Below the pieces are notes generated by a model. The model did not search any database and had not been told where the DNA came from. It saw only the letters and a list, made by a program, of their open reading frames with translations. From assembly GCA_902772725.1 (NCBI GenBank), contig CACYBS010000005.1, positions 1 through 40,296 on the forward strand: 40,296 bases of DNA. The letters run 5' to 3'. Of this stretch, positions 1 through 40,296 are shown in pieces. The position numbers and the translations under genes are program-made. The first letter of the stretch is position 1; each line of letters starts with the position of its first letter. The DNA comes from Erysipelothrix rhusiopathiae. Lineage in GTDB: Bacteria; Bacillota_I; Bacilli_A; Erysipelotrichales; Erysipelotrichaceae.

Positions 1-184
1 ACTTCTCGATACGACCCTGCGCAGCAGCGAAACGCTGACGTCCTGTGAAGAACGGGTGACAATTACTGCATGTATCTACACGCATTACGTCGCCTTTAAT
101 AGTGCTTCCTGTTTCGAACTCATTTCCGCAAGATGTACAAACACATTTAACTTTATGGTAATTCGGATGAATTCCCTTTTTCAT
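1..184 (-). CDS. rpmE: 50S ribosomal protein L31 (3' end cut by window edge)
   Basis: This is a component of the large ribosomal subunit. The protein begins [16 protein letters not shown] and continues with TSCGNEF and a [10 protein letters not shown] segment, which is typical bacterial L31. The cysteines (C14, C16, C19, C39, C42) mark the zinc-binding type rather than the zinc-free paralogue. Sixty-one codons are visible; the family usually has 65-75, so only a few C-terminal residues are missing. The start is fixed by the homologous N-terminus and an AAGGAGG ribosome binding site 6-7 nt upstream. The gene has its own promoter in the gap after the peptidase gene, and its leader contains an inverted repeat. 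Confidence 0.97.
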
Positions 185-203
185 GTTGTAACCTCCTTCC
201 GCC

Positions 204-224
204 TTAGACCACCTGTGAGTCTAA
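204..224 (-). promoter_or_regulatory. Inverted repeat in the rpmE 5' leader
   Basis: The leader contains TTAGAC and GTCTAA arms, extended inward by CAC and GTG, just upstream of the AAGGAGG ribosome binding site of rpmE. No T-run follows, so it is not an intrinsic terminator. Ribosomal protein leaders often carry binding sites for their own product; that role here is only inferred. Confidence 0.4.
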
Positions 225-239
225 AGTAAGTGCCATCAA

Positions 240-268
240 ATAATATCATGTGAAATGTATGATTTCAA
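240..268 (-). promoter_or_regulatory. Promoter of rpmE
   Basis: On the minus strand, TTGAAA (268-263) is followed after 17 bp by TATTAT (245-240). The -10 box is preceded by TGA, making it an extended -10. The predicted start of transcription near 233 gives a leader of roughly 50 nt. The -35 box lies only 12 bp past the stop codon of the upstream peptidase gene, with no terminator between, so read-through is also possible. Confidence 0.65.
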
Positions 269-279
269 GGTTTTTTAAC

Positions 280-1974
280 TTAAAACTTGGAATCATCAAT
301 CCCATTTAAATAATCTTTTACCTGCTTCATTACCATATCTAAACATCCTTCATCAAAAGGAACTTTAAGATTGGCCGCATGAACAATTTCTCTAAATGTC
401 TTGGTTCCGCCGATTTTACAGATACGCTTATAATCCTCCAATACATTCGGATCCTTATTTAAAGCTCTTTCCCACATCTGTAAGGCACATACCTGGGCCA
501 AAGTATAATCGATATAATAGAAAGGATCTAAGAAGATATGCAGCTGGCGCATCCACCATCCTCCCCGCTCCAAAACATCGATTTCTTCATAATTTTTATG
601 CGGAAGATATTGTTTCTCAAGCTTTCTCCAGGTCTCAAACATCTGGTCAATTGTCATATCCGGGTGTGCATACACTTCGTGTTGAAAGTGATCGACAAGT
701 ACGCCGTACGGAAGAAATTTCACGGCTCCGGATAGATGGGAAAAATAATATTTTTCCGTATCTTCTTCAAAAAAGTCCTTCATCCATGGATAGGTCAGAA
801 ACTCCATTGACATCGAATGGATTTCTGCACTTTCATTGGTTGGCCAGATGCAGTCCACCGGCATGACATCTTTCGAACAATATGCCTGGAAGGCATGTCC
901 TGCTTCATGGGTCAACACTTCCGCATCCCCGCTTGTTTGATTAAAGTTAGAGAAAATAAACGGAGAGTTTTGATCCGGAATAAACGTGCAGTATCCTCCG
1001 GCAGCCTTTCCCGGCTTTGCCTCTAAATCCAACAAATCGTGATCCACCATATATCGGAAGAATTCACCGGTTTGCGGATCCAGTTCCTTATACATATGTA
1101 ATGCTCTTTTTACTAGTTCATCTTTATCATACTTTGGAGTAGGATTTCCGCTCTCAAATTCATATTTTTCATCCCATGCATATAATGTCTCATACCCAAG
1201 GCGCTTTCTCTGTCTTTCATACAATTCGTTACAAATCGGTACTACGGAATCGAGAATCTGTTTCCGATAGCCCTCTACATCGTTTTGATCATAATCAAAG
1301 CGATTCATGCGCAGATATCCTAATCCAATATAATTTTCGAAACCGAGTTTTACCGCCATGGCGTTACGGACCTTGACAAGACCGGTAAAGATATCACCTA
1401 ATTCTTTTTCATTTTCGGCAAACCAATCCCAATACGCTTTTACTGCTCTTTTGCGGACATCACGGTCTTTATCACTCATTTTGACATCCAATCCGGCTAA
1501 GGTATATGTTTGGCCGTCAAATTCAATCTGAGCCGATGCGATGAGCTGCTGATAAGCGCTTGCCAATTTATTCTCAGTCTGTAAATCTTCGATAATTGCC
1601 GGTGAAAAAGTTTTCTCTTCCATTTCTTTCCGAAGAAAATATGTCTTTGGAACTTCTTGTTCCAATTGTTCTTTAAACGGACTGTTCATCACAATTCGTC
1701 CTGATTCTACAAAATCCTCCTGCAATATAGGGAGATTTTCATTCCAGCAGTCATTTTCTTCTTTATAGTAGGTATCTAATGTGTTGACCGTATGACGAAT
1801 ACTGCAGATTTCCTGCAAACTGGAAATCCTTCGGTCGATCACATCTAAATCCAAAAAGGCCTTTTTAAATTCTTCATAAGATTTCGCATTTTTTAATGTA
1901 CTGTTTATTTCTTGAATCTGTTTGCGATACAGTTCGATATTTGGGTGTTCATATGGATATTCATTAAACTTCAT
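280..1974 (-). CDS. pepF: M3-family oligoendopeptidase (PepF-like)
   Basis: This is a predicted cytoplasmic zinc metallopeptidase that degrades oligopeptides. The active-site motif LTHEAGHAFQAY gives the HExxH zinc ligands, and a downstream ESAEIHSMSMEF segment supplies the third glutamate ligand, as in the M3B group. Length (564 aa) fits the family. An ATG at 1983 directly abuts the AAGGAG sequence (0 nt spacing), so I chose the in-frame ATG at 1974, which sits 9 nt from it and starts MKFNEYPYEHPN. The gene is divergent from the small gene at 2031; the shared gap is only 56 bp. No terminator is visible after the stop. The symbol is by family resemblance; orthology to the lactococcal enzyme is not shown. 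Confidence 0.9.
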   Translation of the reverse strand: MKFNEYPYEHPNIELYRKQIQEINSTLKNAKSYEEFKKAFLDLDVIDRRISSLQEICSIRHTVNTLDTYYKEENDCWNENLPILQEDFVESGRIVMNSPFKEQLEQEVPKTYFLRKEMEEKTFSPAIIEDLQTENKLASAYQQLIASAQIEFDGQTYTLAGLDVKMSDKDRDVRKRAVKAYWDWFAENEKELGDIFTGLVKVRNAMAVKLGFENYIGLGYLRMNRFDYDQNDVEGYRKQILDSVVPICNELYERQRKRLGYETLYAWDEKYEFESGNPTPKYDKDELVKRALHMYKELDPQTGEFFRYMVDHDLLDLEAKPGKAAGGYCTFIPDQNSPFIFSNFNQTSGDAEVLTHEAGHAFQAYCSKDVMPVDCIWPTNESAEIHSMSMEFLTYPWMKDFFEEDTEKYYFSHLSGAVKFLPYGVLVDHFQHEVYAHPDMTIDQMFETWRKLEKQYLPHKNYEEIDVLERGGWWMRQLHIFLDPFYYIDYTLAQVCALQMWERALNKDPNVLEDYKRICKIGGTKTFREIVHAANLKVPFDEGCLDMVMKQVKDYLNGIDDSKF

Positions 1975-1994
1975 TTTCTTCATCTCCTTGAATA

Positions 1995-2023
1995 TGGATA
2001 TTTTACATCAACTTGACTATAAT
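1995..2023 (+). promoter_or_regulatory. Promoter fused to the start codon of the DUF5662-like gene (leaderless candidate)
   Basis: A perfect TATAAT (2018-2023) lies 17 bp after TGGATA (1995-2000, 4 of 6 matches to TTGACA). Exactly 7 nt separate the -10 box from the ATG at 2031, so transcription should begin at or next to the start codon. No Shine-Dalgarno sequence precedes that ATG. Confidence 0.6.
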
Positions 2024-2030
2024 AATAAAC

Positions 2031-2567
2031 ATGAATAAAGTAATAGGACATTTAAAAACAATAAACGAACATAAAAAAATGGTCACAAAGCTGTGTTTTC
2101 GCTGTCATCTGTATAAACAGGGAATCAAACACGACCTGTCCAAATATTCTCCTATTGAATTGAAGACCGGATTCCATTACTATCAGGGATTTCGCTCTCC
2201 AATCGACAAAGAAAAAGAAGAGAAAGGATATTCTCTGGGATGGCTTCATCATAAAGGAAGAAACCCCCATCATTGGGAATATTGGCTGGATTTCAACAAA
2301 GATGGCTTATATGCCTGCAAGATGCCGACCAATTATGTCATCGAAATGTTCTGTGACAGAGTGGCCGCCAGCATGATCTATCAAAAAGACAAATATACCG
2401 ACCGCAGCGCTCTGGATTACTATATCAATGGTAGAAGCTATGTCGTAATTCATCCCGATACCGACCGACTTATTATGCATATGTTGACTTACTTAGCTAA
2501 TAACGGCTTAGATAAAACGATTGAACATATCGTAAACGACATCAAAGATAGAGATTATCATATTTAA
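2031..2567 (+). CDS. DUF5662-like protein of unknown function
   Basis: This 178-aa soluble protein has no signal peptide or membrane segment. It is rich in His, Tyr and Trp, with clusters such as GIKHDLSKY, GWLHHKGRNPHHWEYW and MPTNYVIEMFCDR; the repeated His and Asp residues could bind metal. I associate this pattern with the DUF5662 family, from memory. The reading frame can be extended to a TTG at 2013, but the ATG at 2031 is preferred because TATAAT lies 7 nt before it and the TTG lies upstream of the expected transcript start. It is the only gene in the window that reads towards the origin. It converges on glmS, with only 21 bp between the stop codons. Function unknown. Confidence 0.8.
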   Translation: MNKVIGHLKTINEHKKMVTKLCFRCHLYKQGIKHDLSKYSPIELKTGFHYYQGFRSPIDKEKEEKGYSLGWLHHKGRNPHHWEYWLDFNKDGLYACKMPTNYVIEMFCDRVAASMIYQKDKYTDRSALDYYINGRSYVVIHPDTDRLIMHMLTYLANNGLDKTIEHIVNDIKDRDYHI

Positions 2568-2595
2568 AAAAGGAATAGAGATTTCTCCCTATTCC
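2566..2595 (-). terminator. Intrinsic terminator of glmS
   Basis: GGAATAG (2572-2578) pairs with CTATTCC (2589-2595). On the minus strand the hairpin is followed by a run of six T (2571-2566). The glmS stop codon TAG lies inside the stem. On the plus strand there is no T-run after the hairpin, so it serves the minus-strand gene. Confidence 0.8.
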
Positions 2596-4400
2596 ACAGT
2601 TACCGATTTGGCAAGGTTGCGTGGTTTATCCACATCGCAGCCTTTTTCTTTTGCGGCATAGTACGCAATTTCCTGTAACAGAATCGTTACCGGAACACAG
2701 GCTAAGATTGGATGTACCTGCGGTACATATAAAACTCTTTCAAAGCCGGTTACATCCTGCCCGCGATAAGTAATTAGTATCACCTTGGAGCCGCGCGCAA
2801 TGGTCTCTTCAATATTGGAGATTGTCTTGGCGGCCACATCCGGCTGGGTCGCCAGAGCCACTACAACGGTATCTTTTTCAATCAATGCGATCGGGCCGTG
2901 TTTTAATTCTCCGGCGAAATACGCATCGGCATGAATATAAGAAATTTCCTTTAATTTAAGCGCACCTTCCAAAACGCTGAAATAGTCTAACTGTCTTCCG
3001 ATAAAGTAAGCATCCTTCTGTTCTTTCAACAATAAGGCATATTCCTTTACCGTATCATGCATATCCAGCATCTGTTTGACATATTCCGGCATCTTCTTTA
3101 AGTCCTGAATCAAATCTTTCGCACAATCCGGAATTCTTCCAACCAGTTCTGTTAACTTTAATACAAGACATACCAATAATACCAGCTGTGTGGTATAGGC
3201 TTTTGTACTGGCCACCGCAATTTCCGGTCCGGCTGCTGTATATAAAGTCACATCGGATAATCGCGATAGAGAAGAGCCTAATACGTTGGTAATGGATAAA
3301 GTTGAGGCATGATTTGCCTTGGCAAGCTTCATCGCTGCCAGAGTATCCGCAGTTTCACCGGATTGTGATACAAAAATACACAATGTATTTTCATCCACAC
3401 GATAATCTCCGTATCGATATTCACTGGCCGGCATGCAGTACGCCGGAATATCAATCCATTTTCTAAATAAGGCATGAGCATATAAAGATGCATGATAAGC
3501 CGTTCCGCAGGCGATAAAATAAACCTGATTCAATTTTTTCCAATCCATCGGTAAATCTTTGATTTCCGGAATCGAAATTCCGTAATCAAATCTTCCGCGT
3601 AATGTTTCACTGATCACATAAGGCTGCTCATACATTTCCTTTTCCATAAATGTATCAAAGCCACCCTTTTGGGCTGCCTGCATATCATAAGGAATATGAA
3701 TCCATTTTGGTTCAACCGGCTTACCATCAAATGTAAACACTTGAATACCTTCCGGTTTAAGAATGGCCATCTGCCTGTCTTCTAAAGCACAGATATCCTT
3801 TGTATAATTCAATACCGCCGGAATATCGCTGGCACAGAAGGATGCACCATCAATATGGCCTAACACCATCGGGCTTTCCTTTTTGGCAACATAGATACAA
3901 TCCGGGCTGTCTACCGATGCCACACAAAGGGCAAAACTGCCTTCTAAATACGCTACGGTATGTTTTAAAGCTTCAAACATATCACCGCGATAATAATAAT
4001 CAATTAAATGAACAATAACTTCGCTGTCGGTCTGCGATACAAAATGATACCCATAGCTTTTCAACATATCCTTGATGGTTTGATAATTTTCAATGATTCC
4101 GTTATGAACAATTGAAATCGTATTGGATGCGTTGGTATGGGGATGGGAATTCATATTGCTGGGGATACCGTGGGTAGCCCACCTGGTATGTCCGATTCCT
4201 GTTGTCTGAGGATAATGTCCTTGATCCAGCTGTTCCTTCAAATTGGTGAGTCTTCCCTTTTCCTTCACCGTATACAAAGTCTTGTCATCTACCAGGGTTA
4301 CGCCGGCTGAATCATATCCGCGATATTCCAGCTTTTCCAAACCCTGCAACAAAAAGGATAAAGCTTCTGCTTTACCGGTATATGCAGTAATTCCGCACAT
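2589..4400 (-). CDS. glmS: Glutamine--fructose-6-phosphate aminotransferase (isomerizing)
   Basis: This enzyme makes glucosamine-6-phosphate from fructose-6-phosphate and glutamine, the first step towards UDP-GlcNAc for peptidoglycan and teichoic acids. The N-terminal glutaminase domain starts MCGITAYTG, where Cys2 becomes the nucleophile after Met removal; EYRGYDSAGV and GIGHTRWATHG motifs follow. Two SIS sugar-isomerase domains occupy the second half, with FVSQSGETADTL and STKAYTTQ. The C-terminus ends KPRNLAKSVTVE, as usual. The frame is open for 51 more codons upstream, but that sequence is the glmS ribozyme; the start at 4400 is set by the obligatory MCGI terminus. Its GGAGG ribosome binding site is buried in a hairpin. 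Length (603 aa) is normal. Confidence 0.97.
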   Translation of the reverse strand: MCGITAYTGKAEALSFLLQGLEKLEYRGYDSAGVTLVDDKTLYTVKEKGRLTNLKEQLDQGHYPQTTGIGHTRWATHGIPSNMNSHPHTNASNTISIVHNGIIENYQTIKDMLKSYGYHFVSQTDSEVIVHLIDYYYRGDMFEALKHTVAYLEGSFALCVASVDSPDCIYVAKKESPMVLGHIDGASFCASDIPAVLNYTKDICALEDRQMAILKPEGIQVFTFDGKPVEPKWIHIPYDMQAAQKGGFDTFMEKEMYEQPYVISETLRGRFDYGISIPEIKDLPMDWKKLNQVYFIACGTAYHASLYAHALFRKWIDIPAYCMPASEYRYGDYRVDENTLCIFVSQSGETADTLAAMKLAKANHASTLSITNVLGSSLSRLSDVTLYTAAGPEIAVASTKAYTTQLVLLVCLVLKLTELVGRIPDCAKDLIQDLKKMPEYVKQMLDMHDTVKEYALLLKEQKDAYFIGRQLDYFSVLEGALKLKEISYIHADAYFAGELKHGPIALIEKDTVVVALATQPDVAAKTISNIEETIARGSKVILITYRGQDVTGFERVLYVPQVHPILACVPVTILLQEIAYYAAKEKGCDVDKPRNLAKSVTVE

Positions 4401-4429
4401 AAAAAAACCTCCATTTCTCATCATGGAGG
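4401..4429 (-). promoter_or_regulatory. Hairpin plus U7 that buries the glmS ribosome binding site
   Basis: On the minus strand CCTCCAT (4429-4423), an 8-nt loop, and ATGGAGG (4414-4408) form a perfect 7-bp stem. Seven T follow (4407-4401), then the glmS ATG. The 3' arm holds the whole GGAGG Shine-Dalgarno sequence. The structure looks like an intrinsic terminator and a ribosome-binding-site sequestrator at once, placed directly after the ribozyme. The pairing is seen in the sequence; the regulatory role is inferred. Confidence 0.6.
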
Positions 4430-4566
4430 ATACCAAGCGGTTCTGTTCAATCTTCACAGACTGTTTTTGTCCGCTTTTTAAAGGTCGTATCAACCTCCGG
4501 GTCACCCGCCGAATCTTTCGAAAAACCCGGTCCTCGTCAACTTGAAAATTCAAGTCCTGGCGCTAT
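4429..4566 (-). ncRNA. glmS ribozyme / riboswitch
   Basis: The minus-strand leader of glmS carries the hallmarks of the self-cleaving, glucosamine-6-phosphate-dependent ribozyme. The cleavage site is in AGCGCC (4564-4559), with the cut expected between 4564 and 4563. Then come GGACTTG, TTGACGAGG, the CCGGGTTTTTCGAAAG and TCGGCGGGTGACCCGG core, and an AGGTTGATACGACCT stem. An AAGCGG/CCGCTT pair closes the P4-like arm. GATAC in the small loop can pair with GTATC near 4429-4434, which fits the P3.1 pseudoknot and marks the 3' end. When glucosamine-6-phosphate is high, the RNA cleaves itself and the downstream message is lost. The class is certain; helix assignments are approximate. Confidence 0.95.
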
Positions 4567-4595
4567 CATCTACTTTTCTCCATGATACAGAAATA

Positions 4596-4623
4596 ATTAT
4601 AATGAAAACTCATTTTCATTCAA
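4596..4623 (-). promoter_or_regulatory. Promoter of the glmS transcript
   Basis: TTGAAT (4623-4618) and TATAAT (4601-4596) are separated by 16 bp on the minus strand. The predicted start near 4589 leaves about 25 nt before the ribozyme cleavage site, as is usual for glmS leaders. The spacer contains a perfect 7-bp inverted repeat (4602-4608 with 4613-4619). Confidence 0.75.
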
Positions 4624-4644
4624 GAAAACATTTTCAAAAACAAT

Positions 4645-4673
4645 GAAAAAAAAAGAAGCATTTTATGCTTCTT
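4645..4673 (-). terminator. Intrinsic terminator of the rsmG-parA-parB unit
   Basis: AAGAAGCA (4653-4660) and TGCTTCTT (4666-4673) form an 8-bp stem with a 5-nt loop. On the minus strand a run of T follows (complement of the A-run at 4646-4654). It begins a few bases after the parB stop codon. Confidence 0.9.
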
Positions 4674-4678
4674 AAATA

Positions 4679-5545
4679 TTATTCATCCAGTAAATTCAAC
4701 ACTTCCAGAATACGGTTTAAATCTTCAATATCCTCATAATGGATAGAAACCGAATGCGAAGAAATATTGACCGGTGTCTGGAAATATTCTTCCAGCTTTT
4801 CTTTTACGGCCAGTACATAAGGATCTGACTTTTTCTCATCGACAGGCTTCGGTTTTAATTCTTCTTTGACAAGCTGTTCCACTTTTCGAACCGATAACCC
4901 CTGCTGATAAATCTGTCCGGCAATCTTTACCATCTTTTGATCATCTCGCAGCCCTAACAATGCCCTGGCATGTCCCATAGATAATTTCTTTTCTACGACC
5001 ATCTGCTGGACAGGTTCCGGAAGCTTCAATAAGCGAAGAATGTTTGTGATATGTTCACGGGATTTCCCGACGCGGTTGGCAAGCTGTTCCTGGGTATAGC
5101 CTAATCTTTGAATCAGCTGCTCATACGCTTTCGCTTCTTCAATTCCGTTCAAATCTTCTCTTTGAATGTTTTCCAGAAGCGCAACTTCCATCATCTGCTG
5201 GTCGTCCATCTCTACGACAATCGCAGGTATTTCCGTAAGTCCGGCAAGTTTTGATGCTCTTAATCTTCTTTCACCGGTAATTAAATCATATCCCTGAATG
5301 GATTTTTTTACTAAAACCGGTGTAAAAACTCCATGTTGACGGATGGATTGGCTTAACTCCTGCAAAGATTCATCATCAAATACCTTTCTTGGCTGATAAG
5401 GGTTAGGACGAATGGAATCCACCGGCAGCTTTAACTGCTGCTGGGATTCTGTCTGTGTATTCCCGTTTTGAATGTCATCAAGAACCTTAGAAATGTCTTC
5501 TCCGAATATGGAATCCAAACCTCTTCCTAAACGATTATTTGACAT
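4679..5545 (-). CDS. parB: Chromosome-partitioning protein ParB (Spo0J-like)
   Basis: ParB binds parS sites, spreads as a CTP-dependent clamp and works with ParA/Soj to segregate origins and load SMC. The N-terminus NRLGRGLDSIFGED is typical. The CTP-binding region contains GERRLRASKLAGL and ENIQREDLN; the helix-turn-helix region is YTQEQLANRVGKSREHITN, about residues 135-153. A C-terminal dimerisation domain follows a lysine-rich linker. Length (288 aa) is typical. A GGGAGG ribosome binding site 9 nt before the ATG lies in the last codons of parA; 6 bp separate the two genes, so they are co-transcribed. I found no convincing parS in the window. Confidence 0.95.
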   Translation of the reverse strand: MSNNRLGRGLDSIFGEDISKVLDDIQNGNTQTESQQQLKLPVDSIRPNPYQPRKVFDDESLQELSQSIRQHGVFTPVLVKKSIQGYDLITGERRLRASKLAGLTEIPAIVVEMDDQQMMEVALLENIQREDLNGIEEAKAYEQLIQRLGYTQEQLANRVGKSREHITNILRLLKLPEPVQQMVVEKKLSMGHARALLGLRDDQKMVKIAGQIYQQGLSVRKVEQLVKEELKPKPVDEKKSDPYVLAVKEKLEEYFQTPVNISSHSVSIHYEDIEDLNRILEVLNLLDE

Positions 5546-5551
5546 TAGAGA

Positions 5552-6325
5552 TTACCTCCCCTCGTTTCTTTTTAAAAATTCGTTGGTTACTTCCGCATAT
5601 GCCTTAGCACCGCTGCAGCTTACATCGTATTCAAAAATGGAAACGCCGCGGCTCGGTGCTTCACTTAAACGGATATTTCGCGGAATATTGTTTTGATATA
5701 CCTGCTGTCCGAAGTTCTGACGAACCTCCTGAGATACCTCTACGCTCAGTCTGGTTCGAATATCAAACATCGTCATCAAAATTCCTTCAATTTTTAGATT
5801 CGGATTGTACAGCTTCTGTACCAGACGAATGGTTAAAAGAAGCTGTGTAACACCTTCCAGCGCATAGTATTCGCACTGTACCGGAATTAATACGCTATCT
5901 GCTGCTGTTAAGGCATTGGTGTTCAACAATCCTAATGAAGGAGGACAATCGATAATGATATAGTCATATTCATCTTTAATTTCATTGATTTTAGAACGAA
6001 GGACCTGTTCTTTTCCCCGTTCCATCTTATCCATTTCTAAATCCGCTCCGGCAAGTGAAATATTTGCCGGTAATATATCGATATGCGGTGCATCTTTATG
6101 AACAATTGCGCTACGAATCGGATAATTATCCAACATCACATTATAAATTGTAGGCTGTCCTTTGCGATCAATCGCAAGAAGCCCCTGGGATGCATTGCCC
6201 TGTGGGTCAAAATCCACCAATAATACCTTTTTTCCTACATAAGACAAACCACTGGATAAATTGATTGCGGTGGTTGTCTTACCAACCCCGCCTTTCTGGT
6301 TTGAAATCGCAACAATCTTTCCCAT
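5552..6325 (-). CDS. parA: Chromosome-partitioning ATPase ParA (Soj-like)
   Basis: This is a deviant-Walker ATPase that binds DNA non-specifically in its ATP dimer form, partners ParB in origin segregation and, in Bacillus, also influences DnaA. The deviant Walker A motif QKGGVGKTTTAIN is at residues 10-22, the DFDPQGNAS motif follows near residues 39-47, and YIIIDCPPSLG is the Walker B region. Length (257 aa) matches chromosomal Soj proteins. The start has a GGGGGG-type ribosome binding site 8-9 nt upstream, located just at the end of rsmG (2-bp gap). It forms a three-gene unit rsmG-parA-parB. Confidence 0.96.
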   Translation of the reverse strand: MGKIVAISNQKGGVGKTTTAINLSSGLSYVGKKVLLVDFDPQGNASQGLLAIDRKGQPTIYNVMLDNYPIRSAIVHKDAPHIDILPANISLAGADLEMDKMERGKEQVLRSKINEIKDEYDYIIIDCPPSLGLLNTNALTAADSVLIPVQCEYYALEGVTQLLLTIRLVQKLYNPNLKIEGILMTMFDIRTRLSVEVSQEVRQNFGQQVYQNNIPRNIRLSEAPSRGVSIFEYDVSCSGAKAYAEVTNEFLKRNEGR

Positions 6326-6327
6326 TC

Positions 6328-7029
6328 TTATTTCCCCCCTAAAGGCTTTTTCTTGATCATACCGAAATTACGCGGATATTTATTTGGTGTTGATTTCACC
6401 TTTTCATAATAAATATTTACCCGGCTGGCATTCTCCGATTCAAAAACCTCTTCTCTTATCATTTTTACACCCAATAAATCGGCAGCCATCTGTGCTTCCA
6501 AAACTTCTTCGTGTCCGTTTTTTCCTTTCAATGCGATAAAAGTGCCACCGACTTTCATCAAAGGAACACATAATTCCATCAATACCGGAAGATTAGCTAC
6601 CGCTCTTGCGGTAACTACATCGTACTTTTCCCGATTCTTTTTGGCATGGTCCTCTGCCCTTTTTGAAAGAACATGAACGTTTTTAAGCTCCAACGTTTCA
6701 ATGACCGTATTTAAAAAGCGGCACCGCTTCTGGATGGGCTCAAGTAATGTCATTTCTACATCCGGATGAACAATCTTCACCGGAATGCCCGGAAAACCGG
6801 CGCCCGAGCCTACATCACATAAAGAGTTAAACTCCATATCTGAAAAAGGAAGCAGAGAATCATAAAAATGTTTTTCCCATACCTCATTTTCTTCCGTGAT
6901 TGCAGTTAAATTCATCTTTTGATTCCATTCCTGAAGCAGATGCATATATGTTTCAAACTGCCAAAGCTGATGATCATCAAGCTCTATATTTTTATCTTTG
7001 CAGGCAATAATAAATTCTTCTCTATTCAT
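6328..7029 (-). CDS. rsmG: 16S rRNA (guanine527-N7)-methyltransferase
   Basis: RsmG (GidB) methylates G527 of 16S rRNA using S-adenosylmethionine. The SAM-binding motif CDVGSGAGFPGIPVKI and the later VTARAVANLPVLMEL segment are characteristic. Two ATG codons are in frame, at 7038 and 7029. A TGGTATAAT extended -10 box overlaps the first ATG and lies 7 nt before the second, and neither has a Shine-Dalgarno sequence. I therefore place the start at 7029 (233 aa, beginning MNREEFIIACKDK), as a leaderless message. It heads the parAB unit, a neighbourhood shared with many Firmicutes, but mnmG and mnmE, which often precede it, are not here. Confidence 0.93.
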   Translation of the reverse strand: MNREEFIIACKDKNIELDDHQLWQFETYMHLLQEWNQKMNLTAITEENEVWEKHFYDSLLPFSDMEFNSLCDVGSGAGFPGIPVKIVHPDVEMTLLEPIQKRCRFLNTVIETLELKNVHVLSKRAEDHAKKNREKYDVVTARAVANLPVLMELCVPLMKVGGTFIALKGKNGHEEVLEAQMAADLLGVKMIREEVFESENASRVNIYYEKVKSTPNKYPRNFGMIKKKPLGGK

Positions 7030-7036
7030 GTTTTTC

Positions 7037-7045
7037 ATTATACCA
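7037..7045 (-). promoter_or_regulatory. Extended -10 promoter of rsmG (leaderless candidate)
   Basis: TGGTATAAT reads on the minus strand, with TATAAT at 7042-7037. No good -35 box is seen 16-18 bp upstream, which the TGn extension can compensate for. Seven bases (GAAAAAC) separate it from the ATG at 7029, so the transcript should start at or within a base or two of the start codon. Confidence 0.65.
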
Positions 7046-7098
7046 CACTTGCCTTCTGTTACTATATTCTTGTTTGAAGTGACATTATTTATGCCAAT

Positions 7099-7125
7099 TA
7101 AAAAAGTGACTGTTTACCAGCCACT
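7099..7125 (-). terminator. Intrinsic terminator of the teichoic acid / zinc-ribbon operon
   Basis: AGTGACTG (7105-7112) and CAGCCACT (7118-7125) form an 8-bp stem with one G-U pair and a 5-nt loop. The minus strand continues into a run of T (complement of 7100-7105). It lies just after the zinc-ribbon gene stop codon and before the rsmG promoter. Confidence 0.85.
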
Positions 7126-7132
7126 AATATGA

Positions 7133-7528
7133 TTATCCAAATAATCGCATTAATCCATTCAACAAGATGGATGCTCCCGCACAGCCAAGACAAAGCGAAG
7201 CAGCACGTGGTTTTGAGGAACGCCATAAGAAATATAAAATTAATCCAACAAATGGGAACATGAAACTAAGCACAGCACAAGCGATGGTCTTAACATCATA
7301 TTTTTCCGGTTCACTTACCTGTGGATAAGAAGTTTCACTGTAAGCAGGCGGCTGTGAAACCGTTTCTTCAAACGTTGGTCTTTCTTCTACTTCATTAATT
7401 ACCGGTGCTGGTTGAGGTGGAATCTCCTCTTTTTCAGGTTGAATATCAAATGTGATTTCAGCACCGCAGTTCGTACAAAATTTCTGTCCTGGTTCAATTG
7501 GACTGCCACAATAGCTGCATACTGGCAT
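7133..7528 (-). CDS. Zinc-ribbon membrane protein of unknown function
   Basis: This 131-aa protein starts with a zinc ribbon, MPVCSYCGSPIEPGQKFCTN, with cysteines at 4, 7, 18 and 21. A Pro/Glu-rich linker (about residues 30-75) follows. The C-terminal part has two hydrophobic segments, near 80-103 and 108-128, consistent with a membrane anchor. An AAGGAG ribosome binding site 7 nt before the ATG sets the start. It lies 38 bp after the last glycerophosphotransferase gene with no terminator between, so it is probably the tail of the teichoic acid operon. The architecture is common in Firmicutes, but the role is unknown; an envelope function is only suggested by the context. Confidence 0.85.
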   Translation of the reverse strand: MPVCSYCGSPIEPGQKFCTNCGAEITFDIQPEKEEIPPQPAPVINEVEERPTFEETVSQPPAYSETSYPQVSEPEKYDVKTIACAVLSFMFPFVGLILYFLWRSSKPRAASLCLGCAGASILLNGLMRLFG

Positions 7529-7566
7529 ATTATATCTCCTTTCACTCTCGTATTCATTTGAGATTA

Positions 7567-8655
7567 TTATAACATCTTTCCTAAAATATGCTCAATAAAC
7601 TGAACAACACGTTTTGTGTTTTGTCCATCATCATATTTCATATATTTTTCTTTAAATTTTTTTCTTTTATCCAGATATACCGATCCATCTGCATATAAGG
7701 CATCGGAAAGCTCTTTTTCATTATGACAGACAGGTCCCGGGAAATCCTTTTCATAGTCAATATTTAATCCAATATTCTCCTGATAAGTTTCGATATCCGG
7801 TATATAGCTGATATACGGTTTATTCAATAAAGACCAATCAAAGAATACCGAAGAATAATCCGAAATAAGTACATCACAGACATTCATCAATGTATATAAA
7901 TCCTCTGCATTCATATTGATACATTGTTTCCCATCCAGTTTCATATCGCCTAACAGCGGATGAAACTTATAAAGGATCAAGGTATCCGGATCCAAATTAA
8001 TCTTTGTGATATCCGGTGTAATCATTTTAAATCCATCAATGATATTTCCGCGAAACGTAGGAGCATACAATAGCAATCTTTTCCCCTTACATTTAGGATA
8101 TTTATTATAAAATGAATCCGTTTCCTGATTTTTAAGCAATGTATCTAGTCTTGGCATACCGGTTGTAATAACTTGATTTGGATCTACATTGAAAGATTTC
8201 GCATATACTGGTTTCCAATAATCCGCATTACTGAGCACATAATCATAATTATTGATCGGATACTGTCTTTTTATTTCATTTCCGAATTTTTTAACAGCTC
8301 CGCACGCATGCCAGATCTGTAATACTTTACAGCCTTTCGGCTTACGGGTGCTGACAATATAGTTATTGTCATTCAAAATAATCAAGGCCGATTTTTTCAT
8401 CTCCACCAGCTGTTTCAAGCAGTTGAAGAAATACTTTAGATCCCCCATCATATTCTGTTCAAAGCGAATCAAATTATAGTGAATATCATACTTGCCGCTT
8501 TCCTTTAGCATGTCATCCATTAATTTGAAATCCGATGTTAAGGTATCTGATGTCAATGAAATAAAAGTAATACGATTCGGCTGGCGGCGGATGAAAAAGG
8601 TTAAAACATTTACTACCGCTAACGCAATATTTAATATTTTTTTTGCCAATCCCAT
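7567..8655 (-). CDS. CDP-glycerol glycerophosphotransferase family protein (TagB-like, third of three)
   Basis: This 362-aa enzyme is predicted to transfer a polyol-phosphate from a CDP donor to a growing teichoic acid chain at the cytoplasmic face of the membrane. A hydrophobic segment at residues 5-22 may anchor it. Signature motifs are QIWHACGAVKKFG (about residues 125-137), with the catalytic-type histidine, and DVLISDYSSVFFDW near 260-273. The variant WHACGAVKKFG instead of WHGTPLKRL sets it apart from its two neighbours and suggests a different acceptor or donor (for example a priming step, or ribitol instead of glycerol). GGAGG lies 10 nt before the ATG. The 2-bp gap to the preceding gene indicates an operon. 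Exact substrate not determinable from sequence. Confidence 0.88.
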   Translation of the reverse strand: MGLAKKILNIALAVVNVLTFFIRRQPNRITFISLTSDTLTSDFKLMDDMLKESGKYDIHYNLIRFEQNMMGDLKYFFNCLKQLVEMKKSALIILNDNNYIVSTRKPKGCKVLQIWHACGAVKKFGNEIKRQYPINNYDYVLSNADYWKPVYAKSFNVDPNQVITTGMPRLDTLLKNQETDSFYNKYPKCKGKRLLLYAPTFRGNIIDGFKMITPDITKINLDPDTLILYKFHPLLGDMKLDGKQCINMNAEDLYTLMNVCDVLISDYSSVFFDWSLLNKPYISYIPDIETYQENIGLNIDYEKDFPGPVCHNEKELSDALYADGSVYLDKRKKFKEKYMKYDDGQNTKRVVQFIEHILGKML

Positions 8656-8657
8656 AA

Positions 8658-9860
8658 CTAACGGACCTCCGCAATAATATCCACTACTCTTTCGGAAGCC
8701 TTTCCATCATCTAAATTATTAAAATACGCATTAAACTCTTTCATTTTAGAGTAATCATAAACACCGTTTTTTACATCCTCGATTAAAGCTGTTTCATCCT
8801 TATAGATCTTTCCCGGAAGATCGGTATGGATATCAAAATAGAATCCTCTTAAATCGGATGCATATTGTTCCAGATCATACATATAGAAATAAATAGGTCT
8901 CTTTAATATCGCATAATCATAGAAAACACTGGAATAATCGGTAATCAATATATCGCTTAATACGTACAGTTCATTGATCTCTGCTTCAGCCGGAATAGAA
9001 TATAAAAATCCATTCAGAGAAGCATCGTTTTCATATTTATTGATGATCAGATAATGTGGCTTAAAGACAACCACAAAATCCTCTCCTAAAATCTCTTTCC
9101 ATTTATGGAAATCTGCCTTTAGTTCAAAGGTATATCCTTCCATCACATAGGAATTATCTCTCCATGTCGGTGCATATAATACAATTTTTTTATCCTTTGG
9201 AAGATGAAATTTATCCTTTAAAGCATCTATTTCTTCTTTTGTCGCATTCGAGATAAAATCATTGCGCGGATATCCTGTTTCAATTAAACGCTCCCGATTG
9301 ATTCTAAATGCACTTTGAAATACCTTGGTGCAGAAGGCATTCGGTGAAATCATATAATTATACCTTGCGACATCTACATCATAGCTGAGGCACATCTTCT
9401 CAAAAGAAATCCCTGAGCGATAAAAAGTCGTGTCGGCAGAAACATCAATATCGTGAGCTAAGCGTTTTAAAGGCGTACCATGCCAGGTCTGCAGATAGAA
9501 TTGATTGTTTTTCTTTCGCATATACATCGGCATTTTACAGTTAATGATCCAATACTTAGCCTTCGACATATAATAAAAATAAGGGAAACTGAAATATTCC
9601 TTAATTTCAGCTCCCGGAATAACGATATCTTTCTTTTTATGATGTTTAATAAACCAGATAAAACGATATCCTTCAAAGCGGGGATCCTTTTGAATTTGTT
9701 CATAGATGGCTCTTGGGTTATCCGAATATCCTTTCCCGTGAAATGAAATAAAAATCATCAATTTATCATTTACAGGAAACAAGCGATATGTCAAAAGGTA
9801 GAGAATGCGAACAATCTCCCCCGCAAATAATTTCAATTTTCTGACAACAGCCATCTTCAT
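8658..9860 (-). CDS. CDP-glycerol glycerophosphotransferase (TagF/TagB-like, second of three)
   Basis: This predicted teichoic acid glycerophosphotransferase has 400 aa. A basic, hydrophobic N-terminus (residues 1-30) is followed by a GT-B-like fold. Conserved motifs are FISFHGKGYSDNP (about 38-50), QTWHGTPLKRLAHD near 124-137, APTWRDNSY near 231-239 and DILITDYSSVFYDYAILKRP near 306-325. The WHGTP and DYSS motifs carry the residues expected for catalysis and CDP-glycerol binding in TagF. An AAAGGAG site 9 nt before the ATG at 9860 supports this start. It lies 4 bp after the fusion gene. Its motifs are closest to the C-terminal half of that fusion protein, which suggests an old duplication. 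Confidence 0.92.
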   Translation of the reverse strand: MKMAVVRKLKLFAGEIVRILYLLTYRLFPVNDKLMIFISFHGKGYSDNPRAIYEQIQKDPRFEGYRFIWFIKHHKKKDIVIPGAEIKEYFSFPYFYYMSKAKYWIINCKMPMYMRKKNNQFYLQTWHGTPLKRLAHDIDVSADTTFYRSGISFEKMCLSYDVDVARYNYMISPNAFCTKVFQSAFRINRERLIETGYPRNDFISNATKEEIDALKDKFHLPKDKKIVLYAPTWRDNSYVMEGYTFELKADFHKWKEILGEDFVVVFKPHYLIINKYENDASLNGFLYSIPAEAEINELYVLSDILITDYSSVFYDYAILKRPIYFYMYDLEQYASDLRGFYFDIHTDLPGKIYKDETALIEDVKNGVYDYSKMKEFNAYFNNLDDGKASERVVDIIAEVR

Positions 9861-9864
9861 ACAT

Positions 9865-12123
9865 CTATTCTCCTTTACGATGGAAGAATACCTCTTCTAC
9901 TACATTTTTCGATGCGTTTCCATCATCGTAACAGCAGAAGCGGTCATAAAATTCATCATATCTTTCTTTATACTTTTCGTTGATTTCATCAATATGTTTG
10001 ATGGCATCAATGACTTCTTCACTGGTATATAAAAGCGGTCCCGGAATTTCCGTATTCATATCAATATAGAAACCTCTTAATTGGTTTTTATATTTTTCAA
10101 TATCATACGTATAGAAAAGAACCGGTCTTTTTAAATTCGCATAATCAAAGAAGACACTGGAATAATCGGTAATACAGATATCGGAAATCAAATAAATTTC
10201 ACTGATATCATCATATTTACTTAAGTTATACGTAAACCCTTCCAAACCCGTTGTATCGATATTATCTGCGATATAGTGATGTGTTCTTAATAACACAACA
10301 TATTCATCGGATAATTCTTCCTTCATCTTTTGTAAATCCAAAGCCAGCGTAAATTTGTATTCACCCTTACCGTAGTGCTCATCATCACGCCATGTAGGAG
10401 CATAAAGAATCGTTTTCTTATCCTCCGGAATACCTAATTTCTGTCTTAAATCTTTAGCGATTTTATCCTTGTTTGGATGATATAAGATATCATTTCTAGG
10501 ATAACCGTATTCGAGCATCGGTCCTTCATACATAAAGCAGGATCTAAATGTGGTCGTGCTGAATGGATTGGCACTGATCAAATAATCCCATTCCTGTCTC
10601 TGGCGGAAGAATTGCTGCTTATATTTAGGGGAAGCACTGGTAACTTCATCCTGGTCAAATACCAGACGTTTCAAAGGTGTACCATGCCAGGTTTCCACAA
10701 AAGTCTGTTCTTCTCTTTTGCGATACCATAACGGCTGTCTTACATTGAATACCAGATACTGGGCTGTAGCTAAGTATTTGGAGTATTCAAAAGAGAAGCG
10801 TTTGATTTTCTTTGCACCATACGGAATATCGGCATCATCGTTGCAGGCCCATACACATTCAAACTGTCCCGAGTAATTCTTGGCAAGATATTCATAAATA
10901 TATTTCGGCGAATCCGAATAATTCTTGGCCATAAAGGTCTCAAATAAAACAACATTCTTTTTCACCGGCTGTTTTAGATATATATGATAATATGCCAGCT
11001 TATATGCGGTATTTTTATCATTATCCGCAACGATCTTTTTTAATTTCTTTCGACCTAATTTCCAGCGGATTGCCTTTTGAACACCCTTTAAATCACCGGC
11101 AATCATCGCCTGGATCATATGCGCATGATTTCTTGTCAGATTATCCAGCATTCTTGGATTACATTCTGAGATAGTCTTACTCATACGCTCAAAGTAGGTG
11201 GTTCGCCATTCTTCATTTTTCGAGCGGCGGATCCTTTTTGCCATTTTGTTGGTAACATATACAACTATTTTGCGGTCCAGATAATAACGGACGCGTCCTT
11301 CCGGATTAATTAAGGTTCTGGTATACTCAACGGCATCGCATCTTTCAAAGAAACGGTTGTCATTTTCTTCCTGCCATAATGCCGGCTTGTTGATTGGGTC
11401 GTTATGTTTACGCTTAATATATTCCGCATTTTCTGCCATAAAAGCCGAAGAGAGATTTTCCAAAAGCGGACACATAAATGTCATATCGCTGTAATAGCGG
11501 AAATCTTCCTTAAATGTAAATCCACCGTTTTTGACAAACTGCGTATTATACATAACTCCCAGGGCAGTAAACGTGCTGATTCCTTTTCTTTTTACCAGCA
11601 GGTTGTATACCGCAAGTGAAGTATCTTTATTCTCATCACCAAAACGGTTTAAATAGTCATCTAATTTCTCCTGTTTAAGAATTTCTTTTTCTTCCAGGTC
11701 TTCTTCATCAATTTCTTTTTTAGCGCGTTTTTCTAAGAAATTTCCCTTATTGTTCCAGGTGTTGGAAACAGGACCGTATACGATATCATAATCTCTTTTC
11801 TCAACGGCATCCATCAATACTTCAAGAGTGTGGTCCAAAAGATAATCATCACTGTCTAACAGATAGAAATAATCGCTTTGACATGCCGCAATTCCAAAAT
11901 TGCGGGCAGCCGCTACTCCGTGTTTCTCATCCGGTAAAGTTAATTTTTTAATGGTTAAGGCATCCGAAAAGTCGTCAATAATCGTATTGACGCTTTCATC
12001 GGCATGATCTAATACTAAGATCACATCAAAATTTTGATAGGTACTGTCTTTTAAAGATTGAAAACATTCCTTTAAATAATGGTTATATCTCCAAAAAGGA
12101 ATAATAATACTTAAAGATTTCAT
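9865..12123 (-). CDS. Fusion protein: GT2 glycosyltransferase plus CDP-glycerol glycerophosphotransferase
   Basis: This 752-aa protein has two enzyme domains. Residues 1 to about 330 are a family 2 glycosyltransferase: LSIIIPFWRYNHYLKEC at the start, AAARNFGIAA, and the metal-binding YLLDSDDYLL with DSDD at 90-93. From about 390 to 745 is a CDP-glycerol glycerophosphotransferase: MAKNYSDSPKYIYEYL, ETWHGTPLKRLVFD, APTWRDDEHYG and ICITDYSSVFFDYANLKRP. It may add both a sugar and a glycerol-phosphate during teichoic acid synthesis, so that one chain end is handled by one polypeptide; this is inference. One base separates its ATG from the tagD stop codon, so translation is probably coupled. Similar fusions are known in streptococcal and other Firmicute polymer clusters. 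Confidence 0.92.
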   Translation of the reverse strand: MKSLSIIIPFWRYNHYLKECFQSLKDSTYQNFDVILVLDHADESVNTIIDDFSDALTIKKLTLPDEKHGVAAARNFGIAACQSDYFYLLDSDDYLLDHTLEVLMDAVEKRDYDIVYGPVSNTWNNKGNFLEKRAKKEIDEEDLEEKEILKQEKLDDYLNRFGDENKDTSLAVYNLLVKRKGISTFTALGVMYNTQFVKNGGFTFKEDFRYYSDMTFMCPLLENLSSAFMAENAEYIKRKHNDPINKPALWQEENDNRFFERCDAVEYTRTLINPEGRVRYYLDRKIVVYVTNKMAKRIRRSKNEEWRTTYFERMSKTISECNPRMLDNLTRNHAHMIQAMIAGDLKGVQKAIRWKLGRKKLKKIVADNDKNTAYKLAYYHIYLKQPVKKNVVLFETFMAKNYSDSPKYIYEYLAKNYSGQFECVWACNDDADIPYGAKKIKRFSFEYSKYLATAQYLVFNVRQPLWYRKREEQTFVETWHGTPLKRLVFDQDEVTSASPKYKQQFFRQRQEWDYLISANPFSTTTFRSCFMYEGPMLEYGYPRNDILYHPNKDKIAKDLRQKLGIPEDKKTILYAPTWRDDEHYGKGEYKFTLALDLQKMKEELSDEYVVLLRTHHYIADNIDTTGLEGFTYNLSKYDDISEIYLISDICITDYSSVFFDYANLKRPVLFYTYDIEKYKNQLRGFYIDMNTEIPGPLLYTSEEVIDAIKHIDEINEKYKERYDEFYDRFCCYDDGNASKNVVEEVFFHRKGE

Positions 12124-12124
12124 A

Positions 12125-12511
12125 TTACTTTTTAAGTGACTCCTTTAATTCTGTTGTGGAAATGCCTTCGGTTCTTGGAAGATATACGACTTCACAATAA
12201 TCCTTTAAGAAATCAAATTTACCCTTCCAGTCATCTCCCATCACAAATACATCTACATTGTATTTTTTAACATCTTCGATTTTCTGGTCCCAGTTTGTTT
12301 CCGGAATCACCTTATCTACATAACGGATGGCTTCTACAATTTCCATGCGGTCGGTGTCTTTGATTTCACATTTTTTTCCTTTGATGGCATTAAAATCATC
12401 GGAGCTGACAGCTACAATTAAATAATCACCAAGAGCTTTTGCTCTTTTCAATAAACGTAAATGTCCAATATGGAATAAATCATATGTTCCGTATGTAATA
12501 ACTGTTTTCAT
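12125..12511 (-). CDS. tagD: Glycerol-3-phosphate cytidylyltransferase
   Basis: TagD makes CDP-glycerol from CTP and glycerol-3-phosphate, supplying the donor for the three downstream transferases. The 128-aa protein has the nucleotidyltransferase motif GTYDLFHIGHLRLLKRAK near the N-terminus, with the HxGH pair, and RTEGISTTELK near the C-terminus, the equivalent of the RTxGISTT signature. Length matches B. subtilis TagD (about 129 aa). A GGAGG site lies 4-5 nt before the ATG, and the gap to tagH is 8 bp. The gene fixes the pathway as a glycerol-containing wall teichoic acid. Confidence 0.96.
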   Translation of the reverse strand: MKTVITYGTYDLFHIGHLRLLKRAKALGDYLIVAVSSDDFNAIKGKKCEIKDTDRMEIVEAIRYVDKVIPETNWDQKIEDVKKYNVDVFVMGDDWKGKFDFLKDYCEVVYLPRTEGISTTELKESLKK

Positions 12512-12519
12512 AAAACCTC

Positions 12520-13344
12520 CTATCCAAATAATCTTTCGAAAAAATTTCTTTCCTTCGCATCAATCAACCGTTTTTCAAACTTCTTCTCTAAAAACATCTT
12601 CTTTTCTTTCTTTGTCATAGCGTCCATTTGATCCACATATTCTGCATAATGCTCGCAAACGGTTTCGATGTCTCCCATCTCAACCAATTCTCCGCCTTCA
12701 ATCCACATACCTGTTTTACAGAATTCCAATACCTGCTGTAAAGAGTGTGAAATAAAGAAAATTGTCTTTCCTTCTTCATCTCTTAGCTGCATCATTTTAT
12801 TCAAACATTTTTTCGCGAAACCTTTATCACCGACAGATAGAGCTTCATCGACAATAAAGATATCCGGATTGAGTGCCAGTGAAATAGAGAAACCCAATCT
12901 TGATTTCATACCGCTGGAATACTTTTTAACCGGCTGATATAAGAAATCTCCTAATTCCGCAAAATCAATCACATCATTGGTAATCTGTTCAATACGCTTT
13001 TTCTTTAAACCCATCAACGCTCCCTTAACATTGATATTTTCAAGTCCAGTCAGCTGAGGATTTAATCCGGTATTGATCGCAACCAGTGTTTGTTCACCAT
13101 TGATAATCATACTGCCGCTGTTAATCTCGGAAATACCGGATAAAAGTAAGCTGAGGGTAGACTTTCCGGAACCGTTGGTTCCTAAAATACCGACTACATC
13201 TCCTTTTTTTACTTTAAAAGAAACATTTTTTAAGGCATAAAATTCTTTACTGCCGGTTTTATATTGATTGTCTTTATTACGTAATGTGTAGATTTTTGAA
13301 ATATTATCTACAATTACGGCATATTCTTCAGTATTGTTGTCCAT
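12520..13344 (-). CDS. tagH: Teichoic acid ABC exporter, ATP-binding subunit
   Basis: With TagG it exports undecaprenyl-linked teichoic acid across the membrane. Walker A is GTNGSGKS (residues 55-62). The ABC signature region is YSSGMKSRLGFSISLALNPD, with Walker B IFIVDEALSVGD, both typical of polysaccharide exporters. At 274 aa it lacks the long C-terminal extension of B. subtilis TagH (about 527 aa), and is closer in size to the short staphylococcal TarH form. A modest AGAGGT site precedes the ATG, and 10 bp separate it from tagG. The C-terminal 40 residues are very rich in Lys, Glu and Phe. Confidence 0.94.
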   Translation of the reverse strand: MDNNTEEYAVIVDNISKIYTLRNKDNQYKTGSKEFYALKNVSFKVKKGDVVGILGTNGSGKSTLSLLLSGISEINSGSMIINGEQTLVAINTGLNPQLTGLENINVKGALMGLKKKRIEQITNDVIDFAELGDFLYQPVKKYSSGMKSRLGFSISLALNPDIFIVDEALSVGDKGFAKKCLNKMMQLRDEEGKTIFFISHSLQQVLEFCKTGMWIEGGELVEMGDIETVCEHYAEYVDQMDAMTKKEKKMFLEKKFEKRLIDAKERNFFERLFG

Positions 13345-13354
13345 AAAATACCTC

Positions 13355-14185
13355 TTAAATCATATCGATAAATTTACGTTTAAACTTAAACATTAAGAAA
13401 CATCCAAACGCAAATACCACCAAAACCAAAATCCAGAAATATAACGTTATTGCAGGATGATTGAATGGAGTTCGATTATAGAAAATCGAATCTCTGTATC
13501 CCTGAATCAAATAGTAGCTTGGATTTAACTTAACAAGCTTATTTAAAAGCTTATAGTAAGGAACTCTTTTATGGAATTCACAATTCCATAAAATCGGTGA
13601 AAAGTACATCAACATACGCATGATCGATGCCACAAATTTCTTAATATCTCTCCATAACATCGTTAGTACGGATAATACCAGTGTTACGGATTCACAGAAA
13701 ATAAAGGCACAGAACATATAGTAAATTAACCACAGCCAATTAAGTGTCGGACGGTATCCGCAGATAAACAATGTCACAAAGGTAATCGCCATCATACAGA
13801 GATGGTTAAAAAATTCTTTTAAACAAACCGTAGCCGGTAATACCGATACCGGGAATTTCATCTTTGTGATGACATTGGTCTTTGCGAAAACGGCACTGCA
13901 TCCATCGGTTACCGTCGGTCTTAAATACCACCATACTGAATAACCGACAATCAGCCACGGAAGATATTCTACCGTGATTCCTTTATATTCCACGGCATTT
14001 CTTCCCCATGCGATACCAAATACCAGCCAATAAGTAAATACCTGAATAGCCGGAGACGCAAAGTTCCAGAATATTCCAAAACGGGAATCACGCATATCTG
14101 CTAACAGCTCGTATTTTGCGATACTGTAAATACGATATAAATTGGATAAATTTTCTTTTACTACATATGAAATACTTTTAAACAT
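13355..14185 (-). CDS. tagG: Teichoic acid ABC exporter, permease subunit
   Basis: This is the membrane subunit of the wall teichoic acid exporter (ABC-2 type). The N-terminus YELLADMRDSRFGIFWNFASP is the amphipathic and first membrane entry region seen in TagG; at least six hydrophobic helices follow, with VFGIAWGRNAVEYKG in the first loop. The open frame extends upstream to 14311, but that part overlaps rpoE and its terminator. The ATG at 14185 has an AAGGTG ribosome binding site at the right distance and starts MFKSISYVVKENL, so the protein is 276 aa, matching the family. It is the first gene of the teichoic acid operon. No convincing promoter is recognised in the 25 bp or so after the rpoE terminator. 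Confidence 0.94.
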   Translation of the reverse strand: MFKSISYVVKENLSNLYRIYSIAKYELLADMRDSRFGIFWNFASPAIQVFTYWLVFGIAWGRNAVEYKGITVEYLPWLIVGYSVWWYLRPTVTDGCSAVFAKTNVITKMKFPVSVLPATVCLKEFFNHLCMMAITFVTLFICGYRPTLNWLWLIYYMFCAFIFCESVTLVLSVLTMLWRDIKKFVASIMRMLMYFSPILWNCEFHKRVPYYKLLNKLVKLNPSYYLIQGYRDSIFYNRTPFNHPAITLYFWILVLVVFAFGCFLMFKFKRKFIDMI

Positions 14186-14221
14186 ATCATTCACCTTATT
14201 TCCTAGTTTACCAAACTTTAG

Positions 14222-14247
14222 AAAAAAAATCTGCCAAATGGCAGATT
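14222..14247 (-). terminator. Intrinsic terminator of the ywiB-argS-rpoE unit
   Basis: AATCTGCC (14228-14235) and GGCAGATT (14240-14247) form a perfect 8-bp stem with a 4-nt loop. On the minus strand eight T follow. It sits between the rpoE stop codon and tagG, so tagG transcription starts separately or by read-through. Confidence 0.93.
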
Positions 14248-14258
14248 CTCTATTATAT

Positions 14259-14567
14259 TTACAGGTTCTCCTCTGAATCTTGTTCCATTTCTTCTTCATC
14301 CGAATCTTCATCGATTGCGATTGAATCTGTATCCATTACGCTTTCGGAATATTTATGCCTTGAACGAAGATCCCATGTATTACCCGGCAGGCTTAAAAAC
14401 CGTCCGTCTAATGATAGATCCGTATAAAACTGAGCAATATTGTCTTCAAACTGGACTTGATTAAATCCCATATCTTTACTGACTTCTGTCCATAAGTCAA
14501 TAAACGGAATACTTCCCGGATGATCGCCCATAATCTGGTAAGCGATGTCGATCATAGATTTTTTCAT
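14259..14567 (-). CDS. rpoE: RNA polymerase delta subunit
   Basis: The delta subunit is an accessory RNA polymerase subunit of Gram-positive bacteria that helps release and recycling of the enzyme. Residues 1 to about 75 form the HARE-HTH domain (MIDIAYQIMGDHPGSIPF, FIDLWTEVSKDM, DLRSRHKYSESV). The tail is highly acidic (DEDSDEEEMEQDSEENL). At 102 aa it is much shorter than B. subtilis delta (173 aa), mainly in the acidic tail. The ATG at 14567 is chosen over 14600 because AAGGAG lies 9 nt upstream and the protein then starts MKKSMIDIAYQ, as in the family. It follows argS by 19 bp, the same order as in B. subtilis (ywiB-argS-rpoE). Confidence 0.93.
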   Translation of the reverse strand: MKKSMIDIAYQIMGDHPGSIPFIDLWTEVSKDMGFNQVQFEDNIAQFYTDLSLDGRFLSLPGNTWDLRSRHKYSESVMDTDSIAIDEDSDEEEMEQDSEENL

Positions 14568-14586
14568 AAAATAAAACTCCTTAAAA

Positions 14587-16227
14587 CTACATTGATTCAA
14601 CTGCTTCTACTCCGATGCAGTCTAAAGCATTCGCCAAAACAATCTGTGTTGCCTTAACAAGTGCCAAACGTTGAGAACTTAATTCTAAATTCTCTTTATC
14701 AATAACCTTGCAGGCATTATAGAAACTATGAAATTTAGATGCCAGATTCTGAATATAGTGACACATTTTGTGCACCTGTCTGGTCTTTGCGGTATCCACA
14801 ATCACTTTATTGAATTCCTGAAGAGTCTTCATCAATTCAATTTCCTTTTCATGTTTCAAATCCGCAAAGCTGTCTGCGATTTCAATATCTGCTGCCTGTT
14901 TTTGAATAGAACACATGCGGGCATGTGCATATTGAGCATAGTATACCGGATTTTCATTGGATTTCTTAGTAGCTAACTCAATATCAAAATCCAGATGAGA
15001 ATCCAATGCTCTTTGCACGAAGAAATAACGTGCTGCATCCACACCTGTGCGTTCTACCAGTTCATTGATCGTTGTTGCGTTTCCAAGACGCTTTGACATC
15101 TTCACTTCTTCCCCGTTGGAAACTAAGCGAACCATCTGGATAATATCTACACTTAACTTATCCGGATCATATCCAAGCGCTGTCATGCTGGCTTTCAAAC
15201 GGGTGATATATCCATGATGATCGGCTCCGAAGAAGTTAATAATTTCATCAAAGCCGCGTTCATATTTATTCTTATGATTGGCAATATCCGGAACTAAATA
15301 TGTATAAGATCCATCCTGTTTTCTGAGTACTCTATCTTTATCATCACCCAGCTTGGTCGTCGCAAACCACAATGCTCCATCTTTTTCATAGGTATAGCCC
15401 TCTGCTTCCATAATCGCAAGAGCTTTTTCTACCTCACCGGCATCGCGGATTGCCTGTTCGCTGGTCCATACATCAAATTCAACGCGATAATTCTTTAAAT
15501 CTTTTTTAATCTTATCTAATTCAAATTCAACACCGACTTTTCTGAAGAATTTTAGATTTTCTTCCGTTGGTTCTAAATAGATGTTCGGATATTTTTCAGC
15601 AAGAAGCTTACCTAATTCTTCCACATCTTTTCCGGCATATCCATCGGCCGGAATTTCGGTATCGATGCCATGAGCCTGACGATATCTGGCATTGATGGAA
15701 AGGGCAAGATTGGTAATCTGATTTCCTGCATCATTAACATAATATTCTCTGGTTACATCATAGCCGGCTTTTTTCATAATGCGGGCACAGCTGTCTCCCC
15801 AGGCAGCTCCTCTGGCATGTCCCAAATGCAGAGAGCCTGTTGGATTGGCACTTACGTATTCCAAATCAACTTTAATACCGTTGGAAGGCTGCTGACCATA
15901 CGCTTCTTTCTTATTTAAAATATCAGCTACAATCTGCGAATAGCGGTCTTTAGATAACGTGAAATTCAGAAAACCCGGACCTGCAATTTCAATTGTTGAT
16001 ACATTGGCAGATTCAAAATCAAAATGATCAATGATATTTTGCGCAATCATCCGCGGATTCTGACGCAAAACCTTTGTCAGCTGCATCGCAGCATTGGATG
16101 AAAAATCACCGTGATTATTATTTTTTGGCGTTTCCACGACAATATTCTGCCATTCTACATCTACATCAAAAGCGCTTTTAATTGCCTTATGAATTGCCTT
16201 TTTCAGTTCAATATCAATAGATTGCAT
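14587..16227 (-). CDS. argS: Arginyl-tRNA synthetase
   Basis: This enzyme charges tRNA-Arg. It is a class I synthetase with the HIGH-type motif SANPTGSLHLGHARGAAWG (about residues 128-146) and a KMSKS-type motif VKMSKRLGN near 365-373. The N-terminal Add-1 domain and the C-terminal helical anticodon-binding domain (DALRALV-type, here YYAQYAHARMCSIQKQA) are present. Length 546 aa is normal. A GGGAGG ribosome binding site lies about 5 nt before the ATG, inside the 3' end of ywiB; the two reading frames overlap by 25 bp. No T-box is visible upstream. Confidence 0.97.
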   Translation of the reverse strand: MQSIDIELKKAIHKAIKSAFDVDVEWQNIVVETPKNNNHGDFSSNAAMQLTKVLRQNPRMIAQNIIDHFDFESANVSTIEIAGPGFLNFTLSKDRYSQIVADILNKKEAYGQQPSNGIKVDLEYVSANPTGSLHLGHARGAAWGDSCARIMKKAGYDVTREYYVNDAGNQITNLALSINARYRQAHGIDTEIPADGYAGKDVEELGKLLAEKYPNIYLEPTEENLKFFRKVGVEFELDKIKKDLKNYRVEFDVWTSEQAIRDAGEVEKALAIMEAEGYTYEKDGALWFATTKLGDDKDRVLRKQDGSYTYLVPDIANHKNKYERGFDEIINFFGADHHGYITRLKASMTALGYDPDKLSVDIIQMVRLVSNGEEVKMSKRLGNATTINELVERTGVDAARYFFVQRALDSHLDFDIELATKKSNENPVYYAQYAHARMCSIQKQAADIEIADSFADLKHEKEIELMKTLQEFNKVIVDTAKTRQVHKMCHYIQNLASKFHSFYNACKVIDKENLELSSQRLALVKATQIVLANALDCIGVEAVESM

Positions 16228-16598
16228 AAGTCCTCCCCTTCATCAATCATCAGCGTAAACATAAAATCCTGCTTATCTTCCCCATTCACAATGGCATATT
16301 TTACTTTCACTGAATGATTTTTTATACTTAACTGCGATGTCTCGCACTGTATGTCAATTCTTCCGAATTCGCTGTCAATATGACCCACTGTATGGGCATT
16401 TTCTTTTAGTATCAAAAAAACATGAATATCTGCAATGCTTTCAATGATTAATGCAGAATGATAAATTATCCATATGAAAGAATGTTCCTCATCTCCAAAT
16501 GTCAAAACTACTTTGTTTTGAGATGGCTGGGATGAGGCATATCCTTTATAAATCATATTTTGGTTGATTTGGTCATACAGTCGTATTCTGCAACTCAT
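16203..16598 (-). CDS. ywiB: DUF1934 (YwiB-like) beta-barrel protein
   Basis: This 131-aa protein fits the DUF1934 family, a lipocalin-like barrel of unknown function encoded next to argS in many Firmicutes. Supporting features are the C-terminal FTLMIDEGEDLCNLLILN, a pattern of alternating hydrophobic strands, and the gene order ywiB-argS-rpoE shared with B. subtilis. No Shine-Dalgarno sequence precedes the ATG; instead TATTAT lies 9 nt before it, so the leader may be only a few bases. The family call rests on context as much as on sequence. Confidence 0.75.
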   Translation of the reverse strand: MSCRIRLYDQINQNMIYKGYASSQPSQNKVVLTFGDEEHSFIWIIYHSALIIESIADIHVFLILKENAHTVGHIDSEFGRIDIQCETSQLSIKNHSVKVKYAIVNGEDKQDFMFTLMIDEGEDLCNLLILN

Positions 16599-16607
16599 AG
16601 CGAAGGC

Positions 16608-16636
16608 ATAATATCATAGATTTATATTTTTGCAAA
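16608..16636 (-). promoter_or_regulatory. Candidate promoter of ywiB-argS-rpoE
   Basis: TTTGCA (16636-16631) and TATTAT (16613-16608) are 17 bp apart on the minus strand. The -10 box ends 9 nt before the ywiB ATG, which predicts a very short leader. The 84-bp gap also contains an ATTTTC/GAAAAT inverted repeat near 16652-16669 without a T-run. Confidence 0.4.
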
Positions 16637-16682
16637 CAAAATTCACAACATTTTCAAGTGTGAAAATTCATTGGTTTAGACA

Positions 16683-17882
16683 TTAAATTTTTGCGAAATA
16701 AATTCTTTTACTGGTAATGTTCTTAATTTTTAATAATGCTTTTACGATTTCGCTTTTCTGTGAAATAGGAATTAATTCTTCTTTTCGATCCAAAATCCAA
16801 ATCGTTTCCTGATTTTCTTCATAAGGAAGATAGGCCGAAGACTGGCCGTATTCTTCATAATAATAATATTCTAAATCAAATCCGGCCTTTTGAAGCTGAT
16901 CCTTAATCATCTGCTCTTCATATTCTCTTGGATCTTCGATCCATCCAAAAAGGTGACGGTCCAGAATGCGCCCGGCAAAATCCTGGATCAATGAATCCCT
17001 ATGAAATAAAGCTTCCTGGAATCCATAGATCATGCGATTTTCATCCATCAATATAAATTCAGGAATGGATAAGCCGGTAAATATACATTCAAAGACTTGA
17101 ATCGGATCGGTTTGACGAATCTGGGCATATCGCTTAAAGAATAAGCGAATTAACAGTTCAAAAGAGGCTGCATCCGGATGTAGATATACCTGCCAATACA
17201 TATGATATCTGGCCATGATATAATCCTCGACACTGTGCATGCCGCTTTCTTTCATACATAACTTATCTTCCTTGACACGCATTGTTCTTAAAATACGCTC
17301 CAGATCAAATGTGCCGTAGCTGGTTCCTGTCTCATAGGCATCTCTTAATAAATAATCCATACGGTCCGCATCCAATTGTGAGCTGATCATTTGATTTAAT
17401 ACTTCTTTAGGATGTCTATGTTCAATAATTGCCACAATTCTTTCCGGAAGATTTTTATCCGCTTTCACAAGCGCTTTATGAACTTCTGTACCTGGATCCA
17501 ATATTAATGCGGTAGTCATCTTTTCATGATGGATATGGGATAAAGTTTCAAAAAAATGGGAATAAGGACCATGTCCGATATCATGTAAAAGAGCAGCACA
17601 CATTACTTGAATCTTTTCTCTTTCGGATAAATAATGATCAATTGATTCAATTTCAGTCACCATTCTTCGAACAATTTCATATACGCCTAAGGAATGTGAA
17701 AAGCGCGAATGTTCTGCCGTATGATACACCTGGAAGTTTCCTCCAAGTTGATGAATACGATGCAGTCTTTGAAATTCTCTGGCATTTAAACAGTCCCAAA
17801 TCACTTGATATTCAATATGAATATATCCGTGGATCGGATCTCTTAATACCTTTACTTCATCTGTTCTGTTAAACATTGCCAC
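16683..17882 (-). CDS. HD-domain phosphohydrolase (YwfO-like, putative dNTPase)
   Basis: This 399-aa protein has the HD superfamily metal-binding signature: HSLGVYEIVRRM (His), ALLHDIGHGPYSHFFE (His-Asp), and LDADRMDYLLRDAYETGTSYG with the later Asp. The N-terminus DEVKVLRDPIHGYIHIEYQVIWD is typical of the YwfO/EF1143 group, related to dNTP triphosphohydrolases. A deoxynucleotide-hydrolysing role fits the NUDIX gene next to it, but the substrate is not proven. The ATG has a GGAGG site and overlaps the end of the NUDIX gene by 31 bp, so the two are co-transcribed. Confidence 0.88.
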   Translation of the reverse strand: MAMFNRTDEVKVLRDPIHGYIHIEYQVIWDCLNAREFQRLHRIHQLGGNFQVYHTAEHSRFSHSLGVYEIVRRMVTEIESIDHYLSEREKIQVMCAALLHDIGHGPYSHFFETLSHIHHEKMTTALILDPGTEVHKALVKADKNLPERIVAIIEHRHPKEVLNQMISSQLDADRMDYLLRDAYETGTSYGTFDLERILRTMRVKEDKLCMKESGMHSVEDYIMARYHMYWQVYLHPDAASFELLIRLFFKRYAQIRQTDPIQVFECIFTGLSIPEFILMDENRMIYGFQEALFHRDSLIQDFAGRILDRHLFGWIEDPREYEEQMIKDQLQKAGFDLEYYYYEEYGQSSAYLPYEENQETIWILDRKEELIPISQKSEIVKALLKIKNITSKRIYFAKI

Positions 17883-18256
17883 TCCTCCTTTAAGGCAAGA
17901 ACCAATTGCCTGTCTGCTTCAAAAAAATCATAATCATAAATATGATCCGGAGTTGTCCAGACATATTGGGAATGTACATTTAAAATAGTTGGCTTTTGAT
18001 CACAGGTGCATGTAAAACATGTCAATAATATCTTCTGTCCATCCTGAAAATCTTCGGATTGACGGAAATATTTCACATTTTTTAAATCAATACAGCACTC
18101 TTCCTTCCACTCTCGGATCAAGGCTTCTTCTCTTGTTTCGCCGGCTTCTACCTTACCGCCGGGAAATTCAAACTTGCCTTTGGCAGAGCCGTATTTTCTT
18201 TGGGCAATCATAATCTGCCCATCCTTGATCAAGGCTCCGCATACTACATCAAGCAT
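17852..18256 (-). CDS. NUDIX hydrolase (MutT / 8-oxo-dGTPase-like)
   Basis: This small (134-aa) pyrophosphohydrolase probably removes oxidised or otherwise damaged nucleotides. The NUDIX box reads GGKVEAGETREEALIREWKEEC, with the REWKEEC core; the last position of the box, usually Gly, is Cys here (EECC). The N-terminus LDVVCGALIKDGQIMIAQRK is typical of MutT-like proteins. GGAGG lies a few bases before the ATG. It overlaps rqcP by 8 bp and the HD phosphohydrolase by 31 bp, so all three belong to the pth-mfd operon. Confidence 0.88.
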   Translation of the reverse strand: MLDVVCGALIKDGQIMIAQRKYGSAKGKFEFPGGKVEAGETREEALIREWKEECCIDLKNVKYFRQSEDFQDGQKILLTCFTCTCDQKPTILNVHSQYVWTTPDHIYDYDFFEADRQLVLALKEEWQCLTEQMK

Positions 18257-18518
18257 CTTCTTCCTCCAGTTTTTCTTCTTTTATAATTTCAAAAAGAAGC
18301 TGTGCATTCTGTTTGGATACCTGTTTTTGAATATCCAGTACTCTGACTTCAAGAAGCCTGTATCCAAAACGAATTTCAATAGTATCACCGACTTCTATTT
18401 CCGTGCTGGGCTTGGCAACACGCCCATTTACCTTAATTCTTTGTTGGAGAGCCAATTCCTTGGCTGCTTCTCTTCGTTTCAAAATACGAGATGTTTTTAA
18501 ATATTTATCAAGTCTCAT
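18249..18518 (-). CDS. rqcP: S4-domain RNA-binding protein RqcP
   Basis: This 89-aa protein consists essentially of an S4 domain (MRLDKYLKTSRILKRREAAKE, KVNGRVAKPSTEIEVGD, YRLLEVRVLDI). In B. subtilis the equivalent gene, yabO/rqcP, lies in the same pth-mfd region and acts with RqcH in adding C-terminal alanine tails to stalled nascent chains on 50S subunits. The start has AGGAGA upstream and overlaps the mfd stop by 4 bp. Related HslR/Hsp15 proteins are the alternative, but size and context favour RqcP. Confidence 0.9.
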   Translation of the reverse strand: MRLDKYLKTSRILKRREAAKELALQQRIKVNGRVAKPSTEIEVGDTIEIRFGYRLLEVRVLDIQKQVSKQNAQLLFEIIKEEKLEEEDA

Positions 18519-21500
18519 AAAAATTTCTCCTGTAATACATCTACTACTTTTACTAACAGGTCTTCATATTTTTTATTCTGTTTCGGAATTGTGATCGTGA
18601 TTTTTCCTTTATTTAACTTCAAAAGAATCATCCGGGATATTTTGGTAATCTCATTAAATAATTTTTCACCGTTACAGCTTTGCGAGAACGCAGGACTCAT
18701 TTCGATGATAATTTGATTCATCGTTTCATGAATGTCATATACTTCCTCTTTATTGGCAAAAATATCCACTTTCCTTTGATTAAATAACTGCTGTATCGGA
18801 AGCGGGATTCTTCCGAATAAATCCTCAACCCGGTTTTTATACTTCGTTATATCTTCTTCGGAATTTAATGATTTAATTTCCTGATAGAGAGCTAATTTAT
18901 CACCATCGTTGTCCGTAAATTTCGCCGGAATATAACCGCTCATGGAAACAGCTGCCTTCTTTTCTTCTTTCTTTTCCGGAACCGCTTCCCCTTTCTTGCG
19001 GGCAATAGCCTCACTTAAAAGATCGAGATACATATCAAGACCAACCTGATCAATAAATCCGGACTGCTGAGGGCCTAATAAATCACCGGCACCGCGAATG
19101 GTTAAATCACGCATGGCAATTTTATATCCGCTTCCTAACTGCGTAAATTCTTTAATAGATTTTAATCGCTTTTCGGCAGCTTCGGTTAATTCTTTATTCG
19201 GTTCAATCATCAGATAACAGTATCCGATACGATTACGCCGTCCGACACGTCCGCGAATCTGATATAACTGAGATAAGCCGAAATGATCGGCATCTTCAAT
19301 AATCATCGTATTCGCATTGGCGATATCCAATCCGATTTCAATGATCGTCGTACAAACTAAAATTTGATATTTACCTTCGGCAAATGCCAGCATCGTATCT
19401 TCTACTTCTTCTTTGGACATCCTTCCGTGCGCTACCGCAACACTCGCATTCGGAAAATCTTTGGCAAGCTTGGACGCAACCGAATAGATATTTGCGATTT
19501 TATTGTATAAGTAGAATACCTGTCCGTTTCTTCCAAGTTCCCTTTCAATCACATCATTAATGATGTTGCCGCGTCTTTCCATAACATATGTCTGGATAGG
19601 ATGGCGCTGGGCAGGGGGTGTATTTAATTGAGATATCGTTCGTATTCCGATCAAAGACATCTGCAGTGTTCTGGGAATCGGTGTAGCACTTAATGACAAT
19701 ACATCAATTTTATTGGATAATTCCTTGATTCTTTCTTTATGTTCCACACCAAAACGATGTTCTTCATCAATAATCAAAAATCCCAGATCCTTATATTTAA
19801 ATGTCTTATTCAATAACTTATGCGTTCCGATAATGATATCAATTTTACCTTCTTCCAGCCTTTTTTTGATCTCTTTAATTTTTTTATCCGGTACAAATCG
19901 ATTCACAAGTTCAACGTTGGCACCGGTATATTCAAATCGATCCGATACCGTTTTATAGTGCTGCATCGATAAAATTGTGGTAGGACATAAGAAAGCTACC
20001 TGTTTACCGGCTGACAATGCCTTAAAGGCACAGCGCATCGCAACCTCGGTCTTTCCAAAACCGACATCCCCGCATAAAAGATGATCCATCGGTTTCGGTT
20101 TTTCCATTTCATCTTTAATTTCCCGGGTCGCCTTGATTTGGTCAGGCGTCGGTTCAAATTCACATGCTTCATCAAATTCGATTTGAAGAGCATCATCTTC
20201 AGGAAACGCAAAGCCGATATCTTCATTTCTAACGGCATAAAGATCAATCAATCTCTCAGCAATCTCTTCTACTTTCTGACTTACCTTTTCCTTGGTCTTC
20301 TGCCATGCGTTGGTACCGATTTTTGAAAGCTTGACCCCGGCACCTTCTTTAGAAATATATTTACGGATTCTCTGGAATTGAGATAAAGGAATAAATACGG
20401 AATCGTTTCCGCTGTATGCGACATGCAGATAATCCATCATTTTTCCATTATTATTTCTTGTGACGATGCCTAAATACTGCCCGATACCGTACTTAACATG
20501 CACAATATAGTCATTTTTCTCCAATTCCATGACGTTTTCAATAATCTGGGCATCTTTAAACTGCTTATGATAACGAACCGATTCTACCGCTTTCGTAAAT
20601 AATTCCTTATCGGTGTAAACCGCTATATCCTTATATACAAAGCCTTCGTAGAAATCCGCATCGATATATGTAAAGTCAGGTAAATTTCGATAAGAAAGAA
20701 CTTCATTTACTTTCTTTTTCTGTTCTGAATGTAAGGCGAGATAGATCTTTTCTCCACTCATCACTTCCAATTGATTCAACAAAGGAAGACGTGCTTTTTC
20801 CAATGGATAAATATCCGACATCACCGGATGTTCCATATCTAAAAATTGATGAAAATTAATACATTTCGTTTTCTTTTTCATCACATTTAAATCGTTGTAG
20901 ATGATATAGCGCGGCAAAGCCATATGATCCTGCACTTTTTCCTGAATAAAGGAAATATTTTCCTCTGTAATTTTCTTATACTGCCTTTCAATTTCTTCGA
21001 TAGGAGAAAAGATCACAATTCCATCGACATAATCAACGATCGATTCTCCTTTACAATAGGAAAAATAGCTGTACAAATGAGGTTGACCATCATAATTATC
21101 AAGCGCTCTTAGATCTGCTTCTACATAATCCGTTAATAATTCGGCTTCTTCTTCGCGTAATTTCGATACTTCTTTTTCTAAGCTTTTGGATACTTCTTCC
21201 TTAATTTTTTCGATTTGTGCATCCGTAAACAATAAATCCGTAACCGGAGCAATATCAATTGAATCAATTGTCTTGATCGTTCTTTGTGTAGTCTCATCGA
21301 AAAAGCGGATGGATTCTATTTCCGTATCAAAAAATTCAATTCGCACAGGATGTTCATATTCTAAAGAATAAATATCGACGATGCCTCCACGGCTGGCAAA
21401 GGTTCCCGGACGATCTACATAATTGATGCGGGAATATCCCATACGGTTCAACTGTTTTCGAAGTTTCTCCATTCCGAATTCATCATCTACTTCTAAATGG

Positions 21501-21901
21501 AGACAATATTCTTTAAATAGTTCTTTATCCGGTAAATAACGGATAAAGGATGCCAGATTACAAATGATCAATCTTGGCTTTTCATCTTTGACAAGCTGCG
21601 TCAAAGAATAAATAAATTCGTTTTTATCTTCCGGGGAATAAGCCAGGGACTGCACTCTTAAACTTTCTTCCATGACAAAAAGCAGCACATCATCAACTAA
21701 TCCGGCTAATCGTTGATATAGTTGCTGCGCTTGATAGCGATTCCTTTTTACAATAATTCTGGTTTTGTGATCTATTTCAAAAGCGGAAGCTAAACATAAG
21801 GCCTCCTCCATATCAAATAGATTTCCCACCCTGTTGGTGTTGTTTAATATTTGCTGGACAACACTGTTTTCAGAAATTCGACTTAAAATTTCATGTTTCA
21901 A
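18515..21901 (-). CDS. mfd: Transcription-repair coupling factor
   Basis: Mfd removes RNA polymerase stalled at lesions and recruits UvrA. The order is a UvrB-homology region (residues 1 to about 340), an RNA polymerase interaction domain starting at about 445 (ELEKNDYIVHVKYGIGQYLGI), and a helicase with Walker A LCGDVGFGKTEVAMRCAF near 625, Walker B IIDEEHRFGVEHKE, SATPIPRTLQMSL and QIRGRVGRRNRIGYCYL. A C-terminal TRCF domain follows. Length 1128 aa is slightly short but complete. The start is a TTG at 21901 with an AGGTG site a few bases upstream; no better ATG exists near the expected N-terminus. It follows pth by 14 bp. Confidence 0.97.
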   Translation of the reverse strand: MKHEILSRISENSVVQQILNNTNRVGNLFDMEEALCLASAFEIDHKTRIIVKRNRYQAQQLYQRLAGLVDDVLLFVMEESLRVQSLAYSPEDKNEFIYSLTQLVKDEKPRLIICNLASFIRYLPDKELFKEYCLHLEVDDEFGMEKLRKQLNRMGYSRINYVDRPGTFASRGGIVDIYSLEYEHPVRIEFFDTEIESIRFFDETTQRTIKTIDSIDIAPVTDLLFTDAQIEKIKEEVSKSLEKEVSKLREEEAELLTDYVEADLRALDNYDGQPHLYSYFSYCKGESIVDYVDGIVIFSPIEEIERQYKKITEENISFIQEKVQDHMALPRYIIYNDLNVMKKKTKCINFHQFLDMEHPVMSDIYPLEKARLPLLNQLEVMSGEKIYLALHSEQKKKVNEVLSYRNLPDFTYIDADFYEGFVYKDIAVYTDKELFTKAVESVRYHKQFKDAQIIENVMELEKNDYIVHVKYGIGQYLGIVTRNNNGKMMDYLHVAYSGNDSVFIPLSQFQRIRKYISKEGAGVKLSKIGTNAWQKTKEKVSQKVEEIAERLIDLYAVRNEDIGFAFPEDDALQIEFDEACEFEPTPDQIKATREIKDEMEKPKPMDHLLCGDVGFGKTEVAMRCAFKALSAGKQVAFLCPTTILSMQHYKTVSDRFEYTGANVELVNRFVPDKKIKEIKKRLEEGKIDIIIGTHKLLNKTFKYKDLGFLIIDEEHRFGVEHKERIKELSNKIDVLSLSATPIPRTLQMSLIGIRTISQLNTPPAQRHPIQTYVMERRGNIINDVIERELGRNGQVFYLYNKIANIYSVASKLAKDFPNASVAVAHGRMSKEEVEDTMLAFAEGKYQILVCTTIIEIGLDIANANTMIIEDADHFGLSQLYQIRGRVGRRNRIGYCYLMIEPNKELTEAAEKRLKSIKEFTQLGSGYKIAMRDLTIRGAGDLLGPQQSGFIDQVGLDMYLDLLSEAIARKKGEAVPEKKEEKKAAVSMSGYIPAKFTDNDGDKLALYQEIKSLNSEEDITKYKNRVEDLFGRIPLPIQQLFNQRKVDIFANKEEVYDIHETMNQIIIEMSPAFSQSCNGEKLFNEITKISRMILLKLNKGKITITIPKQNKKYEDLLVKVVDVLQEKFL

Positions 21902-21915
21902 ACAATCACCTGCTT

Positions 21916-22476
21916 TTATTTTTTATTGTATCGATTCATGGAAGCGGAAAAAGGATTAGTGATAGAAAATTTGGCAGCAGCGGCTGCATTTTCAATCGCT
22001 TTATTCAATTCTTCCATTTCCTCATCTTTGAATTTGGATAACACCCAGTCGATCATATCGATTTGCGGATCTTTTCCGATTCCAACCCTTATTCTTGAAA
22101 ATTTCTGGGTAAACACACATTGAATGATACTTTTCATTCCGTTGTGTCCCCCGGCACTTCCTTTTTCTCTGAGTCGTATCCTTCCGACAGGAAGGTCTAC
22201 ATCATCATAAATAATAATGAGATCTTCCGGGGAAGCTTTATAAAAATCCATGCACTGCCGAATCGCAAACCCGCTGTTATTCATATACGTTAATGGCTTT
22301 AATAAAATCACATCTTCTTCCTTAACTTTTGTCTTTACAAAGGAAGCAGAAAACTTTTCCTGCGTAAATGATACCTTTAATTCTTCCGCAAGCTTATCAA
22401 TAACCATAAATCCCGCGTTATGACGGGTCTTTTCATATTTGAGACCCGGATTGCCCAACCCTGCAATAATTTTCAT
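21916..22476 (-). CDS. pth: Peptidyl-tRNA hydrolase
   Basis: This enzyme releases peptides from peptidyl-tRNAs dropped by ribosomes. The 186-aa protein starts MKIIAGLGNPGLKYEKTRHN, which contains the catalytic His (residue 19); YMNNSGFAI, IYDDVDLPVGRIRLREKGS and AGGHNGMKSI are the family's other signatures. An AAGGGGA site precedes the ATG. A terminator lies just upstream after jag, so the pth-mfd-rqcP-NUDIX-HD operon begins here or is read through from jag; no clear promoter is recognised in the 50-bp gap. Confidence 0.97.
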   Translation of the reverse strand: MKIIAGLGNPGLKYEKTRHNAGFMVIDKLAEELKVSFTQEKFSASFVKTKVKEEDVILLKPLTYMNNSGFAIRQCMDFYKASPEDLIIIYDDVDLPVGRIRLREKGSAGGHNGMKSIIQCVFTQKFSRIRVGIGKDPQIDMIDWVLSKFKDEEMEELNKAIENAAAAAKFSITNPFSASMNRYNKK

Positions 22477-22504
22477 GATTCGACTTCCCCTTTCCGTATT
22501 GATG

Positions 22505-22528
22505 AAAAAAACGGGAACGATCCCGTTT
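22505..22528 (-). terminator. Intrinsic terminator after jag
   Basis: ACGGGA (22511-22516) pairs with TCCCGT (22521-22526), and two flanking A-T pairs extend the stem. On the minus strand the hairpin runs into a stretch of T (complement of the A-run 22505-22510). The jag stop codon (22527-22529) abuts the stem. Confidence 0.9.
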
Positions 22529-23147
22529 ATTCTTTTCCCGGTGAATATAAGATGTGAAGACGTCTGCCTTCTCCTTCACCTTCACTTTTTGTGGTGATAT
22601 CCGACATATTGGATAATGCGTTATGAATAGCCTTACGCTCATCTGCCGGCATCGGATCTAATACAGCATCTACTTTCGTTCTGCGTACATCCTTTGCGAC
22701 ACGTACTGCCATTCTTGTGATTTTTTCATAACGGTCCTTCTTATAACCATTTACATCAATTAAAACACCTACGCGCTTTTTAAATTGTGCACTGACAGCT
22801 GCCTTCACAAGACGATTGAAGGACTGTAATGATTTACCGCCTTTACCGATAATGATGGCATTATTGGAAGTATCTACCGTTACACGATAGAATCCATTGT
22901 CGTTTTCAATTTCTACATGACCATCTAAATTGGCATCATCAAAATATGTTTGAATATAATCTACGATAAATGATTCAACATCTTTCTCGCAATATGCCTC
23001 AATCTCAACTGATTTACCCATTCCTAAGAATCCTGCTTTTTCTTCAGTGATTGTGTAATGGATCTCATCTGCAGTAACACCCTTATCCGCAGCTGCTTTT
23101 CCTAAAGCATCCTCCAGAGTTTTTCCGATATATTTTTTAAATTCCAT
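22527..23147 (-). CDS. jag: Jag / KhpB RNA-binding protein
   Basis: This single-stranded nucleic-acid-binding protein, encoded next to yidC in most Firmicutes, is the KhpB partner of KhpA in RNA regulation of cell division and envelope synthesis. Residues 1-50 are the Jag-N domain (EFKKYIGKTLEDALGKAAAD), about 75-135 the KH domain (IIIGKGGKSLQSFNRLV), and about 140-206 the R3H domain (RTKVDAVLDPMPADERKAIHNAL). Length (206 aa) is typical of the form without a long linker. The ribosome binding site is weak (AGGGA, 5 nt from ATG). It lies 9 bp after yidC. Confidence 0.95.
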   Translation of the reverse strand: MEFKKYIGKTLEDALGKAAADKGVTADEIHYTITEEKAGFLGMGKSVEIEAYCEKDVESFIVDYIQTYFDDANLDGHVEIENDNGFYRVTVDTSNNAIIIGKGGKSLQSFNRLVKAAVSAQFKKRVGVLIDVNGYKKDRYEKITRMAVRVAKDVRRTKVDAVLDPMPADERKAIHNALSNMSDITTKSEGEGEGRRLHILYSPGKE

Positions 23148-23156
23148 ATTTATTCC

Positions 23157-24152
23157 CTATTTTTCTTCTTTTTTCATCATGTTATGAATGACGATTGATT
23201 TAATCAAGTTGATTAGTGAAGACACAAGCCAATAGAAAGACATCGCAATCGGCCATGACAGATATAAGAAAGAAATCATACCTGTTGAAAATAACATGGT
23301 CATAACCATTGAATTCTGTGTGCTTCCACCGGATGATTTATAGTCTTTGCGCTTTTCATGAGAATGTTTACGCTCCCACCAGTTCATAAACTGCGGAGCT
23401 AACATAGACAAGAAAGACAGAATAACCATGGAAATATAAATTACCATATACGGAACATTTCCTGTCGCAAAACCACTTGCCGGTGTTCCATCGAATTTGA
23501 TTCCCATAAAGTTACCGGTGAGCACTGCAGCCGAGCGCATCGTTGCATAATACATACCCATCATAATCGGTAACTGTAAGAACATAACCGCAATGGAACC
23601 AAACGGATGAATATCATATTTCTTATAGAGCGCCTGTGTCTCGTTATACATTTTCATACGGGACTGATCATCGTCTCTACCGGAATATTTATCCTGGATC
23701 TTTTGAAGTTCAGGCTGAATTTCCTGCATCTTCTGTGAACCCATCTGTGATTTTCTCGTAATTAAGAATACCAGTGTCTGAATTAAAATAGTTGTGATGA
23801 TGATACCCCATCCGGCATCTGTCATAGCGGAGATTTTATTAATCAATTGAGCTAACGGCCATACAATTAATCCTTCAAACCATCCGTTTTTCCAGGCAGA
23901 ACCGTAAGATGTAGCTTTGATTTCAATTAAATCATCATCTTTTAATTTCGCGTATTCTTTCTTTAATTCTTCATCCTCGATATCCGTTGTATTTACTTTG
24001 GACTTTTCAATTTTGAAATCTTCTGCAGCAATAATTGAAGTGACCTTTGTCTTTCCATCTGATCCTTTTGGATTAGAACATGCAGTACATGTTAATAATA
24101 CAAAAAGGCAGACAAGAATGATCTTTGATTTCTCCTTAAAAAAACTAATCAT
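23157..24152 (-). CDS. yidC: Membrane protein insertase YidC/SpoIIIJ
   Basis: YidC inserts membrane proteins alone or with SecYEG. The N-terminus is a lipoprotein signal (KIILVCLFVLLTCTACSNPKG) with a cleavage Cys at residue 25, or possibly 22. A hydrophilic acidic segment rich in Lys, Glu and Asp (about 35-80) follows. Five membrane segments begin near residue 95, with the conserved Arg in LITRKSQMGSQKMQE and the amphipathic loop IQPELQKIQDKYSG. The C-terminal tail is short and basic. Length 331 aa is somewhat long because of the acidic segment. It overlaps rnpA by 8 bp, and its ribosome binding site is AGAGGG. Confidence 0.95.
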   Translation of the reverse strand: MISFFKEKSKIILVCLFVLLTCTACSNPKGSDGKTKVTSIIAAEDFKIEKSKVNTTDIEDEELKKEYAKLKDDDLIEIKATSYGSAWKNGWFEGLIVWPLAQLINKISAMTDAGWGIIITTILIQTLVFLITRKSQMGSQKMQEIQPELQKIQDKYSGRDDDQSRMKMYNETQALYKKYDIHPFGSIAVMFLQLPIMMGMYYATMRSAAVLTGNFMGIKFDGTPASGFATGNVPYMVIYISMVILSFLSMLAPQFMNWWERKHSHEKRKDYKSSGGSTQNSMVMTMLFSTGMISFLYLSWPIAMSFYWLVSSLINLIKSIVIHNMMKKEEK

Positions 24153-24510
24153 TTTTAACCCTCTTATCTTCCTGTTTACGGAATTTATATTCCATCCTTC
24201 TCTTGCAGTCTGCTAATTCCTTTAAATTTTCGTTATATGTATGTCTATGGTATAAAGGACGTACAATCACAATGGTATCGTATTCCTCTTCAAAAGTATA
24301 AAGAGAATCAATCATACTGCGTATTTGACGCTTCACTTTATTTCTTTGAACCGCGTTTCCTATCTTCTTTCCGACGCTGATTCCCACTCTTGCCTTCTCT
24401 TTACTTCTGGCTACAAAATAACAGACATAAGATTCCGATTTCACAAAATTCCTTTTTTGTATGATAGAAGAAAACTCATAATTCTTACAAACTCTAACTT
24501 CTTTTTTCAT
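24145..24510 (-). CDS. rnpA: Ribonuclease P protein component
   Basis: This is the protein subunit of RNase P, which trims tRNA 5' ends together with the RnpB RNA (not in this window). The RNR signature is AVQRNKVKRQIRSMI, preceded by ARVGISVGKKIGN. Length is 121 aa. GGGGG lies 5 nt before the ATG. It follows rpmH by 46 bp, across a hairpin with a T-run that should reduce read-through, so less rnpA than rpmH message is expected. Confidence 0.96.
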   Translation of the reverse strand: MKKEVRVCKNYEFSSIIQKRNFVKSESYVCYFVARSKEKARVGISVGKKIGNAVQRNKVKRQIRSMIDSLYTFEEEYDTIVIVRPLYHRHTYNENLKELADCKRRMEYKFRKQEDKRVKND

Positions 24511-24530
24511 GAAATTCCCCCTATCAATAC

Positions 24531-24556
24531 AAAAAAATCACCAGTTGCGGTGATTT
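24531..24556 (-). terminator. Terminator / attenuator between rpmH and rnpA
   Basis: AAATCACC (24535-24542) and GGTGATTT (24549-24556) form an 8-bp stem with a 6-nt loop, followed on the minus strand by a run of T (complement of 24531-24537). It lies directly after the rpmH stop codon. Because rnpA has no separate promoter visible, it probably acts as a partial terminator. Confidence 0.88.
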
Positions 24557-24691
24557 CTATGCAGATAAAACCTTTCTGCCCTTAGCTCTTCTTCTAGAGA
24601 GAACTTTACGGCCACCAGCAGTTGCCATACGAGCACGGAAACCATGAGTTTTCTGATGTTTTCTCTTACTTGGCTGATATGTTCTTTTCAT
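24557..24691 (-). CDS. rpmH: 50S ribosomal protein L34
   Basis: This 44-aa ribosomal protein reads [17 protein letters not shown], then [23 protein letters not shown] within the same frame, an exact fit to bacterial L34. It is short enough to be easily missed. A GAGGGGTG ribosome binding site precedes the ATG by 7 nt. A strong promoter sits 50-80 bp upstream. As in most Firmicutes it lies near dnaA in the opposite orientation, but here a FemAB-type gene separates them. Confidence 0.98.
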
Positions 24692-24741
24692 ATGTTCGCA
24701 CCCCTCAGTCTTTCCTTATTTTCAAATAAGATTGCTTGTGT

Positions 24742-24770
24742 ATTATAACAACACTTGAATTTTTCGTCAA
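24742..24770 (-). promoter_or_regulatory. Strong promoter of rpmH-rnpA-yidC-jag
   Basis: TTGACG (24770-24765), a 17-bp spacer and TATAAT (24747-24742) with a TGT extension read on the minus strand. This is the best sigma-A-type promoter in the window, fitting a highly expressed ribosomal protein gene. The -35 box lies 3 bp after the stop codon of the FemAB-type gene. Confidence 0.85.
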
Positions 24771-24773
24771 TAA

Positions 24774-26009
24774 TTAATCAGAAGAATTCCTCTTTTTTAA
24801 CATTTCATAAGCCTTTTGGCTCGGTTTAAACAACAATTTATTCACCGGTACATCAAATTCCCCAATAAATTCATTGATAGTAGGGTTGAAATTATCCTTA
24901 AATTTTGTAAGACCATCATCCAATGTACCTTCTACACCGCCCATATTGCTCCACAGGCATCCTCTTTCAAAGGCCCATTTAAAGTTTTCTACATATTCTT
25001 TATATTGAGGCATGAACTTTTTAAAGCGCTCATCCATACCCGCATACAACATTTCACAGGTCTTTCCGTATTTAATGCTTAAGATACCGGCAATGGCGAT
25101 ATCCTTATCCTCATCGCCGAATTCCTTCAACATTTCAGAGAATTCATCGATATCCTTGGATACAGAACGCATCTGATCTTCCAGGCGGCGAAGCTTTTTC
25201 TTTGCGTTTTCCGGTGTATTTGCCTGTTCTTTTTCAATTTCTTCTTTACGCTTTACAGCTTCATCATACAGCTTCTTTAAATTACATTTGGCAAGGAAGA
25301 TAACACCGTCTTTCGGATAGGTTTCCATTAATAATTTAAAATAATCTTTATTTCTTAAGGCAACCTGTTTTCTTTCTTCGGTCAATTCTACCAGACGGCT
25401 GAATTCATCCACAAATTCAATTCCACCGGCTTCGATTCGTACATTTCTTCTGTCGGCATCACGAATTAAACGCTTTGTGTGCTTCGGCATTTCATCTTCG
25501 ATATTTTCAGATGCATATACATTGGATTGAAAACGCGGCTGGATCGTATCTTCAATCATCATGGTAAAGCCATGATGATGTGCCCCTGCCTTTTTAAAGA
25601 TAGATAGATACTCATCTGTATCCGGATACATATTGGCATTAGCATCGGCTGTTTTATAGTCGTTGACATGAATTGCCGGATCAAATTTAATAAACAGACA
25701 CTTCCGCTTTTTTCCGATACGAACTAATTCCTTAAAATAATATTGAACCAGCTTTTGGTTTTTATAATCCATAATAGGACCGCGCGGAATATAAAACATT
25801 GTAAAGCCAAGCGGCAGATATCTTATCAATACCAGACCTGTGGCAACCAATTCCTTCTTTTCATTATATATACCGGTATATAAGTGATCCCAGTTATTCT
25901 TGATTTCTGCCCATTCATAACTTTGAAGTAAATTACAGTATTCGTGATTCTTTACAAATTCTGTGTACTCATCTCTGGGAATATCTAACGCAAATGTATA
26001 ACTGCTCAT
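24774..26009 (-). CDS. FemAB-family peptidoglycan bridge aminoacyltransferase
   Basis: The protein (411 aa) belongs to the Fem family, which transfers amino acids from aminoacyl-tRNA to the peptidoglycan stem peptide of lipid II. Two GNAT-like halves are visible: LLQSYEWAEIKNNWDH and MFYIPRGPIMDYKNQ in the first, and AGILSIKYGKTCEMLYAGM with the closing FKDNFNPTINEFIGEFDVPVN in the second. A charged helical arm of coiled-coil type (about residues 235-285, rich in Glu and Lys) sits between, as in FemA/MurM. Which amino acid is transferred (Gly, Ala or Ser) cannot be read from sequence. A GGAGGGGG ribosome binding site lies 5 nt upstream. The gene shares the dnaA upstream gap and has its own divergent promoter. 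Confidence 0.92.
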   Translation of the reverse strand: MSSYTFALDIPRDEYTEFVKNHEYCNLLQSYEWAEIKNNWDHLYTGIYNEKKELVATGLVLIRYLPLGFTMFYIPRGPIMDYKNQKLVQYYFKELVRIGKKRKCLFIKFDPAIHVNDYKTADANANMYPDTDEYLSIFKKAGAHHHGFTMMIEDTIQPRFQSNVYASENIEDEMPKHTKRLIRDADRRNVRIEAGGIEFVDEFSRLVELTEERKQVALRNKDYFKLLMETYPKDGVIFLAKCNLKKLYDEAVKRKEEIEKEQANTPENAKKKLRRLEDQMRSVSKDIDEFSEMLKEFGDEDKDIAIAGILSIKYGKTCEMLYAGMDERFKKFMPQYKEYVENFKWAFERGCLWSNMGGVEGTLDDGLTKFKDNFNPTINEFIGEFDVPVNKLLFKPSQKAYEMLKKRNSSD

Positions 26010-26045
26010 TTTTCCCCCTCCATTCGAAAATCTATTCTACACTTC

Positions 26046-26074
26046 ATTCTATAAAACACAATTAAAAAACTCAA
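26046..26074 (-). promoter_or_regulatory. Promoter of the FemAB-type gene
   Basis: TTGAGT (26074-26069) and TAGAAT (26051-26046) are 17 bp apart on the minus strand, placing the start of transcription near 26040 and giving a leader of about 30 nt with the GGAGGGGG site. Confidence 0.55.
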
Positions 26075-26140
26075 ATCTTTGATTTATCTTCCTACTTTTA
26101 CCTATTAAAAATCATCGATTTTTCTGTTTTTTAAGAGATA

Positions 26141-26336
26141 TGTGGAAAACCGCATAAACCGCTTCATTTATTATATATTCTCAATGTATAACTACAGGGA
26201 AAACACAGAGTTTTCCACATTACTTTTCCCCATATCTCGAAGTTTTCCCCATTGTGGATAACTGAATTCATACCCAATCGTGGAAAAGTTTTCCACTTTT
26301 CCACATAAAAAGCTTTTTTCATTTTGTTTTTCCACA
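26141..26336. other. oriC, upstream DnaA-box cluster
   Basis: This gap between the FemAB gene and dnaA contains one perfect DnaA box, TGTGGATAA (26253-26261, reverse of TTATCCACA). Four copies of the one-mismatch variant TTTTCCACA or its complement lie at 26141-26149, 26211-26219, 26297-26305 and 26328-26336. Weaker two-mismatch sites (CGTGGAAAA 26279-26287, TTTTCCACT 26289-26297, and two TTTTCCCCA near 26225 and 26243) add to the cluster. Both orientations occur. The rest of the 26010-26382 gap holds two promoters and no gene that I can see. Confidence 0.88.
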
Positions 26337-26352
26337 TTCTTATGGTTTGTTG

Positions 26353-26358
26353 TATAAT
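26353..26358 (+). promoter_or_regulatory. -10 box of the dnaA promoter
   Basis: TATAAT lies 24 bp before the dnaA ATG. The matching -35 region (about 26329-26335) is poor and coincides with a TTTTCCACA DnaA-box variant (26328-26336), which would let DnaA repress its own gene. Confidence 0.65.
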
Positions 26359-26382
26359 ATTTTTTATCGTAGGAGGTAGGGT

Positions 26383-27747
26383 ATGGCTTCCGTTTCATTA
26401 GATTCCACATGGGAAGAAACATTAAAAAAGATAGAGGAATCCGGATATTTTTCCGAAGATACCTTTCATACATGGATTGAAAAAACCAATTTATTTCGTA
26501 TTACAGACAATACCGCATTGATTACTTACCGCTCTATTGTGACCAGAAATATTTTAAGTAAGCCGGATGCGACCGCTGTAATCCGTGATACTCTCAGTGA
26601 AGTGCTGGGAAGTGATATCGAGATTGAATTAATCGAATATAAAAAGGCTTTGACAATGCTTCCGGAAATGGATCTGGACAATCGTACGCAAAACCTGGTC
26701 CGGACAGAATTTAATCCGGAATACACCTTTGAAAACTTTGTCCAGGGACATTCCAATGCCGAAGCATACGCGGCCTGCATGGCCTGCTGTAATCAGCCGG
26801 GCAGTGTATTCAATCCGCTTTTAATTTATGGAAATTCCGGTTTAGGTAAAACTCATTTATTACATGCGATCGGAAATTATTTGAAAAAAGAAAAACCGGA
26901 GGCCCGCGTTTTCTATACATACAGCGGTGATCTGGTAACGATTCTGCTCGATGCGATGAAGACCAAAAATATTCATGGCAATACAGTAGATAAAGTCAAA
27001 TCGCAGTTAATCTCATATGATTATTTCTTGATTGATGATATCCAAAATTTGCAGCAATCTTCATCCCAGGAGGTCTTTTTCACTGTATATAATGCACTTC
27101 TTGCCAAAAATGCACAGATTGTGATTACCAGTGATATCCATCCAAATGAATTAACCGGTCTTCAATCACGTTTGATTTCCCGTTTTACCAGCGGTTTATC
27201 CGTGAATATTTCAAAGCCGGAATTTGAAACCAGCAAGGCAATCTTAAAAAAGAAAATTGAAGGCAACGAAGAAACCTTGAATATCAGTGAAGATGTACTC
27301 GATTATCTTGCCAATAAATTTTCCAATGATGTAAGAAATTTAGAGGGAAGTCTTACTAAGCTGATATTTAACGCAACCCTGGAAAATGCAGATGTTATAG
27401 ATCTTGACTTTGCCCAGCGCATTTTGATGAAAGAACCGGTGGTTACCACACCGTCACAGTTAAATATCAAGAAAATAAAGAAAGTCGTAACAAGAATGTA
27501 TGGCTTCTCTTATAAAGATATAGAAGGAAAAGCCCGTCAGAAGCGGCTTGCCAACGCTCGTCATATTATCGTATATCTTTCAAGAGAAATGCTGCATAAA
27601 CCATATGTGGCCATTGGACAGGAATTAGGAAACAGAGATCACACGACAATTTCCAGTTCTTATGATCGAGCTTGTCAATTGATTGATAACGATAAAGAGT
27701 TTAAAATGGCAGTCGAAAAGGTTAAGCAGCTTTTGGAAAAGGAATAG
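26383..27747 (+). CDS. dnaA: Chromosomal replication initiator protein DnaA
   Basis: DnaA binds DnaA boxes, melts the origin and loads the helicase. Domain I is residues 1 to about 85; domain II is very short (about 88-105); the AAA+ domain III has Walker A YGNSGLGKTHLL (GNSGLGKT at 150-157), Walker B FLIDDIQNLQ and sensor/arginine region SRLISRFTSGL. Domain IV ends with the DNA-binding signature GNRDHTTISSSYDRA. Length 454 aa matches B. subtilis (446). A GGAGG ribosome binding site lies 7 nt before the ATG. DnaA-box clusters lie on both sides, as in other bipartite Firmicute origins. Confidence 0.99.
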   Translation: MASVSLDSTWEETLKKIEESGYFSEDTFHTWIEKTNLFRITDNTALITYRSIVTRNILSKPDATAVIRDTLSEVLGSDIEIELIEYKKALTMLPEMDLDNRTQNLVRTEFNPEYTFENFVQGHSNAEAYAACMACCNQPGSVFNPLLIYGNSGLGKTHLLHAIGNYLKKEKPEARVFYTYSGDLVTILLDAMKTKNIHGNTVDKVKSQLISYDYFLIDDIQNLQQSSSQEVFFTVYNALLAKNAQIVITSDIHPNELTGLQSRLISRFTSGLSVNISKPEFETSKAILKKKIEGNEETLNISEDVLDYLANKFSNDVRNLEGSLTKLIFNATLENADVIDLDFAQRILMKEPVVTTPSQLNIKKIKKVVTRMYGFSYKDIEGKARQKRLANARHIIVYLSREMLHKPYVAIGQELGNRDHTTISSSYDRACQLIDNDKEFKMAVEKVKQLLEKE

Positions 27748-27757
27748 TTTTCCCCGC

Positions 27758-27864
27758 TTTTCCACATTCTATCCACATTGAAAAATGGGATATATCTGCT
27801 TTATATAAAGCTTATTTAGGAAAGTTATCCACTTTTCTACAGGTTATTATTATTACTATATTTA
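27758..27864 (+). other. oriC, unwinding region: DnaA boxes, AT-rich DUE and DnaA-trio-like run
   Basis: Three one-mismatch DnaA boxes (TTTTCCACA 27758-27766, CTATCCACA 27769-27777, TTATCCACT 27825-27833) point in one direction. After the last box comes a short GC-containing step (CTACAGG) and then triplets TTA-TTA-TTA-TTA-CTA-TAT-TTA (27844-27864), in an almost pure A+T stretch up to the dnaN ribosome binding site. Read on the opposite strand, these match the known DnaA-trio motif 3'-(G/A)A(T/A)-5' that guides DnaA onto single strands in B. subtilis. A 14-bp perfect palindrome (27798-27811) lies between the boxes. Confidence 0.85.
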
Positions 27865-27893
27865 AAAATATATACATAAGGAGGTAAGCTTGT

Positions 27894-29012
27894 ATGCATT
27901 TCAGTATTAATCGAAAATATTTTTACGATAAATTAAGTATTGTTTCCAGAGCTATCAGCGTATTTTCACCACTTCCTGCCCTATCCGGAATCTGTATCGA
28001 TGTACAGTCAGACCGCATTATATTAACAGGAAGCGATTCTAATATTTCTATCCGTTCTACCATTGTAGCCGGAGAGTTAAATCAGCTTGTGATTGAAGAT
28101 ACCGGTTCTATTATTATTGAATCTAAGTATTTGTTAGAAATCGTTCGTAAGATGGACTGCATGATTGTGGATGTAGATTTAATTGATAATTATCTGGTCC
28201 GCTTATCCAGCGATAACGGTTTATTCAATTTAAATGGTATTGAAGCCGATGAATATCCAAATGTTGATTTTTCACAGCCTTCTATCAATTTCAAAATTAA
28301 AAATGATGTATTGCGTAAAATTGTTGCACAGACATCCTTTGCCTGTAGCGATAAAGATCAAAGACCTGTATTAACCGGTGTGAATTTTAAATCCTTTGAT
28401 AACATCTTACATTGCTCGGCAACGGATTCTTACCGTCTGGCAAGAAAGCTTGTTTATTTTGATCAGCTTCCGGAATTTAATATCACCATTCCGGCTAAAT
28501 CTTTAACCGAGGTTGTCCGTTCTGTAAGCGAAGAGGAAGAAATTGATATTTACGCAAGTACGAAAAAAATCCAGTTTGTGTTTGGAAACACGATTATTCA
28601 ATCCCGCTTGATTGATGGAACTTTCCCGGATGTTGAGCGCATTATCCCGACAAGCTCGGTAGCGGATATGACGATCAGTGCATCTGAATTAGCCGGAGTT
28701 ATCGATCGAACGAATTTCATCCGTAATGAAAAGCAGCATCTGGTAAAATTGGAATTCTCTGAGAAAATCTGCCGTATCAAAACAAGTTCCAGTGAAATTG
28801 GTAACTCCAACGAGGTACTGGTAGATTATGAGTATAAAGGCGAAGATATGACGATGTCATGTAACGGAACATTCATGTTGGATGCGATTCGAGCATTATC
28901 CAGCGAACAGGTTAGGCTTCAATTCTCCGGATTGATGAAACCAATCCGCATTTCCGATCCAAAGGATGAATCCGTATTAATGATCATCGTGCCGATCCGT
29001 AGCTATGATTAA
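27894..29012 (+). CDS. dnaN: DNA polymerase III beta sliding clamp
   Basis: The beta clamp is the ring-shaped processivity factor of the replicase. The 372-aa protein has the three repeated clamp folds; recognisable segments are RAISVFSPLPALSGICID in the first, TSFACSDKDQRPVLTGVNF in the second and the C-terminal motif MIIVPIRSYD, close to the family's MPVR ending. GGAGG lies 9 nt before the ATG. It follows dnaA across the origin unwinding region. A strong terminator follows it, so here dnaN is cut off transcriptionally from recF. Confidence 0.98.
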   Translation: MHFSINRKYFYDKLSIVSRAISVFSPLPALSGICIDVQSDRIILTGSDSNISIRSTIVAGELNQLVIEDTGSIIIESKYLLEIVRKMDCMIVDVDLIDNYLVRLSSDNGLFNLNGIEADEYPNVDFSQPSINFKIKNDVLRKIVAQTSFACSDKDQRPVLTGVNFKSFDNILHCSATDSYRLARKLVYFDQLPEFNITIPAKSLTEVVRSVSEEEEIDIYASTKKIQFVFGNTIIQSRLIDGTFPDVERIIPTSSVADMTISASELAGVIDRTNFIRNEKQHLVKLEFSEKICRIKTSSSEIGNSNEVLVDYEYKGEDMTMSCNGTFMLDAIRALSSEQVRLQFSGLMKPIRISDPKDESVLMIIVPIRSYD

Positions 29013-29051
29013 TAATAAATGTTTCTAAATATTCGATATGTGAATTGTTTC

Positions 29052-29092
29052 AAAAATGTAACAAAGTTTTCCAACTTGGTTACATTTTTTTT
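29052..29092 (+). terminator. Intrinsic terminator of dnaN
   Basis: AATGTAAC and AAGTT on one arm pair with AACTT and GTTACATT on the other, with a single A-G mismatch and a short TTCC loop. Eight T (29085-29092) follow. It lies about 40 bp after the dnaN stop codon. Confidence 0.93.
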
Positions 29093-29102
29093 CATTTCTT
29101 AT

Positions 29103-29130
29103 TTAACAAGAAGTCTTTTTGTGATAATTT
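29103..29130 (+). promoter_or_regulatory. Candidate promoter of the amino-acid-binding protein gene
   Basis: TTAACA (29103-29108) is followed after 16 bp by TAATTT (29125-29130). It lies between the dnaN terminator and the AAGGAG ribosome binding site of the next gene. The -10 box is weak, so this is tentative. Confidence 0.35.
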
Positions 29131-29157
29131 AATAATCGAAGTAAAGGAGAGATTTAC

Positions 29158-29955
29158 ATGTTAAAAAAATTATTTAAGTGCCTCAGTGCAGCAGCTGTTG
29201 TATTATCATTGACAGCATGCGGTAGTTCCTCTTCATCAACAGAAGAGCCTGCAGAAACAAAGAAAGATACCTTCACGGTAGGATTTGACCAAAATTTCCC
29301 ACCATTCGGTTATGTGGATGAAAACGGTGAATTTGCCGGTTTTGACATCGAAATGGCAACTGAAGCTGCTAAGCGTATGGGCAAGGAAGTTGTTTTACAG
29401 CCAATCGATTGGGATGCCAAGGATATGGAATTGGATTCCGGTACAATTGACTGCATCTGGAATGGCTTTACAATTAACGGACGCGAAGACCAATATACAT
29501 GGACAAAGCCTTATTTCCAGAGCGCACAGGTTATTTTGGTTCGTAAAGATTCCGGTATCACAACTCTGGCAGATTTGAAAGATAAGACAGTGGATGTACA
29601 GAAAGAGTCTTCTGCATTGACTGCTCTGGAAGATGAAGGAGAATTAATTAAGACTTTCAAGGAACTGATTCAGGTCGGCGAATATAATACAGCTATCATG
29701 GATCTGGAATCCGGTGCTGTTGATGCGGTTGCGGTAGACTATTCTGTCGCATTAGATCAGATCAAAAATAAAGAAGATTTGATGATTCTCGATGAGTTTA
29801 TCTCTGATGAACAATATGGTGTAGGCTTCAAAAAAGGAAACACAGAATTACGTGATGAAGTTCAGAAAGTTCTGGATGAAATGATTGAAGACGGATTCTA
29901 TGAAGAAACATATAAGAAGTATTTTGAAGGCGAACCAAATATTCCTGAAGCATAA
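29158..29955 (+). CDS. Polar amino acid ABC transporter, substrate-binding lipoprotein
   Basis: This is an extracellular solute-binding protein of family 3, anchored by a lipid. The signal peptide ends in a lipobox SLTACG with Cys21, followed by a Ser-rich linker. The ligand fold shows TVGFDQNFPPFGYVDENG, GEFAGFDIEMATEAAKRMG and NGFTINGREDQYTWTKPYF, where the Arg should bind the amino acid carboxylate. Length 265 aa is normal. AAGGAGAG lies about 8 nt before the ATG. Substrate could be glutamine, arginine/lysine or cystine; I cannot tell. A terminator follows it, so it may be made in excess over the permease. Confidence 0.93.
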   Translation: MLKKLFKCLSAAAVVLSLTACGSSSSSTEEPAETKKDTFTVGFDQNFPPFGYVDENGEFAGFDIEMATEAAKRMGKEVVLQPIDWDAKDMELDSGTIDCIWNGFTINGREDQYTWTKPYFQSAQVILVRKDSGITTLADLKDKTVDVQKESSALTALEDEGELIKTFKELIQVGEYNTAIMDLESGAVDAVAVDYSVALDQIKNKEDLMILDEFISDEQYGVGFKKGNTELRDEVQKVLDEMIEDGFYEETYKKYFEGEPNIPEA

Positions 29956-29978
29956 TATAAAATAATATTTGAATCGAT

Positions 29979-30010
29979 AAGAAACAGAGTTAAGCCTCTG
30001 TTTCTTTTTT
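29979..30010 (+). terminator. Intrinsic terminator after the binding-protein gene
   Basis: AAGAAACAGAG (29979-29989) and CTCTGTTTCTT (29996-30006) form a perfect 11-bp stem with a 6-nt loop, followed by T (to 30010). Partial read-through would explain unequal expression of binding protein and permease. Confidence 0.93.
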
Positions 30011-30070
30011 ATATATCGTATTATTGAAAGAAATATCATTTATGCGGGGGTAAATCTTTATTTTTTATTT

Positions 30071-30163
30071 TATAATGAATCGAATTGTGGTAATTTAATC
30101 GTATAGCGTAAAAAAAACGGTATGAAACGAAAGAGAAAAAGAAACAGCTGTTTTCTTTTTTTC
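30071..30163 (+). promoter_or_regulatory. Leader region of the permease-ATPase pair
   Basis: The 229-bp gap between binding-protein and permease genes holds, after the terminator, a perfect TATAAT (30071-30076) without a recognisable -35 box. It also holds a nearly self-complementary stretch at 30133-30163, centred on AAACAGCTGTTT (30142-30153), with A-rich left and T-rich right flanks. Its arms AAGAAACAG/CTGTTTTCTT repeat those of the upstream terminator. It could be a second terminator or an operator. No gene is seen here. Confidence 0.4.
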
Positions 30164-30184
30164 AATCGGTTAGGAGGAGACGAA

Positions 30185-30835
30185 ATGGATATTTCTACAA
30201 TTATTTCCCAGCTTGGGAAAGGTATGCTTACAACCGTTGGTATTTTTTCATTGACGCTGATATTTGCACTGCCGTTAGGAATGTTGATTGCCTTTGGTAG
30301 AATGTCAAAAAATACAATCATTCAAAATATTTTTAAGATATACATTTCTATCATGCGCGGAACCCCTTTGATGCTGCAGCTGCTGGTCATCTATTTCGGA
30401 CCGTACTATCTGTTCAAAATACCGATTTCATCCGGATATCGTGGTATAGCTGTTATCATTGGATTCGCTTTGAACTATGCCGCTTACTTTGCGGAAATTT
30501 ACCGCGGTGGTATTGAATCTATGCCAAGAGGACAATACGAAGCCAGTGAAGTATTGGGATATTCTAAGAGCCAGACATTCTTTATTATTATTCTGCCGCA
30601 GGTTATCAAACGCATTTTGCCGGCACTTACCAATGAAGTAATCACGCTGGTTAAGGATACTTCCCTTGCCTTCTCGATTGCGTATACGGAAATGTTTACG
30701 CAGGCAAAAGCCCTGGCTGCTGCTCAAAAGAGCATGGTTCCGTTTATGGTAGCCGCTGTCTTCTACTATGTATTTAACTTTATCGTTGCCTTTATCATGG
30801 AACGCATCGAAAATAGATTGAAATATTACGACTAG
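30185..30835 (+). CDS. Polar amino acid ABC transporter, permease subunit
   Basis: This HisM/GlnP-type inner-membrane subunit (216 aa) begins MDISTIISQLGKGMLTTVGI. Hydrophobic helices are at about 17-40, 55-75, 85-105 and 180-205, and the EAA loop that contacts the ATPase is GQYEASEVLGYSKSQTFF with ILPQVIKRILPAL. An in-frame ATG at 30122 would add a basic 21-residue stretch, but it has no ribosome binding site, whereas GGAGG lies 8 nt before the ATG at 30185. It is 15 bp from the ATPase gene. Confidence 0.93.
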   Translation: MDISTIISQLGKGMLTTVGIFSLTLIFALPLGMLIAFGRMSKNTIIQNIFKIYISIMRGTPLMLQLLVIYFGPYYLFKIPISSGYRGIAVIIGFALNYAAYFAEIYRGGIESMPRGQYEASEVLGYSKSQTFFIIILPQVIKRILPALTNEVITLVKDTSLAFSIAYTEMFTQAKALAAAQKSMVPFMVAAVFYYVFNFIVAFIMERIENRLKYYD

Positions 30836-30850
30836 AAAGGAGCTGGAAGC

Positions 30851-31609
30851 ATGTCAGTATTAGAAATGAAAGATATTCGGAAAAGCTTCGGCTCTCTGGA
30901 AGTATTAAAATCTATCAATTTAACGGTGAATCAAGGTGATGTTGTATCGATTATCGGACCTTCCGGTTCCGGTAAATCAACGTTACTTCGATGTGCTGTA
31001 TTTTTAGAAACAATCGATTCCGGAGAAATTGATTATTCCGGAAAAAAGATTGTTACATCTCCAAACGGAACAGCTGTATATGGGGATAAAAATGTGATTA
31101 AGGAAGCAAGAGAACAATTTGGTTTGATCTTCCAAAACTTTAATTTATTCCCGCATTTTAATGTTATGAAAAATATTACGGATGCTCCGATTCGTATTCA
31201 AAAGCGAAATAAAGAAGAAGTCTATGCAGAGGCCAGAGAATTATTAAAGAAAATGGGTTTGGAAGATAGAGAGGATTATTATCCATGCCAATTATCCGGT
31301 GGACAGCAGCAGCGTGTATCCATTGCCCGTGCCTTAGCTTTAAAACCGAAAATTCTTTTCTTTGATGAACCGACCAGTGCCCTCGATCCGGAGCTGACTT
31401 TAGAAATTTTAAAGGTTATCCGTGAATTAGCTGCCGAACATATGACGATGGTTATCGTTACCCATGAGATGTATTTTGCCCGCGATGTATCCGACCGCAT
31501 CATCTTCATGGATAAAGGATTCGTGGTGGAAGACACGACACCGGAAGCTTTGTTCCAGTCAACCAATCCACGTACAAAAGAGTTCCTCGGACAGTATCAT
31601 ATGTTATGA
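30851..31609 (+). CDS. Polar amino acid ABC transporter, ATP-binding subunit
   Basis: This GlnQ/HisP-type ATPase (252 aa) energises uptake. Walker A is IIGPSGSGKSTLLRC (residues 34-48), the Q-loop is LIFQNFNLFPH, the ABC signature is QLSGGQQQRVSIARALA, and Walker B is ILFFDEPTSALDPE, followed by the switch His in VTHEMYFARD. An AAGGAGC site lies about 7 nt before the ATG. It ends the three-gene transporter and is followed by a terminator. Confidence 0.95.
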   Translation: MSVLEMKDIRKSFGSLEVLKSINLTVNQGDVVSIIGPSGSGKSTLLRCAVFLETIDSGEIDYSGKKIVTSPNGTAVYGDKNVIKEAREQFGLIFQNFNLFPHFNVMKNITDAPIRIQKRNKEEVYAEARELLKKMGLEDREDYYPCQLSGGQQQRVSIARALALKPKILFFDEPTSALDPELTLEILKVIRELAAEHMTMVIVTHEMYFARDVSDRIIFMDKGFVVEDTTPEALFQSTNPRTKEFLGQYHML

Positions 31610-31686
31610 TAAAAAAACAAAAATAACGGCCGAAATTGAAAAGGGATTATAAAAAAGTTATCCCTGTCCAAAAAAAGCCCAAAAAT

Positions 31687-31711
31687 GCCCCTTTTAGGGG
31701 CTTTTATTTTT
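31687..31711 (+). terminator. Intrinsic terminator after the transporter genes
   Basis: GCCCCT (31687-31692) and AGGGGC (31696-31701) form a GC-rich stem with a 3-nt loop, followed by TTTTATTTTT. A weaker AGGGAT/ATCCCT inverted repeat lies just upstream (31642-31665). Confidence 0.93.
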
Positions 31712-31747
31712 AAATTTTGAGATATCGGCGATAGCTGATTTTATCGA

Positions 31748-31777
31748 TTGGTAAAAATCCTTTAAATATGATATAAT
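31748..31777 (+). promoter_or_regulatory. Promoter of yaaA-recF-gyrB-gyrA
   Basis: TTGGTA (31748-31753), an 18-bp spacer and TATAAT (31772-31777) preceded by TGA, an extended -10. The expected start near 31784 gives a leader of about 20 nt, so the DNA-metabolism operon here starts independently of dnaA-dnaN. Confidence 0.7.
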
Positions 31778-31802
31778 AACTAAGTGAAAGAAGTGATTAT
31801 TT

Positions 31803-32002
31803 ATGGAATTTTCTTTACAGGGTGAATATATCACGCTGCAGCAATTATTGAAGGCCTGCGATGTTGTATCCTCCGGAGGAGAGGCAAAAATATTTCTGGA
31901 AGAAACCGATATTTATGTGAACGGTGAACCGGAAAATCGAAGAGGAAAGAAAATTCGTAAAGGTGACGTTGTTTCTTTTAATGAGATCAGGATAGAGGTC
32001 AA

Positions 32003-32006
<4 letters not shown>
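31803..32006 (+). CDS. yaaA: S4-domain protein YaaA (RecF-linked)
   Basis: This 67-aa S4-type RNA-binding protein sits before recF in most Firmicutes. The motifs ITLQQLLKACDVVSSGGEAK, IYVNGEPENRRGKKIRKGDV and a short last strand (FNEIRIEVK) cover the whole protein. The ribosome binding site is weak (AAAGAAGTGA). Its TGA stop overlaps the recF ATG (ATGA), indicating coupled translation. The B. subtilis homologue is linked to ribosome assembly; the function here is by analogy. Confidence 0.93.
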
Positions 32007-35061
<3,055 letters not shown>

Positions 35062-35074
35062 GAGGAACGATTCG

Positions 35075-37570
35075 ATGTCAGATGAAAATAAAGAAAAATA
35101 TGATCAGATAGAAGAAGTCGAGATATCCAAAGAAGTCCGTGAAGCTTTTCTGGATTATTCCATGTCTGTAATCGTACAGCGTGCCCTGCCGGATGTTCGT
35201 GATGGAATGAAGCCGGTACACCGTCGTATTTTACATGCGATGAATTCACTGGGAATGACATCCAATATTGCGCATAAGAAAAGTGCGCGTATTGTCGGTG
35301 AAGTTATCGGTAAATATCACCCACATGGTGATGTTGCCGTATATGATGCCATGGTTCGTATGGCACAAGATTTCTCCTATCGTTATCCACTTGTCGATGG
35401 ACATGGTAACTTTGGTTCTCTGGATGGAGATGGCGCTGCAGCGATGCGTTATACCGAAGCCCGTATGTCTAAAATTGCGATGGAGATGATGCGTGATATC
35501 AATAAGGAAACTGTTGATTTTCAGGAAAACTACGATGGTGAGGAAACCGAACCGGTTGTACTTCCAAGCCGTATTCCTAACTTATTGATCAATGGTTCGG
35601 TTGGTATTGCGGTTGGTATGGCAACCAATATTCCACCGCATAACTTATCGGAAACCATTAAGGCGATTGAAGCTGTAATGGATGATCCGGATATTACAGT
35701 ACCGGAACTGATGGAATTTATTAAAGGTCCTGATTTTCCTACCGGCGGCATTATTATGGGTCGAAAAGGCATCCGCCAGGCATATGAAACCGGTCGCGGT
35801 TCCATTATGATCCGTTCAAAGTACCGCATTGAAGATGCCGGTGCCGGAAAGAAAAGAGTTATCTTCTATGAAATTCCATATGCGGTCAATAAAGCCAATC
35901 TGATTAAAAAGATGGCGGATTTGATTAAGGAAAAAGAAATTCAGGGTGTTACATATCTAAATGATGAAAGTAACCGCGAAGGTATTCGCATCGTTATGGA
36001 ATTAAAGAAAGATGCCCAGGAAGAAGTCATCATCAATCAATTGTTCCGTATGACTCCGCTTCAATCCAGTTTTGGCATTAACATGTTAGCTCTGGAAAAC
36101 GGAAGACCGAAACAGCTTCCTTTAAAACAGATTATTTTTGATTATCTCGATCATCAATTTAATGTAGTAAGAAGAAAGACTGCATTTGATTTACAGAAGG
36201 CAAAAGACCGTGCCCATATCTTAGAAGGTTTGCGTATTGCGATTGATCATATCGAAGAAGTAATTCGTGTAATCCGTCAATCCAGAAATGATGAAGCCAA
36301 TTTAACCCAGGAATTATGTGACCGGTTTGGATTAACGGAAATTCAGGCAAAGGCAATCTTAGCGATGCAGTTAAGACGTTTGTCCGGATTGGAACGTGAT
36401 AAGATTGAAAACGAATATAATCAATTATTAATCACAATTGCGGATTTAGAAGATATTCTGGCCAATGAATCCAGAGTATATCAAATTATCCGTGATGACC
36501 TGGATGAAATTGATAAGAAATACGGAGATGCCAGAAGAACAGAGATTTCGGATATCGCCGTAGACATGGAAGATGAAGATTTAATTCCGGTAGAAGATGT
36601 CATCATTATGTTGACAGAATCCGGATATATTAAGCGTCAGCCGGTTGATACCTATAAGGCACAGAACCGCGGTGGCCGAGGAATTCGTTCACTAACTCTT
36701 AATGAAGAGGATTCCATTGATACGATGATCTCTATGTCAACACATGATCATTTATTGTTGTTTACGGATAAAGGTCGTGTATATCGATTAAAGGGATACA
36801 ATATTCCGAGTGCATCCCGCACATCGAAGGGTCTGCCGATTATTAATATTCTTCCATTAGCAGATAACGAAAGAGTATGTATCCTGCAGCCAATGCCAAG
36901 AGATAATAAATTCGGAGATTTAGAATTTAAGAATTTATTATTCGTGACTAAAAAAGGAATTACGAAAAGAACACGATTATCGGAATTCGACAATATCAAC
37001 CGAAACGGTAAAATTGCGATCACCTTACGTGAAGATGACAGCCTTGCCTTTGTGAAGGCAACAACCGGAGATGATGAAATTATTATTGCCGGTTCGAACG
37101 GAAAAGCTGTCCGTTTCCACGAAGATCAGATTCGTCCGACAGGACGCAGCTCCAGCGGTGTTTTAGGATTTAACTGCGATGGATCTGAAGTAGTCGGTGT
37201 TGCCATGTCCAAAGAAGGCGATACGATCTTATCGGTTGCCGAAAACGGATATGGTAAGCGAAGCTACTTTGAGGATTATCGCTTAACATCCAGAGGTAAG
37301 AAGGGTGTTCGTACCTTAAATGTTACGGATAAGACAGGAAAACTGGTAGGAATTCGAGCTGTACATGGTGATGAAGATGTTATGATCGTATCCAGCAGCG
37401 GTATTATGATTCGTATATATGTAAGAAATATCGGTGTATACAGCAGAAATACGCAGGGTATCCGTCTGATCAATCTGACAAATGATGCGAAAGTCACAAA
37501 AATGACTCTGGTATATCATCAGGAAGAAACATCGGAAGAAGAAACAGAAGAAAAAACAGAATCTGAATAG
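35075..37570 (+). CDS. gyrA: DNA gyrase subunit A
   Basis: The DNA-cleaving subunit of gyrase. The active-site tyrosine is in [15 protein letters not shown]; the quinolone-resistance region reads [22 protein letters not shown], with Val and Ala at the usual positions and an Asp near the usual Ser/Asp pair. The C-terminal beta-pinwheel contains the GyrA box [12 protein letters not shown] (Q..RGGRG), which marks gyrase rather than topoisomerase IV. The tail is acidic ([11 protein letters not shown]). Length 831 aa. AGGAGG lies 8 nt before the ATG; the gap from gyrB is 13 bp. Confidence 0.98.
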
Positions 37571-37597
37571 GATATGAAAATCCTATTCTTTTTCTTT
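37565..37597 (+). terminator. Intrinsic terminator of the gyrA operon
   Basis: GAATAGGAT (37565-37573) and ATCCTATTC (37580-37588) form a perfect 9-bp stem with a 6-nt loop, followed by a T-rich run. The gyrA stop codon TAG lies inside the left arm. Confidence 0.93.
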
Positions 37598-37616
37598 TGT
37601 TTAGAGATAATAATAA

Positions 37617-37634
37617 TTTATTAATTTTAATAAA
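37617..37634. repeat. AT-only inverted repeat upstream of the LysR gene
   Basis: TTTATTA (37617-37623) and TAATAAA (37628-37634) are perfect arms around ATTT. The repeat lies just upstream of the regulator's -35 box and could be an operator for autoregulation, but pure A+T sequences form such repeats easily by chance. Confidence 0.35.
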
Positions 37635-37643
37635 CATATAAAT

Positions 37644-37672
37644 TTGATTTATACATCCCGTTTTCGTAAAAT
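37644..37672 (+). promoter_or_regulatory. Promoter of the LysR-family gene
   Basis: TTGATT (37644-37649), a 17-bp spacer and TAAAAT (37667-37672). The start would be near 37679, only about 10 nt before the ATG, leaving the GGAGG ribosome binding site near the 5' end of the message. Confidence 0.55.
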
Positions 37673-37689
37673 AGGAATGGAGGTATAAA

Positions 37690-38610
37690 ATGACACTTCA
37701 ACAATTATATTACTGCATTGCGATTGCCGAAAACGGATCTATGAATAAGGCAGCTGAAAAGCTGTTTATTTCCCAGCCTACCTTAACGACCGCTATTCGT
37801 GAATTGGAAAATGAAATAGGAATTCAGATTTTCTTACGAACCAGTAAGGGAGTATATCTGACCAACGAAGGACAGGAGTTTTTAATATATGCCAGACAGG
37901 TATATCAACAGTATGAATTGTTAAATCAGAAGTATTCTGTGAAAGGAAATATAAAAAGAAAATTCAGCGTCTCCTGCCAGCACTATTCTTTTGCGATAAA
38001 AGCCTTTGTCGAGATGGTTAAACAATACGATACTTTAAATTATGAATTTGCGATTCGTGAAACGAAAACGTATGATGTCATAAAAGATGTCGGAACTATG
38101 AAAAGTGAAATTGGAATTCTGTATTTAAGTGATTTCAATGAAAAGTACATCAATAAATTATTAAAGGATAATGAATTGGATTTTACTCCTATCTGTGAAT
38201 GTGATGCATATGTCTACTTATGGAAAAAACATCCTCTGGCATCAAAAAAATCTATCACATTAAATGATCTATTTGATTATCCATGTTTGAGCTTTGATCA
38301 GGGAGAACAGGGTTCTCTATTCCTGGCGGAAGAAATTTTGAGTGATATAGAATATCCAAGAGTCATTAAAGCCAGTGATCGGGCTACGATGTTGAATTTA
38401 ATGATTGGATTAAATGGATTTACACTTTGTTCTGGAATTATTTGTGAAGAATTAAATAATGATGACTGTCTGGTAGTTCCTTTTAAAGAAGATGAACATC
38501 ATCAAAACAGTACAATGCGAATCGGATATATCACTAAAAAAAGAGCACAGTTGAGCGAAATCGGAACATTATATATTAATGAGATATTTAAATATGTGGA
38601 AAATCGATAA
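37690..38610 (+). CDS. LysR-family transcriptional regulator
   Basis: This 306-aa DNA-binding regulator has the N-terminal winged helix-turn-helix, with NGSMNKAAEKLFISQPTLTT (about residues 16-35) and ELENEIGIQIFLRTSKGVYLT. A linker helix follows and then the two-lobed effector-binding domain from about residue 95. Cofactor and targets cannot be read from sequence. GGAGG lies 6 nt before the ATG. It lies alone between gyrA and serS in the same direction, with its own promoter. No divergent target gene is present, which is unusual for the family, so it may act elsewhere or on its own promoter. Confidence 0.94.
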   Translation: MTLQQLYYCIAIAENGSMNKAAEKLFISQPTLTTAIRELENEIGIQIFLRTSKGVYLTNEGQEFLIYARQVYQQYELLNQKYSVKGNIKRKFSVSCQHYSFAIKAFVEMVKQYDTLNYEFAIRETKTYDVIKDVGTMKSEIGILYLSDFNEKYINKLLKDNELDFTPICECDAYVYLWKKHPLASKKSITLNDLFDYPCLSFDQGEQGSLFLAEEILSDIEYPRVIKASDRATMLNLMIGLNGFTLCSGIICEELNNDDCLVVPFKEDEHHQNSTMRIGYITKKRAQLSEIGTLYINEIFKYVENR

Positions 38611-38622
38611 GGGCTTTTTTCA

Positions 38623-38651
38623 TTGCCTAAACAGATAAAAAATGATATAAA
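38623..38651 (+). promoter_or_regulatory. Promoter of the serS T-box transcript
   Basis: TTGCCT (38623-38628), a 17-bp spacer and TATAAA (38646-38651), which has a TGA extension. The predicted start near 38658 lies just before the T-box stem I. Confidence 0.55.
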
Positions 38652-38657
38652 TTATTT

Positions 38658-38890
38658 GTCAAAACGAAGAGAAGGAAAAGTAATCCTAAAACTGATTTTA
38701 GAGACGATATGGATGGTGAAAATATCGACAGAGCATGGATGAAAAGCACCTTTGAGTAATTCGATGAATTCAGTAGTCGAATTCGGTACATACCGTTATC
38801 ATGTCGAGAGATCTTAAGTTTTTTAAGGTAAGAAGGGTGGCAACGCGAGACATCGTCCCTTTATGGTGATGAGGTCTCTTTTTATTTGGC
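38658..38890 (+). ncRNA. T-box riboswitch for serS (tRNA-Ser, specifier AGC)
   Basis: The leader senses uncharged tRNA-Ser and controls termination. Stem I shows AGAGAAGGAAAAGTAAT near its base, and AGAGACG and GGATGGTGAAAATATCG in the distal arm. The specifier loop GAAAAGCACCTTTGAGTA places the codon AGC (Ser) at 38745-38747. A further AATTCGA/TCGAATT hairpin follows (38758-38783). The T-box AAGGGTGGCAACGCG is at 38833-38847; its UGGC bulge can pair with a GCCA acceptor end, as expected for tRNA-Ser with discriminator G. The competing terminator uses GAGAC (38847-38851) and GTCTC (38874-38878), followed by TTTTTATTT. This accounts for the whole gap between the LysR gene and serS. Confidence 0.93.
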
Positions 38891-38905
38891 AAGGAGGAGA
38901 GAATA

Positions 38906-40186
38906 ATGCTGGATATCAAATTTGTACGTGAAAATCCTGAAATTGTGAAAGAGAATATGAAGAAGAAATTCCAGGACCACAAACTTCATTTAGTGGATGA
39001 AGTGCTGGAAGAGGATAAAGAACTTCGTGCTTCTCAACAAAAAGGAGATGAACTTCGTTCTCAAAGAAAGAAAATTTCTAAACAGATTGGCGCTTTAATG
39101 GGCCAGGGTAAAAAAGATGAAGCTGAAGAAGTGAAGAAAAAAGTAGCTGATATGGCTGATGAGTTAAAGGCACTGGAAACCAAAGAAGAAGAATTACGTA
39201 AGAGCGTAAAAGAAAAAATGATGATGATTCCAAACATCATCGATGAAACAGTTCCAATCGGAAAAGATGACAGCGAAAATGTTGAATTAGAACGTTTCGG
39301 AGAACCGGTTGTACCTGATTTTGAAATTCCGTATCATACAGATATTATGGAAAGATTATCCGGAATCGATTTAGAGAGTGCCCGCAAGGTTGCCGGAAAC
39401 GGATTCTATTATTTGATGGGTGATATTGCCCGCCTGCATTCTGCTATTATCAGTTATGCACGTGACTTTATGATCAATAAAGGATTTACATATGTTGTAC
39501 CTCCGTTTATGATTCGTTCTGCCGTAGTAGATGGTGTTATGTCTTTTGCGGAGATGGAAGGTATGATGTATAAAATCGAAGGTGAAGATTTATATTTGAT
39601 CGGTACCAGCGAACATTCCATGATCGGTAAATTTATTGATTCTGTATTGGACGAAAAAGATCTTCCATATACATTAACATCGTATTCTCCTTGTTTTCGT
39701 AAAGAAAAAGGAGCACACGGTATTGAAGAGCGCGGCGTATACCGTATCCATCAGTTCGAAAAACAGGAAATGATCGTAGTATGTAAGCCGGAAGAAAGCA
39801 AGGAATGGTTTACAAAACTGTATATGAATACAGTAGAATTCTTCCGTACTTTAGATATTCCGGTAAGAACATTAGAATGCTGCTCCGGTGATTTAGCGGA
39901 TCTGAAATGTAAATCGGTTGATGTTGAAGCATGGTCTCCTCGTCAAAAGAAATATTTCGAAGTAGGAAGCTGCTCGAATTTAACAGATGCACAGGCTAGA
40001 AGATTACAGATTCGTGTTAAGGATGATAAGGGCAAAAAATATTTTGCGCATACATTAAATAATACCTGTGTAGCTCCGCCAAGAATGTTGATTGCGTTCT
40101 TAGAAAACAATTTACAGGAAGACGGAAGCGTATTAATTCCGGAAGTATTACAGCCATACATGGGCGGTATGAAAAAAATCGGATAA
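38906..40186 (+). CDS. serS: Seryl-tRNA synthetase
   Basis: This class II synthetase charges tRNA-Ser (426 aa). Residues 1 to about 110 form the tRNA-binding coiled-coil arm (EDKELRASQQKGDELRSQRKK, rich in Lys and Glu). Motif 2 is SPCFRKEKGAHGIEERGVYR, followed by IHQFEKQEMIVVCKPEES. Motif 3 is HTLNNTCVAPPRMLIAFLEN, whose Arg is conserved, but the common bacterial form is NGSGLAVGRT. This and the CKPEES segment resemble archaeal or eukaryotic-type enzymes in my recollection. GGAGG lies about 7 nt before the ATG. Expression is controlled by the T-box just upstream. Confidence 0.97.
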   Translation: MLDIKFVRENPEIVKENMKKKFQDHKLHLVDEVLEEDKELRASQQKGDELRSQRKKISKQIGALMGQGKKDEAEEVKKKVADMADELKALETKEEELRKSVKEKMMMIPNIIDETVPIGKDDSENVELERFGEPVVPDFEIPYHTDIMERLSGIDLESARKVAGNGFYYLMGDIARLHSAIISYARDFMINKGFTYVVPPFMIRSAVVDGVMSFAEMEGMMYKIEGEDLYLIGTSEHSMIGKFIDSVLDEKDLPYTLTSYSPCFRKEKGAHGIEERGVYRIHQFEKQEMIVVCKPEESKEWFTKLYMNTVEFFRTLDIPVRTLECCSGDLADLKCKSVDVEAWSPRQKKYFEVGSCSNLTDAQARRLQIRVKDDKGKKYFAHTLNNTCVAPPRMLIAFLENNLQEDGSVLIPEVLQPYMGGMKKIG

Positions 40187-40215
40187 GACTGTAAAAAGAA
40201 GGATATTATCAATGT

Positions 40216-40247
40216 CATTCAGTTAAGCCAATGCTCTTTACTGAATG
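40216..40247. repeat. Inverted repeat after serS
   Basis: CATTCAGT (40216-40223) and ACTGAATG (40240-40247) are perfect 8-bp arms around a 16-bp centre. No T-run follows on either strand, so it is not an obvious terminator. The remaining sequence to the window end holds no gene I can recognise; a second CTCAA/TTGAG pair lies near 40261-40288. It might be an operator, an element end or an RNA structure. Confidence 0.5.
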
Positions 40248-40296
40248 TCTACTGAAATCACTCAAAGAAAGAGCGAACTTCAATTGAGATAGTTTG

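Follow-up and report, generated by a model that had tools for sequence, protein, structure and literature searches.

The glmS ribozyme is known from textbooks as a riboswitch that lacks an expression platform and in which a cut is simply followed by decay. The cut leaves an mRNA with a 5'-OH end, which RNase J1 degrades. Two reviews describe this as release of a ~25-nt leader followed by RNase J1 decay (PMC11476745; PMC11477304). A study that sought an expression platform for glmS (NAR, June 2026; PMC13273304) modelled the post-aptamer sequence and found terminators but no covarying overlap between aptamer and platform; the leader apparently lay outside the modelled sequence.

Here we analyse a 40,296-nucleotide stretch of Erysipelothrix rhusiopathiae DNA (the window), whose glmS ribozyme is like the described ribozyme-riboswitch (RF00234; Winkler 2004, Collins 2007, McCown 2011) in core, cleavage site, P3.1 and gene context, and adds to it a helix between the leader and the 3' side, which we name P0, and a hairpin that sequesters the Shine-Dalgarno (SD) sequence, with one strand common to both. 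Translational OFF riboswitches, with their exchange between anti-SD and anti-anti-SD, likewise set SD access by three mutually exclusive strands, but their refolding is ligand-induced and reversible, whereas here the anti-sequestor would be covalently cut off, one way for each mRNA. Riboswitch platforms built on intrinsic terminators also place a hairpin and U-tract after the aptamer, as is the case here, except that in this locus the terminator arm would be formed by the ribosome-binding site (RBS), which immediately precedes the ATG, while the position of the antiterminator would be upstream of the aptamer.

The glmS leader and its hairpin in the window

The ribozyme stands upstream of glmS on the minus strand, where ATG 4400-4398 opens a frame that matches the TIGR01135 equivalog at 727.6 bits (cut-off 418). 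A covariance search with the glmS model, which the preliminary description of this DNA had proposed, identified the ribozyme at 93.2 bits (Rfam RF00234; E = 1.6e-20; gathering threshold 37), and the P3.1 pseudoknot is present (Table 1). GlcN6P-dependent self-cleavage is ascribed to this ribozyme by homology, and its cut position is one that we take over from established knowledge of glmS.

Table 1. Features of the glmS locus in the window
Feature	Position	Strand	Basis
glmS (glutamine--fructose-6-phosphate transaminase)	2589..4400	-	TIGR01135
U7 tract between SD and ATG, terminator-like	4401..4407	-	terminator scan
OFF hairpin CCTCCAT/ATGGAGG with SD GGAGG (4412-4408)	4408..4429	-	folding, comparison with relatives
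Switch strand: GGTATC (P3.1 3' strand) plus CTCCATGAT (P0 3' strand); doubles as anti-SD strand of the OFF hairpin	4420..4434	-	
glmS ribozyme	4424..4575	-	RF00234 match
P3.1 5' strand GATAC (4491-4487; P3 loop), partner GTATC 4433-4429	4487..4491	-	sequence
glmS ribozyme cleavage site A4564 ^ G4563	4563..4564	-	homology, Rfam alignment
P0 5' strand ATCATGGAG, upstream of cleavage site, proposed anti-sequestor (anti-anti-SD)	4578..4586	-	complementarity; covariation in relatives
Predicted glmS promoter: TTGAAT 4623-4618, 16-nt spacer, TATAAT 4601-4596	4596..4623	-	10/12 consensus matches; pattern only

Direct reading of the minus strand confirmed the hairpin of the preliminary description: CCTCCAT (4429-4423) and ATGGAGG (4414-4408) form a perfect 7-bp stem, base C4429 is common to its 5' arm and the P3.1 3' strand GGTATC (4434-4429), and its 3' arm contains the glmS SD, followed by seven T (4407-4401) and then the ATG. 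Exact in all of these elements, that account was nevertheless incomplete, as it lacked the competing leader strand at 4586-4578. The loop measures 8 nt (GATGAGAA), and the isolated hairpin reaches -10.9 kcal/mol (z = -3.5), with 0/200 shuffles as stable. A terminator scan also picks up the hairpin together with U7, a GC-containing stem followed by a U-tract, although the stem has only 4 G-C pairs.

Over 9 bp, the leader strand ATCATGGAG is perfectly complementary to CTCCATGAT (4428-4420), a stretch that comprises most of the 5' arm of the hairpin and part of its loop. P0 and the SD hairpin are mutually exclusive, positions 4428-4423 being common to both. P0 lies at the predicted mRNA 5' end, because the -10 box TATAAT ends at 4596; the Rfam model covers only about 12 nt of the leader. 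A candidate mini-ORF in the leader (GGAG, 8 nt, ATG 4569), which spans the cleavage site, was dropped because relatives do not conserve it. Elsewhere on the minus strand, a terminator-like hairpin at 4673-4653 lies 3' of the upstream, parB-like gene and sets it apart from the glmS promoter, and the window also holds a T-box leader at 38658-38863 on the plus strand (RF00230, 138.4 bits).

Covariation of P0 across relatives

Of the 273 genomes of the family (f1), 108 yielded glmS ribozymes, as did 150 of 316 genomes of an order-level set that includes a second family, f2; further families were drawn from the class. Among named species, the nearest GlmS proteins are encoded by Holdemanella porci and H. 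biformis, and a protein scan of genome contigs gave four loci, two of them in Holdemanella. Leaders and 3' flanks were extracted from the ribozymes of these relatives, and in an unanchored test leader positions -36 to -8 were scanned against the whole transcript. Three families contributed 91 anchored ribozymes, and in 78 of these the best leader complement started at the strand adjoining P3.1, against an expectation of 6.6. By family, this was the case in 38/43 for f1, a set picked by presence of the P3.1 strand plus a few hand-anchored members, and in 34/42 for f2 and 6/6 for f9, neither of them selected for P0 (position-based expectations: 3.2, 3.0 and 0.4). Most often, P0 stood at an offset of 0 from P3.1 (51 cases). 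In 84 of 88 P0-bearing relatives, the P0 strand is preceded by a -10-like hexamer at a distance of 3-16 nt, usually 6-7 nt, a spacing that places P0 at the predicted mRNA 5' end in these species as well.

P0 strands differ completely between relatives yet remain complementary, as illustrated by ttattgcgaag with CTTCGCAATAA (L008), gctttcaag with CTTGAAAGC (L128), ggcacaactt with AAGTTGTGCC (L170), atattgcgaa with TTCGCAATAT (L005), gtcatgaag with CTTCATGAC (L015), gtgtgttaaaaaa with TTTTTTAACACGC (L144) and gctctctaa with TTAGAGAGC (L163). In a swap test, in which a ribozyme's own leader was ranked against foreign ones, 44 of 56 representatives reached p <= 0.05; a less curated version of the test gave 13/18 for f2 and 3/4 for f9, and none for f13 and f12. 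Among 22 strands that were below 60% likeness to one another, own partners scored 20.5 on average versus 11.5 for permuted ones (z = 13.5; 0/20,000 permutations). Judged from this complementarity and covariation, P0 almost certainly exists. It was not found in f13, f12 or one Clostridium, nor in a large share of f1 whose ribozymes have no P3.1 hexamer; where f1 ribozymes lack this strand, the best leader matches were scattered.

Several other leaders and loci came to light in these genomes. Where Erysipelotrichaceae glmS ribozymes have no P0, an SD-like GGAG(G) is frequent close to the 5' end of the mRNA, on the leader side of the cleavage site (L046-L049, L051, L052, L064, L066, L070, L075, L077, L086, L088), recalling 5' stabiliser SDs. 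The window's own assembly, which has 5.5% contamination, contains a second glmS-type ribozyme, L002 (G000:C317:585-733, minus strand), upstream of nagB (TIGR00502). A start similar to that of this nagB follows the ribozymes L043 and L067, and L065, L069, L071, L072, L074, L087, L089, L097 and L100 resemble these three ribozymes. The L072 and L089 leaders (GAGAGAAA/GAGAGGAA) pair with TTTCTCTC just after P4. One f9 genome holds its glmS ribozyme in a second copy (L193, G372:C24), with no glmS start in the stretch read.

Predicted sequestration of the Shine-Dalgarno sequence

In 67 of the 75 P0-bearing f1 and f2 sequences, the minimum-energy fold pairs the switch strand with at least 3 of 4 SD bases, and complementarity between switch strand and SD exceeded that of shuffled strands (Stouffer 10.6, 36 representatives). 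Relatives without P0 had no such complementarity beyond shuffles (mean z -0.05). Moreover, the predicted SD accessibility of the cleaved form was below 0.15 in 37 of 42 f1 sequences with P0 versus 4 of 44 without it (Fisher 3e-14, for species that are not independent and with no correction for phylogeny). The preliminary description had staked its reading on conservation of the hairpin arms, and this predicted occlusion of the SD is what most relatives with P0 display. The SD hairpin is genuine and conserved; the overlap of P0 with the anti-SD is conserved too, and P0 and this overlap occur together.

The co-variation of CCTCCAT with ATGGAGG that had been anticipated did not reach significance beyond the fixed SD core (z = 1.2), in a test whose positive control, P3.1, covaries among relatives at z = 5.4. 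This outcome is expected if the ribosome fixes the SD sequence. Paired changes that are suggestive were seen as GGCATCCTCC with GGAGGATGTT in L042, L045 and L054, as GGTACCCTCC with GGAGGGT in L013 and L018, and as GGCATAACTTCAT with ATGGAGGTATGTT in f2; they indicate that the hairpin reaches into the P3.1 strand in many species, where it would also compete with that strand.

Most members of f9 have, immediately 3' of P0, a strand that pairs with the start codon, for example CCACACGCAA with TTGTGTGTGG in L170; an element of this kind, right after P0 and complementary to the GTG start codon region, is seen in L163, L170, L171, L174 and L175. Family f13 has an anti-SD (AGCAGCTC with GAGTTGTT) without detectable P0, and in L164-L167, L169 and L177 the anti-SD AGC(A/G)(G/A)CTC, pairing with GAGTTGTT, is conserved downstream of the ribozyme.

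Folding of the window RNA from 4588, intact, gave -65.5 kcal/mol for the P0 state versus -64.9 kcal/mol for the SD-hairpin state, and the cleaved RNA formed the SD hairpin only. The final folds start leaders at P0 and keep P3.1, a design chosen after the first folding result had been seen; they take no account of tertiary contacts or of stacking between P0 and P3.1. In them, predicted SD accessibility in the window fell from 0.77 intact to 0.00 cleaved; in the relatives its mean fell on cleavage from 0.33 to 0.11 (f1) and from 0.46 to 0.25 (f2). Exceptions such as L009, L053, L060 and L122 favour the SD hairpin even when uncleaved, and L144, L152 and L155 move in the opposite direction on cleavage. 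The first nested folding, with a fixed 32-nt leader, gave almost no switch and was replaced, as that leader held untranscribed promoter DNA. RNAduplex sums, by which the intact form was more stable in 75/75, were not relied on, as they are crude and the window's value of -21.4 takes in bases probably upstream of the start site.

Self-cleavage as a candidate switch

From sequence comparison and folding models, we propose that this glmS ribozyme probably has an expression platform and that self-cleavage is what switches it. The P0 5' strand, ~10 nt at the very start of the mRNA, would pair with the strand that follows P3.1 immediately on its 3' side, and this latter strand would also serve as the anti-SD arm of the hairpin hiding the glmS SD. 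In the intact mRNA, P3.1 and P0 would form, such that the anti-SD is occupied, the SD free and glmS ON. At high GlcN6P, the ribozyme would cut between the P0 5' strand and its own core. We infer that the leader, now a separate ~25-nt fragment, would be displaced, that the switch strand would then pair with the SD in vivo and the resulting hairpin block translation, and that the U-tract may also terminate transcription if the co-transcriptional cut is fast enough; the switch would come on top of the degradation of the 5'-OH mRNA by RNase J. Its direction fits GlcN6P repression of glmS. Counting against it, the folds do not yield a clean switch in every relative, the SD hairpin shows no covariation outside its invariant SD core, and after the cut the 9-bp leader may remain paired for some time.

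The preliminary description had envisaged a second layer of regulation coupled to the ribozyme, a ribozyme-attenuator hybrid with a terminator or translation block whose folding competes with ribozyme folding or depends on it. The second layer is supported, but the main competitor of the hairpin is the P0 leader strand, not P3.1 alone, and the competition is better recast as cleavage removing an anti-sequestor, which leaves the hybrid idea partly right.

One alternative, doubtful but able to coexist with the cleavage switch, is transcription attenuation, in which the hairpin and U7 would act as an intrinsic terminator before the ATG and co-transcriptional cleavage would remove P0 as antiterminator. 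The pattern is terminator-like: among the 27 SD-led ORFs of the window, from which the background was drawn, glmS alone has a T-run of at least 5 before its ATG, and such runs lie between SD and ATG in 30/42 (f1) and 21/40 (f2) relatives with P0. However, 14/52 f1 relatives without P0 carry them as well, and about half of f2 lacks them (e.g. L121, L128, L161), most of these still with an anti-SD; by this comparison, the U-tract is unusual and partly conserved, less so than the anti-SD. In one review, the B. subtilis ribozyme is reported to cleave co-transcriptionally (PMC11476745), but the few G-C pairs of the stem and the short time window for the decision argue against attenuation. We rank RBS occlusion as the shared mechanism, with termination a possible addition in the window's clade.

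It is unlikely that P0 has only a structural or protective role, closing the ribozyme by stacking on P3.1 and tucking the mRNA 5' end into a duplex, which would favour ribozyme folding or shield the triphosphate end from RppH/RNase J and make the SD overlap incidental. The abutment of P0 on P3.1 and its beginning at the predicted transcription start agree with such a role, as does f9, which has P0, yet whose anti-start-codon element overlaps it by only ~2 nt. A purely structural helix, however, predicts neither the complementarity of the P0 3' strand to the SD in f1 and f2, far beyond shuffles, nor the rarity of SD sequestration where P0 is absent. That this is an ordinary glmS ribozyme acting by mRNA decay only, with an SD hairpin arisen by chance, follows the published view of glmS and the failure to find expression-platform covariation in PMC13273304, but is highly improbable given the covariation of P0 and the conserved anti-SD overlap.

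Extending the cleavage switch beyond the window, we lean slightly towards a distinct and widespread glmS architecture in Bacilli, in which cleavage would irreversibly release a 5'-terminal anti-sequestor strand, so that the RBS (f1, f2) or the start codon (f9) is occluded and transcription perhaps terminated, besides decay. We found no published description of P0; its novelty is provisional, and an earlier account may exist in McCown 2011, Collins 2007 or Lou and Woodson 2024. If the proposal is true, it would offer a design rule for ribozyme-gated RBS switches, and whether glmS ribozymes ever use a platform could be tested directly in species that can be cultured, Holdemanella biformis among them. 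Should P0 act in this way, the cut made by the ribozyme would double as a conformational switch and the leader would be a functional part of the ribozyme, such that glmS would be silenced at once, with no wait for a nuclease.
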